From positions 1-64,000 of the IMG/VR virus record IMGVR_UViG_3300026488_000013: a DNA stretch of 64,000 nucleotides. One strand, 5' to 3'. Source of the stretch: a virus. The notes beneath the pieces were generated by a model that saw only the letters and a list, made by a program, of their open reading frames with translations, did no database searches and was not told the origin of the DNA. Of this stretch, positions 1 through 64,000 are shown piece after piece; within the stretch, counting starts at the first letter, position 1, and the number at the start of each line of letters is the position of its first letter. The position numbers and the translations under genes were made by a program.

Positions 1-126
1 CAGATTGAAAAATAAGTTAAGGCTATCCGACCAAATTCTACCCGCTTCCAGCCTAAGCTCTTTGAGAATTGGATAATATTTAGCAGGAATTTTTTGAGTT
101 ATTACGTGGAAGCGGGTTATTTGCAT
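1..126 (-). CDS. tnpB: TnpB-like protein of IS200/IS605 family, N-terminal fragment (cut by window edge)
   Basis: Only the first 42 codons are inside the window. The ATG at 126 is preceded by a strong AAGGAGG site eight bases upstream. The peptide starts MQITRFHVITQ and contains LRLEAGRIWSDSL, which I recognise as the N-terminal region of TnpB (OrfB) from IS200/IS605 elements, the RNA-guided nuclease family ancestral to Cas12. The catalytic RuvC part would lie beyond the window, so I cannot say whether the gene is intact. The GC-rich structured leader at 155-310 lies directly upstream and probably belongs to the same mobile element. The identification rests on motif recognition from a short stretch. 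Confidence 0.7.
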   Translation of the reverse strand, partial: MQITRFHVITQKIPAKYYPILKELRLEAGRIWSDSLNLFFNL

Positions 127-154
127 TTCTTTTGCCTCCTTAAAACAAATCCTC

Positions 155-310
155 GTGACCTCCTCCCCTCACTTTAGTGAGGGGCTTCCTGCTTCATTGT
201 GGGGTAGTCCCACTTCATGGGTAGGGCAGACTTTAAGGGGTCTGCCATCGCCTTTTTAAAACTTAAGCTCTGTGGGTTGCAGGGGAAAGCATCCCCTGCG
301 GTTATTCCCC
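155..310 (-). repeat. IS605-like structured repeat, copy 1
   Basis: This is a GC-rich segment in AT-rich surroundings. It contains a perfect hairpin (CCCCTCAC with GTGAGGGG, 165-184) and further inverted pairs (GGCAGAC with GTCTGCC; GCAGGGGA with TCCCCTGC). It is homologous to 10628-10806, sharing long blocks such as GACTTTAAGGGGTCTGC and CTTAAGCTCTGTGGGTTGCA. It lacks about 25 bases present in the second copy. On the minus strand the GAAGC-GGAAGCCCCTCAC hairpin resembles the subterminal hairpins of IS200/IS605 elements. It stands just before the tnpB start. It could instead be a guide-RNA-like (omega RNA) scaffold; a covariance search would decide. Confidence 0.6.
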
Positions 311-473
311 TTTATGTTTAATTTTATACTACTTTTTCAAAAAGTCAATACATATCAGACGCCAGTCATCTCCTCATTAAAATGAGGAGTATTCTGGCGT
401 TTTAAATCGTAAACAGGCATTATTGTATTATCCTCCCTTTAAAATTTTTTTCTTTTGTTTTTATAAAAGAAAA

Positions 474-483
474 TACGGATAAT
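474..483 (+). promoter_or_regulatory. Putative phage promoter motif TACGGATAAT
   Basis: Match to the recurrent TAYGGATAAT motif, ending 8 bases before the ATG of the gene at 492. No ribosome binding site lies between them, so the transcript may have a very short leader. Confidence 0.5.
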
Positions 484-491
484 ACCGAAAC

Positions 492-908
492 ATGGTAGAA
501 ATAAGACTATCTTTCGAAATCAAAGTCGTAACAAAAAGCAATAATAGAGAATTTAAAGCAATATTTCAATTAAAAGACCAAAATAATAAAAAAATCAATA
601 TAAATAGACTAAAAAAAATATCAGGACTGACGAATACTGAAATAGTTAATATATTCTTGGAAACATTTAATATACATGATTTATTTCCATACAACATACA
701 ATACGACTATAATAAATTGAAAATAACAATTGATGGAATATTAGATGATGAGACATTAATAGAAGCTACATGTTTCTATATAAGTGGAAAATATAAAGAG
801 TTTATTAAGAGAATAAAAAATAAATCCGAGGAAATAAAAGAAAAAATAGAAATATTAAACGAAATAAAAGGTTATACAGACGATATGATATTAGAATACT
901 TCAATTAA
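492..908 (+). CDS. Hypothetical protein, 138 aa
   Basis: I do not recognise the family. The protein is soluble and charged, with a beta-rich first half (residues 1-90) and a lysine- and glutamate-rich helical second half (about 100-138). There is no signal peptide, membrane segment, or cysteine or histidine cluster. It is the only plus-strand gene in the first 6 kb and has its own promoter-like TACGGATAAT motif just upstream. That arrangement is shared with many small accessory genes in this window. It reads outward between two IS605-like remnants (155-310 and 1000-1038). Codon use (AAA, ATA, AGA rich) is like that of its neighbours. Confidence 0.7.
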   Translation: MVEIRLSFEIKVVTKSNNREFKAIFQLKDQNNKKININRLKKISGLTNTEIVNIFLETFNIHDLFPYNIQYDYNKLKITIDGILDDETLIEATCFYISGKYKEFIKRIKNKSEEIKEKIEILNEIKGYTDDMILEYFN

Positions 909-999
909 TTCCTTTTATACATTATTTATTTTTAGGATTTTTATTAAAAAATAACTAAACACCTAACCCTGCCCCCTCTTCAAACTACCATATTAATCA

Positions 1000-1038
1000 G
1001 TCAACTACCCTGCATCCAAAATGCGGAGCCCCGGGCGG
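1000..1038 (-). repeat. Solo IS200/IS605-type terminal hairpin remnant
   Basis: GTCAACTACCCTGCAT followed by ATGCGGAG-CCCC gives, on the minus strand, a short hairpin ending in GGGTAGTTGAC. This is the common end signature of IS200/IS605 right ends. No transposase is attached. It lies just past the 3' end of the homing endonuclease gene at 1061-3133. Similar solo ends occur at 26167-26197 and 33049-33083. Confidence 0.45.
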
Positions 1039-1060
1039 TTTTTTTCTCGTAGAATTTTTG

Positions 1061-3133
1061 TTATTTATATATAAATAGATTACTTCCGGCATCGTAAATA
1101 ACTCTAAACCCATTCGAAAGGACATTTTCTAATTCAGTTAGATTATGATTATAATTCTCGAATAAATCCTTTAATTTGTGTTTTATGAAATACTGTCTAG
1201 GTAGCAATCTTATTTCCGAAACATCACATAATTTTGTAAAATAATAATAATTGGGATGGTTGGTTGTTTTATGAAATTTAAAATTATTTATTGTTAAATA
1301 ATTCTCTGTAAGAAGATTATTAATTCTCCTATCAATATAACTGTAAACAAAACTAATATTACTAATTTTATTTATAAAATGTCGAAACAATCTAGAAAAT
1401 GAACCTGGTATTACATAATCAATTCTATTTACAAACCGTATTATTTCATAAACACCTTCTTTATACTTTTGAAACCTGCCTTTTCCAATTATCAATCCTG
1501 AATAAATATCGTTATATTCATCCTCTAAAGTTAAATAAATTAAACCTGTATGAAAGCCGTGTAAGTGATTTAAATTAAAGAATTCCCTAATTTTATCATT
1601 AGGTTTATCGTAAATTTTTACATTCAATTTTCGTGCATAAATTTTATTATTAATAATTCCAAGCTTAGCTTTTATTATATTAATCCATATTTTTCTTTTT
1701 ATTTCATTATACCATTCGTTTTCAAAAATTTGCAAAAGAAGTATATTTTGCTTTGCTGCGGCACTGGCCTTTTTATAATGTTTCCATTTTAATAGGTTAA
1801 ATTCTTCTTCGTCATAATACTCAATCAACCCAGCACTATGAAAAAATATTCCATGTAATTCAACACCCAATTTTAAATTCGGTAAAAAAATATCTATTTC
1901 ATAATTCGAACCGGGTATTTTCCTAAGTTTCAATATTTCTCCTTTATACCCTATTTCGTTTCGTAATACTCTAACAAAATCGGATTCAAACTTTGAAGAA
2001 ATACATATAGGACAATAAATTCCATTTTCAAAAGTATTTACTGAAACTTCTACAGCACCATGTTTCGTACATATAACACTTATCCTATCATTAATGGACA
2101 ACGGAAAAGTTATTTTATTAAAGTCTAGATAAAATCTAGAATTATATTCATACTTATAAATTTTCTTTACCAGATTTTCTAAATCTCCTTTCGTTTGGTA
2201 TTTTTTCTGTTTGTCACCTGCAATAATTCGCCCACACTTAAAACATCCATTTCCCCTTACAAAATTTGTAATGTAACTTTCAAACTCACCGTGCAAAGGG
2301 CATACAACGGTAATTTTATCTTTATAAGATTTTTTACCATCAAAATACTTTATTTTATATTTTTCTCCATATAACCTTCTCGCAACCTCGACAATTTTTT
2401 CATATGTCCAATTTCTTCTTTCGTAATTCTTCTTTTTAATATCATTTTCTATACACATAACACATGGAATATTTCCCTTTCTTATATAAAGAAGATGATA
2501 CCATTTATATTGCTGTTTACCATGTTTAGGGCATAAAATAGTTACTTTTGCCTCTTTTACAGGTTTATCAAATTCCGTTTCATCTTCTATCAATTTATAT
2601 TTTTTATAATCAAACTTATTTTTGTAAATTTGAATCAATTCTTCCTTCGAAAATTTATTCTTAGATTTTATTTCCTTACGACATTCCGGACAATTTTCAA
2701 ATCTGTAAATTCCATTTTTATATGCTTCAATTTTATCATTTAAAAATAGCGAACCAGCAACAATATTAAAAATTTGATTGTGTTTCTTACAAACACATGT
2801 AATCTTACTCCGCAAATTCGTAAATTCCTCTTTTAATTTTGGAAATTTTAAATGTTTGTCCAATTTGTATTTTTTAACTAATTTTAAAAAATTATTTACT
2901 CCCAGCTCACAGTTTTTACATCTCTTTATTTTTCTATTATTCGTATGCAACAATCTGCGGGCTTCAACATAATATTCAGCACCACACTGTTTACATTTTA
3001 TTCGAATTTTTGTGGTTACTTTAAATTTATCTATTTCTTCAGGTTTCGTTACAATATCGAATTTCGAATTTATTTCTCTATTATCTTGGGAATAAAATTT
3101 GTCCAGAAAAACGAGAAATTTTTCCTTACTCAT
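1061..3133 (-). CDS. Homing endonuclease, Vsr-like (EDxHD type), with treble-clef zinc repeats
   Basis: The ATG at 3133 (MSKEKF) is preferred over a GTG 15 bases upstream because GGAGGG is spaced correctly for it. Residues about 40-390 hold five or more repeats of the form C-x2-HG-x(n)-C-x2-C (CPKHG, CPLHGEF, CTKHG and others). These zinc-binding DNA-recognition units are typical of phage homing endonucleases. They are followed by a Vsr-like nuclease domain: an early Glu, then EIDIFLPNLKLGVELHG, then FFHSA, matching the E-D-x-H-D pattern described for endonucleases beside fractured genes and split inteins. The C-terminal 170 residues are unassigned. The gene lies just downstream of the RNA polymerase beta' C-terminal gene. 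It is related in architecture to 35326-37341, which also sits beside a beta' gene. Likely role: site-specific cleavage of alleles lacking a nearby intein or intron (inference). Confidence 0.7.
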   Translation of the reverse strand: MSKEKFLVFLDKFYSQDNREINSKFDIVTKPEEIDKFKVTTKIRIKCKQCGAEYYVEARRLLHTNNRKIKRCKNCELGVNNFLKLVKKYKLDKHLKFPKLKEEFTNLRSKITCVCKKHNQIFNIVAGSLFLNDKIEAYKNGIYRFENCPECRKEIKSKNKFSKEELIQIYKNKFDYKKYKLIEDETEFDKPVKEAKVTILCPKHGKQQYKWYHLLYIRKGNIPCVMCIENDIKKKNYERRNWTYEKIVEVARRLYGEKYKIKYFDGKKSYKDKITVVCPLHGEFESYITNFVRGNGCFKCGRIIAGDKQKKYQTKGDLENLVKKIYKYEYNSRFYLDFNKITFPLSINDRISVICTKHGAVEVSVNTFENGIYCPICISSKFESDFVRVLRNEIGYKGEILKLRKIPGSNYEIDIFLPNLKLGVELHGIFFHSAGLIEYYDEEEFNLLKWKHYKKASAAAKQNILLLQIFENEWYNEIKRKIWINIIKAKLGIINNKIYARKLNVKIYDKPNDKIREFFNLNHLHGFHTGLIYLTLEDEYNDIYSGLIIGKGRFQKYKEGVYEIIRFVNRIDYVIPGSFSRLFRHFINKISNISFVYSYIDRRINNLLTENYLTINNFKFHKTTNHPNYYYFTKLCDVSEIRLLPRQYFIKHKLKDLFENYNHNLTELENVLSNGFRVIYDAGSNLFIYK

Positions 3134-3213
3134 TGCTACTCCCTCCACAGTCAGTTACCCATCATCAAAATACAAGTCGACAACATTTTTATCGTAACAT
3201 TTTAATACTCATA

Positions 3214-4422
3214 TTAAAAATACCTTTCAAATTCTTTTTCAAAATCTACTTCTTCTCCAGCTGTCATACGATGGTGACTGATTTTCATGAGAAGATTAAG
3301 TCCTTTTACATAGTAGCTACCAGTGGCGTTAAGCCCAGCATGTTTTATATTTGCTTCCTTAGCTAAATCTCCATAACATGTTAAACAAATACCTCTCTCA
3401 GATTTACAATATAATGGTGACCTTAATTTAATAATCTTACCAATCAACTGATTAATATTACCCTCGGTTATTTTAACAAGCTCTTTTTTATTTTCATCAT
3501 AATAATATCTACCTAATATTGTTCCTGCAATTTCTTTAGTAACTTTTAATTCAAAATATTTATCTGTTCTGCAATCTTCTGTATCCCAATCTACATATAC
3601 GTCATTTAATGCGTTCCTTAGTATTATTGCTACATGTCCAGGTTTTGCAGAACCAACAGATTTAAAATATGCGGCGGTTATCGCCTTGTTAGCACCATAA
3701 TACATTTCTTCAGGTTTCATTCCTTCAAACAAACTATGTTTAACGGGCGGTGTTAAATTACCCTCACCATCCACACCATAACCCCAAGCAATAAACAATT
3801 GGATTAAATCATCAGCTTTACCTTTTGTTCCCGATTTAACCATATCGAAGAAAGATAACCCTTTCGATTCTAAATACTTTTGCAATTCCTCGTATATCTC
3901 ATATAGTTTTTTATCTATTTCGACCGGTGACATAGTTTCCATTTGGGACTGCAATTCCTCTTTCATTTTTTCTATATGTTCGGGTAATTCAAATTCTGTT
4001 AATTCAAATGTCGGAGACGCAATTGTTCCAATATCTAAAATATAAGTCTGCAATTTATGTAGAGTTTTAGAATATTCCTCAGGGCCATATTTATCGTATA
4101 TTTCTTTAAGAATATTATTTATTTTTTTCCTGTTTATTTCCTCATTTATAAATGGATAATCTTCCGGGAGACATAGATTAAAAATAATGCGCCCGATTGT
4201 AGTTTTTATTTTTTCATTATTTGTTTTCTTAGGATGTTTATAATATACATATGACCATAATGATAATTTCGATTTTTTTTCTTCTTCATCATCAGGAGTT
4301 TGAACTCTTATAAAGGAATCTAATATTTCTTCAATATCAGTAGATGTTATTAATATATTGGTATTTCTTTTATCTTCTGGGATTGTAAAAATTTTTTGGT
4401 TGAAGGATTGGTTGTTAGACAT
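3214..4422 (-). CDS. DNA-directed RNA polymerase beta' subunit, C-terminal part (phage split subunit)
   Basis: I start at the ATG at 4422 (MSNNQSF). An in-frame TTG at 4467 exists, but the added residues look non-coding; neither start has a clear ribosome site. Segments can be aligned by eye to bacterial beta' downstream of the active site. They include TTIGRIIFNLCLP (start of the funnel region) and SGTKGKADDL with the following FREGLKPEEY-like stretch SLFEGMKPEEMYYGA (bridge helix). Also present are KSVGSAKPGHVAIILRNALNDVYVDWD (trigger-loop region), and four cysteines in DCR, YC, GIC and TCYG forming the C-terminal zinc site. The protein ends soon after HHRMTAGEEVDFEKEF. It would assemble with the beta' N-terminal part encoded upstream at 7432-9348 plus 5889-6074. 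Split beta and beta' subunits are characteristic of phiKZ/AR9-type phage RNA polymerases. Confidence 0.75.
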   Translation of the reverse strand: MSNNQSFNQKIFTIPEDKRNTNILITSTDIEEILDSFIRVQTPDDEEEKKSKLSLWSYVYYKHPKKTNNEKIKTTIGRIIFNLCLPEDYPFINEEINRKKINNILKEIYDKYGPEEYSKTLHKLQTYILDIGTIASPTFELTEFELPEHIEKMKEELQSQMETMSPVEIDKKLYEIYEELQKYLESKGLSFFDMVKSGTKGKADDLIQLFIAWGYGVDGEGNLTPPVKHSLFEGMKPEEMYYGANKAITAAYFKSVGSAKPGHVAIILRNALNDVYVDWDTEDCRTDKYFELKVTKEIAGTILGRYYYDENKKELVKITEGNINQLIGKIIKLRSPLYCKSERGICLTCYGDLAKEANIKHAGLNATGSYYVKGLNLLMKISHHRMTAGEEVDFEKEFERYF

Positions 4423-4519
4423 AACAATTTTTAGAAACCATGATAAGAAAAGAAGAAAGTTGGTCAATGGCCATTAAAAATAGTGGACAGCGGCATTTTT
4501 ATCAAAGATGTGGAAAATA

Positions 4520-5398
4520 TCAAATATAGTTTAAAATGGTATTAACTGCATTTCTTAAATCAGACATTTCTACTTCCAATTCAACTATTCTATCTATTAT
4601 ATGATTTAGGGAGCCTATAATATCCACCTTGTTGTCTTCGGAATTGGTATCACCAAAATCTACAACCAAATTGGTTAACTTATTGTGAAGTTTTTCAATT
4701 TCTTTTTCTAATTTATCCAATCGTCTTTCGATATTTTCTATTTCTTTCAGTTTCACTAATTTATCCTCGATATTTTTTAATTTCCTATCAAATACATTTA
4801 TTTTCTCATTTACATATCTTATTTTCCTCTCTAATTTAGATAGGGGTGCACTATTTTCCGTTTTGTTTACATTTTTATCACTTGCATTTATATTAATTAA
4901 TTTGTTGTTCAATATATTAATACTTCTGCAGTTTTCCAACACGTTATAGCACTTTTCATTTTTCTGTATCAAATAAATAGCTATAATCGTTCCCACCAAA
5001 GTTCTTATGAAATCTGTCTTATTATTAAATATAGCCAATAGTTCTTTTTTATTTTTTTCGTAAAGACCTTCTATGAAATCTTTTGTTTCCTCGTCTATAT
5101 CAATAGTATATTTTGTTAATTTATTAGGATTATTTTCACACCCTTTAGAATTAACTTTGATTTCAGATATTAAATCGTGATAACATTCATTTATGAATTT
5201 GTTATAACATTCTTTTATCGCCCTCAATGTTTTAGTCATATTTGAATAATTCATATTTTCTAATATCTCTTTCTTAGCAAGATAAATTGCTCTTTTAAGT
5301 GCTGCGTGTTCGGAAATGTTTATACCATCCTCAATTAGCTTAGATACATATATTTTTGTCAGACATGCTGGCAAAGAAAATCTCACTCTAGACCTCAT
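4520..5398 (-). CDS. Coiled-coil protein of unknown function, 292 aa
   Basis: The start ATG at 5398 has a good GGGAGG site. The N-terminal 50 residues (MRSRVRFSLP, then KLIEDGINISEHAALKRAIYLAKKEI) have the length and feel of a ribbon-helix-helix or short helix-turn-helix DNA-binding segment; this is a weak resemblance only. Residues about 125-150 are hydrophobic (RTLVGTIIAIYLI), perhaps a buried helix. Residues about 185-290 are a long heptad-type coiled coil (KLERKIRYVNEKINVFDRK, IERRLDKLEKEIEKL). It lies between two RNA polymerase beta' gene parts, so a role in transcription is possible but not shown. Confidence 0.65.
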   Translation of the reverse strand: MRSRVRFSLPACLTKIYVSKLIEDGINISEHAALKRAIYLAKKEILENMNYSNMTKTLRAIKECYNKFINECYHDLISEIKVNSKGCENNPNKLTKYTIDIDEETKDFIEGLYEKNKKELLAIFNNKTDFIRTLVGTIIAIYLIQKNEKCYNVLENCRSINILNNKLININASDKNVNKTENSAPLSKLERKIRYVNEKINVFDRKLKNIEDKLVKLKEIENIERRLDKLEKEIEKLHNKLTNLVVDFGDTNSEDNKVDIIGSLNHIIDRIVELEVEMSDLRNAVNTILNYI

Positions 5399-5503
5399 GG
5401 TTAAAACCTCCCACTTTTGTTTTTAACATTTATTAATATCCATAATAAATTATATATACGAAGGAAAAAATCAAAGGGAAAGAAATTAAATTAATTATTG
5501 TTT

Positions 5504-5767
5504 TTACTTATCGTTGATTTCCAGATAAACATGTTTCTTATACCGCATTCCTATCTTTTTCAACAACTGTCGGATTGCATTGGCCACAGTTCCTCTTTTT
5601 CCAATTAAAATTCCCGTTTCTGTTTTATCCTTACCGGTAATAGATACTACAACTGTTTTATCCCCTTCGATAACTTTTGTTTCGAAGGTTTCAGGTTTCA
5701 TAGAAAATGCTTCAATAATTGCAGTAATAAGTTTTTTAATTTTTTGCTCTAATTTTAGGTTCTGCAT
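5504..5767 (-). CDS. Small KH-domain RNA-binding protein, 87 aa
   Basis: The start is set at the ATG at 5767 (MQNLKLEQ), eight bases after a perfect AAGGAGG. Upstream in-frame ATGs overlap or precede that site and are unlikely. Residues about 20-85 form one KH domain with the signature GILIGKRGTVANAIRQLL, a clear GxxG loop (GKRG) flanked by hydrophobic helices. The size and motif resemble the bacterial KhpA/Jag-C family of single-KH RNA-binding proteins. In a phage it could act on phage mRNA, on the neighbouring group I intron, or in translation control; no direct evidence favours one. It lies 120 bases downstream of the second exon of the intron-containing beta' gene and may be co-transcribed with it. 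Confidence 0.75.
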   Translation of the reverse strand: MQNLKLEQKIKKLITAIIEAFSMKPETFETKVIEGDKTVVVSITGKDKTETGILIGKRGTVANAIRQLLKKIGMRYKKHVYLEINDK

Positions 5768-5888
5768 TTGCATTACCTCCTTTTCATTTTTCAGTTTCAT
5801 CTAATGAAGAAAATATCATATCTATAGTTAAAAAAATTAGAGAATAATTTAAAAAAAGAGAGAAAATTAATTTTTTAATTATTGTTTA

Positions 5889-6074
5889 TTAATACATTGA
5901 TTCTGGATTTTTTGTTAATTCATATATTCCTAATGCCAAATCCATATCGACGGATGGTTTAAATGATTTATATTTGACCGAAGATAACGCTCCCACTCTC
6001 GTCGATGGAGACAGATATTTCTTTAATTCTTCATTTGCTTTAGGTGTATGAACCGCATAAATATTAATTTGGTC
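5889..6074 (-). CDS. RNA polymerase beta' subunit, N-terminal part: exon 2
   Basis: Exon 2 of the gene whose exon 1 is 7432-9348. It encodes 61 residues beginning DQINIYAVHTPKANEE and ending LALGIYELTKNPESMY. This is the stretch that follows the catalytic NADFDGD in bacterial beta' (DQMAVHVPL ... SQDVVLGLYYMTR). The 3' splice site is placed before GACCAAA because those seven bases pair perfectly with the intron's internal guide (P10), and because it restores an unbroken DCDGDQ. An open reading frame also runs upstream from 6101, but those nine codons are intron sequence. No independent start is likely. Confidence 0.75.
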   Translation of the reverse strand, partial: DQINIYAVHTPKANEELKKYLSPSTRVGALSSVKYKSFKPSVDMDLALGIYELTKNPESMY

Positions 6075-6263
6075 TTCTGTGTTCACACCGGCACGGGCCA
6101 TACCGGTGCCGCAGCATTACCCGCTGCCCCACGGTTTCCCGCAGGGGCCGGACTATATCTTCTCCGCCTCAGGGAATTAAATTAAGTTGTTATATAAATA
6201 AAAAAAGATATAACCTAAATAATAATTCTAAAATAGTTTTTTAATTTTGAAACTCATTAAATT

Positions 6264-6384
6264 TATTTATTTCTTTTTTTTGCTCAATTTGACTAAATGT
6301 TTCCATCTTTTAGCATTTCTTTTAAATTTATCGGGAGCATTTAATTCTTGTTTTTAATTTACTATCATAAAGATATTCATTAAC
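6264..6384 (-). pseudogene. Frameshifted coding remnant inside the group I intron
   Basis: On the intron sense strand one frame reads VNEYLYDSKLKTRIKC. A one-base shift then gives PDKFKRNAKRWKHLVKLSKKKK and a stop. The composition is that of a real basic protein C-terminus rather than random AT-rich DNA. It may be the tail of a decayed intron-encoded homing endonuclease. The parent family is not recognised. Confidence 0.35.
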
Positions 6385-6437
6385 CTTAATTATTATATTT
6401 ATTCCATAAATCAATTTTAATATTAGAAGAATGGATT

Positions 6438-6447
6438 TATGGAAATA
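6438..6447 (+). promoter_or_regulatory. Putative promoter TATGGAAATA for csx3
   Basis: Variant of the window's TAYGGATAAT motif, 30 bases before the csx3 ATG and followed by an AAGGAGG ribosome site. It suggests csx3 is transcribed on its own, against the direction of the host intron. Confidence 0.4.
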
Positions 6448-6476
6448 AAGAAATAAAAAAATTAAGGAGGTTGGAA

Positions 6477-6764
6477 ATGGTAAAATTTAAAACTACTTCT
6501 CAACAAAATTACACTCTCGTAGAATTTGAAATTGAAGGCGGTGTAATCGCTCCCGAGGAACTAAAACAGTTAACTCCTCCTAAAGTTGACCTGACAAAAC
6601 TAGTCGTATTAAGTGGTAGAGGCCCGATATGGTTGTACCTTTATCTGGCACATCATTATCATACCACTCCTGCACTGGCCAGCTACGACCCTAGAGTTGG
6701 AGGTGCAGTAATCACTCAAACTCACAGCCCTAAATATAAAATAGGAGAAATTGTACCTCTTTAA
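6477..6764 (+). CDS. csx3: Csx3-like cyclic oligoadenylate ring nuclease (candidate anti-type III CRISPR)
   Basis: 95 residues from the ATG at 6477, six bases after a perfect AAGGAGG; an in-frame TTG six bases upstream is not needed. The whole length matches the single-domain Csx3 family. Conserved features are LSGRGPIWLYLYLAHHYH (residues about 45-62), then YDPRVGGAVITQTHSP (70-85), with His59, His60, His62, Asp71, Arg73 and His83 as candidate active-site residues, and the terminal KYKIGEIVPL. Csx3 (also called Crn3) is known to form tetramers that cleave cyclic tetra-adenylate, the second messenger of type III CRISPR, so it switches off effectors such as Csm6/Csx1. Neither a CRISPR array nor cas genes are near. 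The gene lies in the P8 loop of the group I intron, in antisense, with its own promoter and ribosome site. It is probably a counter-defence gene carried as intron cargo (inference). Confidence 0.88.
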   Translation: MVKFKTTSQQNYTLVEFEIEGGVIAPEELKQLTPPKVDLTKLVVLSGRGPIWLYLYLAHHYHTTPALASYDPRVGGAVITQTHSPKYKIGEIVPL

Positions 6765-6832
6765 CTTTTACTCTTTTTTTATTTTTCTTCTCACGATGGC
6801 ATAACTTAAATAGTCCTTTTATTTTATTTTCT

Positions 6833-7155
6833 TATTTACACATCATGTCGATAATTGTAATAAGACCATATATTTTATCCTTTAGTGTTTCCACTTAATA
6901 AGAATATAAAAGTATTGTTAAACCATCTGCACTGTAGATTTCAACATCAAAATCACTTTCATTATTTAAATATTCACAAATTCATTAATTACCTTTTATT
7001 TTGAAGAAAACGACTTCCTTAAATATCATTGATACTTTTACATAATTTTTATTCGGTCAAACTGTTTTAAGTAATTTAAACAATTTAATAGTATCTTCAG
7101 ATGCAAATCTCAACATTACATATACATTATCTACTTTATTATGTAAATCATTATT
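6833..7155 (-). pseudogene. Decayed protein-coding gene in intron P8 loop
   Basis: One continuous minus-strand frame of about 105 codons contains coding-like text (NVYVMLRFASEDTIKLFKLL; NYVKVSMIFKEVVFFKIKG; SDFDVEIYSADGLTILLYS; TLKDKIYGLITIIDMM). It is broken by four in-frame stops (TGA, TAA, TGA, TAA). The phase is maintained across all stops, so it looks like a gene inactivated by point mutation. The family is not identified. It reads in the sense direction of the intron, where an intron-encoded protein would normally be. Confidence 0.45.
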
Positions 7156-7431
7156 AATCTTCCTCTGAGGCAGAGCCCGGCGTTTCGTCCCGCCGTTATT
7201 GCCCATGACGGGACTACGGCTTAACGCCTAGTCTCTGAACCTTCCCCATAGGAGCTTTTAAAACTCCCTTAGGGGCTTGGCTGCGGGTTGTCCCCTTGAC
7301 TCCCCAACTTTTTACCATACCGGCAGCCATTACGCTACCGCCAGACAGGTATTTCCACCTGTCCTTGGTATCGGGAAGTTTTTGAGGAGTTTCCCGCAGT
7401 TAGCCGGGTTTAACGACGGCGACCAAAGGTT

Positions 7432-9348
7432 ACCGTCGCACTGTTTTTTAACATAACCGTATGCATCTACATATGTTCCGGTAATTAAAGTTGTAATATC
7501 CCATCCAATATTTTTATTTGCTGGTTCAACATTTATTATTTTTTTATAACCGTCCCTATGTAAAACTTTTTTACCTATTATTTCTTCGGACGGTTTCAAC
7601 AATTGTTTATTTTCGTCAATCAAATATTCCTTAGTAGTGGATGATATGAACTCAGTCCCATCTTCCATAATTATTTTTACCGTATTAATATTAGAATGCT
7701 CGTGCCAGAAAACAACTTTATCATAAACAAATTCATTCTTTTCCCTGTCGTATGCTAATATTTCTACTGGTTCTAATAATTCAAGAATTCTTACATGAAC
7801 TCCGTCCACTCTAGTATAGTTTTCTATTTCTCTGTGATTTACATATTTAGGTAAATCTTTAATATGGCATTTAATAAATCTATCATTATTAACTTTAACT
7901 TCTATTAAATCCCAATTGCAGTCTGCGCCGAGTGTTCCAAAGATTATTTGTGGTAATGATGCAACATACACATCTTCCTTATCGATAACTGGTTTCATTC
8001 CTATTGTTGAGTTATCATTTTCAACAGGGTGCCTTAATACTAAGACATATTTTTCATATCCATCGTATACACCATCTATGATTTCTTGCTCTAATTCAAT
8101 TAATTTTTCTTTTATTTGTTGTGGTACAGTCTTAGGATTTTTAACAATGTTATTTGTTAATTCTCTAAATGCACGGTCGGAAAATTTATCGCCTATTTGT
8201 GATTTAACCCATGTATAGATGTCAGAATATTTAGGATTTTTTGTTATATGATGAACAACGAATGGTTCATATAATTTAATTAAAAACATCCAAGGAACTT
8301 TTACTTCATTTGGTTTTAAATTTTTATCATGGGTCAAAACAAGTCTAACTGTATGGTCTAATCGTTTGGACAATTTAGCACTTCTTAATAGTTTTCCCTT
8401 TTGTCCAAAACCCAATATTCCTACTAATTCCAATGCTAATTTTTGCAACACTGGATGTATTTTTGAATAATAACTTTTTATCGGGTCTTCAGATATATCA
8501 GTCTTATTATCAGTAGCGGCACCAGAATCTGGTTCCTCATCTGATAAAAGGTTATTTAAATTCGATAAAACATTTTGAATATCTTCTGAATTGTTGTCAG
8601 ATTTATTATTTGTATTAATATCATTACCGGATTTGATAGTATGCTCTGGTTTGTTTTTATAATATAACTCCCTAATATTTTTATATTTATTTGAAATCCG
8701 TATAATTTCTTGGTATAACTGCGATATAGGGTTTTCTCTTAAAACTTTACCATCTTTAATAAATACATCTCTAAATGCGGCGGGCATTACCAAAAGTTTG
8801 TCTGTGAACAATGTATCTACTAATTCGATAAGAGTTTTTAAAATATCACCATTACCTTTGACAGTATTTACATAATTTTCCATTATCATAAATTCGTTAG
8901 TGTTTTTTTCATCCTTCAAGAAATGATAAAAATCCAGAGGGTATCTAAATTCCTTTATCGATTTTAGATTTTTCTCTTCATGAAACGGTTCTGTATAAAA
9001 TGAACCGTCTTCCATTAAATAAAACGGTTCCGATTGGAGAAATTTTTGATAAACAGATTTACCCAAAATAGAAGAAATTAATCCACCAGATACAAAATCA
9101 AATGTATATGGGTTTAAAACTGGTAAAGGTAGCTCAATATATGCAAATGTCTTTTTACGGCGGGATGAACCAATAGGTCCAAATATCTGCTCAGAATACA
9201 CTCCCTCGGGGTCTAATATTTTTTTACCACCTACTTTAATAACTGTTTTATCGGAGGTTATTTTTTTTAACTTATAACGTTTAATAAATTCGTTGTAATT
9301 TATGGGTTTTAGGTAAATTTGATTATTATTAATTTTTCCCTGTTCCAT
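7432..9348 (-). CDS. RNA polymerase beta' subunit, N-terminal part (set 1): exon 1, with in-frame intein
   Basis: 639 codons to the 5' splice site; the spliced precursor with 5889-6074 is 700 residues, and 540 after intein removal. Beta'-like blocks run in order. They are LDPEGVYSEQIFGP near residue 45, MPAAFRDVFIKDGKVLRENPISQLYQEI near 195 (compare PPELRPLVPLDGG..DLNDLYRR), and KLLRSAKLSKRLDHTVRLVLTHD near 340 (compare GKRVDYSGRSVI). LYEPFVVHHI follows, then LPQIIFGTLGAD ending at residue 476. The intein (residues 477-636) follows, then CDG, then the intron. Removal of both gives GADCDGDQINIY, the metal-binding DxDGD active site. There is no N-terminal zinc finger, unlike the second beta' N gene at 37465-39411. 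Read-through past 7432 would end in 33 intron-encoded residues. Together with 3214-4422 it makes a full beta'. Confidence 0.75.
7441..7920 (-). other. Mini-intein (160 residues) inside the beta' catalytic motif
   Basis: It begins at Cys477 (CNWDLIEVKVNND, an intein block A-like start) and continues with EILAYDREKNEFVYDKVVFW. A block B-like TVKIIMEDGTEFISSTTKEYLI follows, then a C-terminal WDITTLITGTYVDAYGYVKKQ, with Cys as the following extein residue. The length fits a mini-intein without an endonuclease domain. Excision joins GAD to CDG and restores the active site. Odd points: the C-terminal residue is Gln instead of Asn, the residue before it is Lys rather than His, and the block B TxxH histidine is replaced (TTKEY). 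Splicing efficiency is therefore uncertain. Confidence 0.65.
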
Positions 9349-9601
9349 TCCTTCTTAATTTTTTTCTTAAAAAATAAGAAAAAATTTAATATTTAAAAAA
9401 TCTTCTACAGAAATAGAAAAATATGGTGGAATTGAATTTTAAAAATAAGATTCACTTGCTAATTTCAAGAAACATAATTAACATTAAAATTTTCAATATC
9501 GTTGGTATATTAGAAAGGAGGGGAAAACGGAAACAGAAATGGATTTTTGCTGTTTACACAATTAAAAAATCACAAACGTCAATTTAGCTCCTTTTTATTT
9601 T

Positions 9602-9921
9602 TTTATAGAAAATCTGCGGGTAAAACCCTGTATCTATGGTGCAGGGATACAGCCCGACCGCCGTTAGGCGGTCGACAAATTTGAAATTTTGCATATAATT
9701 AAATTTTTAACATACCCGCCGATAGCGGGCACAAATAACAAAAATAAGCCCGCTATACCACCAACCTAAGGCGGGTATGTAGGCTAGAAGTAGCTCCACT
9801 ACCTACCTTCGGATAGGTAGGCAGGAGTAGGGGGAGCGTGAACCTCCCCGTGGTGGTAAGGCACCCCGTAGAGGGTGCAAACCCACCCGAAGCCTCGCAT
9901 CTATGATGCGGGGTAGTTCAC
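9602..9921 (+). mobile_element. Structured RNA transposable element (HEARO/omega-RNA-like), copy 1
   Basis: A 320-base GC-rich element nearly colinear with 18227-18550. Several stems differ between the copies but keep pairing. Examples are CGACCGCC/GGCGGTCG versus CCACCG/CGGTGG, CTACCTA/TAGGTAG versus CTATCCC/GGGATAG, GGGGAG/CTCCCC versus GGGCGG/CCGCCC, and GCACCC/GGGTGC versus GCACCG/CGGTGC. The right end is a GCCTCGCATC/GATGCGGGG hairpin ending GTAGTTCAC. No protein is encoded. The layout recalls the structured RNAs of IscB or IS200/IS605 elements (HEARO). Its last bases supply the TGA stop codon of the convergent gene at 9918-10574. Confidence 0.6.
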
Positions 9922-10574
9922 TGTATGCCAACCAAATGTTTTAAAAATTCTATTACTTTTTCAAAGTCATTAGACCTATAAATTTCTTTTTTATCCTCAT
10001 TACCGGTATCATTTTTATCTGTTTGATTATCTATTATTCCTTCTTCTACTAACACAATTTCAATTGACTCTGTTTCATTACCATTTTCATTCAAAATTGC
10101 TTCATCGATATGAATAGGAACTTTTTCATCGCAATGCCACTTCTTGTATAATTCTTTTGCTTTCTCTGCAACTTTCTTATATTCTGGGTGTTTAAACATC
10201 CATTCGTTTGCTCTGTAATACGCCGCAACTACTAAGCCGCAATGTGGTTCGCATTTAACAACATTTCCCCTTTCATCTATAATAGGTGCCATTACAGGGA
10301 ATTTGGGATAAGGTTCTGCATCTGGAAGTAAAAATGCTTCTTTTCCACATGTCTGTAACATTTGTCGTCTCACAGATTTTCGCATTATCAACATTTTAAT
10401 TTCAGGTTCAACTAATCTTCTGGGTCTGGCGCCTTCTACAGTGGTTCGCCATTCTTTAATTATTTTCCCAACTACTTCTTTTCTGTATTCATCATTGTTT
10501 ATAAATTTATCTAAATTTACTTCTATAAATATTTCCTTCTTCGCCTTCCCACCATTACTGGTAATTTGTGACAT
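9918..10574 (-). CDS. Hypothetical protein, 218 aa, 3' end set by element insertion
   Basis: The ATG at 10574 has a good GGAGGT site. I do not recognise the family. Residues about 80-150 hold the best-conserved-looking part: LLPDAEPYPKFPVMAPIIDERGNVVKCEPHCGLVVAAYYRAN, then KWHCDEKVPIHIDE. It has one C-x2-HC cluster and a further HC, a possible metal site. The last 60 residues are acidic and low complexity (NDTGNEDKKE), ending in an amphipathic helix. The stop codon lies inside the terminus of the structured element at 9602-9921, so the original C-terminus may have been replaced. The structured repeat at 10628-10806 lies directly upstream. Confidence 0.65.
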   Translation of the reverse strand: MSQITSNGGKAKKEIFIEVNLDKFINNDEYRKEVVGKIIKEWRTTVEGARPRRLVEPEIKMLIMRKSVRRQMLQTCGKEAFLLPDAEPYPKFPVMAPIIDERGNVVKCEPHCGLVVAAYYRANEWMFKHPEYKKVAEKAKELYKKWHCDEKVPIHIDEAILNENGNETESIEIVLVEEGIIDNQTDKNDTGNEDKKEIYRSNDFEKVIEFLKHLVGIQ

Positions 10575-10627
10575 TATTAGACCTCCACTTAAACAGTTTT
10601 TAATTTTAAAAATTGTTTTCGATTAAA

Positions 10628-10806
10628 GCCAACTACCCCTCACTTCAGCAAGGGGCTTCCCGCTTCATCGTGGGCTAAGCCCACTCCACAGGCGTTACTT
10701 CCCTGCAGTCCACGGGTAGGACAGACTTTAAGGGGTCTGCTAGCCCTTTTAAAAAAACTTAAGCTCTGTGGGTTGCAGGGGATGCTTTCCCTGCAGTTAT
10801 TCCTCC
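10628..10806 (-). repeat. IS605-like structured repeat, copy 2
   Basis: Homologue of 155-310 in the same orientation, but about 25 bases longer in the middle (CTCCACAGGCGTTACTTCCC). On the minus strand it ends in the hairpin GAAGCGGGAAGCCCC...GGGGTAGTTGGC, an IS200/IS605-style end. It separates two minus-strand genes and contains no reading frame. Both copies keep the GACTTTAAGGGGTCTGC and CTTAAGCTCTGTGGGTTGCAGGG blocks, so these are under constraint or recently copied. Confidence 0.6.
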
Positions 10807-10827
10807 TGGATAGTTTAATCTTATAAA

Positions 10828-11682
10828 TTAAAAAATATTAATGTTGTTTAACAATTCTCTTAAATTAGTATGAATATCCGATAAAATATCATCTGTTCTT
10901 TTCGTGTTAATCTTCAATTCCTCATCATGGGTTAATAAATTAATCTGATATTTATCCGAAATATCAGATTTAACTATTTCAAATGTAAAGGGATATATAA
11001 ATTGATATTCATCGCCTTGGATAAATATAACCTTTCCCGTCCCGCTTAATTTATTAGTATTATCTATATTCATCTCCATCTCTATATTTTGACCATTATA
11101 TTTAAGTACTAATATATTATTGCTATCAACATTTATCATAAAATCCCGATTCTTCATTGACTCCAACGCTTTCCTGATAAATCTAGAAATTGAAGATAAG
11201 ATGATATATTCCAAATCAATAACTATATGATGCTTTTTATCTTTATTCTTTACACTTATAACCATAAAATTTCCATCTCCATCTGAAGCAACAACCTTAC
11301 CGTGTCTACATAAATTGGTCAACTTACTTTTATAATTGGAAATAAGTTGCTCAACAATTTCATTCACAACGGATGCATCTTCTATATCGCCGCACGAATA
11401 ATCTAATTCCTTAATTGTTTGGTTGCTTATCTTTTTATTCCTACTACAGTCCCATATAAATGCATCATTAAGTTTTAATTTTCCATTAATACATTCTAAT
11501 TCTATATACCCCAATGAATTCGAAATATTTCTTTTAAATAAAATCAAAACTGTTTTATCATCTTTTATTACATTAATATCGTTAATAAATATCTCACTCC
11601 AATTATTACATAATTTTTCAGCAAATCCCTTAATCATAGATTTAAATGCATCAATTACTTGAAGTTGTTTCATAAAACTCAT
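10828..11682 (-). CDS. Hypothetical protein, 284 aa
   Basis: The ATG at 11682 (MSFMKQL) follows AAGGAG. The family is not recognised. Predicted content is mixed alpha/beta: an N-terminal helical segment (residues 1-25), beta-rich stretches (INVIKDDKTVLILFKRN; GNFMVISVKNKDKKHHIVIDLEY), a helical pair near 160-180 (IILSSISRFIRKALESM), and a beta-rich C-terminal half. It has no membrane segment and no recognisable catalytic motif. It lies between two GC-rich structured inserts (10628-10806 and 11706-11775). A secreted or virion role cannot be excluded. Confidence 0.65.
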   Translation of the reverse strand: MSFMKQLQVIDAFKSMIKGFAEKLCNNWSEIFINDINVIKDDKTVLILFKRNISNSLGYIELECINGKLKLNDAFIWDCSRNKKISNQTIKELDYSCGDIEDASVVNEIVEQLISNYKSKLTNLCRHGKVVASDGDGNFMVISVKNKDKKHHIVIDLEYIILSSISRFIRKALESMKNRDFMINVDSNNILVLKYNGQNIEMEMNIDNTNKLSGTGKVIFIQGDEYQFIYPFTFEIVKSDISDKYQINLLTHDEELKINTKRTDDILSDIHTNLRELLNNINIF

Positions 11683-11705
11683 TTTCTCACCACTCCTTTT
11701 CGTAA

Positions 11706-11775
11706 GTTTAGGCCGTCCGGGCGGCCCTACCGCCCGTAAGGTGGGTGGGCCCCTCTTTTAAGAGGGGAAATTAGC
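11706..11775. repeat. GC-rich multi-hairpin insert of unknown type
   Basis: Three adjacent inverted repeats in about 70 bases: TAGGCCGTCC/GGGCGGCCCTA, then ACCGCCCGT...GGTGGGTGG, then CCCCTCTTTTAAGAGGGG. Composition is unlike the flanking AT-rich genes. It separates the genes 10828-11682 and 11789-12490 (both minus). It may be another IS-derived remnant or an intergenic RNA element, and it could also act as a terminator for the upstream operon. Confidence 0.4.
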
Positions 11776-11788
11776 CTGCAATATTAAA

Positions 11789-12490
11789 CTAGAAAAATAA
11801 CGGATTTGAAATAGTTGTTTGGCGGGACAATTCACTAATTATCTGCTGTTTTAATTGTTGTCCTTGTTGTATTAACAACTCTGCATTCGTCTGTATTTGG
11901 CCTATTGGTGTAGATAGTTGTTGGAATTTGGAACGGATATTTCCCAATAAAATTAAAATATCCGCATAACAGAAAGGTTTGAACCATCTGTAATATACTT
12001 CCGTTGGGATTGTTTGGGGAGATGTATGAGTTACTTTTAATTCTAAAAGAGCTGGCAAATATTTTTCTACTTCGGAAGAACTTATATTAAAAACTACCCT
12101 GTTAGAAGAGTTTTTATCTAATATTGGATATATTGGTGGATTTGTATTGGAGGTATCATTAAACCAAACGGAAATGACCGTCCCTATCGAGGAATCAAAT
12201 AGAGATGAACTATAATTGTCTGAGCTCGTATTAATCCTATGATACCACTCATATATATCTATTATCTCGAAATTCTCATCCTCAGGTATAGGAATTTCAT
12301 ATATGCCTAATTTATTATCCACAACGCAAGACCTATCTAAAATAACCCTATACCTGCGAGGAGCCCATATCGAAAATTCCTTTATTGTATGATTTTGTAG
12401 GTGTGTTAACATTTCAGCATCAGATAATTCTATTTCCTGATTAGTAAAATAGCTCTTAATGTAATTCAATATATCATTCCACGACTTCAT
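11789..12490 (-). CDS. Probable virion or neck-type structural protein, 233 aa
   Basis: The N-terminal segment (MKSWNDILNYIKSYF, then IELSDAEMLTHLQNHTIKEFSIWAPRRYRVI) resembles a family of phage neck or tail-completion proteins that start with a short helical region and a conserved YxP/WAP motif. I hold this only loosely. The middle is beta-rich, with low-complexity Ser/Asn (SSDNYSSSLFDSS). Residues about 165-215 hold YYRWFKPFCYADILILLGNIRSKF and a Gln-rich coiled region (LIQQGQQLKQQI). The gene overlaps the stop of the upstream exonuclease gene by one base (TAATG), so the two are translationally coupled. It could instead be a non-virion protein. Confidence 0.45.
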   Translation of the reverse strand: MKSWNDILNYIKSYFTNQEIELSDAEMLTHLQNHTIKEFSIWAPRRYRVILDRSCVVDNKLGIYEIPIPEDENFEIIDIYEWYHRINTSSDNYSSSLFDSSIGTVISVWFNDTSNTNPPIYPILDKNSSNRVVFNISSSEVEKYLPALLELKVTHTSPQTIPTEVYYRWFKPFCYADILILLGNIRSKFQQLSTPIGQIQTNAELLIQQGQQLKQQIISELSRQTTISNPLFF

Positions 12491-13476
12491 TATATCAGTT
12501 TTTCGATTTTATTCTTTAAATAAGAATTAACCCTTCTATTCGAAATTATCGTTTCGAAATCTACCAATTTAAAATTTTTTAAAATTAATTCTTTATATTT
12601 TTTTATTTCATCGATTTTTGAAAATATAATATTCCAATCCGGCTCTTTTAGTTCATTATCAGTCAAATTTTTCATTAATAAATTATAAAATGTTTTATAT
12701 CCAATTCTGGGAACAGATGGTATATTGTCAGACTTATCACCGCCCACAGATAAAAAATAACTTATCCAGTTAGAAACTAAATTTATTCTTTCATTTTTCC
12801 GCTTTTTCTTAATTAATTCATCTATTGCATTTTCGTTGTTAATTATTTTAGTTACGAATTTTCCGTTTTCTCTCTTATTAATAATTTGAATGATATTGTG
12901 CGGTGAAATTTTCATATTCTGGAACAAATCTTTGTCCGTAGATAAAATAATATTTAAATTCTCCGTGTCCAATAAATTTAAAAAGTTATTTTTTAAAAAA
13001 TAATACGGAATTATATCTGCTTCCTCATATTCTAAATAAACCGAAATAATATCATCGAATTTATTTAATTCTAATAATTTTTCAAAGGTATAATTTTTTA
13101 AATACTGAATTCCGTGTTTTAAATCTATTGAAAAATATTTATTTTTGGTTATTATGCCATATTCGTTTCTGTTTGATTTATATTCTGGATAAATTTCTAA
13201 ATGATACGAATAAACTCCTTTATCGTAAAAAAGAATAAATAACGGGTCATATTTTTTAAATTTGTTTTTTAACCATTCAATACAATTTATTATTTCATCG
13301 AACCATACATTTTTATAATTTAACAAAAAGGAATTGGAAATTATCTTGGAGGAGTATATGCCACGGCTAATGGAAGAAATATCCAAGAAAAAAGTTATAG
13401 TTTTAAACCTATTATTTTTTATTAATTCGAAAATAGGATTTAAATAAAAATAATACCGGACTATCTCATTTCTCAT
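12490..13476 (-). CDS. 5'-3' exonuclease / flap endonuclease (RNase H-like, FEN family)
   Basis: The protein shows the acidic and helix-hairpin-helix signatures of FEN/T4 Rnh nucleases in order. They are TFFLDISSISR (first Asp, about residue 31), EEADIIPYYF (about 150, the ExAD motif), LSTDKDLFQNM (about 180, TxDxD), and SVGGDKSDNIPSVPRIG (about 250, GDxSDNIPGVxGIG). These bind two metal ions and the DNA. Expected role is removal of RNA primers or 5' flaps during phage replication. The N-terminal 25 residues before the first Asp are longer than usual. The gene overlaps the HD gene upstream by 11 bases and the gene downstream by 1 base, so the three are one translational unit. Confidence 0.85.
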   Translation of the reverse strand: MRNEIVRYYFYLNPIFELIKNNRFKTITFFLDISSISRGIYSSKIISNSFLLNYKNVWFDEIINCIEWLKNKFKKYDPLFILFYDKGVYSYHLEIYPEYKSNRNEYGIITKNKYFSIDLKHGIQYLKNYTFEKLLELNKFDDIISVYLEYEEADIIPYYFLKNNFLNLLDTENLNIILSTDKDLFQNMKISPHNIIQIINKRENGKFVTKIINNENAIDELIKKKRKNERINLVSNWISYFLSVGGDKSDNIPSVPRIGYKTFYNLLMKNLTDNELKEPDWNIIFSKIDEIKKYKELILKNFKLVDFETIISNRRVNSYLKNKIEKLI

Positions 13477-14083
13477 CTTTTTTACTAGAATTATCTATAA
13501 TCCAATCTTTGGCTATTGAGGCAAAATCCGCCGCTAGGAGCAATAAAACCCAAGGAAAATATTTAGTTTCAAATAATTCTCCGCCACGTTGAATAAATGC
13601 ATCCTTATCGAAAGGTTTCAATTTTTCTTCAAAATTAATATGATGCCACCTAATTCCCAACTTAATTATCTGGTATATATCAGAATTTAGAAAATTCTTA
13701 AATTCATCTTTATCTTTATACTCTTTTTCAAATTCCGGTATAAATTCCTTTTCAAAATATTCGAGAGACCATTTTGCGTGGTCGTGTTGGTCTTTGCCAA
13801 AAAGTTTTCCATAATCATGAGCCAAACCTATTACTTTGAACAACCTGTAGAGATTTATATCTTTTATACCCAAAGTATTAAAAGCAATATCTGAAACTTC
13901 TAACGAATGTTCTAACAACCCGAATTTATTGGTATGATGTTGCCACAATCCTTCTACCTGTGCCGGACGCAGGTTTTCTTTATGTCTACGAAATAATTTC
14001 TCATACATCGCTTTTAAAATATTGCTATATCTATCCAACTCGCTTTTTATATCGTCGTAAGTTAAATATTTTTTGTTCTTCAT
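13466..14083 (-). CDS. HD-domain phosphohydrolase, 205 aa
   Basis: The ATG at 14083 follows AAAGGAG. The HD signature is complete. GLLEHSLEVSDIAF (about residues 54-67) supplies the first His, GLAHDYGKLF (about 87-96) supplies the HD pair and a Lys, then come KLGIRWHH (about 145) and LLLAADFASIAKDW (about 185), with a late Asp. HD proteins hydrolyse phosphate esters, commonly nucleotides, cyclic nucleotides or nucleic acids with metal ions. The spacing resembles the HD domains of TraI-type relaxases and Cas3''-like proteins more than that of dNTPases. The substrate cannot be told from sequence. It overlaps the exonuclease gene and so probably acts in replication or in nucleotide or signal breakdown. 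Confidence 0.8.
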   Translation of the reverse strand: MKNKKYLTYDDIKSELDRYSNILKAMYEKLFRRHKENLRPAQVEGLWQHHTNKFGLLEHSLEVSDIAFNTLGIKDINLYRLFKVIGLAHDYGKLFGKDQHDHAKWSLEYFEKEFIPEFEKEYKDKDEFKNFLNSDIYQIIKLGIRWHHINFEEKLKPFDKDAFIQRGGELFETKYFPWVLLLLAADFASIAKDWIIDNSSKKDEK

Positions 14084-14189
14084 TCTTAAACTCCTTTCTA
14101 ATTAACGTTAAGCATAAGAAAAAAAATAAAGAAAAACATTTGAAACAGAAAATTGTATAAAATAGGTTTATTTATCTTATTTACTCTCC

Positions 14190-14924
14190 CTATTCTAACT
14201 CTAACTCGTCATTATCGTCACTGTCTTCATCTATTTCAAATTCGTCATCATCGATTATATCGCTATCCTTGTTGATATTTCTATTTTTGAGCGGCTTATG
14301 ACGCAAATTCTCTTCTAGTTCTTCATCTTCATCAATATCTGGTATCATATCTTCCGACTTCTTAGTATTTTTTATTTTTGTTATTTTTACACTATCATTA
14401 TCGATTTTCTTTTCTTTCTCTTTCCTAGGTCTGCCTCTTCTCCTTTTAGGTTTTTCTTCTATAGTCTCTGTATTGTTTTCAACTTCTATATCAGCCTTTC
14501 TATCTTTTTTATCGGATTTCCGTGCCGTTTTACTATCGACACATTCATCTCCAAATACACATAACATCCTTTCTATATCATCTTCCTCAGCTATTCCTTC
14601 GCCCTCTACATATATTTTTTTTAATTCTTCTATAATCTCTCTTATTATTTCTCTTTGATGTTTTATTAGCTCCTCAAATAATTCTTTATCCTCAGGATTA
14701 TTTTTCCTTATAACAACAGGTATCACTATATATTTGTCCTTATGATATTTTTCTAAATTTTCCAGGAATCCACAATCTTTTTTTATATTGTATGTTCCAA
14801 ATACATGCTTAAGTATTTCTTCCCTTTCGTTATCCAATTCAAATTCGGATATAAATTTTAGAATGTTTTTTATAAATGCCTTAACAACCTTTTCACAAGT
14901 TGTCTCAATTTTTTTTCTAGCCAT
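14190..14924 (-). CDS. AT-hook protein with acidic tail, 244 aa
   Basis: Helical N-terminal domain (residues 1-120) without recognised fold. Then comes a basic AT-hook (KPKRRRGRPRKEKEKK, about 158-173, core GRP flanked by Arg/Lys), which binds the minor groove of AT-rich DNA. The very acidic C-terminus (DEDEELEEN, DDDEFEIDEDSDDNDELELE) is typical of proteins that interact with histone-like or polymerase partners. It starts a divergent block and faces the 1-kb repeat-bearing non-coding region at 14925-15987. A TATGGATAAT motif lies 8 bases before the ATG. A role in binding that region (origin or promoter) is an inference. Confidence 0.65.
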   Translation of the reverse strand: MARKKIETTCEKVVKAFIKNILKFISEFELDNEREEILKHVFGTYNIKKDCGFLENLEKYHKDKYIVIPVVIRKNNPEDKELFEELIKHQREIIREIIEELKKIYVEGEGIAEEDDIERMLCVFGDECVDSKTARKSDKKDRKADIEVENNTETIEEKPKRRRGRPRKEKEKKIDNDSVKITKIKNTKKSEDMIPDIDEDEELEENLRHKPLKNRNINKDSDIIDDDEFEIDEDSDDNDELELE

Positions 14925-14932
14925 ACTGATTG

Positions 14933-14942
14933 ATTATCCATA
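14933..14942 (-). promoter_or_regulatory. Putative phage promoter motif TATGGATAAT
   Basis: Perfect match, 8 bases upstream of the ATG at 14924. Confidence 0.5.
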
Positions 14943-15969
14943 AATATTTTTAAATTAAAAAATTAATACTCTGGTTTTCATAACTTCTCTATTTATTTTT
15001 TTCAAATAATTTATTTTACAATTGAAAAAATAATTTTGATTATCTTATAATTTCGATTTTAAAAAATAAAGTAAAAGAAATATTAATTTTTTTTGTTTAA
15101 AATATTTTTAACTTAATTTTTTTAAACTTTTTAAATCGATTTTTTATTTTAAATTTTGAAAAATAAAAACTCTTTATTTTTCAAGAAAAATAGAAAATAT
15201 ATTTTTCCACATAATTCTTAAATAAATGTTCTTTCAGAAATTAATTTATTCCACAAATATGTATCTTATATAATAGGTATCTCTTTTATTTATATCTTTA
15301 TCTGATGGATGTATAATTCCATTTGTTTTAGATATTAAATGTAGCTTGTTATTAATTTTTTTTCAAATAAATTTTCTTGAAAAGTAATATTTCTCTCTCT
15401 CTTAAAAAACTTTTATTCCAGTTGAATATATTGCTTCATATAATTATTTACAAAACTTTCTAAGTTAAAAGTAATAAATGTTATTCTTATACAAAGTACT
15501 CTCTTTTATAGTAGTTATATCCGATGGAAGTATATAATTAGTTGTGTGAAAACAAAATACTGTTTTATATAATATTTGCTTGTGATTTTGTAGATAATTA
15601 TTAAGTTATTTTAAATTTTTATTCACGTGCTATCTAATAATGATTTTAAATTATGGTTTTAAAAATAAATTATTTTTTTATTAAAAAAATTTCTGTATAG
15701 CCTTTCAAAAGACATTTAAATTTATTTTTTTAAATATTGTATCAATTGAAAAAATGGTCCTTTTTTATTGTTTAAAAAACTTTTAATTTTTGTTAAATCC
15801 GTAATATGAAACTTTTAGCTGTTAAACAGATTTAATAAAGTATAATACATTCTCCTATGTATAGTATTTTTCTTTTTATAAAGATTATATCCGATGGAAG
15901 TATATTAATGTTTTAGAGTATATACAATAGTATTTGTGTGATAAAAACGATTTACATGTGTAATGCTAA
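14943..15969. repeat. Non-coding divergent region with three related repeat units
   Basis: No credible reading frame in about 1 kb of extremely AT-rich DNA between divergent genes. Three units share a core that reads TTATATCYGATGGAWGTATA: 15208-15340, 15481-15545 and 15860-15915. The first unit is a near copy (about 130 bases, including CACATAATTCTTAAATAAAT and the terminal AATTCCATTTGTTT) of 47752-47878, 32 kb away. Conservation in non-coding DNA points to a replication origin, a packaging or partition site, a binding site, or a small RNA family. Confidence 0.55.
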
Positions 15970-15979
15970 TATGGATAAT
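15970..15979 (+). promoter_or_regulatory. Putative phage promoter motif TATGGATAAT
   Basis: Perfect match, 8 bases before the ATG at 15988 with no ribosome binding site between. Confidence 0.5.
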
Positions 15980-15987
15980 AGATTTGT

Positions 15988-17379
15988 ATGAACTTTATAA
16001 ATGTGGTAAGGAAAAAGAAATTTGAAGATTATCAAAAATACCACAATGGAAAGATTACGATAGAAAATTTTAGAGAGCATGATTATAGAAGAATGGATGA
16101 ATATATTGTAAATGTGTTTGAAGATTTCCAAAATTTAACCTTAAATGGCGGCGGAAGAACGATAGAATTTGAAATAATGGATTGGTGGAAATCGGATAAA
16201 TATTTTAGCCCATATGTGGATAAAACAGTAGTGGTTGAGTATGTCATAAAAGCTAATATCAAAACCAAATCACCCAAGACTGGAGAAATAAAATCTAATA
16301 ATGAAGCTACTCTTAAAATATTGGTTCCCAAATTAATGAATAAAAAATTATTTTATCTCTATGATAACATTTATATTCCAGTATTATATATGTTCGACAA
16401 TTTTGTCCGGATATATAAGAAAGGAATAAGAATAGATTTACCATTATACGGAATAAATTTAGATTTTGAGTCTAACAAGGTAACTTTACGGAATACAAAA
16501 TATAACCGCCCGCTAAATTTGACGGTATTTTTATACTTCATATTCGATGCTCATAAAAGCGAAAAAAACTATAGAATTTTTAAAAAAATAATGTTTAAAA
16601 ATTATGCAAAATATATAAATAACTCTAAGAAAGTTTCGCAACTTATAAGAAATTTTGATAAAAATTTAAATAAATGGGTCGAAAATGAAATAGAATATTT
16701 CAGATATTATTATATGATGAATTATCTTTGGATGGTAGATGAAGATTTGAAAATATTTGACGTAAAAATGGATTTTGGGAAAATGTTGAAAAAAATAATA
16801 GATACTTATCTATTAGGTTTTAGGATAAATAAGGAGTCGTTATATAGCGAGCTCCCTAAAGACATTGTTGATGGTGGGATTAAAAAAATACTTTTTTATC
16901 TAATTAAAAATTACATAATTACGGATGAAGATATAAATCAAGATTTTATAAACAATGTTAATTTGAAAAATAGAAGAATATTGTTTCTGGAAAATATGGT
17001 GCGTCCGCTTTATTGGAACTTGTTAAGATATATAAACGCTGTGAGCAGAGATACTAAATACGGATTTGAAATAGCGGATATAATTTATGATGGAAGCATT
17101 GTAAATGAATTCGTTTCTTCTCAGATAAAAAGATACAAAGGAAAATACTTATGGGATTTTCCTACCCCATATTGTGGTGTGCGAGCAGCCCAAATATTAA
17201 ATTATGATGGGGACGAAGATAAAATAAATTTAGATACAAGATTATTGCATGATTCTCAGTATAACATAATATGTCCTATTGCTACATCCAGTTCGCACCC
17301 GGGAATAGTTTTACATACTGTGCCGGAAACACCCCTAGATAAATATGGCCATTTTGTGGAAAAATTTGAAAAATATTAA
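15988..17379 (+). CDS. Probable RNA polymerase beta subunit, N-terminal part
   Basis: 463 residues. The C-terminal 45 residues align by eye with the conserved beta segment around the rifampicin pocket and fork: RLLHDSQYNIICPIATSSSHPGIV followed by LDKYGHFVEKF. The bacterial pattern is [23 protein letters not shown] then NEYGFIETP. Upstream, VRPLYWNLLRYINAVSRDTKYG and FVSSQIKRYKGKYLWDF fit the region before it. The N-terminal 350 residues are divergent, as in phiKZ/AR9 beta-N proteins. It would need a separate beta C-terminal subunit, not present in this window. A TATGGATAAT motif precedes the ATG by a few bases. The call depends on the C-terminal block; a non-RNAP protein is the alternative. 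Confidence 0.6.
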   Translation: MNFINVVRKKKFEDYQKYHNGKITIENFREHDYRRMDEYIVNVFEDFQNLTLNGGGRTIEFEIMDWWKSDKYFSPYVDKTVVVEYVIKANIKTKSPKTGEIKSNNEATLKILVPKLMNKKLFYLYDNIYIPVLYMFDNFVRIYKKGIRIDLPLYGINLDFESNKVTLRNTKYNRPLNLTVFLYFIFDAHKSEKNYRIFKKIMFKNYAKYINNSKKVSQLIRNFDKNLNKWVENEIEYFRYYYMMNYLWMVDEDLKIFDVKMDFGKMLKKIIDTYLLGFRINKESLYSELPKDIVDGGIKKILFYLIKNYIITDEDINQDFINNVNLKNRRILFLENMVRPLYWNLLRYINAVSRDTKYGFEIADIIYDGSIVNEFVSSQIKRYKGKYLWDFPTPYCGVRAAQILNYDGDEDKINLDTRLLHDSQYNIICPIATSSSHPGIVLHTVPETPLDKYGHFVEKFEKY

Positions 17380-17436
17380 TTAGGCATATATAAACGTTTC
17401 CTTCCATATTAATTTTTGAAAGTTAAAGAAAAAGAA

Positions 17437-17446
17437 TATGGATAAT
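17437..17446 (+). promoter_or_regulatory. Putative phage promoter motif TATGGATAAT
   Basis: Perfect match, 8 bases before the ATG at 17455. Confidence 0.5.
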
Positions 17447-17454
17447 TAAAAAGT

Positions 17455-17661
17455 ATGAGGAAAAATGAGGTTTTTATGAGCTTGTGGGAAGCGATTGAAG
17501 ACTATTGTGAACGACATAATGCTCATCCATATGAGGTGAAATACATTATTCATAAAAAACCATGGTTCGATGGCGATACATACCAAATAAAAATTGGAAT
17601 AGAAAAAGACGGAGAAATATTCCTCCAAGATATAGAATATTATGAAGTTGAAGAGATTTGA
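17455..17661 (+). CDS. Small hypothetical protein, 68 aa
   Basis: Acidic soluble protein with a short N-terminal helix (SLWEAIEDYCERHN) and a beta-rich remainder (KYIIHKKPWFDGDTYQIKIGIEKDGEIFLQDIEYYEVEEI). I do not recognise it. Support for it being real: the promoter-like motif directly upstream, sensible composition, and position after the beta-N gene on the same strand. A weak T-rich hairpin (AGAG...CTCT then TTTTTT) follows its stop codon and may terminate transcription. Confidence 0.55.
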   Translation: MRKNEVFMSLWEAIEDYCERHNAHPYEVKYIIHKKPWFDGDTYQIKIGIEKDGEIFLQDIEYYEVEEI

Positions 17662-17807
17662 TTCTCTCTTTTTTATTTTTTAATATAACATAACGAAAAA
17701 AGAAATAACTTTAATTAAACTAAATGTAAAAGTATATAAAAGTTCGGCAAGTATGGTTGGCTCGGTCAAAAGAAATTCTGCAGATAAGTTGTCAAATTCA
17801 TTGGTAA

Positions 17808-18149
17808 TTATTTTTTATTTATCGATTGTGTTTTTTTGTGTTTATAAATTTTATATCCAATATATGTCAAAAAACCTAATATTGATAGTGTTGCTATCAA
17901 TATTAAATTGTTATTATAGTTCCTTTCGTTGTCTTTTTCACTATTTGTTGAATTATTAGTGTTTCCAGTAGTTCCCTTTGCATGCATATGATGTATAGCT
18001 ATGTTTTTATTGTTATCGTATGATATGTTTTCTTCTGTTATATGAGTATGATAGCTATGGTGACTATGGTGTCCGCCGTGTCCACCTTTTGCATAAGTAA
18101 TACCTATACATATGGAAAATAATGTTGCAACAACTGTCAATTTTTTCAT
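17808..18149 (-). CDS. Histidine-rich membrane-anchored protein with signal peptide, 113 aa
   Basis: Residues 1-20 are a clear Sec signal peptide (MKK, hydrophobic core, cleavage after TYA). A His cluster follows, with about ten histidines between residues 24 and 56 (GHGGHHSHHSYHTH, IHHMH), then a Ser/Asn/Thr linker. A transmembrane helix (about 81-99, NLILIATLSILGFLTYIGY) and a basic tail complete it. It would sit in the envelope with the His-rich part outside the cytoplasm, probably binding Zn, Ni or Cu. This is unusual for a phage. Possible roles are metal capture, superinfection exclusion or lysis control. The plus-strand reading frame over the same bases (17753-17959) looks like a shadow. 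Confidence 0.65.
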   Translation of the reverse strand: MKKLTVVATLFSICIGITYAKGGHGGHHSHHSYHTHITEENISYDNNKNIAIHHMHAKGTTGNTNNSTNSEKDNERNYNNNLILIATLSILGFLTYIGYKIYKHKKTQSINKK

Positions 18150-18226
18150 GCCTATCTCATATATATAAAAAAACGCATTAATATTAAATTTCTCTATTTA
18201 ATAATCTTCTAAAATCTTCTTCTGAA

Positions 18227-18550
18227 TTTATAGAAAATCTGCGGGGTAAAACCCCATATCTATGATGCGAGGATATAGCCTGCCCCACCGTTAGGCGGTG
18301 GACAAATTTGAAATTTTACATATAATTAAAATCTTAACATACCCGCCGATAGCGAGCCTAAATAACAAAAATAAGCCCGTTATACCACCGACCTAAGGCG
18401 GGTATGCAGGCTGAAAGTAGCTCCACTATCCCGCTGTATGGTGGGATAGGCAGGAGTAGGGGCGGTGTGAACCCGCCCGTGGTGGTAAGGCACCGCTTGG
18501 ACGGTGCAAACCCACCCGAAGCCTCGCATCATAGATGCGAGGCAGTTCAC
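18227..18550 (+). mobile_element. Structured RNA transposable element (HEARO/omega-RNA-like), copy 2
   Basis: A 324-base partner of 9602-9921 in the same orientation, with the same order of stems and invariant single-stranded blocks (GACAAATTTGAAATTTT, AAGTAGCTCCACTA, GTGGTGGTAAGGCACC, GTGCAAACCCACCCGAAGC). Stem bases covary between the copies. It ends CATAGATGCGAGGCAGTTCAC, 52 bases before the ATG of the next plus-strand gene. It has no reading frame of its own. Confidence 0.6.
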
Positions 18551-18602
18551 TTCCGGTCATATCAATTTTTCGACATAAAAATTTTATCTGAAAAAAACCG
18601 TT

Positions 18603-19265
18603 ATGGCACACTATTTAATTGGTGGAGTTAGCACTTTACACGCATCTAAGATTAAAGACATTTCTGACCTAATTGATGTTGATAAATATGGTTTTTATAA
18701 ATACAAAAACCATATTAAATTATATTTGGAGGACAAATATGCTAAAGGCGAGCCATTTTATTTAATTCCGTCTTTAACCAAGCTTAATTGTAGCAATAAT
18801 CTCGTTAAAATTTTTAATAAAAAAGTAAAATCTGGCACAGACGAATACAACATCGTTATATATGTATATAACATCGACAGAAATTTCATTGATAATTTTT
18901 ACAAAACTTATCTCACTTGTATTTATAAAACAATAGAAATTTTGCAAAGCAAATTAAATGATGAAAAGGTTATAAATTTATACCATGTTGTTGAAAATGC
19001 ATATAAATTTTTTATTCATCATATTGTTAACAACCGTAAATATCAATCAATAATATTGGATTATACTGATATGAATGCTTTTTCTATGGATGAAGATTAT
19101 AAGCTAAGAAGTGTTAAAGAGGAGTTTTGTAATCAACCCGGACACATCGAAAACTTAATATTGAAGTTAATAAAAGATTGTCAGGAAAAATATGATACGA
19201 TAGAAAATTTCGAGAAAAATACAAACATCTTATTTAAGTTTTTGTCTGGCCAGAGCAAACTATGA
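18603..19265 (+). CDS. Hypothetical protein, 220 aa
   Basis: I do not recognise the family. Mixed alpha/beta content with a tyrosine- and isoleucine-rich centre (EYNIVIYVYNIDRNFIDNFYKTYL) and a helical second half (KTIEILQSKLNDEKVINLYHVVENAYKFFIHHIV). It has one HH pair and no membrane segment. No ribosome site or promoter motif is clear upstream of the ATG; the structured element 18227-18550 ends 52 bases away and may provide the leader. A 25-codon frame overlapping its stop (ATGAG at about 19266) is too short to call. Confidence 0.6.
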   Translation: MAHYLIGGVSTLHASKIKDISDLIDVDKYGFYKYKNHIKLYLEDKYAKGEPFYLIPSLTKLNCSNNLVKIFNKKVKSGTDEYNIVIYVYNIDRNFIDNFYKTYLTCIYKTIEILQSKLNDEKVINLYHVVENAYKFFIHHIVNNRKYQSIILDYTDMNAFSMDEDYKLRSVKEEFCNQPGHIENLILKLIKDCQEKYDTIENFEKNTNILFKFLSGQSKL

Positions 19266-19491
19266 GATGATATTGAAAGAAATCATTACCAGTATTGATA
19301 AGATATACAAATTAATAGGTTATAGCATTAACGAAGTTATTTAATTGTTTTTGCTTTATAGAGAATTCTCAAAATGGAACTGGTTTAATGGGAGCGAGCC
19401 TATTTTCCCCAAAAATTTGATTGTTTTTTGCCACGAAGGTCTGAGAATGCATTAATAATCAGAATAAAAGAAAATAAAAAATAAAGTAAAT

Positions 19492-21246
19492 TCATAATAT
19501 AGACACAATATTATATTTGTCTTTTAAATTATCCAATATATCCTTCCAATATAAATACGTTTGTTCGTCATATTTTTTTATTTTCTCTATCATTTCTTCG
19601 CATTTTTCTATTATTTGTTCTTCGTTTATATCTCTAGTTTCCAACCACGCCTTATCTTTTAAAATGTTTAAATTTATTTTTAATATAGGAATTAAATCGT
19701 TTATTATTGTTTCTTTATTTTGAAAATCGGATTCAATATATTCTGTATAATCTTTTATAAAACCATATTCAATTATACTATCTGCTATTTTTAGTGGTTT
19801 GGGTCTTATGTTAAATTTTATATTTTTAATAGAGGAATCAATATTGCCCCATAATTCATCTGGTATTATGTCTATTACATATCTTAACAATTTTCTATAA
19901 TTTTTATTGTATTCTTCTTTTTCTTCTATGTATTCTTTAAGGTATTTATATAACTTCTCAATTTTTTCTATATGGTCTTCTATTTCGTGTTCAAATATTT
20001 CAGGATATGAATATTTTATTGCCTTTTCTTTATATTCACCTATTAAATCATATATATCTTTTCCTTCTATTGCATACTTAAATATATCCTTTACAGACAG
20101 TTTTATTTTTATTTCTATTTCTCTTATATTATAGGCTTTATATTCTTCTATTAACTGTAAATATCCCTTATAGTTCGTATATGCATATCTATCTCCTATA
20201 TCTGCGAAATATATATGCCCATCTATTTGAACATTTCCTATTTGGCGGCCTGCACGCCCCACTATTTGTATAAATTCTTTTTCTGTTAATAATCTTACAG
20301 TATTTCCATCGTATTTGTGCGTTTGTATAAATATTAGGTTTTCTATCGGGAAATTGGTTCCTGTGGTAAAGCTATCTGTTCCGATTATTAATTTTATTAG
20401 ATTTTTCTCCGCAAGAGTTATAGCTATTCTTTTTACTATGGTCGGAACTTTTGAATGTATCAAAACTATTCCTTTATCCAAATATTTTAAACTATCGAAT
20501 TTTTGTGTAACAAATTCTATATTCATGCCCAATATTTTTTCAATTTCCTTTATCTTATTATCTGGCAATCTATCTAATATATTACCAAATATTTCCATTA
20601 CACTATGCAATATTTTTCTATTGAATCCCACTATTGCAGTAATATGATTCGATTTTTTTATTATCTTAACAACATCATCTATATCTAATAATTCATCATG
20701 TAATTTTATTTTGTTTCCGATATTAGTATCGTCATACTCAATTATTTCCCACTCTCTATTTGATATTTTCTCTAGATATTTTTTAAAACTATCTGTTATT
20801 TTTATCGTTGCGCTTAACGCTACTATTGGATGGTTGTGTAATGTTTCTAAGTAGGCTAATGCCCTCTCAGGGGCGTCACCGATTATATGAAATTCGTCTA
20901 TTATTGTTAATTTTGATATATTTTGGTATTTATCCTTATATATCTCCTGAGTTGCAACTATAATAGGGCTATTTATTTTTATATCTTTATATTCCCCTGT
21001 TTCTATCCTAGGTTTTATTCCAAATATTTTTCTCATTTCATTAGCCTTTTGATACGTTAAAACCCTAAAGGGCGTAGTATATACTATAGGAGTAATATTG
21101 TATTTTAGTAATTTTTCTATTAGTTTATATACTATATACGATTTACCGGCCCCGGTAGGGGCAACTATTAGAATATTTTTATCATTTACTAAAGCTTCTT
21201 TTACCTTATTAAAAGCTTCTTTTTGCCAACCTCTTAGCTCTACCAT
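19492..21246 (-). CDS. SF2 helicase, Ski2/Hel308-like DExH type
   Basis: The start is placed at the ATG at 21246 (MVELRGWQKEAF). It follows a TATGGAAATAA promoter-like motif (21264-21254) by 7 bases, whereas the longer frame from 21315 begins inside a transposable-element remnant. Motifs run in order: Q-like GWQKEAF, Walker A APTGAGKS (near residue 30), TTPFRVLTYQ, DEFH (Walker B, DExH), and LSATI (motif III). GTDSFTTGTNFP (motif V) and QIVGRAGRQIG (motif VI) follow. The last 200 residues are helical, like the ratchet region of Ski2 helicases. It probably unwinds DNA or RNA at replication forks or during recombination. An IS-like remnant at its 5' end is the main oddity. Confidence 0.85.
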   Translation of the reverse strand: MVELRGWQKEAFNKVKEALVNDKNILIVAPTGAGKSYIVYKLIEKLLKYNITPIVYTTPFRVLTYQKANEMRKIFGIKPRIETGEYKDIKINSPIIVATQEIYKDKYQNISKLTIIDEFHIIGDAPERALAYLETLHNHPIVALSATIKITDSFKKYLEKISNREWEIIEYDDTNIGNKIKLHDELLDIDDVVKIIKKSNHITAIVGFNRKILHSVMEIFGNILDRLPDNKIKEIEKILGMNIEFVTQKFDSLKYLDKGIVLIHSKVPTIVKRIAITLAEKNLIKLIIGTDSFTTGTNFPIENLIFIQTHKYDGNTVRLLTEKEFIQIVGRAGRQIGNVQIDGHIYFADIGDRYAYTNYKGYLQLIEEYKAYNIREIEIKIKLSVKDIFKYAIEGKDIYDLIGEYKEKAIKYSYPEIFEHEIEDHIEKIEKLYKYLKEYIEEKEEYNKNYRKLLRYVIDIIPDELWGNIDSSIKNIKFNIRPKPLKIADSIIEYGFIKDYTEYIESDFQNKETIINDLIPILKINLNILKDKAWLETRDINEEQIIEKCEEMIEKIKKYDEQTYLYWKDILDNLKDKYNIVSIL

Positions 21247-21253
21247 GCTGGCG

Positions 21254-21264
21254 TTATTTCCATA
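21254..21264 (-). promoter_or_regulatory. Putative promoter motif TATGGAAATAA
   Basis: Variant of the recurrent motif, 7 bases before the preferred helicase ATG at 21246. Confidence 0.35.
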
Positions 21265-21296
21265 GAAATTGAAAGTCTTGTTAAAAATTGATTTGA

Positions 21297-21354
21297 GTAA
21301 ACTGCCCCGCATCATAGATACAGGGGTTTTAGCCCGCAGTTTTTCTATAAAAAG
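21297..21354 (-). mobile_element. Minimal remnant of the structured element (left end joined to right end)
   Basis: On the minus strand, TTTTTATAGAAAAACTGCGG matches the left end of the 320-base elements. It runs straight into CTATGATGCGGGGCAGTT, which matches their right end. All interior stems are missing. This looks like an internal deletion or an excision product, and it lies just before the helicase gene. Confidence 0.55.
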
Positions 21355-21390
21355 TTCTTCTAATTGTTAATTTATTTTTCTACTAATTGA

Positions 21391-21400
21391 TACAGATAAT
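21391..21400 (+). promoter_or_regulatory. Putative promoter motif TACAGATAAT
   Basis: One mismatch to TAYGGATAAT; 8 bases before the ATG at 21409. Confidence 0.4.
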
Positions 21401-21408
21401 GAAATTAC

Positions 21409-21936
21409 ATGATTGTGAAAGCAATTTGGGAAATTGTTACCGATGAACTCAAAAACATATTGCCGGAAGAGCCATTTGATAATTTTAAATATATAAACAT
21501 CCACTATAAAAAAATCTTTGACTATTCTACCGATATAGAATTTGATATAATCCTCAGTAGGAACGAAATTAAATATTTGAAATTGAAATATTTAGATTAT
21601 TCATATCCAGGAACCAACCTCAATATTGAGGTATATACACCAAAAACAACCATTAGAAACGATATAAAGATTTTATATGAAGTGTATTATACATTCATAG
21701 ATTCGAAGAAGATAGATGTTGAAGTGATGGATTTGCAAATAAATGGAAGAACATATTATAAAGGAAAAATTGAAAGAAAATCTCGTAATAGGATTTATAG
21801 ACAGACATATTTAAATCATTGTATTAAAAAAATATATGATGTAAGTAGGGAGGATTTCAATTACACAATATCTAAAATAACAGACAAAATATTACAATTA
21901 ATTATAAACAATGTTAATAAATGTTTTATAATGTAA
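21409..21936 (+). CDS. Hypothetical protein, 175 aa
   Basis: I do not recognise it. It has a helical start (MIVKAIWEIVTDELKNILPEEPFDNFKY) and a beta-rich middle (EFDIILSRNEIKYLKLKYLDY; NIEVYTPKTTIRNDIKILYEVYY). A basic patch (GKIERKSRNRIYRQTY) is followed by a C-terminal helix. The basic patch could contact nucleic acid. There is no metal cluster or membrane segment. It is the first of several short plus-strand genes (21409 to 26658), each with its own promoter-like motif, which is a typical layout for early accessory genes. Confidence 0.6.
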   Translation: MIVKAIWEIVTDELKNILPEEPFDNFKYINIHYKKIFDYSTDIEFDIILSRNEIKYLKLKYLDYSYPGTNLNIEVYTPKTTIRNDIKILYEVYYTFIDSKKIDVEVMDLQINGRTYYKGKIERKSRNRIYRQTYLNHCIKKIYDVSREDFNYTISKITDKILQLIINNVNKCFIM

Positions 21937-21980
21937 CTTTTTAACTCTATATTTTATTTTAAATATTCACCTAATATTTA

Positions 21981-21990
21981 TATAGATAAT
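21981..21990 (+). promoter_or_regulatory. Putative promoter motif TATAGATAAT
   Basis: One mismatch to TAYGGATAAT; 8 bases before the ATG at 21999. Confidence 0.4.
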
Positions 21991-21998
21991 ACATAAGT

Positions 21999-22208
21999 AT
22001 GGTGAAATTAATTATCCTAATAATAGGTGCAATATTAATTACACTCATATGGAAAGGGCCGGATTATCTGAAGGAAATAAGAAAGGAAAAAGAGTTTAAA
22101 TTATTTACAATGGTTTTGCCTGCAGATTGTCAATTTAAAGAGATAAGAATTGGCAATAGATACAAAATAACAAAAGAACAAAAAGAAGAAAAAGAAGAAA
22201 CGAAATGA
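21999..22208 (+). CDS. Small single-pass membrane protein, 69 aa
   Basis: One N-terminal membrane helix (residues 3-18, KLIILIIGAILITLIW). It is followed by a charged cytoplasmic-type tail rich in Lys and Glu (KEIRKEKEFK; KEQKEEKEETK) with one cysteine in PADCQF. No family is recognised. Small membrane proteins of this type in phages include superinfection-exclusion and holin-like proteins, but a single helix with a long charged tail does not identify either. Confidence 0.55.
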   Translation: MVKLIILIIGAILITLIWKGPDYLKEIRKEKEFKLFTMVLPADCQFKEIRIGNRYKITKEQKEEKEETK

Positions 22209-22407
22209 AATGAAAAATAAAAATAAAAATAATCATTCATTCATTTTCAGCTTATTTTTTATTTTGTCGTTTCAATAATTACGTGCAAATTTATCTTGAT
22301 ATTTAATAATAAAAATTACATTAACCTATTATTAATTATTAACAAAATACAAAAATATAAAACAATAATTTTTATTCCCAATTTTAATAAATTGGAAAAG
22401 AAAATAT

Positions 22408-22797
22408 TTATAAATTCTCAACCCAAAATCCTCTCCATTTATTTTCATATAAGTCATACTCTGCTTTAAATACTCTATAATCTTCATAATAACCTCCGCC
22501 AAATTTCACATTTTTATCATATCTTGTATCTATCTCCAGTATTCCTTGAAACCATATATAGGGCTCTTCTGTTATTTCATCTATTCTTCTATCCAACTCT
22601 ACCCATCCACCCAGATTTATTTCTATATCTTCATTTTTACGACATAATTTTATTATTACTTCTTTACCTATTATATCTTCACCTTCGTCAATTATCTCTT
22701 CTCCGGTTAGTTCTATTTCATATTTTTCTTCTAGTTTTTCTATAGCTTTTTCTAACAATTCTATGGCTTTGTCTAAACCTAAAACTTTCTCTTCCAT
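22408..22797 (-). CDS. Hypothetical acidic protein, 129 aa
   Basis: Helical acidic N-terminus (LDKAIELLEKAIEKLEEKYEIELTG), then a beta-rich domain with aromatic residues (NLGGWVELDRRIDE; EPYIWFQGILEID; YEDYRVFKAEYDLYENKWRGFWVENL). I do not recognise it. It is isolated between plus-strand genes, and 200 bases of empty AT-rich DNA separate it from the gene at 21999. ATTTTCCATA about 11 bases upstream is a partial match to the promoter motif on its strand. Confidence 0.55.
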   Translation of the reverse strand: MEEKVLGLDKAIELLEKAIEKLEEKYEIELTGEEIIDEGEDIIGKEVIIKLCRKNEDIEINLGGWVELDRRIDEITEEPYIWFQGILEIDTRYDKNVKFGGGYYEDYRVFKAEYDLYENKWRGFWVENL

Positions 22798-22897
22798 AAT
22801 TCCTTATTTTCCATATATAAAGCTAAAATATTAAATTAACTAACTATTGGAAACTATTTTTTTACATTTTATGTTGAAGTATGGTTAAAGAATAAAC

Positions 22898-23338
22898 ATG
22901 AAAAAGGAGTATTACCTCTATTGTAAGAAATGTAACAAAATATATCCTATTAAAGATTTTAAAATAGAATCGAGTTTAGATATTAGAATAATTCAATTGA
23001 TAGATGCCGAATATATATCTAAAACAGATATTAATGAGAATGGTTATAATATTATAACAGATTATGTGCAAAATTTTGGCGATATAAAAGAGGAGATATT
23101 AGAAGAAATATTGCATGAACAGCATTTCTTTAAATGTAAGAAATGCAGCACGACAGCAGCAGAAATAGAATACGATGGGTATGGTATAACATTTGAAGAC
23201 GCAACAATAGTAGTAATACCAGATATTAAGAAGATATACATTGGCACTGAATACGAAATATATTTGAAAAACAATGGATTATATGACAAAGTTATACAAA
23301 AATTAGAAGAAGAATTTAAAGGATACGAAATATCTTGA
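22898..23338 (+). CDS. Zinc-ribbon protein, 146 aa (paralogue of 34789-35211)
   Basis: Two CxxC pairs, CKKC at about residue 9 and CKKC at about 84, can form one zinc ribbon whose halves are separated by 70 residues. The second half is beta-rich (ATIVVIPDIKKIYIGTEYEIYL). The layout (CxxC near the start, an acidic insert, a second CxxC, then DATIVV...IPKLL-like beta strands) is shared with the minus-strand protein at 34789-35211, so I consider them paralogues. The function is unknown. TATGGTTAAA near 22880 resembles the promoter motif. Confidence 0.6.
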   Translation: MKKEYYLYCKKCNKIYPIKDFKIESSLDIRIIQLIDAEYISKTDINENGYNIITDYVQNFGDIKEEILEEILHEQHFFKCKKCSTTAAEIEYDGYGITFEDATIVVIPDIKKIYIGTEYEIYLKNNGLYDKVIQKLEEEFKGYEIS

Positions 23339-23393
23339 AAAATAACACTTTTTCTGTAGTTTATTCTGACTTCTTATTTTTTTTATTCACAAT

Positions 23394-23403
23394 TACGGAT
23401 ATT
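23394..23403 (+). promoter_or_regulatory. Putative promoter motif TACGGATATT
   Basis: One mismatch to TAYGGATAAT; 8 bases before the ATG at 23412. Confidence 0.4.
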
Positions 23404-23411
23404 AGAATGAT

Positions 23412-24017
23412 ATGAAGCACTTAAATTTTGTTAAAAAGAATGAGAAAAATTTTGTAAATATCTTCTTGAATGGAGAGAACGGCTTTTATACTGAAACGTT
23501 AAATGTCAAAACAGATGATTTTGTAACTTTAAGAATATTTAATGAAACACGATATGTTGAAGAGTTTCCTAAATATTTAACTATAGGCGGTTATGTAGAA
23601 TTTTATAAAAATTATTTTAAATACATAAAATACAAAAACACAAAACCTGAAATAAAGAAAAAATACTATTCTATAGTGAAAGAAAAAGAAATTTACAAAG
23701 ATATAATAGATAGTCTGATAAATTTCATGGAAAGCATAATTAAAGGAAATAACAAAGTGCTTTATATAAAACATAATAAAAAAGAAAATACAATAGAAAC
23801 ATTAGACGGGAGAAAATTACGAAAGCTGCTAACAAATGACGAAATAACATTAAAAAGAACAGCAGCCGAAGCGGGATATAAGAATAAAGTATCTTTGATA
23901 AATCAGATTTACAAATATGATAGTATTGAAGATTTCATAACTAACGAAAAATATAAACCAGTAGGATTAATAGTAAGAAACAGATTAGAATATATCCCAA
24001 TTATATTAGTTACTTAA
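23412..24017 (+). CDS. Hypothetical protein, 201 aa
   Basis: Not recognised. Beta-rich N-terminal part (NFVNIFLNGENGFYTETLNV; DDFVTLRIFNETRYVEEF) and a Tyr/Lys-rich middle (YKNYFKYIKYKNTKPEIKKKYY). A C-terminal region (RTAAEAGYKNKVSLINQIYKYDSIEDF) has the feel of a small helical DNA-binding segment, but the match is not specific. A promoter-like motif directly precedes it. It converges on the PAAR gene 31 bases downstream. Confidence 0.55.
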   Translation: MKHLNFVKKNEKNFVNIFLNGENGFYTETLNVKTDDFVTLRIFNETRYVEEFPKYLTIGGYVEFYKNYFKYIKYKNTKPEIKKKYYSIVKEKEIYKDIIDSLINFMESIIKGNNKVLYIKHNKKENTIETLDGRKLRKLLTNDEITLKRTAAEAGYKNKVSLINQIYKYDSIEDFITNEKYKPVGLIVRNRLEYIPIILVT

Positions 24018-24048
24018 CTTTTATCTTTAATATCTTTATTTTTCTTTT

Positions 24049-24345
24049 TTATGACGAAAGCATCATGCTGTCCCCTGTTATTATTGTTCCAACAGGACAT
24101 CCTATGACAACATCTCCTATTCTGGCTTGAGATATATTGCTGGAGATTACTATTTCTGACCCACTTGTTATCATTCCAATATGTCCGCATGAAAATATTA
24201 CAATATCCGTCTTTCTGGCATTCAAACGACCATTGGATGATACAATATTTTGTGTAGATACTATTATTCCTATTGTTCCTACACAACCGCTATGGCAACA
24301 ACAAACTGCGGTAACTAAATCGCCTGTTCTTGAAACAGACCTCAT
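24049..24345 (-). CDS. PAAR-domain protein (baseplate spike tip), 98 aa
   Basis: Full-length PAAR-like fold pattern. It has a Gly/Ser/Thr/Ile-rich beta succession with GDLVTAVCCCHSGCVGT near the start, HIGMITSGSEIVISSN in the middle, and ARIGDVVIGCPVGTIITGDS at the end, with conserved His and Cys for a metal site at the tip. PAAR proteins cap the central spike of T4-type phages and type VI secretion. It overlaps the upstream nuclease gene by four bases (ATGA), so the two are translationally coupled. It lies far from the main baseplate genes at 50-53 kb. Confidence 0.75.
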   Translation of the reverse strand: MRSVSRTGDLVTAVCCCHSGCVGTIGIIVSTQNIVSSNGRLNARKTDIVIFSCGHIGMITSGSEIVISSNISQARIGDVVIGCPVGTIITGDSMMLSS

Positions 24346-24797
24346 TTTTTATAGACCTCTGCCAAATTATTTTTTAGTAGCTCGAAATTCAAACATTCTT
24401 TGAAGTCCGGTGATAATATCAAACCAAGGTATCTTCCATAATTTCCTTTTCTATCTCTTAATGTCATAAGTATACATTTATCGTTGTATTTCTTAAACCA
24501 TTCTTTAACAAAAACTTTCGCTTTTTCGCCTAACTCTTTTTCTTTTGGGTCTTTGGACTTTTTCCCGTGTATTTCGTGTGTATTGATAAATGCGGCACGT
24601 ATTGTTTGTATGTTAAACGTATTGAAACCCAAATCTATAATTAATATATAGGTATCACCATCAATAATTCGTTCCATTTTGCATAGATAAGTATAAAAAC
24701 AAATTTTGTTATTAAATAATTTGTTAATCTTATTTAATGTTTTTTTATCTATGTAACCTTTATAATTATTAATTAATTTTGTCAATTCTTTGTTCAT
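24342..24797 (-). CDS. Staphylococcal-nuclease-like (thermonuclease family) protein, 151 aa
   Basis: SNase-fold motifs are visible: IIDGDTYILIID (residues 44-55, metal and substrate loop) and QTIRAAFINTHEIHG (Arg and Glu of the active site). KEKELGEKAKVFVKEWF, RDRKGNYGRYLGLIL (second Arg, GR-L pattern) and a final LNFELLKNNLAEVYKK (compare LNxxLLxxGxA) follow. SNases cut DNA and RNA using calcium. No signal peptide is visible; the first 40 residues are helical and hydrophilic. Coupling to a PAAR spike gene raises the possibility that the nuclease is packaged or injected with the spike. A cytoplasmic role in host DNA breakdown is equally possible. Confidence 0.8.
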   Translation of the reverse strand: MNKELTKLINNYKGYIDKKTLNKINKLFNNKICFYTYLCKMERIIDGDTYILIIDLGFNTFNIQTIRAAFINTHEIHGKKSKDPKEKELGEKAKVFVKEWFKKYNDKCILMTLRDRKGNYGRYLGLILSPDFKECLNFELLKNNLAEVYKK

Positions 24798-24875
24798 AAT
24801 AACTTTTTATGAATATTTTGCGTTAATATATTACTATTTTAATATTTACTTTGTTTCTTATTTTTTTATTTTATT

Positions 24876-24885
24876 TATAGATATT
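24876..24885 (+). promoter_or_regulatory. Putative promoter motif TATAGATATT
   Basis: Two mismatches to TAYGGATAAT, but the same 7-8 base spacing to the ATG at 24893. Confidence 0.3.
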
Positions 24886-24892
24886 AAATAGT

Positions 24893-25540
24893 ATGAGCAT
24901 GCAAAAAATGCTGGGTCCTACGGAATTAGATAAAATATTAATACTTTCAATATTGAGAGCTGCAGAAGAATACTTGCTGGATGAAGAATATGTAGAATAT
25001 ATAAAAAAAATATTAAAAGAAAACAATATTAAGAAAGATATAAAAGAGGCCCTTAGATTGATAAAAATGGAAAAATATAAGGATTTTAAAATGTTAATAG
25101 CTTATATGGGAGATTATCAAGGAGATATTATTGCTATGATTCAAATAGATAATAGCTATAAATTTCTATATATACAATTAGTATATGGAAGTTGCGAAGG
25201 TTGTGACCCAATAAGACGATACATGAAAGACTACCATGAATATCTAGATAATGATACTAAATCAGAAAATATACCTGACGAATTGATAGAAAGAATAGCT
25301 AATGAATTGATAAAACCAGCCATTATAGAAGATAATAGAGATAAATTAATAAATAGAACGATAGGATTGGGTTCGTTAATATGTTATACCAGAGAGAGAA
25401 TAAAAAATGGAAGAATATCGATGCTAGAAGATAATTTAAATGACATATGGAAAATTATTGAAATAGATAATTACAATGATGTGGTAATATATAAACCCAT
25501 ACATACAACCCTATTTGAGGAAGAGGAAAACAAAGATTAG
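24893..25540 (+). CDS. Hypothetical helical protein, 215 aa
   Basis: Mostly helical and acidic (KILILSILRAAEEYLLDEEYVEYIKKILKENN; ERIANELIKPAIIEDNRDKL), with a central stretch YGSCEGCDPIRRYMKDYHEYLDND. The CEGCD motif with the following RR and H could bind a metal, but a single CxxC is weak evidence. No family is recognised. A promoter-like motif lies directly upstream; the gene is isolated between minus-strand genes. Confidence 0.55.
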   Translation: MSMQKMLGPTELDKILILSILRAAEEYLLDEEYVEYIKKILKENNIKKDIKEALRLIKMEKYKDFKMLIAYMGDYQGDIIAMIQIDNSYKFLYIQLVYGSCEGCDPIRRYMKDYHEYLDNDTKSENIPDELIERIANELIKPAIIEDNRDKLINRTIGLGSLICYTRERIKNGRISMLEDNLNDIWKIIEIDNYNDVVIYKPIHTTLFEEEENKD

Positions 25541-25673
25541 ATAAATGAATAATAAATGAATAATAAAAAAACATTTTCTTAGAATAATTTTTCTCTTTAT
25601 TTTTTTGGGAATATTTAATATATATATCCAAATCTCCTTTTCATGAAAATAAAAAATAGGAAAAAAGCGAATA

Positions 25674-25985
25674 TTACTTTAAGAGAATTTCTCTCAAACT
25701 AAATCCTTCGTTTTTGGTGTCTCGATTCTTTGACTCTGTTTTCCTTTTTTCATATTCTTCACTGTCATCGACAAACCAATCTCCTGGAATAGTAATATAT
25801 ATTTTTGTGTAAGGTTTATTAACTTTTTTCTGCAATTTTATCTCCACAGGGAAATGATAATTTAGTTTACTGTTCATTATCATCTCCTTTTTAATTAGTT
25901 TTGCGACTTCTTTTACATATTCTCTTTTAACAGGCTTTGGTAACGACACATAAGCGATTATATGTATTCTGGCAGGTATCTTCAT
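25674..25985 (-). CDS. Hypothetical protein, 103 aa
   Basis: The ATG at 25985 follows a strong AAGGAGG. Alpha/beta pattern (PARIHIIAYVSLPKPVKREYVKEVAKLIKKEM; FPVEIKLQKKVNKPYTKIYITIPGDWFVDD) of a small compact domain, with a charged disordered tail (residues about 78-95) and a short terminal helix. The family is not recognised. It has no promoter motif of the common type but a good ribosome site, unlike its neighbours. Confidence 0.6.
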   Translation of the reverse strand: MKIPARIHIIAYVSLPKPVKREYVKEVAKLIKKEMIMNSKLNYHFPVEIKLQKKVNKPYTKIYITIPGDWFVDDSEEYEKRKTESKNRDTKNEGFSLREILLK

Positions 25986-26166
25986 TTTTTAACCTCCTTA
26001 AGTATTTTTGAATTTTTATTTCCGTATTTTTGACTTTTTAATATTAAAAAGTAATTATAATAATTGAAGTATTTTCATTACATTAACTGACGGGAAATTA
26101 AAAGTCCAAACATTAAATCCTTCCTTTGTCAGGTTTATTTTATTTTTATGTAGATATTTATTATTT

Positions 26167-26197
26167 GTCAACCACCCGCTGTTTTAATGGCGGGCTT
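26167..26197 (-). repeat. Solo IS200/IS605-type terminal hairpin
   Basis: GTCAACCACCCGC...GCGGGCTT, an isolated hairpin matching the end signature GCGGG-TGGTTGAC on the minus strand. No transposase is nearby. Confidence 0.4.
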
Positions 26198-26247
26198 AAC
26201 TTATTCTATTTTTATTTTTTAATTTATTCTATGGAAATTACCCAAGA

Positions 26248-26658
26248 ATGGACAAAAACAAAATGTATGTCCGCCCAAAAAGATATAAATATGTTGTTAA
26301 ATTCGTTGAATATTTTGAAGCATATACAAATAGTAAAATAAATATAATAGATGCAATAGAAGCTGAAAAAGGTTTGAATGAAATTTCGAGCCAATGCATG
26401 CAATTTGGCGGAGCTATCCTAAAACGACATGTTATACAAACGATAATACCATCGACCAAACTTAAAGAAATAAATATAAAAAATTATGATATTTATCCAT
26501 TTATTAACGAGGACGATGAAAATGATTTTTATGGCTTTATTGAAAGTCTAATAAGAAGTGTTAAAGATAAAAATGTTCCAATGATAAAAATAATAGAAAA
26601 AATAAACGATGGTAAAGATGGAATTGATAAACGTATAGTGACATATTACTTCGTTTAA
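26248..26658 (+). CDS. Hypothetical protein, 136 aa
   Basis: Basic N-terminus (MDKNKMYVRPKRYKYVV), then a helical region (INIIDAIEAEKGLNEISSQCMQFGGAILKRHVIQTI) and an acidic patch (NEDDENDFYGFIESL). Not recognised. TATGGAAATT, a variant of the promoter motif, begins 19 bases before the ATG. It is the last plus-strand gene before the long minus-strand block. Confidence 0.55.
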   Translation: MDKNKMYVRPKRYKYVVKFVEYFEAYTNSKINIIDAIEAEKGLNEISSQCMQFGGAILKRHVIQTIIPSTKLKEINIKNYDIYPFINEDDENDFYGFIESLIRSVKDKNVPMIKIIEKINDGKDGIDKRIVTYYFV

Positions 26659-26811
26659 TTTAATCTTTTCCTTTTATTTTTTTATTTCATTTCATTGATT
26701 CAAAGTTTAAATGAAATATAGTATATAGATTAATACACCATATTTCTTCTTAATTATTTTTAAAACATATGGATATTATGAAAATAAGTTTCAGATTCAA
26801 CATATAGACCT

Positions 26812-27279
26812 TTAAGCAATAACACGAAATATTCTGTTTTTTTTAATCAAATCAAACAATTTATAATTAATGTTATCATGACTGTCTTTCACAAATTTTT
26901 TAACCGACATAGCATAAGAATTCGTTGAATTAATATAGATTGTCATCATTTTATCTGTATAACTAACAATAGCGGTTATCATGGTTCCCAAACCCGGTAA
27001 ATTTAAATCCATTCTTATATTATCATTATACTCAAGAGAAATTATTATTTCTTTTTTAATTATGGCCGCCTTTGTTCTCTTGTAATTCAATTTAATATCA
27101 CTACTATTTATAAAATGGTCAAAATTTCGAATAAAATCATCTAAAATTTTAGATATAAGTTCAATTATATCTTCCCATTTGACATAACATTTAAATTCTA
27201 TTACATCTCCTAAATCTTTAAATGTTTTAGGAGTTATATTATCAAATGTATTTTTAAGGGTTTCGTAGTTCTTTTCCAA
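26812..27279 (-). CDS. Hypothetical protein, 155 aa, non-ATG start
   Basis: No ATG fits the start: the frame opens with TTG at 27279 (LEKNYETL). An AAGGAGG-type site lies about 30 bases upstream with in-frame CTG/ATA/ACG codons between, so the true start is uncertain. The protein has a helical region (WEDIIELISKILDDFIRNFDHFI) and a beta-rich middle (KKEIIISLEYNDNIRMDLNLPG; SYTDKMMTIYINS). The family is not recognised. It follows nadE by 57 bases in the same direction and could be the fifth gene of the NAD operon. Confidence 0.5.
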   Translation of the reverse strand: MEKNYETLKNTFDNITPKTFKDLGDVIEFKCYVKWEDIIELISKILDDFIRNFDHFINSSDIKLNYKRTKAAIIKKEIIISLEYNDNIRMDLNLPGLGTMITAIVSYTDKMMTIYINSTNSYAMSVKKFVKDSHDNINYKLFDLIKKNRIFRVIA

Positions 27280-27336
27280 AAATATCAGTTCCGTCTTCTT
27301 AACCCTCCTTAGAAACGGTTTTTTTTAGTAAAAAAG

Positions 27337-29052
27337 TTAAATAGGAAACTTCCATTCATCTTGGTTGAAAGATAGTTCCGATAATTTGGGACCTATTGGT
27401 GATTGTCTTCTTTTAAATTCATATTTTAGAATTCTTTTGTTTATACTAGTTATTCTTCTTTCTTTTATTAACATAATTAAATGTCTATCTAAAGTTTCAT
27501 ATGTTGCACCAAGTTGTTCTTCGTCACTTATGTCATTTACAAATAATTCGGCAGTAGGTTTTCTTTTTATTATAAATCTAGGCACACCTAAATACTCGGC
27601 TAATCCAAATACTTCAGTTTTTAATATATCTTTGAGCGGGGCATATCCACCTTCGCTATCCCCACCTAAAGTATAATACCCATATGCCAATTCAGTTTTA
27701 TTACTACATGTTAGTAATATAGCATTCAATTCGTTGGCTTTTGTTAGTAAGAAATTAGCTCTTAATCTCGCTTGCAAGTTTGCCAACGCAATTATTTCAT
27801 TTATGTTAAACAGGTTTTTGGAATTATTAAATATTTCCGTTAAATCGACGGTCTCAATACTAACACCTGAATCCTTTTTTATAATTTCTATCGCTCTATA
27901 AGTTTCATCTTTAGTAAATGGTCTTATAGGCAGAAAATATGCATGTATGTTAATGTTAGGAATATCTTTTATTAGATATAAAACGGTAGCACTATCTATT
28001 CCTCCGGATATACCGATAATAACGTCTTTAAATCCTGTTTTCATCAAATATGTTTCTATATTGTTTCTAATAACTCTAGCGTATTGTTCATATTTCGTTT
28101 GTTTAGTATTTATAGTATAGGAGTTTAGCTTAGATATATATTCACTTCTAATTATATCATCGTTTGTAGTATCATATGTTTCATAACAATACCCCATTAC
28201 AGGTTTATTGGGTTTAACATCTTTTATTAATTCGTCCACATTTTTTACAATCTTTTCATATTCGCTATTTTGAATATTTAAAATTTTACTCCGATAAATC
28301 GAATTCTTATATAAAGCTAAATATTTTATATTTTCAATCACATTTCCATCTTCGGTTATAAAGAAACTATTTCCATCAAATGTCACCTCGTCGAAAGTGC
28401 CACTATAATTAACATAGAGTAAAGGAACGTTAACGTCTTTAACGTATTCAATAAACATTTTAATTTTATTTTCAAGCTTCCCATATTCATACGGGCTGGC
28501 ATTTAAAGAAATTATTAAGTCAATTTTTCCCTCGCTATTTATCATTTCTTTCCAATTTTCGAAATACCATCCATCTTCACAGATTAATACCCCGATGTTA
28601 AAACCTTTGATATTCAATACCCCATATGGTTTACCATCATGAGACGAAAAGTATCTTTTCTCATTAAATACTCCATAATTCGGTAGGTATTTTTTTACAC
28701 CAAGTATTTTATTGCTTCTTAACAACACGGACGCATTAACTAGGGCGCCGTTATTTAAAAATAACGGAAGAGTTGTTAAAACTTCAGTTTTATGATTATC
28801 ATATAAAAATTTTAATACTTCATCTCTGAACTTTTTATTAAGTTTTTCCACCTCCTCGGGATACAGATATATATCCTTTATATAGTATCCAGTACTTGCC
28901 AATTCGGGTAAAACAACTAAATCGGGTTTATAACAAACATAATCAGTTATAGTAACTCCACCAAATTTAAATACTGGATGAAATTTTGGGATGAAAATTT
29001 CCAATGTGTTATTAGTTGCCTTGGTTTTAGTTCCAACCTTGTATTCGACCAT
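27337..29052 (-). CDS. nadE: Glutamine-dependent NAD+ synthetase
   Basis: 571 residues, two-domain form. The N-terminal carbon-nitrogen hydrolase (glutaminase) domain has its triad: Glu in VLPELASTGY (about residue 50), Lys in GVKKYLPNYGVFNEKRYF (about 120), and Cys in GVLICEDGWYFE (about 158). The C-terminal ATP-pyrophosphatase synthetase domain has the P-loop IIGISGGIDSATVLYL (about 340-355) and CSNKTELAYGYYTLGGDSEGGYAPLKDI, the NaAD/ammonia site. It converts nicotinate adenine dinucleotide plus glutamine and ATP to NAD+. The ATG at 29052 follows GGAGG. It is the last of four NAD genes in a row; it completes the route from nicotinamide. Confidence 0.93.
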   Translation of the reverse strand: MVEYKVGTKTKATNNTLEIFIPKFHPVFKFGGVTITDYVCYKPDLVVLPELASTGYYIKDIYLYPEEVEKLNKKFRDEVLKFLYDNHKTEVLTTLPLFLNNGALVNASVLLRSNKILGVKKYLPNYGVFNEKRYFSSHDGKPYGVLNIKGFNIGVLICEDGWYFENWKEMINSEGKIDLIISLNASPYEYGKLENKIKMFIEYVKDVNVPLLYVNYSGTFDEVTFDGNSFFITEDGNVIENIKYLALYKNSIYRSKILNIQNSEYEKIVKNVDELIKDVKPNKPVMGYCYETYDTTNDDIIRSEYISKLNSYTINTKQTKYEQYARVIRNNIETYLMKTGFKDVIIGISGGIDSATVLYLIKDIPNINIHAYFLPIRPFTKDETYRAIEIIKKDSGVSIETVDLTEIFNNSKNLFNINEIIALANLQARLRANFLLTKANELNAILLTCSNKTELAYGYYTLGGDSEGGYAPLKDILKTEVFGLAEYLGVPRFIIKRKPTAELFVNDISDEEQLGATYETLDRHLIMLIKERRITSINKRILKYEFKRRQSPIGPKLSELSFNQDEWKFPI

Positions 29053-29097
29053 CCTACAATACCTCCATTCGAAAAAGTAAATTAGAGAAAGATATAT

Positions 29098-29643
29098 TTA
29101 AAAAATTATTTCAAATTGCTTATCAAATTTATCCTTCAATTTTTTATACAATTTTCTTGCCTCATTGTCATTAATACTTTTGATTTTATCAATATGAAGG
29201 AATACTTTGTATCCGTTTATTAGTCCTTGTAATGCAGTCCAATAAACACAGTAATCCCCGGCAACACCCACAATATGAAGTTCTTTTATTCCTCTCAATT
29301 TTAAAATCTTATCCAAACACGGCTCTCCTTCAAATGCACCATAATTCTCAAAATCATACATCCCTTTTTTAATAAATACACTATCTGCAGGTTTAGGTAT
29401 ATCCACAACGATTTCGGCTCCCTTGGTATTCTGAATACAATGTTCTGGCCATTGGTTAAAAATTTTACTATCTTTCTTATGCCAATCTTGTGTATAAATA
29501 ATCAGCTGATTTTCATTGACAAACTGATGGATAAGGTTATTAATAGGTTCTATTAAATTTTCTGCGTTTAAAACATAAAGCGAACCATTAGGATTGACAA
29601 AATCATACTGCATATCGACAACGATTAAAGCTTTATCGAACAT
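29098..29643 (-). CDS. pncA: Nicotinamidase (pyrazinamidase family)
   Basis: 181 residues with the full isochorismatase-fold signature. Catalytic Asp10 lies in LIVVDMQYDF; metal ligands Asp53, His55 and His68 lie in YTQDWHKKDSKIFNQWPEHC. Lys92 or Lys93 lies in FIKKGMYDFEN, and nucleophile Cys132 lies in VGVAGDYCVYWTA with the preceding cis-peptide AG. It hydrolyses nicotinamide to nicotinate and ammonia. The start ATG follows GGAGGTG. Gaps to neighbours are 22 bases (upstream) and 45 bases (downstream). Nicotinamide is the product released by NAD-cleaving defence enzymes, so this enzyme would start the rebuilding route. Confidence 0.93.
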   Translation of the reverse strand: MFDKALIVVDMQYDFVNPNGSLYVLNAENLIEPINNLIHQFVNENQLIIYTQDWHKKDSKIFNQWPEHCIQNTKGAEIVVDIPKPADSVFIKKGMYDFENYGAFEGEPCLDKILKLRGIKELHIVGVAGDYCVYWTALQGLINGYKVFLHIDKIKSINDNEARKLYKKLKDKFDKQFEIIF

Positions 29644-29665
29644 TTTACATCACCTCCGTTTATTA

Positions 29666-30640
29666 TTAAAAATTTTCTTCGACAAATTTAATCAGTTTAA
29701 AATGGGACTCGAATCTAAATAGTCTTTTATTTTTGTCATAAATGTTTTTCAATTCTTTGAAACTAAATTTTAATATGTTTGATACCTCATTCACATCCTT
29801 AAAATTACCCATATTTGCTGAATTATCTACATATACCAAATACGGAATTACGGTAACCATATTTATCTCGACAAAAGGAGCCAGTTGGTTATGTTCTATA
29901 ATATCATTTCTACACAAACCCAATTCTTCTTCCAGTTCCTTAAATAACACCTTTTCTATTGAATGCTCATCTATAAAGCCTCCGGGCAATGCAATTGTAT
30001 TTGTCGGTTTGTGTTTTATCATTATATATTCGCCGGTATCTATATTCTTAACTACCGCCAAAACAGCACTCAGAGCAACATTATCAGGTAATGTTATATA
30101 TCTCGGATTTTTTATAAGTTTTTCTTTTATTCTATTTCTTATTAAAGTTCCACTATAAAAATGTTTAAATTCATCATTTATTTCAATACAATTATATTCC
30201 AAGATTATTTCGTCTCCAAATATTTTTGTAACTTCTTTATTATTCCTCTTTATCACAATTATGTTTTTAGTTCTTAGAACATCTTTAAGTCTATCGAAAT
30301 TCTTCCATTGATTAATCGTATTGTATGAATCACTACCAAACAGAATGTCTGTTACATAACTTTTATTTTTGATTAAATGATAAAAACTTTCATCATAAGA
30401 TACATCAACATGTACCTTATCTAAAATTTCGGATTTATACCCTTCAACCATATCATAGATTAAATTTCTAATAAATTCGGGGGCAAACATCCTTTTGTGA
30501 TTCCTATATTTATAATTATGAATCACTATTTCTATATTATCATATTTAAATTTATTTATAGCGGAAAATAAAATACAAAGATGAGATAAATGAAAAGGGT
30601 CAAAAGTTCCGGCAAACAGCAGTGTTCTTTCATTTCCCAT
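29666..30640 (-). CDS. nadM: Bifunctional nicotinate/nicotinamide mononucleotide adenylyltransferase with Nudix domain
   Basis: 324 residues, NadM-Nudix architecture as in Synechocystis and Francisella enzymes. Residues 10-20 AGTFDPFHLSH are the nucleotidyltransferase GxFxPxHxxH motif; YSGTLIRNRI (about 165-174) is the ISSTxxR-type motif. The Nudix box lies at about 220-242 (LPGGFIDEHSIEK...KELEEELGL). It keeps the REUxEExGU-type metal Glu residues but is one residue shorter at the first Glu, so hydrolase activity is uncertain. It would adenylate NaMN to NaAD; the Nudix half may hydrolyse ADP-ribose. A similar fusion is known in vibriophage KVP40. Good ribosome site AAAGGAGG. Confidence 0.88.
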   Translation of the reverse strand: MGNERTLLFAGTFDPFHLSHLCILFSAINKFKYDNIEIVIHNYKYRNHKRMFAPEFIRNLIYDMVEGYKSEILDKVHVDVSYDESFYHLIKNKSYVTDILFGSDSYNTINQWKNFDRLKDVLRTKNIIVIKRNNKEVTKIFGDEIILEYNCIEINDEFKHFYSGTLIRNRIKEKLIKNPRYITLPDNVALSAVLAVVKNIDTGEYIMIKHKPTNTIALPGGFIDEHSIEKVLFKELEEELGLCRNDIIEHNQLAPFVEINMVTVIPYLVYVDNSANMGNFKDVNEVSNILKFSFKELKNIYDKNKRLFRFESHFKLIKFVEENF

Positions 30641-30659
30641 TCTAAAACCTCCTTTCTTT

Positions 30660-31745
30660 TTAATACACAGCAGTATCGTTGGGAAAGGGACTTAATTTAG
30701 GTTTCAATTTGTTTTCGATATAATCATAGTATTTAACTCCCTCTATTTGTTTTTTACCAGGAGCTAATTTTTTGACAGGTATCCATTTTCCATTTTTATA
30801 AATTCCTGTGAGTTTGTATACAATGGACAATGGCTTTGTATTGTTAACTATTTGTGTTCCTCCCGCAATACCTATTACTTTGTTCCGATATTCTTCCTCC
30901 AAATTTTCACCTACATATTTCACTTTGTCAATATCATAATCGCCAGATAAAATATATTTAACATCTATTAGAGTATTTATTTTCGCTATCTCTTTAATAA
31001 GTTCAACGTGGTCACCAGAATCTAATCTAATCTTTACGCCTCTAATCTTATTAGGGTCAAGAACAGGTAATAGTTTTTTCAACAGCACTATAGTGTCTAT
31101 AGTATCTGGTAAGATTGTATCTGTCAGGTTATTTTCTAATAAATACTTCCATAATTGAACCTCATTTTCATACTCACCGCTGAATAAACCATATTGAATG
31201 AATGCATGAGGCAATGTTCCCGTAATTTTTTCACTATATTTATCATACAGCATCATATTAGAAGTCAAATACCCTAATTTTGCAGCTATTTCCGAAATTC
31301 TGTATGCTAATTTAATATCGGGTGCTCGCCTTAAACCAAATTCTAATACTTTAGCACGTGGGAAATATTTTTTAATCACATTTTTAAATTCCAATAGTCG
31401 TGTAGTATAAAATAGTTCTCTTTGTGTTACATTCAATAATAAACTTTCCAATACTATAGGTTCTAATCCATGTCCAATTACTTGAATAATAGGTTGAAAT
31501 TCTTTTACCTCCATCAATCCTTTATTTTTATATTTTCCCAATATCCGAATTTCGAACTTATCATTCACATCATAAAAATATTTATTTAGAGTTTCTTCTA
31601 TTACAGTCGGAAAATCTGGCGATGTGTAATATTTTCCTTTGCGTATAAAGAGTGTGAAGCAAGTTTTGTATTGATTTTGAAACACAACCTTAGAAATATT
31701 CCTTGTGAACATATGATAGAAATCCATTGGATTGTATTGGTTCAT
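30660..31745 (-). CDS. pncB: Nicotinate phosphoribosyltransferase
   Basis: 361 residues, close in size to archaeal-type NAPRTases. Conserved blocks: REL-FYTTR near residue 110, LEFGLRRAPD (about 133-142, phosphoribosyl site), and TGTLPHAFIQYG (about 176, active-site His). RGVKIRLDSGDHVEL (about 230) and GIAGGTQIVNNTKPLSIVYKL (about 295) follow. It makes NaMN from nicotinate and PRPP. The ATG at 31745 has no ribosome site but is 8 bases from a TATGGATAAT motif, so this is probably the first gene of the operon. A nicotinamide phosphoribosyltransferase is the alternative, but the RRAPD block and the presence of pncA and nadE favour nicotinate. Confidence 0.85.
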   Translation of the reverse strand: MNQYNPMDFYHMFTRNISKVVFQNQYKTCFTLFIRKGKYYTSPDFPTVIEETLNKYFYDVNDKFEIRILGKYKNKGLMEVKEFQPIIQVIGHGLEPIVLESLLLNVTQRELFYTTRLLEFKNVIKKYFPRAKVLEFGLRRAPDIKLAYRISEIAAKLGYLTSNMMLYDKYSEKITGTLPHAFIQYGLFSGEYENEVQLWKYLLENNLTDTILPDTIDTIVLLKKLLPVLDPNKIRGVKIRLDSGDHVELIKEIAKINTLIDVKYILSGDYDIDKVKYVGENLEEEYRNKVIGIAGGTQIVNNTKPLSIVYKLTGIYKNGKWIPVKKLAPGKKQIEGVKYYDYIENKLKPKLSPFPNDTAVY

Positions 31746-31753
31746 ACTTATTC

Positions 31754-31763
31754 ATTATCCATA
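31754..31763 (-). promoter_or_regulatory. Putative promoter of the NAD salvage operon, TATGGATAAT
   Basis: Perfect motif match directly before pncB. No other candidate lies inside the four-gene run, which suggests a single transcript. Confidence 0.5.
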
Positions 31764-31791
31764 ATAAAAAGAAAAAAATAAATCAAGAAAA

Positions 31792-32112
31792 TTATAATAC
31801 AGTATTTATATACTCATTTATCTTTAATTTCACAAATTTACCAAGCTGCGAATCGCATTTAATTATGGTTTCCCATTTATCTTTTATTAATATTTTTATA
31901 ACTTCTTTTCTAACTTTCTCGCAAAAAGGATTTTTAAATTTTATTTTATTTAAAAATTTGTAAAAAGCACATATGTTATAATCTTCTACAGGTGAGGAAC
32001 TTTTAAACAAATGAACTAATAACATTACATTTATATATTCCTCTATTTTATCTTCCGATAATCCCTTTATAGTTATCAAATTTATTTCTCTAATACAATC
32101 TGTATAGCCCAT
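31792..32112 (-). CDS. Hypothetical protein, 106 aa
   Basis: Helical protein with several cysteines spread singly (Cys6, Cys48, Cys64, Cys85), which do not form a clear metal site. It contains SEDKIEEYINVMLLVHLFKSSSPVEDY and a basic middle (KFLNKIKFKNPFCEKVRKEV). Not recognised. A TATGGATAAT-type motif (TACGGATAAT) lies 8 bases before its ATG, so it is transcribed separately from the NAD operon 46 bases downstream, though read-through is possible. Confidence 0.55.
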   Translation of the reverse strand: MGYTDCIREINLITIKGLSEDKIEEYINVMLLVHLFKSSSPVEDYNICAFYKFLNKIKFKNPFCEKVRKEVIKILIKDKWETIIKCDSQLGKFVKLKINEYINTVL

Positions 32113-32120
32113 GCACTTTT

Positions 32121-32130
32121 ATTATCCGTA
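32121..32130 (-). promoter_or_regulatory. Putative phage promoter motif TACGGATAAT
   Basis: Perfect match, 8 bases before the ATG at 32112. Confidence 0.5.
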
Positions 32131-32219
32131 TAAATTAATCTAACAACAAAAAAATAATGTTAATATGATATATATAATATATTAAACTGTGTTTATCTTT
32201 AAAAATTAAAACTCGACAT

Positions 32220-32229
32220 TTATGGATAT
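32220..32229 (+). promoter_or_regulatory. Putative promoter motif TTATGGATAT region
   Basis: TATGGATATA lies about 34 bases before the small gene at 32264, with a ribosome site between. This resembles the csx3 arrangement more than the leaderless one. Confidence 0.3.
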
Positions 32230-32263
32230 AATAAAGTAACAAAAAGACTTTGGAGGTGGAAAA

Positions 32264-32404
32264 ATGTTGATGTGCGAGAAAAATCACAGGTTTAAGACAA
32301 TTGTGTTCTACGTTAAGCCAGATAAGAAGAAATTAAAAAAATACAAAGAAAAAGGATGGAAAACGTTCTATAGAAACAAGAAAGGACTAATAGTGCCTAT
32401 TTGA
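32264..32404 (+). CDS. Small basic protein, 46 aa
   Basis: ATG at 32264 with an excellent TGGAGGTG ribosome site seven bases upstream. The product begins MLMCEKNHRFKT, continues VFYVKPDKKKLKKYKEKG, and ends NKKGLIVPI. It is lysine-rich (about one third Lys/Arg) with one Cys and one His. It may bind nucleic acid or a host protein. Codon use matches the phage. It is the only plus-strand gene between 26.7 kb and the window end; antisense-free DNA flanks it on both sides. No family is recognised. Confidence 0.6.
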   Translation: MLMCEKNHRFKTIVFYVKPDKKKLKKYKEKGWKTFYRNKKGLIVPI

Positions 32405-32567
32405 TTTTTATCCTTTTATTTTTCTTATTTATTTATGAAAATTAAATAATTATACAAACAAAAAGAGACACCCTCATTTTAACAAATATTCAAATTCTTC
32501 AACCGCATTACAGCAGGCCGGTCTTAATCGCAATATTCCAAAAAAACGAAAAATGGAAAAGTATTTT

Positions 32568-32822
32568 TTAAATTGAAATACATTTCGAATATTTTTGCGG
32601 ATATTTTTTATCTATCATTGTTTTAATCTCTTTTATTTCTTTAATTAATTTTTCAATGACTTCAATGATTTTTTGTGGCTCCATAGGAACATTATATTTG
32701 AATTCCTCATCGAAATATATGAGGTCAATATTTTCTTCTTTATACTTAATACCTAATCCTGTTGAAAACCTTTTATCTATTTTAATACTTTTCTCGATGC
32801 ACTTTTTTAACAATCCATTCAA
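32568..32822 (-). CDS. Hypothetical protein, 84 aa
   Basis: Begins MNGLLKKCIEKSIKIDKRF and ends with an amphipathic helix (PQKIIEVIEKLIKEIKEIKTMIDKKY). The start overlaps the upstream gene by 41 bases in another frame, which is longer than usual. A later start is possible, but no ribosome site decides it. The family is not recognised. Position suggests co-expression with 32782-32979 from the motif at 32988. Confidence 0.45.
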   Translation of the reverse strand: MNGLLKKCIEKSIKIDKRFSTGLGIKYKEENIDLIYFDEEFKYNVPMEPQKIIEVIEKLIKEIKEIKTMIDKKYPQKYSKCISI

Positions 32823-32979
32823 TTATCGGATGAATAAAGTCTCTGAATTTCCTTCTACATAATTCGCAATCTATTTTCCCAGTGATTTCTATAGTGTCAA
32901 TTTCTTTTTTGTTTTTAATACATCTCAAAATAGCTCTATAATCCGAATAATTTTCCCTAACTATTTCGATTTCTAGCAT
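32782..32979 (-). CDS. Hypothetical protein, 65 aa
   Basis: Small alpha/beta protein (MLEIEIVRENYSDYRAILRC, then IDTIEITGKIDCELCRRKF) with one CxxC pair and a C-terminal HPIIEWIVKKVHREKY segment. The CELC pair and two later histidines could hold a metal, but this is weak. A TACGGATAAT promoter-like motif lies 8 bases before its ATG. Confidence 0.5.
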   Translation of the reverse strand: MLEIEIVRENYSDYRAILRCIKNKKEIDTIEITGKIDCELCRRKFRDFIHPIIEWIVKKVHREKY

Positions 32980-32987
32980 ACTGTTCT

Positions 32988-32997
32988 ATTATCCGTA
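32988..32997 (-). promoter_or_regulatory. Putative phage promoter motif TACGGATAAT
   Basis: Perfect match, 8 bases before the ATG at 32979. Confidence 0.5.
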
Positions 32998-33048
32998 TTT
33001 GAATTTGAAAATTTAAAACACACTATGAAGAATAAGAGTAAAACTAAA

Positions 33049-33083
33049 GTCAAACCCGCCATTAAAATGGTGGGTAGTTGAAC
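33049..33083 (+). repeat. Solo IS200/IS605-type terminal hairpin
   Basis: ACCCGCCATT/AATGGTGGGT hairpin ending GTAGTTGAAC, similar to the solo ends at 1000-1038 and 26167-26197. It may also serve as a transcription terminator between 32979 and 33143. Confidence 0.4.
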
Positions 33084-33142
33084 CATATTAATTTAATAAT
33101 TATTGATGAAAAAAACAGAATATTAAGACAAACCAACACAAA

Positions 33143-34675
33143 TTAATTTGACCATTTGCTGCCCGGTTTCAAATTATTTATATCGATGATTTGTTCGATT
33201 GTAATATCTTCTGCGGAATAATCATAGTATGTTCCATTATTTAGCACAATTAACCAATGAGTATTTCCGTTCTTTACATATTTAATAATAGTTTTAATCG
33301 TTGATTCATGAATTTTAGAATCTTCTGTTTTGCCATTTTTACCTAAAAGAAATTTTTTATACAAATATTTATTATCGAAAATCAAAACATTCCCGTCTTT
33401 TGAATTAACTAATGTTATTTTAGCTATTCCCGCCCCGTTTTTGGGAATAACTATATATCTCCAATATAATTTATCGCCTTTAACGATAGGTAGAGGTTCC
33501 ACTATTTCAAATCTATTCCAATCAAAAGTTGGTAATGCTTTCTCTACATATAGTTTACCTTTCTCGGGGCCTATATGTGGAACTTTAAATTTATACTTGT
33601 ATAGTTTTCCTTCCATTGACGCAACAAATATTGTGGAAATACCATATGCTTTTCCAAATGGCTCAACAGCGAATAACCAGTATAATTTTTTATTCGACAT
33701 AATTAAATAGGGTTGCTTGTTCAAACAATTTGAATCACAATCTGGAAGTTCTATCATATCTTCATGATAGAACAATATATTCATAATATTAGAAAATACC
33801 CCATCCTTCCAATAGTTCTGTGACTCTATTATTTCCCTAGCTAGTTCCATCGGATATATTGGAGCGTCCTTAAATTCGGTTAAAAGTTCTTCAGGTTTAT
33901 AATGTTTAATATTTCCTTTCTCGTCTATCACTACCGCACCGGCCCAATACGGAACAGTGTAAAACCATTTAAATCTATATTTAATCTGAGGAACTATAAT
34001 ATATATGTGCTTATTTTTAATAACAACTCTAGGTTGACCATAATCTGCGAAATAATCGAATTTATAAAGCTTCCAATATAGATTATCTGTTATCAATTGA
34101 CCAGGACTATATTCCAATTTACGCATATCACTAATTATTTCCCTATCAACCGTATCTACGGGCACCAGAAATACTCCTTTCGACTTCAATATAAAAGAAT
34201 TTATTAACCCATCCGGTTCTATAAAACTATACCAATAGATTCTATCATTGAAAGCAGTTATATTAACATTATCTATGGTATACCTGGGAAAGTCTATAGA
34301 CGTAATCAAATATGCATATGCTACTTTCCTTGGCAATATTCTAATAGGGTCTTTTTTCGTTATTGTTAATTCGTTTATATTATTTAAATGTTTAGGAGCA
34401 TTAATTTTATATAATTCATGCTTAGTTAAAACATTCGCTACTACTAATAATATAATCCCCACAGGTATCAAAATGAAAGTGGTGAAAAAAGCATCAAAAC
34501 CATCAATTTTGCCAATAATGCTTAAAATAGTTATTAGTGTTAGAATGATGGCACCATACAACAGTATTGGATTTTTATAAAGTAGTATTACAATGGGGTG
34601 GAAAATTGGTGATAATACAAATAGTGCCGCAAAAACTACCATAATAAATACCAAGAGAAACAGTTTTTGCTTCAT
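33143..34675 (-). CDS. Integral membrane protein with large beta-rich domain, 510 aa
   Basis: The start at ATG 34675 (MKQKLFLLVF) follows GGGAGG; the longer frame lacks a site. Three or four membrane helices occupy residues 4-105 (KLFLLVFIMVVFAALFVLSPIF; ILLYGAIILTLITILSIIG; FILIPVGIILLVVANVL). About 400 residues of beta-rich sequence follow with repeated aromatic motifs (RIYWYSFIEPDGLI; NLYWKLYKFDYF; KLYWLFAVEPFG; KLYWRYIVIP), suggesting an extracytoplasmic repeat domain. DCDSNC provides two cysteines. This resembles bacterial envelope proteins with repeated YWxxxI strands, but I cannot name the family. It may modify the host envelope or be acquired host DNA; codon use is like its neighbours. 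Confidence 0.65.
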   Translation of the reverse strand: MKQKLFLLVFIMVVFAALFVLSPIFHPIVILLYKNPILLYGAIILTLITILSIIGKIDGFDAFFTTFILIPVGIILLVVANVLTKHELYKINAPKHLNNINELTITKKDPIRILPRKVAYAYLITSIDFPRYTIDNVNITAFNDRIYWYSFIEPDGLINSFILKSKGVFLVPVDTVDREIISDMRKLEYSPGQLITDNLYWKLYKFDYFADYGQPRVVIKNKHIYIIVPQIKYRFKWFYTVPYWAGAVVIDEKGNIKHYKPEELLTEFKDAPIYPMELAREIIESQNYWKDGVFSNIMNILFYHEDMIELPDCDSNCLNKQPYLIMSNKKLYWLFAVEPFGKAYGISTIFVASMEGKLYKYKFKVPHIGPEKGKLYVEKALPTFDWNRFEIVEPLPIVKGDKLYWRYIVIPKNGAGIAKITLVNSKDGNVLIFDNKYLYKKFLLGKNGKTEDSKIHESTIKTIIKYVKNGNTHWLIVLNNGTYYDYSAEDITIEQIIDINNLKPGSKWSN

Positions 34676-34788
34676 CCTAAAACCTCCCTGAAGCATAATA
34701 AAGTTTATATTACCCATAAACAAAAGTTTAACAACAAAAATAATTACATAAAAAAGAAAAAAAATATAAAAATAACTAAGCGAAAATT

Positions 34789-35211
34789 TTATTTTATTAT
34801 TATTCCATATCCGTTTATTGTCTCATATCCATTATATCCTTTAATAAAATATTCAACAATACCACAAATTTGAATTACTAATAATTTAGGTATAATTATT
34901 CTTTTGTTTTCATCGTCTATTTTAATTATTACATCATCAATTGTAATATCATTATTTAATTCTATTATTTTTCTCCCACATTTTTTACATCTTATAATTG
35001 ATTTTATCATATTTGGAACCTCATCTAATTCATCAGCTATCAACGAACCTGCTGAGCAGTTGTATTCACCAACAGTTTCGTCATCGTCAATGTCTTCATT
35101 TTCTAAATCTATTGTTTTCTTTCCTTTATATTTCATACAATATACTTCTTCATAATATGTTTCAATTTCATTTATTTCTTTACATTTCGGACAATAAAAC
35201 ATTTTCTCCAT
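34789..35211 (-). CDS. Zinc-ribbon protein, 140 aa (paralogue of 22898-23338)
   Basis: CPKC at residue 7 and CKKC at about 74 provide four zinc ligands around an acidic insert (DLENEDIDDDETVGEYNCSAG). The C-terminal beta region (NDITIDDVIIKIDDENKRIIIPKLLVIQI) corresponds to that of the plus-strand protein at 22898-23338. No function is known. TACGGATAAT-type motif 8 bases upstream. Confidence 0.6.
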   Translation of the reverse strand: MEKMFYCPKCKEINEIETYYEEVYCMKYKGKKTIDLENEDIDDDETVGEYNCSAGSLIADELDEVPNMIKSIIRCKKCGRKIIELNNDITIDDVIIKIDDENKRIIIPKLLVIQICGIVEYFIKGYNGYETINGYGIIIK

Positions 35212-35219
35212 GTTATATA

Positions 35220-35229
35220 ATTATCCGTA
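35220..35229 (-). promoter_or_regulatory. Putative phage promoter motif TACGGATAAT
   Basis: Perfect match, 8 bases before the ATG at 35211. Confidence 0.5.
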
Positions 35230-35325
35230 TTTAGTTAAAAAAAATGCAGCTTATGAAGTTATTTTAATTCGCTTATTTTAATTAACTCTGGCTACAAGTT
35301 TTTTATCTCAATAAGAAAATTAAAA

Positions 35326-37341
35326 TTATTTAAAAAATTCTATCCACAGGGAAATTGTTATAACAATTGGTTTATTACTTTTGAAATACTCTAGTATTTC
35401 ATCTTTACTTATCTTGACAAATTTACCGTTAATATATAAATGCGGCGCCGCCTTTGCATCAAAAATAACATTAAAATTTGGGATTATGGGTTTTAAATTA
35501 TTCAACCTTCCGGATATTGCAAACTTAATATTCGGTTTAGAAATTATTTCTTTTAGTAATTCTTTAATCTTTCTAATACACTTTGTATATATGTTGTTAA
35601 CAATTAAATCTTTCCTAATTGTTTGTCTTACAATAGTTGCAGTATCATTTTCAATATTAACCCGAACTATATAAGACATTGCTAAATTTCCGCCTTTATC
35701 ATATCCATTTAATACATACAAATTTCTCCCCTTTTTAAAGAACGCACCGGTTAGATTATTAACTTCATGGAATTTAATCATATCCTCAGACGCTTCGTAT
35801 TCACCAATCTCAAAATACAATTCATCACATGAGATTATTTTGAATAATTCGGATAACAATTTCTGATTTTTAGTTTCTTTTAAAATATACCGTATAATCA
35901 AATTTTTCCATAATTCCTTTTTATGTTCATTTTTCCATTCAGCATCAAATATTTTAAATGTTCGCATTTTATTTTTTCTTTCGAATTTTAGTTTAACATC
36001 AGCTCTCTTTAACAATGTTTCTAAAACTTCAATTGTATTGGCGCCGTATTTATCCGCCCACAGTGTTGAGTGCCAAAATATACTATCATATTCTACTGCC
36101 AATTTTAATTCGGGAATGTATAAATCCCAGCTATAAGTTTTATTCCCAATAACAAATTTCTTTTCCGAGACGAATGTTAAATTAAATTGTTTTCCTATTA
36201 TTTCCTTAATAGTATCGGTTATTTCTGCAATTACTAAATTTTGTTCAACTGATTTTCCTTTAGAGATTTTTTTCATGCAAATTGGACAACCGAATAATTC
36301 CTCCGGCATGGCATTAAAAACTTTCCATTTATAAAAATTTTCCAAACTTAATGGTCTATATTTCGTATAAGTTATTCCATGGCGATTACATTTCATTTTA
36401 ACCGATTTACCATAATATCGTTTAATGTAATCTAAAATATTTTTTATATTTATAAATTTGTATCCATTTTTTAATGCATATTCATATAACAGCTTATCAA
36501 ATTTAATTAACTCATCCGCAGGAACATTATATTTATCTAACAGTTCAGAAACAATTTTCCTATGTTTTACAGAATTAACCAATTTGGGGTTGAGAACTTT
36601 GTTAGAGATTAACAATTTCTTTCTTAGTTCGATTATTTTATCGTAAGAATTTCTATTCTCTCTCATTTTGACAGATTTAATTTTTCTTATATGTTCAGAG
36701 TTATTTGGGTTATTTTCTCTAAAATATTTAGTGGTTTGTTCGATATATTTTTTATAATAATCTGGGAAAAATATTTTAACGGGATAATTTTTAATTTTCT
36801 TATAACAGCCGCCGCAGGAATAATCGAGTATATACCTGTTAAATCTAGAAATATTTCTTCCGCATATTTTACATCTATATTTTTCCTTATTTTCTATCCT
36901 ATCAATAAAAGTATCCGTAAGCATCAAATATATCAAATGTCTAACGGTGAATTTCTTGCCAGAAATAAAATTTTTTCTTATTTTTGTCAGCACTTCTCTA
37001 TTAATATTAAATTGTTTTAATATCTTTTCCAATTCGTCAATATCTAAAGCACTTAATGAATTTTTATTCGCCTCGTAATTTGAAATTTCTGGATTGATTT
37101 CTCTTTCAATAAATGAATAGTATTTTTTAAATAAAAATTTTGGCGTAATAATAAAAGCACCGCAGGTTTCACATAGAATTTTTTCTTTATTTATGAATGT
37201 ATTTCTATCAATTTTTAATTCAGCACCACAATCCCAACAACTAATTTTATAAGACATAGGGAATTTCAATTCTTTAGGATGAAGTATCTCTAACTCATCC
37301 ATTTTATTTAACTCTTTCGTCAGCTTTCTCTCTTCCACCAT
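35326..37341 (-). CDS. Homing endonuclease, Vsr-like (EDxHD type), second copy
   Basis: 671 residues. Zinc pairs: CWDC/CETC (about 35-60), CKIC/CGGC (about 155-180) and CNRHG...CPIC (about 315-355). The nuclease domain follows (about 365-480): an early Glu in SVEQNLVIAEI, YSWDLYIPELKLAVEYDSIFWHS (D...E-x-D...WH), and FKIFDAEWKNEHKKELWKN. The C-terminal third (GAFFKKGRNLYVLNGYDKGGN and on) parallels that of 1061-3133 (HGFHTGLIYLTLEDEYND), so the two are distant paralogues. It lies 124 bases after the end of the second beta' N gene, whose last codons encode the catalytic DGD. It has its own TATGGATAAT motif. Likely a free-standing homing endonuclease acting on beta' active-site DNA (inference). 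Confidence 0.7.
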   Translation of the reverse strand: MVEERKLTKELNKMDELEILHPKELKFPMSYKISCWDCGAELKIDRNTFINKEKILCETCGAFIITPKFLFKKYYSFIEREINPEISNYEANKNSLSALDIDELEKILKQFNINREVLTKIRKNFISGKKFTVRHLIYLMLTDTFIDRIENKEKYRCKICGRNISRFNRYILDYSCGGCYKKIKNYPVKIFFPDYYKKYIEQTTKYFRENNPNNSEHIRKIKSVKMRENRNSYDKIIELRKKLLISNKVLNPKLVNSVKHRKIVSELLDKYNVPADELIKFDKLLYEYALKNGYKFINIKNILDYIKRYYGKSVKMKCNRHGITYTKYRPLSLENFYKWKVFNAMPEELFGCPICMKKISKGKSVEQNLVIAEITDTIKEIIGKQFNLTFVSEKKFVIGNKTYSWDLYIPELKLAVEYDSIFWHSTLWADKYGANTIEVLETLLKRADVKLKFERKNKMRTFKIFDAEWKNEHKKELWKNLIIRYILKETKNQKLLSELFKIISCDELYFEIGEYEASEDMIKFHEVNNLTGAFFKKGRNLYVLNGYDKGGNLAMSYIVRVNIENDTATIVRQTIRKDLIVNNIYTKCIRKIKELLKEIISKPNIKFAISGRLNNLKPIIPNFNVIFDAKAAPHLYINGKFVKISKDEILEYFKSNKPIVITISLWIEFFK

Positions 37342-37349
37342 ATTTAAAA

Positions 37350-37359
37350 ATTATCCATA
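37350..37359 (-). promoter_or_regulatory. Putative phage promoter motif TATGGATAAT
   Basis: Perfect match, 8 bases before the ATG at 37341. Confidence 0.5.
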
Positions 37360-37464
37360 AAGGTAGCATTCAATGCAGACTTTGATGTAAATGTCAAATA
37401 AAAACTTGACAAAAAATAAATAGATAAGCGGAAATACAGATAGAACAAGGACTTTAGGAATGGT

Positions 37465-39411
37465 TTAATGCGGATTTAGATGTAATATGATGGAACTCAT
37501 ATCCGCAAATTCAATAATGACACGGGCTTGCGAAACGCTATCACCATCATAATCAGCGTTAAAACTTTCAACTATCAATGGGTGTATTTTTAAAGTATAA
37601 TCTTCTTTATTAGTATTTATTTTTGCATCGTAAACTATCATCGATGGCTCCCATAGAGTTGGTTGCCTATTTATAAAGGAATATAGTTTTATTCTTCCTT
37701 TATTAACATTATACGCAAACAAATCGAACAGAAATTCTATATCTTCCAATATTTGTTCATCCGTTATATCCAGCTCTTTGGGGCTTTTTGCACCATATTC
37801 TAATTCCTGATATATCAGTTTTATTAAATATGTAAAATATTTACCATTATCTTTTAATTTGATTTTATTTAATTTCTTAATCATCGATTTCGGTGCGACA
37901 GGTTTCTGAACTATTACATCACATGGAGTAAACTTTTTATATTTAAATAGTGTATATAATCTTCTAAGAAATATCAAAAATTCCATTTTGAATATTTGTC
38001 TGGCTGTATAATATGAAACCAATATTTCATATGGTTTAACCTCTAATGTTGGAGTAATTACATTTCTGGCGGAAAAATCTATAGTTTTTCCTATTAGAAA
38101 CTGTCTCACCAAACCTTCCTTTTTACCTAATTCGGAATCTAATAATTTTGAGACATATTTTATATACCATTGTTGAAGTAAATTAACTTGTCGTTCCTGC
38201 GTAAATATTTCTGGTATGGTTAGATTTTCTAAGTTTTTATCCAGATATTCTTTATTTTCTTGACAATATTCAAATAATGTATAGACGCCGCCGTGGTGTG
38301 CGTATCTGTAATAATACTCTGAATATTGATTATAAGTTATAAACGGTTTATAAATAAACCTATCAAATTGGCTAGAAATTTGTTCGGTATTTGTTTCATG
38401 ATTTTTTTTACCATCTGAAGTGGGAATGTTTATAGATACAGATAACTTATGAGGATTATCTGTTAATTTCTCAAATTTCTCATTCATTATCACTATTTGT
38501 GTTAATATTCTATCATAATCACTTCTATATAATTCGTCCCCCACTATCATAAATTTTCTAAGCTCCGCAGTTATCACCGGAATAATTATAGTTATCGAAT
38601 TTATCAAGTGTGTAGGGTATTTAAATTTTAGAATATATTCGTTAAAAATTTCTTCGTTAGACAATATCGCATATATCAATGTATATAAACCGAACGCAGG
38701 TTTTGATAAAACATAGGTGTCCTTATAATATTCCCAAGTATATTTTTCATTATCTTTAATTAGGTCATATTGTAATGCAAATTCGTAAAATTTATTGAAA
38801 AAATCCTTATAACTGGTTTCTGCTATTAATTCTTCATACTTTTCCTTTATTTTATTATTTCCGCTTATTAGATAAAACTTTATTCCTTCGGGCGGCTCAA
38901 ATCTTTTCTTTTTTCTATTAAACAGCAAAAATTGATAATCTAAAATTATTTTATTCATTAATGACATAAATGTTTGTTTTCCGCCTTTTAATATTCGGTA
39001 TATCTCGCTGAGTATCAACGGATTAAATACAGGATAATTTAAATTTATAAATCCGTGATTTCTGGAGATATTTTGTTTATAATCCATTACTACGCCGCAA
39101 ACTTTGCATTTCTTTCCATATCCCCTTGTTAAACCACACAAACAAGTTTTGGAAGTAGTTCCGAATATAGACCACGAATGCAATCCTTTAGGGTTAGGTA
39201 TATTTTTACCAAATCTCTTTTCAATATTTTCTACTATTTTATCTTTGAGTGTAGGGTCTTTTATTTTCTCAAAAAACTCCAATTCATTAACATCTTCTAT
39301 TAATATCTTCGAAGATTTTATTATCTTGCTCGATTCATATTTCTTATATGGGTTAGAAAACAATGAATATAGGAGCTCTAACTTTTCCAACTTAGTTTCA
39401 AATTCCATCAT
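37465..39411 (-). CDS. RNA polymerase beta' subunit, N-terminal part (set 2), ending just after the active site
   Basis: 648 residues. The N-terminal zinc finger is intact (Cys90, Cys92, Cys102, Cys105 in CLCGLTRGYGKKCKVCG). FLIGKTIDFSARNVITPTLEVKP is the double-psi barrel segment (compare GKRVDYSGRSVI). RQPTLWEPSMIVYD matches RAPTLHRLGIQAF, and ESFNADYDGDSVS holds the perfect catalytic NADYDGD (618-624). Only 24 residues follow, and they do not resemble the usual VHVPLS continuation, so the gene may be fractured or have had its 3' end replaced. It differs from the set 1 gene (7432-9348) in keeping the zinc finger and an uninterrupted motif. A TACGGATAAT motif precedes it. Confidence 0.82.
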   Translation of the reverse strand: MMEFETKLEKLELLYSLFSNPYKKYESSKIIKSSKILIEDVNELEFFEKIKDPTLKDKIVENIEKRFGKNIPNPKGLHSWSIFGTTSKTCLCGLTRGYGKKCKVCGVVMDYKQNISRNHGFINLNYPVFNPLILSEIYRILKGGKQTFMSLMNKIILDYQFLLFNRKKKRFEPPEGIKFYLISGNNKIKEKYEELIAETSYKDFFNKFYEFALQYDLIKDNEKYTWEYYKDTYVLSKPAFGLYTLIYAILSNEEIFNEYILKFKYPTHLINSITIIIPVITAELRKFMIVGDELYRSDYDRILTQIVIMNEKFEKLTDNPHKLSVSINIPTSDGKKNHETNTEQISSQFDRFIYKPFITYNQYSEYYYRYAHHGGVYTLFEYCQENKEYLDKNLENLTIPEIFTQERQVNLLQQWYIKYVSKLLDSELGKKEGLVRQFLIGKTIDFSARNVITPTLEVKPYEILVSYYTARQIFKMEFLIFLRRLYTLFKYKKFTPCDVIVQKPVAPKSMIKKLNKIKLKDNGKYFTYLIKLIYQELEYGAKSPKELDITDEQILEDIEFLFDLFAYNVNKGRIKLYSFINRQPTLWEPSMIVYDAKINTNKEDYTLKIHPLIVESFNADYDGDSVSQARVIIEFADMSSIILHLNPH

Positions 39412-39419
39412 CTAATTCT

Positions 39420-39429
39420 ATTATCCGTA
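39420..39429 (-). promoter_or_regulatory. Putative phage promoter motif TACGGATAAT
   Basis: Perfect match, 8 bases before the ATG at 39411. Confidence 0.5.
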
Positions 39430-39514
39430 ATTGAAATATAAAGTAATAATGATAATTGTTGGCAAGTAATTCAAATAAAAAATAAAATTTGAAAACAAAA
39501 AGTATTTCGTTTAA

Positions 39515-40096
39515 TTAATGTTTGGGTCGTATTATAAATTTAATTTTGAATTGTTCTGTATTAATGTTGCGTCGAGTTATTTTGGCTCTAGGGTCAAGTA
39601 TAATTGTTTTATCGTCAAATTTATCAATATTGAACACTAATTTATACAATTTGTTAATTTCAATGTCTCCTATAATATATCCATTCTTTGTTTCAGGGGT
39701 GGAAATCAACAACAGCATTGTTTCGTGAATAACTAATTGTTCAACATTAGTTGGGTGTTTTTGTAAAACAGGTTTTATAAAATCTCCTGTTTGTTTCCTA
39801 TATATAGTAACACAATCCTTTTCAATAAGTTCTTTCAACGAGTATTCAACTATTTTTTCATCACCGTTTTGTTTAGATTCGGTTTTGGTTTCCCTATTAA
39901 ATCCAACCTCCTCTTGTCCTTCTTTTGTTACTTGTTCTTTTTCTGTCATGTTTTCAACCTCCCTCTTTTGATAATCGTTATAATTTTTGTCTTGTTGAAC
40001 TATATCTTCTAATTGTAAATCTTGAAATTCTTGCGATTTTTCCCTACTTTCAACTATAACTTCTGTATTTTTTCTCTTGCGACCTCTTTTTGCCAT
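39515..40096 (-). CDS. Hypothetical protein with basic N-terminus, 193 aa
   Basis: The ATG at 40096 follows AAAGGAG. Residues 2-9 (AKRGRKRK) resemble half of an AT-hook. A long charged, probably disordered stretch follows (residues 15-85, Glu/Gln/Lys-rich). The compact C-terminal domain (about 90-193) is beta-rich (EKDCVTIYRKQTGDFIKPVLQKHPTNVEQLVIHETMLLLI; KIKFIIRPKH). Not recognised. It lies in a run with the SWIM-like protein and the gene at 40838-41728, just before the tape measure gene, so it could be a virion or tail-assembly protein. Confidence 0.55.
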   Translation of the reverse strand: MAKRGRKRKNTEVIVESREKSQEFQDLQLEDIVQQDKNYNDYQKREVENMTEKEQVTKEGQEEVGFNRETKTESKQNGDEKIVEYSLKELIEKDCVTIYRKQTGDFIKPVLQKHPTNVEQLVIHETMLLLISTPETKNGYIIGDIEINKLYKLVFNIDKFDDKTIILDPRAKITRRNINTEQFKIKFIIRPKH

Positions 40097-40157
40097 TTAA
40101 AACTCCTTTTAATTATTACTGCTTTTTGAAACTTTTTATATATTTGTTTCATCATCT

Positions 40158-40841
40158 TCACACAAAATAACTTTTTATAAAATTGAGTTTGTTTATATCT
40201 GTCACAATTATTTCGGAATTAGGAATTTTCCTTAACAACTCATGTTTTGGGAAAATATTCGGCTTACTTATAAAATTAAGTATTTCATAATCATAATATG
40301 TCTGACGTGGGATTAAATTATTTCGAATTTTATTGCTCAAATATACATTAAACCTTTTTACTGTATCATTATTAAATTTTAAAACTCTATTTTTTAAATA
40401 AACTAAGTTAGTTATAGTATAAACATGTTTGCAAACCCAAGGGATTTGATGCGGATTTTTCTTTTTGGGTGGAATATTTAAAAAAGGGGATAAAAATAAT
40501 TCGTGATACAATATTGAATTTAATTTATTATGTAATACATATGCAAATGTATATCTGAAATCCGGACATGAACAATATACTTTCAATTTTTGGTTAGGTT
40601 TAGTTAGCATATCACTGTTTTTATCCATTAAAGATATTGAGGTGTAATAATGTGAGCCGAAATTCTCTTCAGAATAAACGATGAAATTCAATGCATTATA
40701 TTGTTTGTTATATGAAAACAAATACACTGCATGTTTCAATCTCAGAAATGACTCATAAGGATGCCTATTCGTATTTTTTCTATTAACAAAATATGATGGT
40801 ATTGTTAATATACTTGATAATTTAATACCGCCGCCGGTCAT
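40158..40841 (-). CDS. SWIM-type zinc-finger protein, 227 aa
   Basis: Cys90 and Cys92 (VYCSCPDFRYTFAYVL) pair with Cys137 and His139 (NPHQIPWVCKHVYTI), giving the CxC-x(n)-CxH pattern of SWIM zinc fingers, which bind DNA or protein. The basic PPKKKNPHQ precedes the second half. The remaining sequence is unassigned. The start codon overlaps the stop of the upstream gene (ATGA), so the two are coupled. Position next to the tail genes suggests a structural or assembly role; a DNA-binding role is the alternative. Confidence 0.6.
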   Translation of the reverse strand: MTGGGIKLSSILTIPSYFVNRKNTNRHPYESFLRLKHAVYLFSYNKQYNALNFIVYSEENFGSHYYTSISLMDKNSDMLTKPNQKLKVYCSCPDFRYTFAYVLHNKLNSILYHELFLSPFLNIPPKKKNPHQIPWVCKHVYTITNLVYLKNRVLKFNNDTVKRFNVYLSNKIRNNLIPRQTYYDYEILNFISKPNIFPKHELLRKIPNSEIIVTDINKLNFIKSYFV

Positions 40842-41728
40842 TTAGTTAAATCGGAAGGTAATAATATCTCATTTCTGAAATATTTATAAAACCTTTCCAA
40901 TTTTAAAAAAACTTCTTTTACGTCAGAAGGCCGTGATACAATATATGGATACCCATTTATCATTAGATACTTGTTAATATACTTAGTAAAATCTCGAAAT
41001 ACTTCATAAACCGAAACTTTACCATTTATATCAATATCAAAGTAATTTTTTATTACTCTTGATAACTTGCCGCCTTTTTCATAAACATGTGTATGAATTA
41101 AATAAAAATGAATCTTTCTATCCGCTATTGTTGGAGCATTTGTTAATCTATAACCTCCGATAGCAAAGTTCTCATATATTTCGTATAGAAAAACTTCATA
41201 CAATTCGGGTGGAATATTCGAGTCATTATTTTCAAAATATGAACTTATAACATCTGCCGATTTTTTATTTGTTAAAAAGTTTAATAATAAACCAGGGTTT
41301 AAAATTTTTGTTACCATTTGTTCCATTCCATTTATAACCGATATTTTGAATTTATATGTTTGTTCGTCATAAACATCTTTCTTATTTTCTATTTTCTCCT
41401 TTTCAATCTCAATATATTCTTGGAAAGATTTTTTAAGATTTAATACCGTATCATCAATATCACTGACCAACTGTTTATCAATTTTTTCGCCATTTAAAAT
41501 TCTTCTTTCTAATTGTTTTATTAAATCCGAAATAACATCAAACATTTTAAACAATTTATCCCTGGAATTGGGCGGCGGGAATAACACTGGCTGAATATTT
41601 GTTATTTTCTGCGATGTGTTCACATATATCTTGTTCTTGTAAACATGCGGGGAAACTGAAATAAGCATTTGTAATTGATTATCTTTTAAAATAAAAAATT
41701 TGTTAAAAATTTCTGTCTGCTGTAACAT
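40838..41728 (-). CDS. Hypothetical tail-region protein, 296 aa
   Basis: ATG at 41728 with a good AAGGAGG. It has a beta-rich start (FFILKDNQLQMLISVSPHVYKNKIYVNTSQ) and a helical centre with a coiled coil (LIKQLERRILNGEKIDKQLVSDIDDTVLNLKKSFQEYIEIEKEK). A C-terminal domain (YRLTNAPTIADRKIHFYLIHTHVYEKGG) completes it. No family is recognised. It lies immediately downstream of the tape measure gene in the same direction. In many phages that position holds tail tube, chaperone or baseplate hub genes, so a virion-related role is likely but unproven. Confidence 0.55.
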   Translation of the reverse strand: MLQQTEIFNKFFILKDNQLQMLISVSPHVYKNKIYVNTSQKITNIQPVLFPPPNSRDKLFKMFDVISDLIKQLERRILNGEKIDKQLVSDIDDTVLNLKKSFQEYIEIEKEKIENKKDVYDEQTYKFKISVINGMEQMVTKILNPGLLLNFLTNKKSADVISSYFENNDSNIPPELYEVFLYEIYENFAIGGYRLTNAPTIADRKIHFYLIHTHVYEKGGKLSRVIKNYFDIDINGKVSVYEVFRDFTKYINKYLMINGYPYIVSRPSDVKEVFLKLERFYKYFRNEILLPSDLTK

Positions 41729-41873
41729 CGAAATCCTCCTTCAAAACGGATTTTTATTTTTGTAAAATTAAAGAAAAATTGAAAAAAATAACAAAACTTT
41801 ATTTTTATTTTAATTTATAGCGAGGGTTGTAGCTGACTATTATACAATTTATTTCCATATTAAAAATAACAGG

Positions 41874-44800
41874 TTAGTCAACATAATACTTTTCAGAATA
41901 GTCTGAAATATCAATTACTGAATGGTTCATAACTTTTTCTATCAGTCTGTCAAACATTAAATCTGATTTATCATTAACAACTGCGGCGGTTACAGTATTA
42001 GATATTGCAGAAATTGCGGCGGTTGTGTTTTTAGTAATTTCGGTAGCCGTTTCCTTAACACTCTCTCTCATTTTATCCACTACATTGTTAAATGATTTAT
42101 TTAATTCCTTAACATTTTTCTCAATAGATGATGATATTTTCTCAGATACAACCGTGGTATAAGTGGAAAATTTAGCTTTAACGCTTTGAATATATCTTTC
42201 TTCCAATTTTTCGTCATTAACAGTGTTAGAATTTTGAACAGGAGACCTCATAACTTCTTCTTTGTATTCGGGTGCGGTTTCGTCAGTAATTTCGTTCGAT
42301 AATATATTCGGGACCAGGTTTTTATTGTTACCCTGTTTTAGATATTTTTCTAATTTAACATATTTTTGTGTTATAGATTTAGCATGAATTTCTTTTCCTA
42401 AAGCAGCAGATATTGATTTGCTAATATCTGATTCTTGTTTTTGAATAAGTTGTTTTATTTCTTTTATATAACCACCATACCCGGCGCCCTTTAGTGAAAG
42501 CAACAATATAGTAATTGCATCAGATTTTACTAAATTATCCGGGATATTAGTTATATTTTTATCAGAAATTTCTTTAATCCGTCTGTTAATTATAGACGCA
42601 GAAATTATTGCAATCTCGTTTATTAATTTTTCAAAATTGATATTCCTCAATTCAGAATATTCTTTTTTAAGTGCGGCCGTTCTTATTAAAGTTAAATATC
42701 CTTCAATATAATTGTTTATATTTTCTACATATTGTTTAATAGCATTATTCCTTGTAACTTCCGCATGTGAAATTGCGCTTTGAATCACAGAGTTATATTT
42801 AACATTTTCTTTCAATTCTTCACCAGTTTTTTTCAAATTAACTATCGTCATTAGTTCTGGGTTGCGTCGCATAAATTCCTTAGCTATTTTTTTACCAACA
42901 AAAGGAATTGATGTAACAAATTTAACAAATTTATATTCAATCTCTACAACAACCTTGTGAATATATTCCGTAATTTTATTCACAATATCCGATAGAATTT
43001 CCTTGAACCATTTTACAGCAGAAATTATTGGCTCTAATATTCTTGAAAATATTTCCTTAATTTTTTCTACAAACTGAACAATAAAATCTCCTATTTTTTC
43101 CAACGGCGTAAGAATATTACCAATAAACCTTAATATTACATTATCAGATTCTTTTAACTCTTTTATTGTTTCGGTAAGGGCACCCCATAAAATTTCCAGA
43201 ATATTTAACGGATTAATAAAATTAATAATTTTTAAAATAACATTTCCAATTTCCTTAATAATGTCCCAGATAAATTTTCCTACAGACTTAACAATACTCC
43301 ATATTTTCGAAAGAATTGGTTTTCCAATATCATAAATTAAAAACGGAGCGTTTATTAATCTATCAAGCAACATATTCAATCCATCGATAAATCCTTCAAC
43401 AATCCCTTTACCCAACCCATAAATAAAATCTGCTATAGCGGTAATAACAGCTCTCGGTAAATCCCAAAATATAAATTTAAAAATCCATTTTATAACATCT
43501 ATTGCGTATCCAATAATAGTAAAAATTAAATTATCTTGTTCACCCTCTATTTCTTTTTTATGTTTTTCACTTTCTGCTACAAATAAATTTTTAATGAATT
43601 CTAATACACCATTAATTATTGTTATTGGAAGTGATATGATAAACATAAAAGCTTTTGTTAGATAGCTGGAAACGGTTTCTCCCAATGCTTCGGCAACAGA
43701 AGACGATTGAGCTTGTATTTCTTTGTGTATTTTATTTTCATCTTTAGAACCAAAAATATGGCTGTAAACATTTTCAATAAAATCTGCCAGTTTTAATCCT
43801 AAAGAAGCTCCAATTGGTGATAATATCATTGAGAGAATTAACCCCGGTAAACCGCCAAACGCCCCGCCAACAACAGCACCAACTCCACCACCCACCAATG
43901 CACCAATTGTTCCGAGGATTTTATGCAACATATCGGTATTTTCATCAAATGTGAAAAATGTTAGAACTGCATTCAACAATGAACCTACTCCGAAACCACC
44001 AACAAAACTGTTTTTAATTATTTGTGTTGTTTTTGAGAATATACCTTTAGCTATTTCCTTTTTACTTACATTTTTTCCGTCTCCGCCACCGAAACCTAAT
44101 AAACCAGATAACCAGTCCCAAATGGAACTCCCGGTGCCTGAAATAGTTGAAATAGCAGATGTTAATCTATCTGTCATAAACTTAACAGTATCAGTAAATG
44201 ATTTCTTAAGTATATTAAATCCACCAACAATATGTGTATCCAGTGAATATACACCTTTAGATATTTCGCCGAGCAGTTTTACCATTTTTTCAATATTGGA
44301 ATAGAATTTTTCTCTTAATATTTTTTCTTCTCTTTCTTTCACAGTAATTACCGAATCTTCTTCTTTTACACTTTTAAGAGATTTTATTTTTTTCAAATCA
44401 TGAATAATTAATGAACCAATTTTCTCCAGAATGATTTTTTCATTTTTATCCAAAATAAACTCTTTTTTCAAATATTCGTCTGCAACTTTAACTAAGCTGA
44501 TAGTATTAATAATCAATTCACTGACATTTTTTATTTGGTCTTTATTTAAAACAATTTCGCCGGGCGACAACATCGCAACAACAGTATCTTTATACTTATA
44601 TATGTCTGATTTGGATGCTTTTAAAGATGTAGTTTTATTGAAAGTGTTTTCTTCTACAATACCGCCTGTAGAAAAATGAGGTGCACCATGTCTCAAAGAA
44701 CTAAACACTGTATATACAGTATTTCCAACTGCAATCGGGACAGAATTTATTATTTCATTAATAACAGTCTGAGGTAAATATATATTCTCCTGTCGTTCTA

Positions 44801-47135
44801 CTTGTTCTATAGCTTGATTAAGGTTTCGTTGAATATTGGATATAAGATAATCCTGTCCAACAATCATTTTACCAATATTTATTTCCTCCGCTTCGGGTGC
44901 AGCTACAATATATTCCGGTTCAGGAGCAGCAAATATTGTAGATGGAACAACACTATTAATATTGGTTAAAAATAATAATGCTTTCTCACTCGATGTTAAA
45001 ACCTGGGGCGGTGTTATTGTAGGTAAATCTTTTCTATTTATAAATTCCTCCAACAATTCATGAATTTTCCTAAGATATACTAAATATTCCAGATAAGCCA
45101 TATACGATGCAACAATTTCATAATTCATTAATACAGAGTTATCAATTTGTTTCAAAATATTCATTATTTCTTCATTTATTATTGTTTGGGTAGATATAAA
45201 TTCTGGGGAGCGGTTTACAAAAAATTCTTCTATATCTGTTTCTGCCATCAATTGCCGCTGATATTTCCTTTCTTCATAATTCATTTGCCAATCCTCTATT
45301 TTTAGTAATAGCCTATCTAACAGCGACAATTCTTGCTCCACAGTTTGTATATTTTGGTTGTCCTTTTTAATAGTTTTTACTATTAAATCTGTTAGAGATA
45401 CTAATTTTTCACCTAAGATAGCCCATGTATAAATAATCGGTAGTTGTTTTAATTCATAATAAATCTCCGATTTTGCAACTTCCGATATTCCCTTAACAGT
45501 TCCCTTTATTAAACCTTCTTCTAATACTTTTGTTGATATATTCGATACCAATGCCGCACCTACATTTCCTAATTTGTTAGGAATATCGATTAACATAGTA
45601 GTCAATCTATCAAATAAATTCATCCCCTGTTCTTCCTCGGGCAATTGAATCATAAATGATTGTGCAATACCCATCGCATTTCGTATAGCGGTTAATTCAC
45701 TAAGTTGCATTCTTAAAACATCATATATCGCACTCAATAATACAACCATTTTCACAATAGGGTCATCTATGCCTCCAATTAATTCGTCAGATGTAGTATA
45801 AACAGCTTTAATGTGTTCCATAGATACACCATATTTTCTAGATAGCTCATTTATTACATTGGCACGGCGTTCCTCTATGTATCTATTCCTTAACCATTGA
45901 GCCGGCGTTATACCTCTAAATAAAAATTCAGTTAACTGCATAACAGGATTGGTTAAAAACATGAATTCTTCCATTTTATCCATCATTTTATCAATAAAGC
46001 TTCTTTGTTCAAATCTATATCCTTCATATAAAGTCTCTTGAACTCTTCTTTCTCCAGCATCATAAGATTCAAATTTCTGTGCTTCAATCTTATTTTGAAG
46101 CAGGTTATAAATCAATGGAATTATGGATGTGTGCGATTCTATCATCATAAGTGTTTCCAAAATTAACATGTCATAAGGAGAAACTTGTTTTACTAAATCC
46201 GGGTCAGACAATATCCTAATAACATATGGACGCAAATATCTGGAAGACGATGTTTCATTCTCTATTTCATATGCATTTAAAAAATTAGGTTTTCTATCTC
46301 CCGCACTAACTATTTGTTTTAAAAATCCAATTGGTATTTTGAACAGGCCCATATAAGCCAGATAACCAATTAATGCTGGAGTTATTAGGGGAATCCAGCT
46401 CAATGATGATGCTATACCTGAAAGCGCTCCTCCCAAAACAGGAGCCGATAACATTAAACCGCCCAAAATATTTGTCGGATTAAATAGCATTGTTAATGGA
46501 GATATAAACGGTGTTAACGAATGCATTCCAAGAACATTAAACATTGCTGGAAGTGTATATATACTCAGGGTCAACTTTTCTATTCTATCCAAGAATTGGC
46601 TAGTCCTAATCGCCGCATGTCCCAATGCACCAAATCTAGGCTCCTCTAGCCCTTTTGAATACATTTCCCTTTCTTTTATGCTTTGTTTAAACATTGCACT
46701 TTGTTGGATTAGATACAATGCTGAAAATATTCCATTAATTAAAGGTATATATGGATTTAACATTGCTATATTGGATAAAAATGGAACCCCTTTCCCGGCC
46801 GCAGCCATAGACCCAAATATTCCAACTCCAATTTTCGAAACAACTCCCAATAAAGGATTTGTCCTTCCAATAATATCAAATATTCGATTATAAAATTTTT
46901 CCATAAAATTATCTTTATACCTGTTTTCTATTCGCTCTTTAATATCTTTATAATAATTATTGTTGCCATAAAATTCCTTATGATACCCCGTCGCATATTT
47001 TATATTTTCGTCAAGTTCCAACTGCTTATATTTTAATTCTTCCAAATCTTTTAAAATATTTTCAAATATATCTATCTTTTTATAATGTTCACTCTCATCG
47101 TAAGTTTTATTTTTAAAATTATTTTTTTCCTCCAT
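41874..47135 (-). CDS. Tail tape measure protein
   Basis: 1753 residues, the largest gene in the window. Features are typical of tape measures. Long helical segments alternate with hydrophobic stretches in the first 300 residues (FGSMAAAGKGVPFLSNIAML; GGLMLSAPVLGGALSGIASSL). A central motif HFSTGGIVEENTF with MLSPGEIVLNKDQIK (about residues 825-870) matches the TGG-V...LSPGEFVV pattern. A Gly/Ala-rich membrane-like region follows (about 1060-1110, GALVGGGVGAVVGGAFGGLPG), then amphipathic helices to about 1450, and an Ala/Ser/Thr-rich helical end (TKNTTAAISAISNTVTAA). If one residue spans about 1.5 angstrom, the tail would be roughly 260 nm; this is an estimate from family knowledge. Confidence 0.88.
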   Translation of the reverse strand: MEEKNNFKNKTYDESEHYKKIDIFENILKDLEELKYKQLELDENIKYATGYHKEFYGNNNYYKDIKERIENRYKDNFMEKFYNRIFDIIGRTNPLLGVVSKIGVGIFGSMAAAGKGVPFLSNIAMLNPYIPLINGIFSALYLIQQSAMFKQSIKEREMYSKGLEEPRFGALGHAAIRTSQFLDRIEKLTLSIYTLPAMFNVLGMHSLTPFISPLTMLFNPTNILGGLMLSAPVLGGALSGIASSLSWIPLITPALIGYLAYMGLFKIPIGFLKQIVSAGDRKPNFLNAYEIENETSSSRYLRPYVIRILSDPDLVKQVSPYDMLILETLMMIESHTSIIPLIYNLLQNKIEAQKFESYDAGERRVQETLYEGYRFEQRSFIDKMMDKMEEFMFLTNPVMQLTEFLFRGITPAQWLRNRYIEERRANVINELSRKYGVSMEHIKAVYTTSDELIGGIDDPIVKMVVLLSAIYDVLRMQLSELTAIRNAMGIAQSFMIQLPEEEQGMNLFDRLTTMLIDIPNKLGNVGAALVSNISTKVLEEGLIKGTVKGISEVAKSEIYYELKQLPIIYTWAILGEKLVSLTDLIVKTIKKDNQNIQTVEQELSLLDRLLLKIEDWQMNYEERKYQRQLMAETDIEEFFVNRSPEFISTQTIINEEIMNILKQIDNSVLMNYEIVASYMAYLEYLVYLRKIHELLEEFINRKDLPTITPPQVLTSSEKALLFLTNINSVVPSTIFAAPEPEYIVAAPEAEEINIGKMIVGQDYLISNIQRNLNQAIEQVERQENIYLPQTVINEIINSVPIAVGNTVYTVFSSLRHGAPHFSTGGIVEENTFNKTTSLKASKSDIYKYKDTVVAMLSPGEIVLNKDQIKNVSELIINTISLVKVADEYLKKEFILDKNEKIILEKIGSLIIHDLKKIKSLKSVKEEDSVITVKEREEKILREKFYSNIEKMVKLLGEISKGVYSLDTHIVGGFNILKKSFTDTVKFMTDRLTSAISTISGTGSSIWDWLSGLLGFGGGDGKNVSKKEIAKGIFSKTTQIIKNSFVGGFGVGSLLNAVLTFFTFDENTDMLHKILGTIGALVGGGVGAVVGGAFGGLPGLILSMILSPIGASLGLKLADFIENVYSHIFGSKDENKIHKEIQAQSSSVAEALGETVSSYLTKAFMFIISLPITIINGVLEFIKNLFVAESEKHKKEIEGEQDNLIFTIIGYAIDVIKWIFKFIFWDLPRAVITAIADFIYGLGKGIVEGFIDGLNMLLDRLINAPFLIYDIGKPILSKIWSIVKSVGKFIWDIIKEIGNVILKIINFINPLNILEILWGALTETIKELKESDNVILRFIGNILTPLEKIGDFIVQFVEKIKEIFSRILEPIISAVKWFKEILSDIVNKITEYIHKVVVEIEYKFVKFVTSIPFVGKKIAKEFMRRNPELMTIVNLKKTGEELKENVKYNSVIQSAISHAEVTRNNAIKQYVENINNYIEGYLTLIRTAALKKEYSELRNINFEKLINEIAIISASIINRRIKEISDKNITNIPDNLVKSDAITILLLSLKGAGYGGYIKEIKQLIQKQESDISKSISAALGKEIHAKSITQKYVKLEKYLKQGNNKNLVPNILSNEITDETAPEYKEEVMRSPVQNSNTVNDEKLEERYIQSVKAKFSTYTTVVSEKISSSIEKNVKELNKSFNNVVDKMRESVKETATEITKNTTAAISAISNTVTAAVVNDKSDLMFDRLIEKVMNHSVIDISDYSEKYYVD

Positions 47136-47207
47136 CTTTCACTTAATCACTTAAAATAAAAAAATAAAAAAAAATAATTAAAATTTGAAAAGCAATTCTG
47201 ATAATTT

Positions 47208-47537
47208 TTATTTTAAAAATTCATAAATTGATTTTTTTATTTTTAAAATTTTGTTCCCCGAGATTTTATTCTCTCCATATTTTTCTTTCAATTTCAAAAT
47301 TAGATTATAAAGTTTTAAATAATTTAATTTCCTCTTTTTTAAGTTAATTATATTTTTATTTTCATCATATGCTTCAACAATACATAAATTTTTAATATAA
47401 TCAAAATAGGGAATTAATAATTTTTTATCTATTTTCTCTTTTGAATTATTTAAATTTCCTATAATTAATTTTTCTCCAAAATAGGTTAAAATTATTTTTC
47501 CATTAACGAATTTAATTTCAAATTTATTAATTTTCAT
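47208..47537 (-). CDS. Small lysine-rich protein, 109 aa
   Basis: Very basic protein with a beta start (KINKFEIKFVNGKIILTYFGEKLIIGNL) and a helical second half (LNYLKLYNLILKLKEKYGENKISGNKILKIKKSIYEFL). Not recognised. A degenerate promoter-like TATGGTTAAT lies about 10 bases upstream of the ATG. It is the only gene between the tape measure and the repeat-bearing gap 47538-48085, so it could bind that region. Expression would run towards the tape measure gene. Confidence 0.5.
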   Translation of the reverse strand: MKINKFEIKFVNGKIILTYFGEKLIIGNLNNSKEKIDKKLLIPYFDYIKNLCIVEAYDENKNIINLKKRKLNYLKLYNLILKLKEKYGENKISGNKILKIKKSIYEFLK

Positions 47538-48085
47538 AATTTAAAAATTAACCATATAAGATTTAAAAATATTAAATTATAATTTTTTATTTTTAAGTTT
47601 CACTTTTTAGGTTATAAATAACTTTATCATTAATTAGATTTTTCTGTCCAAAATTTTTTATTATGAAATTTTAAACTGAAAAATTCCAAATTAAAAATTA
47701 AATAAATTTTTATTTTATTCTTTTTAGTTAAAAAAAATGAAATATAGTTCTCACATAATTCTTAAATAAATATTCTTTCAGGAATTAATTTGTTCTATAT
47801 ATTTTATATAACAGGTATCTCTTTTATTTATATATTTATCCAATAGATGTATAATTCCATTTGTTTCAAATATTAAATAAAATTTTTGTTTTGATTAAAT
47901 CAGTTTAAATGAATTTAGTTCCAATTCACTGAATTCCTTTAACTTGGAATGATAAATAGTAGATATATGAGTTGACAAAATTAAAACGTCAGGCTAAAAT
48001 TTGTTTCTTATATGATGTATCATATATAGTAGTAGTTTCTTTTATAGTAATTATACCCAATAGATATATAGTTTTATTTGTGTTG
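47538..48085. repeat. Non-coding gap with two copies of the repeat seen at 15.2-15.9 kb
   Basis: No reading frame. 47752-47878 is a near copy of 15208-15340, sharing CACATAATTCTTAAATAAAT, GGTATCTCTTTTATTTATAT and ATAATTCCATTTGTTT. A second, diverged unit lies at about 48025-48080 (TTTTATAGTAATTATACCCA, then ATAGATATATAG). It sits just after the end of the terminase gene. Candidate functions are a packaging site, a replication origin, or a small RNA. Confidence 0.55.
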
Positions 48086-49954
48086 TTAAAAAATGATATT
48101 TTCATTGAGTAATGATTCAAAAGTCTGTAATAAGGATTTTTGTTCGTTGTAATTGGTTGGAGAATTTAGAAAGCTAAAAAGATTGACAGCTCTATTAATC
48201 GAATCCTGAATTATTTGTTGTTCTTTAGCTAAATCCTTATCGATATATTCCATTAGTTTGGGTGGGATTTTTCTTTGACGCCGCAGCAATTCCATTCCGT
48301 AATGAGATAAACACGATGCCATAAATAAGTCATCGTGGTGTCCTTTAGCCGCCTCTATCTTTCCAGAAGGTTTGTATTCAATAGCAAACATTTCAGAAAT
48401 TAATTCATTTGAATGAATAATATAAGGGTTGTTTACTACTTTTGAATAAAAAATATTTACCATTTCTTTTTTTGTTTCTCTATTCGTATTTATTCCATAT
48501 CTTTTTTCACCAGTAGTTCTTTTTATAGTAGATATAATTTTTGATTCAAAATTATATCCTGAATGAATTAGTAATTTTTCCACTACTTGCTGCCCATATG
48601 AGTTATTTTCAATTGCTAAATAAAAATTATCTCTTAATCCATATTTGTTTTGGAGTATTCCTAAAGCCTCTAAAATATTGTCGATAAAATATGATACCAT
48701 TCCGTATCTATTTTTAAATTCCGCTATTTGCTCGCCCGTTTTTAATGAATATATTTCAAATGCTGAGTAGTCTCCTCTTAATTGTGCTGCGGTATCTACT
48801 CCAATAACATATAAATCGTTATAATCGAATTTATCTATCCAAAGTTTTAATTCCGTAGCATAAGATAATTTTTCAATGTGTTTGGGCGGTATAGCTTTTA
48901 ATTGTTCCAATACTTCATCAGGGAATAATGAATTCTCACTTCCTAAAAATAGAAGTTCATATTCTTGATACCATCTGCGGCGGCCCTCATAAGAGTTATA
49001 ATATCCCAATTCTCTTTTCCTTTCCTCAGCCCATTTTTCATCTCTATATGGAAATTCTGACCAATGAATTTTTATTCCAATAAATCCGTTATAAGAATTA
49101 TCTTGTGAATTCAATAGTTCGTAGTATAACTTTTCAGGCGGATTAGATTTCCATTTATGATTTTCTAAATCATATAGCAAATCAATAGGAATTGAATTTA
49201 TCCAGTTTTCATAATATCCTTTACCAATACCCTCTCTACCGTTAGGTGTAGAGGTTAAAAGGAAGAAATATGGAAATCCTAAATTTTTAACTTGTCTGAC
49301 TGCATCTTCATGCGCAGGTAATAGTGAACCGGAGATTACGTCATAATTTATAAATGCTGCTTCGTCAATATAAACGATAGGAACATTTCCACCTCTGGCA
49401 ACCATCTCAGGGTTTCTCATTGCGGAATAACCATCTATCCTCGAACCATTAGCAAACTCGATATAAGTTTTTGTCTTTTGACATTGTGTTGTCATAGGAA
49501 ATAATTCCTTTAATATTTCTGGTAGAAAATTATACATTTTACAGATATTTTGAAGAATATCTTTTTTAACAGTATTCTCTTTGTATGTTATTACCGCTGC
49601 GTTTAGGTTTGAAAAGAACATAGTTGAATACAAAACCATTTCAGATGCTATCGTTGTTTTTCTTGAACGTCTGGATGCTAAATGGTTATGTTTATCAAAA
49701 CGCATTAACGATTTAATTAGAGCTATTTGTTTAGGAATAAAATCGGATGGCTTTACTTTAGTAGGAACACCCGCCGTAGGAACCCAAATATATTTCACAA
49801 TAAAATAAAAAGGATTTTTAGTTATTAGCTTTATTTCTCTTTCAATATCATCGGATGTTAATTTATCTGGAAAATATAAAATTCCTAAATTATCTTTCTC
49901 CTTTTCAATAAGTTCCTTAGGTAATTTTGTTGCTATATCTGATTTTTTCGCCAT
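48086..49954 (-). CDS. terL: Terminase large subunit
   Basis: 622 residues. ATPase domain: Walker A-like SRRSRKTTIASEM (about residue 95), Walker B with catalytic Glu IVYIDEAAF (about 195) and coupling motif LLTSTPNGREG (about 235). RNase H-like nuclease domain: first Asp in VIGVDTAAQLRGDYSAFEI (about 390), Glu in LAIENNSYGQQVVEKL (about 450), and terminal Asp pair in KGHHDDLFMASCLS (about 565). It cuts and pumps phage DNA into the prohead. The small subunit and portal are not recognised in the window. It is the first clear marker of a tailed phage and lies between the repeat-bearing gap and the baseplate genes. Confidence 0.95.
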   Translation of the reverse strand: MAKKSDIATKLPKELIEKEKDNLGILYFPDKLTSDDIEREIKLITKNPFYFIVKYIWVPTAGVPTKVKPSDFIPKQIALIKSLMRFDKHNHLASRRSRKTTIASEMVLYSTMFFSNLNAAVITYKENTVKKDILQNICKMYNFLPEILKELFPMTTQCQKTKTYIEFANGSRIDGYSAMRNPEMVARGGNVPIVYIDEAAFINYDVISGSLLPAHEDAVRQVKNLGFPYFFLLTSTPNGREGIGKGYYENWINSIPIDLLYDLENHKWKSNPPEKLYYELLNSQDNSYNGFIGIKIHWSEFPYRDEKWAEERKRELGYYNSYEGRRRWYQEYELLFLGSENSLFPDEVLEQLKAIPPKHIEKLSYATELKLWIDKFDYNDLYVIGVDTAAQLRGDYSAFEIYSLKTGEQIAEFKNRYGMVSYFIDNILEALGILQNKYGLRDNFYLAIENNSYGQQVVEKLLIHSGYNFESKIISTIKRTTGEKRYGINTNRETKKEMVNIFYSKVVNNPYIIHSNELISEMFAIEYKPSGKIEAAKGHHDDLFMASCLSHYGMELLRRQRKIPPKLMEYIDKDLAKEQQIIQDSINRAVNLFSFLNSPTNYNEQKSLLQTFESLLNENIIF

Positions 49955-49981
49955 TTTGTTTTATAAAAAAAAAGAAAAAAA

Positions 49982-52609
49982 TTAAACGATGATAATCTTA
50001 ATATTATCAATATTAAAATTAAAGTATGGCGGCGAATATTGTAGTGGTGCTAATTTATTTCCTTTATCAATTTGACTTTTTAACCAGTCATATTCAAATG
50101 ATACATTTGAATATAGTGATACAGCTGGATATTCTACTTTCACATCAAAAATTGAACTTGGATTAGAAACAGATTTCTTAACGATGTTAATTATATCTGA
50201 CTGGGGCAAATTTATTTTATAACCTTGTTTACTCAATAAATATTTAGCTAATTCGGATTTTATGGATAAAATATCATCTTCAGTTATTACCGCATCTTTA
50301 CTTTTACTAATTTTTATTTTTAATGAAATAGGAAATTCTAAATAATCTATTGAACAATTTTTACTATCGGATTGAGGGGTTAGGAAATATTCTGGTTCAC
50401 GAAGCTCTATTGTATTTGGAAATGTTAGCTTGGTTTCTTTACCAACAAGGCGGGTTATATTTTGGTTTAGCCCGTTCAGCAGCGAGGATAATGTTGATGT
50501 AATTACATCTTTGAAATTATCAAAATCTCCCTTAGAAATAAATGGGATAAATGTTATTAAAGGATTTGAAGAATCCTTAGGGTTATTCAATATTTGAAGA
50601 TTAATAGAATCTGATACATCCTTTAAATAAGCTGTATTTAAACTACCACCAAATATAAACTCGCCGGTTGTTCCGTTATACACATCAAACTCTAAATTAA
50701 TATTTTTCATAATATCAGATGCCTGTAATGCTGTCAATGAATCAGTATCTCCTGTCAACAATTCTTTAACAGGAATATTTGTTGAATAACCATTATTTTT
50801 ATTTAATTCATGCACCGAACCGGACGGTGTTTTAATTTTTATCAATGGTGAGTATTCTAAATTAGCATTATTAGATATTACCGCATTTATTGAAAAGTAA
50901 TAATTACCATCCGAATTATCATAATAAAAATTATTAATTTCAAAAATAACACTTGGAGACAAATCTGTGTTATAGTTATTATTCACATTAATAATATTCA
51001 CTGTAAAAGACGATTTATCAATCATATAACCTTTATACTTATTTCTAAGCCTGTCTTTAACATATATAAACGGACTAATTAATTCTATTTTTCTATTTTC
51101 ATATTTATAAATTTGTGTTCTATTTACCAAATTATTTCGAAGCGGCGGGTCAATAGTTATAGTTTTGTCAGTTTCATCAATGTCAACAATAGTATATTCA
51201 GACCCATTTATCAACAATGTGTCGCCAATATTTAAATCCGATACGGTATCCAATTGAATGGTATCTGAACCAGCTAAATAATCATTTTGAACAATATATT
51301 GGGTTGTTGTTTCTTTAGCTTTCATAACATATATATATGTGGGATAGACAACCAAATCTTCATCGGATGGATTAAATTGAGATTCTTCAAGAGTTAAAGT
51401 TGTAGATTTTACGGGCAAATTATTATCCAACTTGATAGGTACAAATAATATTGTATCTGCTCCCGGAAAACCGACAACATTATAGAAATATAAATCTTCA
51501 TCAGATAGATTTCCAAAGTCTATATAATCTTGTTTAGTTATTAGTGTATTATTCGTCCTTATTAACTTAATAACTTCGGTTTTAATTTCCTCAAAATTTT
51601 TAACATCTTTACCAGATGTTAAATTTTGGGTTGAATATAGTTGAACCGTATTAGAATCTGTAATTATCTCATTATCAATATAAATATTGGTATCTAAGGT
51701 ATTTTGGAGAACAAGGCCCTGTGAAATATTGCCCCCACTACCCAATGTTAAATCCAATATTATTTTTAGTTCGGTTCCGCTGGGTAGATACATCCCGTAA
51801 TTGCCGTCGGGTAATACCAGTTCGTATTTATTCAAATCTGTTTGATTTATAAACACAACTAAATCGTTAGGAGTATAAATATATCTCAAACTATCTATTT
51901 TTGCAGCTTTATATTCAGTTTCGTTTGGTAGTTTAATATAGACCCTTATGTTTGAAATTTGGTATTTATTTGAATCATAAAAATCGATGGGTATTTTATA
52001 TGTTGTGCCGTAATTATAAAATGGAACTGTTAATTCATATGTTAATCTTTCCAACTGATAAATATTGTATGCGGGGATTCCAATACAAACATGCTGGCCT
52101 GTGCTTTCTATAACTCCGCCGTATTTTGTTGTGTATGTATTGCTTGTCTTATCGTAATATATACCGACGACAAAACCATTTGATTTGTTATATTTAACCG
52201 TTAAATCTGTATCCACTAATGTAAAAACTATATCATTATATATAAACTTTGTTCCATCTGGAATTTGAATTTTAATTTCCGAATCTTCGGAGTTTTCTAT
52301 TATATACACAGGAACATAAATTTTTATTATCCCGATAAACTCGGCCGGGGTTGCAAATATAACAGGATAGCCAAATAATTTAGCCCATTTTAAAAGGGCG
52401 GGAATAGTTTTGGCAGTGGTGGGTATCGACTCAGAATATAGAAAATCAAAATATCTTTTTGCATCTTCCTGTAAATAGGCCAAGGCATATAAGATATATC
52501 CGATTACACCACTTTTACTGGGTGTTATATTGACTAACCCGAATTTCTCCTTTGCTATGTTGTAAAGTTCTTCAAAAATTTTATCTGCCGTTTTAAGTTG
52601 GTTTACCAT
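49982..52609 (-). CDS. Baseplate wedge protein (T4 gp6 / J-like)
   Basis: 875 residues. The N-terminal helical part contains GVIGYILYALAYLQEDAKRYFDFLYSES and the TTAKTIPALLKWAKLFGY segment, typical of the gp6/J family. The family hallmark follows at about residues 335-375: SGKDVKNFEEIKTEVIKLIRTNNTLITKQDYIDFG (compare GG-D-ETxEEIRxxAxxxxRTxxRAVTxxDYE). The remainder is a set of beta domains. A C-terminal section with repeated ILSIKSELAKYLLSKQGYKINLPQSDIINIVKK is like the Mu-gp47 end. Such proteins form the wedge ring around the baseplate hub in contractile-tail phages. It identifies the phage as a myovirus. Confidence 0.8.
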   Translation of the reverse strand: MVNQLKTADKIFEELYNIAKEKFGLVNITPSKSGVIGYILYALAYLQEDAKRYFDFLYSESIPTTAKTIPALLKWAKLFGYPVIFATPAEFIGIIKIYVPVYIIENSEDSEIKIQIPDGTKFIYNDIVFTLVDTDLTVKYNKSNGFVVGIYYDKTSNTYTTKYGGVIESTGQHVCIGIPAYNIYQLERLTYELTVPFYNYGTTYKIPIDFYDSNKYQISNIRVYIKLPNETEYKAAKIDSLRYIYTPNDLVVFINQTDLNKYELVLPDGNYGMYLPSGTELKIILDLTLGSGGNISQGLVLQNTLDTNIYIDNEIITDSNTVQLYSTQNLTSGKDVKNFEEIKTEVIKLIRTNNTLITKQDYIDFGNLSDEDLYFYNVVGFPGADTILFVPIKLDNNLPVKSTTLTLEESQFNPSDEDLVVYPTYIYVMKAKETTTQYIVQNDYLAGSDTIQLDTVSDLNIGDTLLINGSEYTIVDIDETDKTITIDPPLRNNLVNRTQIYKYENRKIELISPFIYVKDRLRNKYKGYMIDKSSFTVNIINVNNNYNTDLSPSVIFEINNFYYDNSDGNYYFSINAVISNNANLEYSPLIKIKTPSGSVHELNKNNGYSTNIPVKELLTGDTDSLTALQASDIMKNINLEFDVYNGTTGEFIFGGSLNTAYLKDVSDSINLQILNNPKDSSNPLITFIPFISKGDFDNFKDVITSTLSSLLNGLNQNITRLVGKETKLTFPNTIELREPEYFLTPQSDSKNCSIDYLEFPISLKIKISKSKDAVITEDDILSIKSELAKYLLSKQGYKINLPQSDIINIVKKSVSNPSSIFDVKVEYPAVSLYSNVSFEYDWLKSQIDKGNKLAPLQYSPPYFNFNIDNIKIIIV

Positions 52610-52634
52610 TTTTTAATTTTCTTTTATTTTTTTC

Positions 52635-53501
52635 TTAGAAATTTGTATAAATGTTAATTATTTGATTTAATTTTTCTAACCAAGGATGGCCGTTAGGTTC
52701 TTGAAGAGTATATCCACGTGCCGCAAGTTCGTAATAAGTAAATTCTGTATATGTAAAAAAGTTATATGAAATAGATACAATTTTTATGTCATTATTATTA
52801 GATAGTGGTTTAACAATATCATTAGGGTTCCTAACATTGGGAATTAAACCAACCATATAACCTAAATATTTCAATTCAAGTATTTGGTCAAATTTAAGGA
52901 TAAACGCTCCGCCAGCGTAATCGATAAATCCATATTTCCACGCAATTTCGTCGGGCATTATCTTTCCCATCTTAACATCTTCGATATAGTCCATCCAAAT
53001 TTTATGAAAAGTATATACCATTAATTCGTTTGTTTCATAATACTCAACAGTTGTAGCGTTAGATACACTAATTTCTTCTATTTTAGGTATCGAACCGTTT
53101 ATTAATTTATCTTCATCTACTTTGGCGGAAAACTGGGGAAGTTGGAAATTGGACACAACAAACGGCAGAGATTTGATTAACGTGAAAAAGAATTTTTGTT
53201 CCTCGTTTTCAGGGGTTTCGAATGGAACACCAAATAATTCTTTATATGGCGGTGCAGATAAATATGGAGGGATTAATATAAATAATGTTAAACCGCCCCA
53301 ATCAGGAGAGAAATATAATCTGTCGGAATAATAATTAAATAAAAATTTTTCAAAGGAATTCCTAAGCTCGTTTTGTGCGAATTTATCTTTCCTGTATTTT
53401 TCTAAATCGTATTTCGAGAATATATACCAAATATTATTAAAAAGTTCGCCTATGTAAGCGTTTCTAATTCTTTCTGTAATATTATCTAAAATAGAACTCA
53501 T
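52635..53501 (-). CDS. Putative virion structural protein, 288 aa
   Basis: The start is moved to the ATG at 53501 (MSSILDN); an in-frame TTG nine bases upstream has no better site. N-terminal helical region, then a proline- and aromatic-rich stretch (FSPDWGGLTLFILIPPYLSAPPYKELFG). The C-terminal domain (TNELMVYTFHKIWMDYIEDVKMG; IDYAGGAFILKFDQILELKYLGYMVGLIPNVRN; KIVSISYNFFTYTEFTYYELA) has the KYxGxxP...ISYxF pattern that I associate with phage tail tube or tube-initiator proteins. The association is from memory and weak. It lies directly upstream of the baseplate wedge gene and is probably co-transcribed with it. Confidence 0.55.
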   Translation of the reverse strand: MSSILDNITERIRNAYIGELFNNIWYIFSKYDLEKYRKDKFAQNELRNSFEKFLFNYYSDRLYFSPDWGGLTLFILIPPYLSAPPYKELFGVPFETPENEEQKFFFTLIKSLPFVVSNFQLPQFSAKVDEDKLINGSIPKIEEISVSNATTVEYYETNELMVYTFHKIWMDYIEDVKMGKIMPDEIAWKYGFIDYAGGAFILKFDQILELKYLGYMVGLIPNVRNPNDIVKPLSNNNDIKIVSISYNFFTYTEFTYYELAARGYTLQEPNGHPWLEKLNQIINIYTNF

Positions 53502-53556
53502 TTTATACAATTGTTATTTGTGATAAAATAAAAAGGAATGAAAAGGTAACTCAATA

Positions 53557-54852
53557 TTAATATTCTTCATTTTCAGCATGTTCGCAAATATATTTCTGGA
53601 TATAATATGCGATGACAAAATTTATAGCTCTCAAAATATTAATTTGAGAAACTTTAGACATGTTCTCAAAACGTGGTTCTATTATTTTAGCAATTTCGGT
53701 TAATACTTCTTTATAGTATTTAATATCTGGGTTATTTTTACTTCGAATTAAGCTATCGGCATAGATATAAAACTGCGGCGAACACACGATTTTTTTATTC
53801 TCCAATAGATTAAGTTTCCTTATCATTAAAGCTATAACATCCGATAAGTTAACTATAATATCGGGATTTTTCATTTCTAAGGGAATTTTATTAATGACAT
53901 CTTTGCGTATTTTCGTTTTAACATAAATTAGCCGGAATAGTTTTTCTGGGATTTCCGTTTCATCTGTTAACATTATGAAGTGTTTAATTTTGTCTGCAAG
54001 TTCAGAAATAATTGCATCTTGCGATTGCATTAATGAAAGGTTAATATCTTCATCCTCAGAGGGTGTTTGTTCTGATGACGAACATTCTTTATTTTCGTAT
54101 GCCTCATAGTATTTAACTGCCAATCCGCCACGCTTTCCTGACCACAAGAATATTTGGTCTATTCTATTCCAACTTTGTTTAAATAGAGCTTTCAATTTTT
54201 CAACATCCAATGTTTTATAAAATTCTAATGCATATTTAGAAAATAACGTCGGAACAAAATACATTGTTATAAGCTCTAAAGGATTATCATACTTTTTTAA
54301 GAGAGATTTCTCTGATAGTTTATTTTTAATAACACATTTCATTATTTGAGGATTACATTTGACAGTGAAATATCTTTTTAATCTCCCATTCCACAATTTT
54401 ACCAATATTAGAAATAATGGAATTTGAGCCATTTGGATATATAACTTTCTTTTTTGAGGGTCTTGCTCCTTTTTAGCAAGATATAAAAGGGCCGCAATTA
54501 CAGCTAAATTAAAAATATAATAAGGGTCGGAGTGCATTATGTTAGTAGCCTGTTTCTCACCTTTCTTTGTCTTTAACACTAAGTCAGGTTTTAAACCGAA
54601 TAACTTGGCACCTATAACGCTCAATTCGGCCGGGTCTTCTATCCCTATCTTTTTAGCTAATCTTAATACATAATCCAGCGGAGTTCGAAATGTTCCGCAA
54701 TATCCCTGTGTTTTTATTAGTCCAGATTGTGACCTCACCACTCCCAAAATATGTTTAAGTCTTGTAAAAAAATCGTCAGGATTTTTTTCTATATAATCTG
54801 CAATCTTATACACAAGGATTTTAAATTCTTCCGGAGCATTTTTAATTTCCAT
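53557..54852 (-). CDS. Hypothetical protein of the virion block, 431 aa
   Basis: Helical protein. N-terminal part includes TPLDYVLRLAKKIGIEDPAELSVIGAKLFGLKPDLVLK, then a hydrophobic helix pair (YYIFNLAVIAALLYLAKKEQDPQKRKLYIQMAQIPLFLILVKLW). It also has a Ser/Glu-rich linker near residue 265 (CSSSEQTPSEDEDIN) and a helical C-terminus. The strand, spacing (46 bases to the next gene) and neighbours indicate it belongs to the structural operon. No family is recognised. It could be a capsid-associated protein or an internal (injected) protein. Confidence 0.55.
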   Translation of the reverse strand: MEIKNAPEEFKILVYKIADYIEKNPDDFFTRLKHILGVVRSQSGLIKTQGYCGTFRTPLDYVLRLAKKIGIEDPAELSVIGAKLFGLKPDLVLKTKKGEKQATNIMHSDPYYIFNLAVIAALLYLAKKEQDPQKRKLYIQMAQIPLFLILVKLWNGRLKRYFTVKCNPQIMKCVIKNKLSEKSLLKKYDNPLELITMYFVPTLFSKYALEFYKTLDVEKLKALFKQSWNRIDQIFLWSGKRGGLAVKYYEAYENKECSSSEQTPSEDEDINLSLMQSQDAIISELADKIKHFIMLTDETEIPEKLFRLIYVKTKIRKDVINKIPLEMKNPDIIVNLSDVIALMIRKLNLLENKKIVCSPQFYIYADSLIRSKNNPDIKYYKEVLTEIAKIIEPRFENMSKVSQINILRAINFVIAYYIQKYICEHAENEEY

Positions 54853-54913
54853 AATTTACAACCCCCTCTAACGAGAGAAAAAAATAAAAGTTGAAACAGC
54901 CAAAATTCAATTT

Positions 54914-55648
54914 TTATTCTATACTATATTTATCCGTATATGAAAACAACTCTTGTGCAAATTCGTTTAAAGCACATATTGTTTCCAAAGCAACACTATC
55001 AACTTCTTCAATTTTAGTATCATTATTTTGTTCTTTATTAGATTTATTATTTTCTTTCTTTTTTCTCCTTTTATAAGCTTCCATTAATGAAATTATTTCG
55101 GGTGCTCCCAAAAATTGTTCCATCACAAATACCGTAAATACATCTGCTTTAATTTTGGATTTAAATCTATTTAAGTTATCAGCTTCAAAAATTTTCTCAA
55201 TATCTTCTCCTAATTCACTATATATTTTTTTTACTATTTCTGCTGCCTCTTCTAAATATTCTTTCACAATTTGCCTTTTTATATTTTCAAACATAAAATC
55301 ATCGCTGTGAGGATACAACTCTGATACTATTATTTTAAATACATTTATAGGCATTTGATTTTCAGCTATTGTCCTTTCATGTATTAAATTTGCCAAATAT
55401 GATAATGCATAATCTTTCTTATTATTTAAAGACTCTATTATTTGTTCGGGTATTTCTTCTATTATTTTTTTGCCTATCAATATATTCACTGCCTCATTTA
55501 AAATATCTGACAGAACATCTATAAATGCTTCATCAATAGGTTCTATTATATCATCAAAATTTTTGCTGGATAATTCCTCCTTATTCTCAAACAAGGGAGA
55601 ATTGAAAAAGTTGTAGAGTGTGGTTATTTGTCTCATTAGATAATTCAT
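54914..55648 (-). CDS. Hypothetical helical protein of the virion block, 244 aa
   Basis: ATG at 55648 with GGGAGG. Almost entirely helical and acidic (ELSSKNFDDIIEPIDEAFIDVLSDILNEAVNILIG; RQIVKEYLEEAAEIVKKIYSELGEDIEKIFE). A lysine/asparagine-rich stretch near residue 195 (YKRRKKKENNKSNKEQNND) precedes a final helix. It resembles the next upstream gene product (55687-58179) in style, and the pair may be partners. The function is unknown. Confidence 0.55.
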   Translation of the reverse strand: MNYLMRQITTLYNFFNSPLFENKEELSSKNFDDIIEPIDEAFIDVLSDILNEAVNILIGKKIIEEIPEQIIESLNNKKDYALSYLANLIHERTIAENQMPINVFKIIVSELYPHSDDFMFENIKRQIVKEYLEEAAEIVKKIYSELGEDIEKIFEADNLNRFKSKIKADVFTVFVMEQFLGAPEIISLMEAYKRRKKKENNKSNKEQNNDTKIEEVDSVALETICALNEFAQELFSYTDKYSIE

Positions 55649-55686
55649 CCTTCATTAACCTCCCTTTTTCTTTTTTCTAATGTTAA

Positions 55687-58179
55687 TTATTTTTTAAATT
55701 GTTCAAATAGAGGAATTTTTAAAAATTCCTCTATTGTTTTAATTTTTGTTTTTTGTGCTTTATTCATGAAAGGCATAATATACAAAACACTACCATCGCT
55801 ATGATTGTATGTAATTATTGATGAAAACTTAAATATTCTATTTAAGACTGTAACAACATATTTTTTATTTTGCTGGGAGAAATCCAATTTTTTATCGGGC
55901 GGCGCTTCCTCAAAATCTTCTCCCAATATTTCTATAACTTTTTCACACTCGGGGTCAGATATGTTATCAGGTTTATTTTTACATTCTAAATATTTATCAA
56001 TAAGTATTTTGGTGTAAAAGGTATTTATGAAATTTAGAACCCTATCATCGAAAATAAGAACATAGTTTAGTTTAAGTTCTTTATTCATTTTCTCAAATAT
56101 TGAAGTAAAATCAATGTGTTCCTCAGCTTTTTCCTTATAATATTTGAACGCATCGGGGAAGTTCGTTATTATTAAGTAAAGCATCAAAACTCTATAAAGA
56201 TATAACGATAATAATAATAAAAACATAAATTCATATAACACTTTTACATTCTTAATAGATAATTCAATTATTTCTCTTATAGAATCTTTTATAGATGAAA
56301 TTAGAAAAGGTTCGGTTCTCAACAACCTCTTAATTCTTTCATCGGCCAATACTTCATTTATTAGCTGATTTGTTAATTTATTTCTTATTTCCCCATCTAC
56401 ATAATTTTGATAAAATTCTCTAACCTTCCTCTTATATTCCGAATAAATTTTTATAAAGACATTTCTGAGTGCAGAATCTATTAATTCTGTATTAAATTCT
56501 ATCGGTATGTTTTTATTGTTGGAAATTTTTCTATTTATCTCTTTGGTCACAGTTAAAAAAACTTCCTTAAAAACACCGTAGGGGTCTTTAACAGTTAACA
56601 TTTTATTATCTATTACTGAATTTATAGTATCTTTGAGTATGTCTGCAAGTACTGCACCAAATTCTTTGTCAGTTTGCTTTAGATAACTTAAACAATTCTC
56701 TATCAGCATATTTAGCAATGTATCACCATTATTTCTTCCCAAAAATATTTTTACCTCAGAATGCGACTTAAATAGATTTTTAAATACCCTTGATATATCA
56801 GCAAAAGAAATATTCGTTATGGGGTCAACAACATCCTTTTTCCAATCAGAATGGATAAAATTGCTTAACGAATTTCTACTATCGTATTCCTTAATTAATT
56901 CAAAGATTTGATACCTCAAATTTTCATACAATGCATCATCTATAGTAAATATCGAGCATAGTATTGTAGATAACAATGCGTTATACGAATTATCAAGTAG
57001 GTAAACAATTTTATTTATCATATCGGCCGGCGATAATCCTCCTGCAGTTGTCATAGGTAATATTAATCTTACAATTCTTTCAGCTATCAAATCTTTCTCC
57101 ATTTTTTTAACAATCAACATTACATTATCGATTAGATATTTTTTATCAATTTTCAAAAGTCTAAATATATCTTCATGTTCAGAATATAACTGTTCGGCCA
57201 ACCGCTGAACGATATATTCGATAACTTTGTTTCTTATTATACTTTCAATTTCCTCCTTACTTAAGGGTTTTTGGTTGGTATTTTTTAACATTCCGAGAGA
57301 TTGATGGATAAAGTCGCTCATAACTAATTTCAATTGATTAAGTGCGTTTTGGATTTTTTGGTCTAAAAGAACCGCATATTTAAATATTTCATTCTGTTCG
57401 TCTACAGTTACATATGCATATTGTTTATCTACCAGATACTTTGATATAAACTCCCTTAAATCATCATACGACGGTTTGTCTGTTTTCTTCATAAATTCCG
57501 CAAACTCATATACAAAACCCCTTTTAATAATATCTTCTATTTCGTTAAGAGATTTCACATCCATTATAGGTTTATCAATTAACAAAGCAATAAGAAGAAT
57601 TATTCCTAATGCATCATCATCTGCTTGGAACTTTTTGGTTCCCACAAATACCGGAAATAAAATTCCTTTATATAAATAAAACCCAGCTTCAATTTTATAT
57701 TGTTCGTAATATGGGTCTTTATTTACTATTTTTTCTACGGTTTTATATAATTTTTTTATAGTATCTTGTATTCCATTCAGTTCGTTATCCGATAATGTTA
57801 TTATAGGGATAGTTGTTGAAGAAAGAGCTATAGTTCTATAAAAAGAAATTAATCTATCTATCTTTTCATCGTCAATGTTATTTATTTTATTCTTTAATAC
57901 GTTTTCTATACCAGATATTACATTACTCTTAATTGTGTTAAATTTCTCTAAGTCTGCCAATAATTCATCAAATGTTTCATCAAAATTTTGCATGAATAGT
58001 TCTTTTATTAGTGATTTGGCAAAGAAGCGGCGAAGTTTTTCTTCTACCTCGCCATCATTCGCAATAGACTGTGAAATAAGTGCAGGATATATAAACACAA
58101 TATTTTTAAACACGCTCGACAATTTATTAATATCGGTAGTTAATAATTTCTCTACATTTCCGACCGACTTGACGCCCAT
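55687..58179 (-). CDS. Large helical protein of the virion block, 830 aa
   Basis: 830 residues, mostly helical with a distinctive N-terminus (LLTTDINKLSSVFKNIVFIYPALISQSI, then EEKLRRFFAKSLIKELFMQNFDETFDELL). A hydrophobic helical patch lies near residue 660 (VLYEFMFLLLLSLYLYRVLMLYLI). A cysteine pair lies near 745 (CKNKPDNISDPECEKVIEIL), and the C-terminal domain is beta-containing (KYVVTVLNRIFKFSSIITYNHSDGSVLYIMPFMNK). It is not recognised. Size and position (between terminase/baseplate and recombinase) suit an internal virion or ejection protein, or a very divergent portal. This is inference only. Confidence 0.6.
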   Translation of the reverse strand: MGVKSVGNVEKLLTTDINKLSSVFKNIVFIYPALISQSIANDGEVEEKLRRFFAKSLIKELFMQNFDETFDELLADLEKFNTIKSNVISGIENVLKNKINNIDDEKIDRLISFYRTIALSSTTIPIITLSDNELNGIQDTIKKLYKTVEKIVNKDPYYEQYKIEAGFYLYKGILFPVFVGTKKFQADDDALGIILLIALLIDKPIMDVKSLNEIEDIIKRGFVYEFAEFMKKTDKPSYDDLREFISKYLVDKQYAYVTVDEQNEIFKYAVLLDQKIQNALNQLKLVMSDFIHQSLGMLKNTNQKPLSKEEIESIIRNKVIEYIVQRLAEQLYSEHEDIFRLLKIDKKYLIDNVMLIVKKMEKDLIAERIVRLILPMTTAGGLSPADMINKIVYLLDNSYNALLSTILCSIFTIDDALYENLRYQIFELIKEYDSRNSLSNFIHSDWKKDVVDPITNISFADISRVFKNLFKSHSEVKIFLGRNNGDTLLNMLIENCLSYLKQTDKEFGAVLADILKDTINSVIDNKMLTVKDPYGVFKEVFLTVTKEINRKISNNKNIPIEFNTELIDSALRNVFIKIYSEYKRKVREFYQNYVDGEIRNKLTNQLINEVLADERIKRLLRTEPFLISSIKDSIREIIELSIKNVKVLYEFMFLLLLSLYLYRVLMLYLIITNFPDAFKYYKEKAEEHIDFTSIFEKMNKELKLNYVLIFDDRVLNFINTFYTKILIDKYLECKNKPDNISDPECEKVIEILGEDFEEAPPDKKLDFSQQNKKYVVTVLNRIFKFSSIITYNHSDGSVLYIMPFMNKAQKTKIKTIEEFLKIPLFEQFKK

Positions 58180-58196
58180 TTCTTAACCCCACTATT

Positions 58197-58397
58197 TTAA
58201 AACTTATTTCGTTTTAACTTATGCAATGGTATCATAAAGTCGCAATAAAAATGATTATCCAGATGATTGTTATTTACTGAATTAGGATTTGTATTATCGG
58301 CTATTTTCTTACCAAAATTTTGTTTTTTATTAATATCCGTATTAGACTCTAAATCGGAAGAAAGTGTAAAAATATCAAAATTTCGGATGCTACTCAT
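58197..58397 (-). CDS. Small hypothetical protein, 66 aa
   Basis: Polar, asparagine-rich and probably disordered (LESNTDINKKQNFGKKIADNTNPNSVNNNHLDNHF), ending in a basic stretch (IPLHKLKRNKF). It fits in the operon with a 17-base gap to the next gene and does not overlap a better frame. There is no strong ribosome site. It is the least certain gene of the virion block. Confidence 0.4.
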   Translation of the reverse strand: MSSIRNFDIFTLSSDLESNTDINKKQNFGKKIADNTNPNSVNNNHLDNHFYCDFMIPLHKLKRNKF

Positions 58398-58457
58398 ATT
58401 TGAAAATAACTCTTTAATTTTGCAAAATTAAAGAAGGGAAGGAAAATATTAAAGATT

Positions 58458-58703
58458 TTAAATCAAGTCATTTTTTCCTATTTTCATATGAATACCTCTT
58501 TCTTTCATTCTTTTGATAACCGCTTCTGCATACTTCATAAGTATTTTTCTTTTTAGTTCCTTAGCCTTTTCCATATACATTTTATATTGGTCATATAGAG
58601 GGTCGCCCTGCGATTTCGCCATTTTAATAGCTAGCGCCGATACCAAAGCTTTTTGTTTTACTTCGGGAGTAAGAGTTCTTTTGGTAGTATTGTCTATCGC
58701 CAT
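58458..58703 (-). CDS. Small basic helical protein, 81 aa
   Basis: ATG at 58703 with a perfect AGGAGG. Helical throughout (TPEVKQKALVSALAIKMAKSQGDPLYDQYKMYMEKAKELKRKILMKYAEAVIKRMKERG), with a net positive charge. A Gly-Asp-Pro turn separates two helices. It may be a virion assembly or scaffold component or a small DNA-binding protein; no family is recognised. Confidence 0.6.
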   Translation of the reverse strand: MAIDNTTKRTLTPEVKQKALVSALAIKMAKSQGDPLYDQYKMYMEKAKELKRKILMKYAEAVIKRMKERGIHMKIGKNDLI

Positions 58704-58753
58704 AATTATTTAACCTCCTTCTTAATTAGTTATAAATTTGAAAATTTTTTAAA

Positions 58754-59767
58754 TTATTTAGATTTTTTGGAATTCCTTTTACTGTTTTCTTTATCTTTCT
58801 TTAATTTTTCCAATTTTTTATTGTAATCTGATACAATACCTAAAATTACATCTTTCAATTTTTCCCTATAGTCATATAAAACATCTTTTTCATCTTTATA
58901 CACATTTTCAACTAATATAATATAAAGCTTGACTAAATCACCGAAAGTTTTATAAAATTCGTTGCAATTACTGCTACTGGCTTTTGTAATAGTCACTATC
59001 GATATAACATCTGGATTAGTGGCAAGTTCTCCCAATTTATTTATGTCACTTATCAAACTCATAAATTCTTTATTATCTAATAAACATTTCAAATAAAAAT
59101 CTAAGTTTATTTTGATTGATTCGAGTAAATATCTAAGTAAACATTTTATAACTGCGGAATTCTTAATGGATTCAATATTATATGTAGATAATGGTATGTG
59201 AGACAAGAATTGATGTTTAATGGCGGCGGTTCCTAATTCGGTATCGATGTTGGATTTATTAATACCCATTATTGTGCCAAATACTAATTTCGTGATGCCT
59301 TTAAAATCCTTTTCTATAAACAGCAATCTACATTGTTTTGGGAGCATATCAAACGCTCTTTCGAAAGCGACGGTCAATTCGGTATTTTTGCGTATTCTAT
59401 TTGCAATATTATTAAGAATTACTACCAAATGTCTTTTTAATTCATTATATGCTTTTAAAACGAAAGGTAGTGTGGCAAGGATACTATAAAAAATGAGCCC
59501 CTCTTCTATTATTTCATTTTCTTCATTCAAATTTGCATTTACACCTAAATGTTTTTTTCCAAGATAGTTAATTAATTTCTCATGGTCGTAATTTTCATTT
59601 ACAATAACATTATATAAATCCGATTTTGTAAAGTTATCCTCTATATAAACTTTTAATAAAAAATTCTCTATTTGCTCTATAGATTCTAAATTTAAATAAG
59701 AAGAAAAATAATTCCGTAAAAAATCGTTAATTATCTCTTGATTCTTCGTATTATCTGTTATCATCAC
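58754..59767 (-). CDS. Hypothetical helical protein, 337 aa
   Basis: Overlaps the 3' end of the RecA-like gene by 17 bases, so its translation is probably coupled. It is helical throughout (IINDFLRNYFSSYLNLESIEQIENFLLKVYIED; FSILATLPFVLKAYNELKRHLVVILNNIANRIRKN), with a lysine-rich C-terminus (KKLEKLKKDKENSKRNSKKSK) that could bind DNA. The coupling to a recombinase suggests a mediator or accessory function (T4 UvsY-like in role, not in sequence), but a virion role is as likely given the neighbours. Confidence 0.55.
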   Translation of the reverse strand: MMITDNTKNQEIINDFLRNYFSSYLNLESIEQIENFLLKVYIEDNFTKSDLYNVIVNENYDHEKLINYLGKKHLGVNANLNEENEIIEEGLIFYSILATLPFVLKAYNELKRHLVVILNNIANRIRKNTELTVAFERAFDMLPKQCRLLFIEKDFKGITKLVFGTIMGINKSNIDTELGTAAIKHQFLSHIPLSTYNIESIKNSAVIKCLLRYLLESIKINLDFYLKCLLDNKEFMSLISDINKLGELATNPDVISIVTITKASSSNCNEFYKTFGDLVKLYIILVENVYKDEKDVLYDYREKLKDVILGIVSDYNKKLEKLKKDKENSKRNSKKSK

Positions 59768-61136
59768 TATCTGGCTCCGCAGTTGAGTTTATTAATTCGT
59801 TATTTTCTGAGGATTTTACTATCCCTAGCTCTTTCATTTTGCTATAAAACTCAGAATTAGGATTGAGCCAGCTATCAATTCTTTCTTTTATCGATATTTC
59901 CAAAACCTTATCAAAATATTCTCTAAATTCTTCATCTTCTAGATATTTCTTATAAATATCAGCTTTACTTCTAAACGAATATTGAATGTCTGGTAGCTTG
60001 GGATGGAATATTTTATTTCCCTGAATGGGTAAAGGGGCGGATTCTTCATACAGTTTTCTTATTTGTGCAGGAACATCTGTTTTGTTCAACAATTTATTTT
60101 CATATGGCATTCTGTTTGATAGGAAATGATAGTGCGACCAGAAAGAATTTAACCCTGTTAGTTTATCAAATACAACTTCTATTGTTAATCCTGAAGCGGG
60201 GGTTAATTTAGATTTATCCAATGATATTTTCAATATCCAACCCATTATTCCCGGATATTTATGTATTATTTCTTCCCCTTTCTCCATAAACAACCACTGT
60301 CTGCCTTTGTGTTCTATAGCTTTTGCTGATGTAGCAGTTTTTAAATCTTTATGTTGGACTGTTGTTTTGGAAGATGCTCCCCTCGGGGAAATTTGAATAT
60401 TTGCTCTAACTTGGTCTAGCAGTATTAGTCCTGTGTTAGTTTGTTCACATTCATATACTATAGCTGATAGATACTCTTGAAGAGTATATGCTTTCACACC
60501 CTTTTGTTTTATCAACTCTTTGTTTTCCTTTAAATACATATACATTTCATCTGGAATGGATTCTGCTAAACTATCCCAAATTAACAACGCCGGGACGGGC
60601 TCTTTATTGTTTGCTTTTTCAGTTTCTGTTTTTCTTTTTAATATCTCTGAAATCACATCGTATATCTTAGACAATAACTTTATACCGGGCAAATAAATAA
60701 ACCTTTTCCTGTATTTCGGGTCGTTGATATTTATTCCGAACTGAGCCAATCTTTTAATAACCAAATAATCATTCAGGGATTTGTTAATGAGGGGCGGATT
60801 TTCCACATCTAAATATATTACGATTGCTTCTGGGTGTTCTTTCAGCAGTCTGGCGGCAACTTGCAGTGATATAGTAGATTTTCCTGTTTCGGGCGGTGAT
60901 GTTAATGCAGATACCATTCCGGTTACAAAACCACCCCCTAACAACGCATCCAATGTTCTAACACCTGTTGAAATATAAACAGGTTCATATGTATTAACCA
61001 TTTTTGAATAAATTTCACTATAAACAAAATCGTATAAAGAATCAGCTATAGCGTCCGTGTTAGATGTAACGTTATTTTTTTCTTCTTCAATAATTTTCTC
61101 TATATTTTCCTTAACTCTTTTCTTTTTTCTAGCCAT
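59751..61136 (-). CDS. RecA/UvsX-like recombinase
   Basis: 461 residues. The core RecA fold is at about residues 45-300: STGVRTLDALLGGGFVTGMVSALTSPPETGKSTISLQVAARLL with Walker A SPPETGKST (about 83-91), IVIYLDVENPPL (compare FIDAEHAL), LLIWDSLAESIP (Walker B), and GLILLDQVRANIQ (compare LIFINQLR). A disordered loop follows (RGASSKTTVQHKDLKTATSAKAIEHKG), corresponding to DNA-binding loop L2. The C-terminal 150 residues are specific to this family. It should form filaments on single-stranded DNA for recombination-dependent replication. A DnaB/RadA-like function is a less likely alternative because the hexameric helicase motifs are missing. Confidence 0.82.
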   Translation of the reverse strand: MARKKKRVKENIEKIIEEEKNNVTSNTDAIADSLYDFVYSEIYSKMVNTYEPVYISTGVRTLDALLGGGFVTGMVSALTSPPETGKSTISLQVAARLLKEHPEAIVIYLDVENPPLINKSLNDYLVIKRLAQFGININDPKYRKRFIYLPGIKLLSKIYDVISEILKRKTETEKANNKEPVPALLIWDSLAESIPDEMYMYLKENKELIKQKGVKAYTLQEYLSAIVYECEQTNTGLILLDQVRANIQISPRGASSKTTVQHKDLKTATSAKAIEHKGRQWLFMEKGEEIIHKYPGIMGWILKISLDKSKLTPASGLTIEVVFDKLTGLNSFWSHYHFLSNRMPYENKLLNKTDVPAQIRKLYEESAPLPIQGNKIFHPKLPDIQYSFRSKADIYKKYLEDEEFREYFDKVLEISIKERIDSWLNPNSEFYSKMKELGIVKSSENNELINSTAEPDSDDNR

Positions 61137-61166
61137 TATAGTGGTATATAATTTCCATAGATGAAA

Positions 61167-61757
61167 TCAAATCGATTTCATTTCGTCCGGTAAATCAATA
61201 TCTTCTATTAGTTCATCATTTTTATCATACCCCTGGTTATCCATTATTAAAGAATCATCAGAATTTTTTTGTGCCTGATGTTGAATTGTGGAACCTTGAG
61301 CAGAAATTTTTAATATAAATTCGTTAAGAATATCTTTAATGGACGAATCGTCTTTTTCTTTACTCAATTCTTTATAGGTTTTTATCATTTGGTCTATATA
61401 TTTTATTTGGTAATTTGCTATCATCTCATAATATTTCTGCAAAATAGCTTCTATATCTGCTCGTGATTCATAAAGTTTTTTTACCAAATCTATCCTATTG
61501 GCTATATTTCTTCTTAAAACATTATACAATGAATGGTTCTTTTTTCTTTTTGCGTCTTCGGCAGCCAATCTCAGTTCATCTATTTCACTATTCAGCATTT
61601 CAATCTTCTCACTTATGTTGTTCAACTCTTTTACGGTATCTTTAATTCTATTGAACAATTCAATATCAAATAAACCATCTAAATTATTTTTAACTTCTTT
61701 GAGTGTATCTAAAATTTGCTCCGGAGTTAATTGAATTTTATTTTTTTCTTTACTCAT
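61167..61757 (-). CDS. Coiled-coil protein, 196 aa
   Basis: Long coiled coil across residues about 30-150 (NRIKDTVKELNNISEKIEMLNSEIDELRLAAEDAKRKK; RIDLVKKLYESRADIEAIL), then a Ser/Gln-rich linker and an acidic C-terminus (DELIEDIDLPDEMKSI). It lies 30 bases upstream of the recombinase gene and probably in the same operon. It may be a scaffold, tail-assembly or recombination accessory protein; sequence alone does not decide. Confidence 0.6.
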   Translation of the reverse strand: MSKEKNKIQLTPEQILDTLKEVKNNLDGLFDIELFNRIKDTVKELNNISEKIEMLNSEIDELRLAAEDAKRKKNHSLYNVLRRNIANRIDLVKKLYESRADIEAILQKYYEMIANYQIKYIDQMIKTYKELSKEKDDSSIKDILNEFILKISAQGSTIQHQAQKNSDDSLIMDNQGYDKNDELIEDIDLPDEMKSI

Positions 61758-61793
61758 TTTCCCTAATTTCCCTTTTTGTTATTTCTCTATCTA

Positions 61794-62810
61794 TTACGAT
61801 TGAACTCTTAAAAGTGTATTAAATATTTTCCTGGTTTTAGGCGGAGTATAAATATATTCAAAATCGCCCTCAAATAAATCTGTGGTAAAATCTATTTCTG
61901 TAGATGGGTGAATGGTATTTAAGTCTTCAAGAAAATTTTCTTCCAATTTACTGGTAATTTTTTCATAATCCGCCGCTTTTCGAGCTTTAGTCTTCTTACT
62001 CATGACTATAACCGAATATATATATGTTTGTTTAAACCCCATACGAACAAATGTTACAAAATTTTGAACATAAATTATATCGATTGCAAATAATAAATTT
62101 GAAAAAAATTTATTAAGTGCTTCATTAACAATAATTTCCTCATTTACATTCAAAGATTTATTCGTCGCATTCAGGGCAATATTTATTGCTTTTTTCTCTT
62201 TGATATAATCAAACAGATTTTGATAAATAATTAGAAATATTTTTGAATATACTTTTTTAAATAAATTCGAATTCTCTACCAATAAATTAAAAATAGTGCC
62301 CCGTATTACATTTTTATTTTTACTGGAAATAAACCTTAATTTTTTAATTATCTTTTCGCTTAAATACTTATACGCAAAAATATATACTCTTTCTAAAACA
62401 TAATTGTCATTATAGTCTTTAACGATGCGTTTTTCTCTTTTTAAAAACTCCGAAATTTCGCTATCAATAATTTCTATTATTTTTTCATTTAAAAACTCTT
62501 TAATTGCATTTTCTATTATTATTTTAATTTTTTCCCTCAATATTTTTTTATTATTTTTTTTAGCAGAAATTTCCGAATAATACTCTAAAACCTTATTATA
62601 AATTTTTTCTGTTATTTCATACTTTTTATCAATTCTATCAATTATATCTTTAATTTTATCTTCCACCCATTTTGCCTTGAAATTAAAATACGTAATAGAT
62701 TTAATTTTTGATTTTTTATTATACATTTCTAACAATTTTTTATATTCTCTTTTTGCTTCCGAATATTTTTTCAAAATATCTTTATTACTAATTTCTAATT
62801 TCGCCACCAT
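61794..62810 (-). CDS. Hypothetical helical basic protein, 338 aa
   Basis: Lys/Ile-rich and helical (KKYSEAKREYKKLLEMYNKKSKIKS; KIIIENAIKEFLNEKIIEIIDSEISEFLKREKRIVK). The C-terminal stretch differs (LEENFLEDLNTIHPSTEIDFTTDLFEGDFEYIYTPPKTRKIFNTLL) and looks like a linear interaction motif. It is not recognised. A TACGGATAAA promoter-like motif lies 14 bases before its ATG, so it may begin the transcript that includes the coiled-coil protein and recombinase. Confidence 0.55.
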   Translation of the reverse strand: MVAKLEISNKDILKKYSEAKREYKKLLEMYNKKSKIKSITYFNFKAKWVEDKIKDIIDRIDKKYEITEKIYNKVLEYYSEISAKKNNKKILREKIKIIIENAIKEFLNEKIIEIIDSEISEFLKREKRIVKDYNDNYVLERVYIFAYKYLSEKIIKKLRFISSKNKNVIRGTIFNLLVENSNLFKKVYSKIFLIIYQNLFDYIKEKKAINIALNATNKSLNVNEEIIVNEALNKFFSNLLFAIDIIYVQNFVTFVRMGFKQTYIYSVIVMSKKTKARKAADYEKITSKLEENFLEDLNTIHPSTEIDFTTDLFEGDFEYIYTPPKTRKIFNTLLRVQS

Positions 62811-62824
62811 AATAAAAATATTAA

Positions 62825-62834
62825 TTTATCCGTA
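62825..62834 (-). promoter_or_regulatory. Putative promoter motif TACGGATAAA
   Basis: One mismatch to TAYGGATAAT, 14 bases before the ATG at 62810. Confidence 0.4.
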
Positions 62835-62854
62835 TCGCAATTTTAAAAAGTGTT

Positions 62855-63529
62855 TTAAATCTTATTTAACTGAAACCCATTAGTATTTAAAAATGATAAC
62901 TTTGAATATAGATGTTCTGGAACAAACAAAACATTAGATTTATTTATTCCTGCAGAATAATTCACCATTTTAATATAATTGTAGAATTCCTCAATCAAAT
63001 TAATAAGAATATTTCTTAAAGATTTATCAAAGATTTGGGTGTCATACCTACCTAATATAACAATATGAATTTTATTTCTTAATTTATCAATTGTAGATTT
63101 ATTGTTATCGTTTGGCGCTGGAATTATTGGTTGGATGGTAAAGGGGCGTGTTAAGAGGATAACCCACTGATTTTCTAAATACTCTATATACAAATGGAAA
63201 GGAAGATATTCATCATTTAACAAATACGAAAAATAATTTTTCTCGAACTCATTCACATATTGAGGGAACTCAAATTTGTAAGTGTCGTTTATTATCTTTT
63301 TTACAGGAAAAGTAAAATACGAATATGTGTCTGAGATAAATATTCCATCTGGAACAAATATACTATTTCTTTTTCTATTATTAAACAAATTTTCATTTAA
63401 TAATAATGAGAAAATATTGTCTGTATCTATAAACTCTATATCATCTTCAGTTATTATAATATTTTGGGAAGATTTTCTATTTCCGATGATACCAATTTTG
63501 TAAGGTTTATTGTTTTGGTTGTTATACAT
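62855..63529 (-). CDS. Hypothetical protein, 224 aa
   Basis: Mixed alpha/beta (DGIFISDTYSYFTFPVKKIINDTYKFEFPQYVNEFEKNYFSYLL; IEYLENQWVILLTRPFTIQPIIPAPND; LRNKIHIVILGRYD). The ATG at 63529 overlaps the upstream gene by 76 bases, longer than usual, so a later start is possible. The family is not recognised. It lies in the structural block and is perhaps a tail or baseplate component. Confidence 0.5.
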   Translation of the reverse strand: MYNNQNNKPYKIGIIGNRKSSQNIIITEDDIEFIDTDNIFSLLLNENLFNNRKRNSIFVPDGIFISDTYSYFTFPVKKIINDTYKFEFPQYVNEFEKNYFSYLLNDEYLPFHLYIEYLENQWVILLTRPFTIQPIIPAPNDNNKSTIDKLRNKIHIVILGRYDTQIFDKSLRNILINLIEEFYNYIKMVNYSAGINKSNVLFVPEHLYSKLSFLNTNGFQLNKI

Positions 63530-63999
63530 GTGTTGATTTTGAATGAATTTATTCTATCTAATAGGTCTTTAAAAATAGCGCCGTTTAAAGATATATGGAA
63601 CCCTATGTTTAAAGTTAATAGCTGAGCTATTAATAGTTTGATTTGATTAATTAGTTTTATTATAGAATTAATTAAATCGACTATAGGTTTTAGCACCTTA
63701 TCCGTTAAGATTTTTAGTAAAATGTCTAAAAAACTTTCATTTGTATTTGGAATAACAATATTAAGCCCATATGAAAATGCGAATTTTTTGCACGGGTCAA
63801 AATCTACACAAGCGCCGCCGAAAAAAGTGGCGTCTTTCGATAATTCACTGAGATTTTTCAGTTCTAATAACGGTATTTGTTCTATTAACCAATCTGGTAG
63901 TCTAATATCCAGACCGAAGTTAAAATCTATGTTCAAAGCGAAGTTAGATAAATCTTCTAATAAGCTACATATCACATTGTTATATTCTACCTCTACTGC
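63454..63999 (-). CDS. Hypothetical protein, 5' end beyond the window
   Basis: The frame is open to the window edge (AVEVEYNN precedes the GTG at 63975), so the true start is outside. Visible parts: a beta-rich region (NIDFNFGLDIRLPDWLIEQIPLLELKN), GGACVDFDPCKKFAFSYGLNIVIPN, and a hydrophobic amphipathic helix (FLDILLKILTDKVLKPIVDLINSIIKLINQIKLLIAQLL). The style recalls phage virion proteins with internal hydrophobic helices. Not recognised. Confidence 0.5.
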   Translation of the reverse strand, partial: AVEVEYNNVICSLLEDLSNFALNIDFNFGLDIRLPDWLIEQIPLLELKNLSELSKDATFFGGACVDFDPCKKFAFSYGLNIVIPNTNESFLDILLKILTDKVLKPIVDLINSIIKLINQIKLLIAQLLTLNIGFHISLNGAIFKDLLDRINSFKINTCITTKTINLTKLVSSEIENLPKIL

Positions 64000-64000
64000 C

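Follow-up and report, generated by a model that had tools for sequence, protein, structure and literature searches.

Bacterial immunity commonly works by depleting NAD+, and two phage routes for rebuilding this cofactor have been tested so far. The first of these routes, NARP1, consists of the enzymes Adps and Namat (PMC12774641), and NAD+ rebuilt by it from NADase products can defeat NADase defences (PMC12774641, PMC13232231). The second, known as NARP2 or the NadV route, is an amidated pathway leading from nicotinamide to NMN and then to NAD+. A survey of 21,191 viral proteomes named NadV, NadM and NadR as the enzymes involved and claimed that NadV occurs in every phage with NadM; the word 'nicotinamidase' is absent from its text (Iyer et al. 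2022, PMC9503650). The paper on Xanthomonas phage X1, in which pncB, nadM, nadD, nadE and NAMPT are listed, suggests that they may counteract NAD+ depletion; the phosphoribosyltransferase of that NAD cluster is a Nampt. In the mostly open-access literature searched, we found no description of a phage route running from nicotinamidase to NadE.

Genomic setting and probable transcription of the cluster

The cluster is located in IMGVR_UViG_3300026488_000013, an IMG/VR virus record of 167,050 bases with a G+C content of 28%; the window, that is, the whole stretch of DNA analysed here, corresponds to its first 64 kb. The record contains tailed-phage genes (terminase, a tape-measure-like protein and a UvsX-like recombinase), split genes for RNA polymerase beta/beta' of the multisubunit type, a family B DNA polymerase fragment with an intein signature, and genes for Thy1 and ribonucleotide reductase subunits. 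An earlier note on this DNA had described four adjoining same-strand genes with gaps of 19, 22 and 45 bases, and its coordinates, strand and gaps were all exact. The features are the following:

31754–31763, minus strand: promoter-like motif TATGGATAAT, exact match, 8 nt before the pncB ATG
30660–31745, minus strand: pncB, nicotinate phosphoribosyltransferase (NAPRT) of the short TIGR01513/PRK09243 type, 361 aa, without Shine-Dalgarno sequence
29666–30640, minus strand: nadD-like nicotinate-nucleotide adenylyltransferase with a C-terminal Nudix domain, 324 aa, strong Shine-Dalgarno sequence AAAGGAGG
29098–29643, minus strand: pncA, nicotinamidase, 181 aa, strong Shine-Dalgarno sequence GGAGGTGAT
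27337–29052, minus strand: nadE, glutamine-dependent NAD+ synthetase, 571 aa, strong Shine-Dalgarno sequence GGAGGT

The single motif reported upstream of the operon is also real, and it recurs across the phage. It follows the consensus TA[T/C]GGATAAT, ~8 nt before the ATG, and, with up to two mismatches allowed, it precedes the start codon by 7–9 nt in 27 of the 137 ORFs of the record that are 80 aa or longer (by exactly 8 nt in 23), the corresponding count in shuffled upstream regions having a mean of 1.6 and a maximum of 6. Genes with the motif lie at the starts of transcription units, the preceding ORF on their strand being a median of 549 bases away, versus 63. Shine-Dalgarno sequences are absent from the motif genes, pncB included, an absence that is partly mechanical since the motif occupies the Shine-Dalgarno position. 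Within the operon, the motif is found before pncB only and the other three genes have the Shine-Dalgarno sequences given above. The simplest reading is that a phage promoter would drive all four genes as a single polycistronic message whose first gene is leaderless. Scans for sigma-70 promoters and terminators yielded counts near those of shuffled sequences. Family searches recognised no anti-defence gene beside the operon.

Identity of the encoded enzymes

A self-contained deamidating route had been proposed for this locus, and the four enzyme classes and their catalytic residues do appear to be present, as judged from sequence. The accompanying claim was that all key motifs were intact except for one Nudix position; the damage to the Nudix box is slightly greater than that. 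PncA belongs to the isochorismatase family (E = 1e-24), has the Pyrococcus nicotinamidase 1ilw as its closest solved structure (E = 1e-35) and possesses the residues diagnostic of a nicotinamidase, with catalytic Asp10, Lys93 and Cys132 and a metal site formed by Asp53, His55 and His68. NadE matches the NAD synthetase domain (E = 1e-48), CN_hydrolase (2e-11) and PRK13981 (1e-90); its SGGIDS motif (349–354) is present, and at the family level it is predicted to be a NAD synthetase acting on NaAD. Because the synthetase domain is fused to an amidase with intact Glu50, Lys120 and Cys158, the enzyme is most likely glutamine-dependent.

Divergence is strong in the other two proteins, with relatives aligned to PncB, NadD and the Nudix domain sharing 17–25% identity. 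The Pfam NAPRTase match of PncB is weak but specific (E = 5e-5). Its best NCBIfam match is the NAPRT model PRK09243 (E = 4e-20), the curated cut-offs of the NAPRT models not being reached, and the NAMPT model is absent among its NCBIfam matches. The residues RR139–140, TSN161–163, His180, DT214–215 and DSGD242–245 are kept. An AlphaFold model (pLDDT 73) has Enterococcus faecalis NAPRT (4mzy, E = 8e-17) as its nearest fold, with the NAPRT structures 4mzy and 2f7f ranking best and Nampt structures behind. Sequence and predicted fold thus point to a nicotinate rather than a nicotinamide phosphoribosyltransferase. Nampt (NadV) was not found in the record, possibly a fragment, where this NAPRT is the sole PF04095 protein, and the same PF04095 search does recover the Nampt of phage X1. 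More generally, every searched record with any PF04095 match had a single such protein, and those annotated further were NAPRT except for the Nampt of phage X1. The PRPP-synthetase-like Adps (PF13793) also had no match in the 167-kb record, again with the reservation that it may be a fragment, whereas all 14 cellular controls matched. With Adps not found and NAPRT as the only PF04095 protein, the idea that the chemistry differs from that of the two described phage routes is supported by sequence.

The second gene had been labelled nadM, which our comparisons do not support: profiles built on phage NadD and NadM domains gave 46.9 bits for the NadD type and 16.5 for NadM, with the best shuffled decoy reaching 13.3 (NadM). 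Likewise, NCBIfam NadD models matched the adenylyltransferase domain with E-values of 1e-12 to 2e-11 (among them TIGR00482 at 2e-11, below its cut-off) versus just 3e-4 for NadM-Nudix, and CTP_transf_like matched at 2e-11. The domain displays the NadD motifs GTFDPFHxxH, GSD102–104, Trp112 and SGTxxR, the phosphate motif having SGT where SST is expected. A bifunctional NadM-Nudix enzyme was consequently rejected, as the fusion exists but its N-terminal domain is NadD-like. The adenylyltransferase is accordingly predicted to be of the NaMN type, an identity that fits a nicotinate route better than NadM would. To our knowledge, NadD normally occurs without a Nudix fusion in bacteria. The Nudix domain itself (E = 1e-5) carries the most eroded motif of the operon: its box, PGGFIDEHSIEKVLFKELEEELGL, keeps the three metal-binding Glu residues (KELEEE), has Lys in place of Arg and lacks one residue before the Arg position. 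The AlphaFold model of the whole protein has a pLDDT of 46.

Equivalent clusters in other phages and in bacteria

The arrangement is not unique, since many giant phages, Bacillus phage G among them, have complete sets. Single-protein scans of IMG/VR with PncB or NadE as query retrieved no relatives because the sequences are too diverged, and we therefore used alignment-based scans, which yielded 36 viral loci with NadE and 31 with PncA. By family and profile searches, clusters with all four functions are present in at least 12 further IMG/VR records, namely G003 (279 kb), G004 (561 kb), G011, G012, G013 (578 kb), G016, G027 and those of loci L024 (G009), L137, L143, L147 and L148; approximately 12 more have three of the four functions. 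A T4-type major capsid protein (Gp23) was detected in the complete-cluster records G004, G011, G013 and G016 and in the three-function records G040, G041, G043, G044 and G046, but in none of 14 cellular controls, so that several of the cluster records are clearly phage. Record G009 may be bacterial and was given no weight as phage evidence. 'Acinetobacter phage MD-2021a', the best NadE match in the phage collection, was set aside, its record having rpsL and metabolic genes and looking bacterial.

The huge T4-like phages (G004, G011, G013, G016 and others) resemble our locus in having four same-strand genes with the same functions and a glutamine-dependent NadE. They differ from it in gene order (NadM-Nudix, PncB, PncA, NadE), in their E. 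coli-type PncB (PRK05321) and in their NadM-Nudix, where the window has NadD-Nudix. As read from their sequences, these cassettes contradict the claim that NadM phages all have NadV, and the published pairing needs correcting. Bacillus phage G encodes a Nudix protein, a PncA-like protein, NAPRT, NadD and NadE between gp273 and gp283; the last three exceed curated cut-offs and PncA falls below. It is thus another giant phage with the four steps and a Nudix protein clustered, and it shares with the window the TIGR01513-type PncB and the NadD-type adenylyltransferase. However, its Nudix is a separate gene, its NadE is the NH3-dependent short form and other genes, such as the KptA-like gp280, are interspersed. 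Sinorhizobium phage Phosso has a comparable cluster with PncA-like, NMNAT, MutT, NAPRT and NadE proteins, and Agrobacterium phage Atu_ph07 has a PncA-like protein and PncB, with the NadE gene far from both.

Bacteria carry out the same reactions by the Preiss-Handler pathway (PncA, PncB, NadD and NadE), but there the genes rarely adjoin nadE, unlike in the phage operon. Among 80 bacterial NadE loci, with flanks of up to 6 kb, some ended by contig ends, PncA was near NadE in one and the other 79 were without PncA, PncB or adenylyltransferase; neither of the latter two occurred in any of the flanks. This rarity suggests that the phages did not just take over a gene order widespread in bacteria. 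The NadE proteins of nine huge phages form a single clade (SH-aLRT 98). The NadE of the window sits on a branch of 3.7 substitutions and is unplaceable in the tree, a common origin with the NadE of the huge-phage cassettes not being rejected (p-AU 0.147). It is the differences in gene order and in the subtypes of PncB and adenylyltransferase, rather than NadE, that speak for separate assembly of the sets in the window and in the huge phages, or for replacement of parts, and assembly of such clusters was probably repeated across phages.

Possible functions and comparison with known routes

We favour, with a probability of roughly 0.6, the interpretation that the operon encodes a phage Preiss-Handler route from nicotinamide to NAD+ that probably counters NAD-depleting defences. 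PncA would convert nicotinamide to nicotinate, PncB would combine nicotinate with PRPP to give NaMN, the NadD domain would adenylate NaMN to NaAD, and NadE would produce NAD+ from NaAD and glutamine. The nicotinamide may come from host NADase defences (TIR, SIR2, SEFIR), in which case the route could let the phage outrun NAD+ depletion. The Nudix domain might split ADP-ribose, the other NADase product, into AMP and ribose-5-phosphate; from the latter, host Prs could make the PRPP needed by PncB. Counter-defence appears the best reading because the pathway starts at a nicotinamidase, matching the nicotinamide freed by NADase defences.

The main rival is a general metabolic supply, in which additional NAD+ would sustain the long infection of a large nucleotide-hungry phage (replication, ribonucleotide reductase, redox) with no specific link to defence. 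The other nucleotide-supply genes in the record, Thy1 and the ribonucleotide reductase subunits, are what such a strategy would include, and reviews interpret the NAD genes of jumbo phages in this way (PMC13282480). That the route is already present in many bacteria bears on both sides: the phage copies might do no more than increase the amount of NAD+ available, but many hosts would already be provided for. A start at nicotinamidase also points to an intracellular NAD+ cleavage product instead of de novo supply, and no NAD-dependent DNA ligase, a phage NAD consumer, was found in the record, which weakens the supply explanation without removing it. On balance we regard it as rather unlikely.

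A host devoid of a nicotinate route, or auxotrophic for the vitamin, might instead receive growth-limiting NAD+ synthesis from the phage. Equivalent sets are nevertheless found in phages of the free-living Bacillus megaterium and Sinorhizobium meliloti, which make their own NAD+, and such complementation seems improbable here even if phages of Patescibacteriota, which have reduced genomes, are reported to carry nicotinate/nicotinamide metabolism genes (PMC12911398). Least credible is that PncA and the Nudix domain chiefly remove nicotinamide and ADP-ribose-type signals, the remaining enzymes being secondary. Jumbo-phage Nudix domains have indeed been proposed to break down ADPR signals (PMC7824862), but in this operon all four synthetic steps have their catalytic residues and no motif is as eroded as the Nudix box, and phage G encodes its Nudix protein separately.

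Extending the counter-defence reading, we tentatively propose, at somewhat less than even odds, a third pathway by which phages reconstitute NAD+: a complete nicotinate cassette, assembled independently several times in giant phages, that would defeat NAD-depleting immunity via NaMN and NaAD, probably not cleaved by NADases, with the Nudix domain returning the ADP-ribose half towards PRPP. Such a third answer can be tested directly, since the chemically distinct route recurs in giant phages and two of its carriers, Bacillus phage G and Phosso, are in culture on laboratory hosts. NARP1 is phage-encoded, as is the operon, and turns the nicotinamide set free by NADase defences back into NAD+, as the operon is predicted to do; NARP1 does so with two enzymes and ADP-ribose pyrophosphate, whereas the operon would employ four enzymes in a PRPP-dependent route through nicotinate. 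With NARP2 and the NadV-NadM(-NadR) systems, such as that of Vibrio phage KVP40, it would share PRPP-based phosphoribosyl transfer, an adenylyltransferase, a frequent association with Nudix and occurrence in large phages, but in place of Nampt it relies on the predicted series of nicotinamidase, NAPRT, NadD and NadE.

Promoter-like motif and RNA polymerase genes

A promoter-like motif, TA[T/C]GGATAAT, lies ~8 nt 5' of the ATG in ~27 genes of the virus record that lack Shine-Dalgarno sites. These motif sites (the four listed below and ~23 others in the record) are likely leaderless promoters, perhaps served by the phage's own multisubunit RNA polymerase. The RNA polymerase subunit genes adjoin HNH/homing-endonuclease-like ORFs and may be interrupted by introns or inteins.

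Features in the window
31754-31763 (minus strand), motif site
14933-14942, motif site
15970-15979, motif site
37350-37359, motif site
1061-3148 and 35326-37341, HNH/homing-endonuclease-like ORFs
3214-4467 and 37465-39411, RNA polymerase subunit genes

In a single ORF of 508 aa outside the window (record 129378-130904; L010:15378-16904), the exonuclease domain of a family B DNA polymerase precedes an intein splicing domain.

NAD genes in other records

The record titled 'Acinetobacter phage MD-2021a' (CAKLQH020000044, L012) was set aside, as it resembles a bacterial chromosome and carries rpsL, tRNA and metabolic genes. The 735-kb phage LR756501 (L230, 11002-19475) encodes homologues of PncA, short NadE and PncB inside 9 kb, with which no adenylyltransferase was detected. 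In Phage Phass-1 (L232, 2861-7299), adjacent genes are annotated as nicotinamidase, ribose-phosphate pyrophosphokinase and Nampt-like, and a NadE-like ORF is also present; this group is possibly a mixed NARP1/deamidating set.
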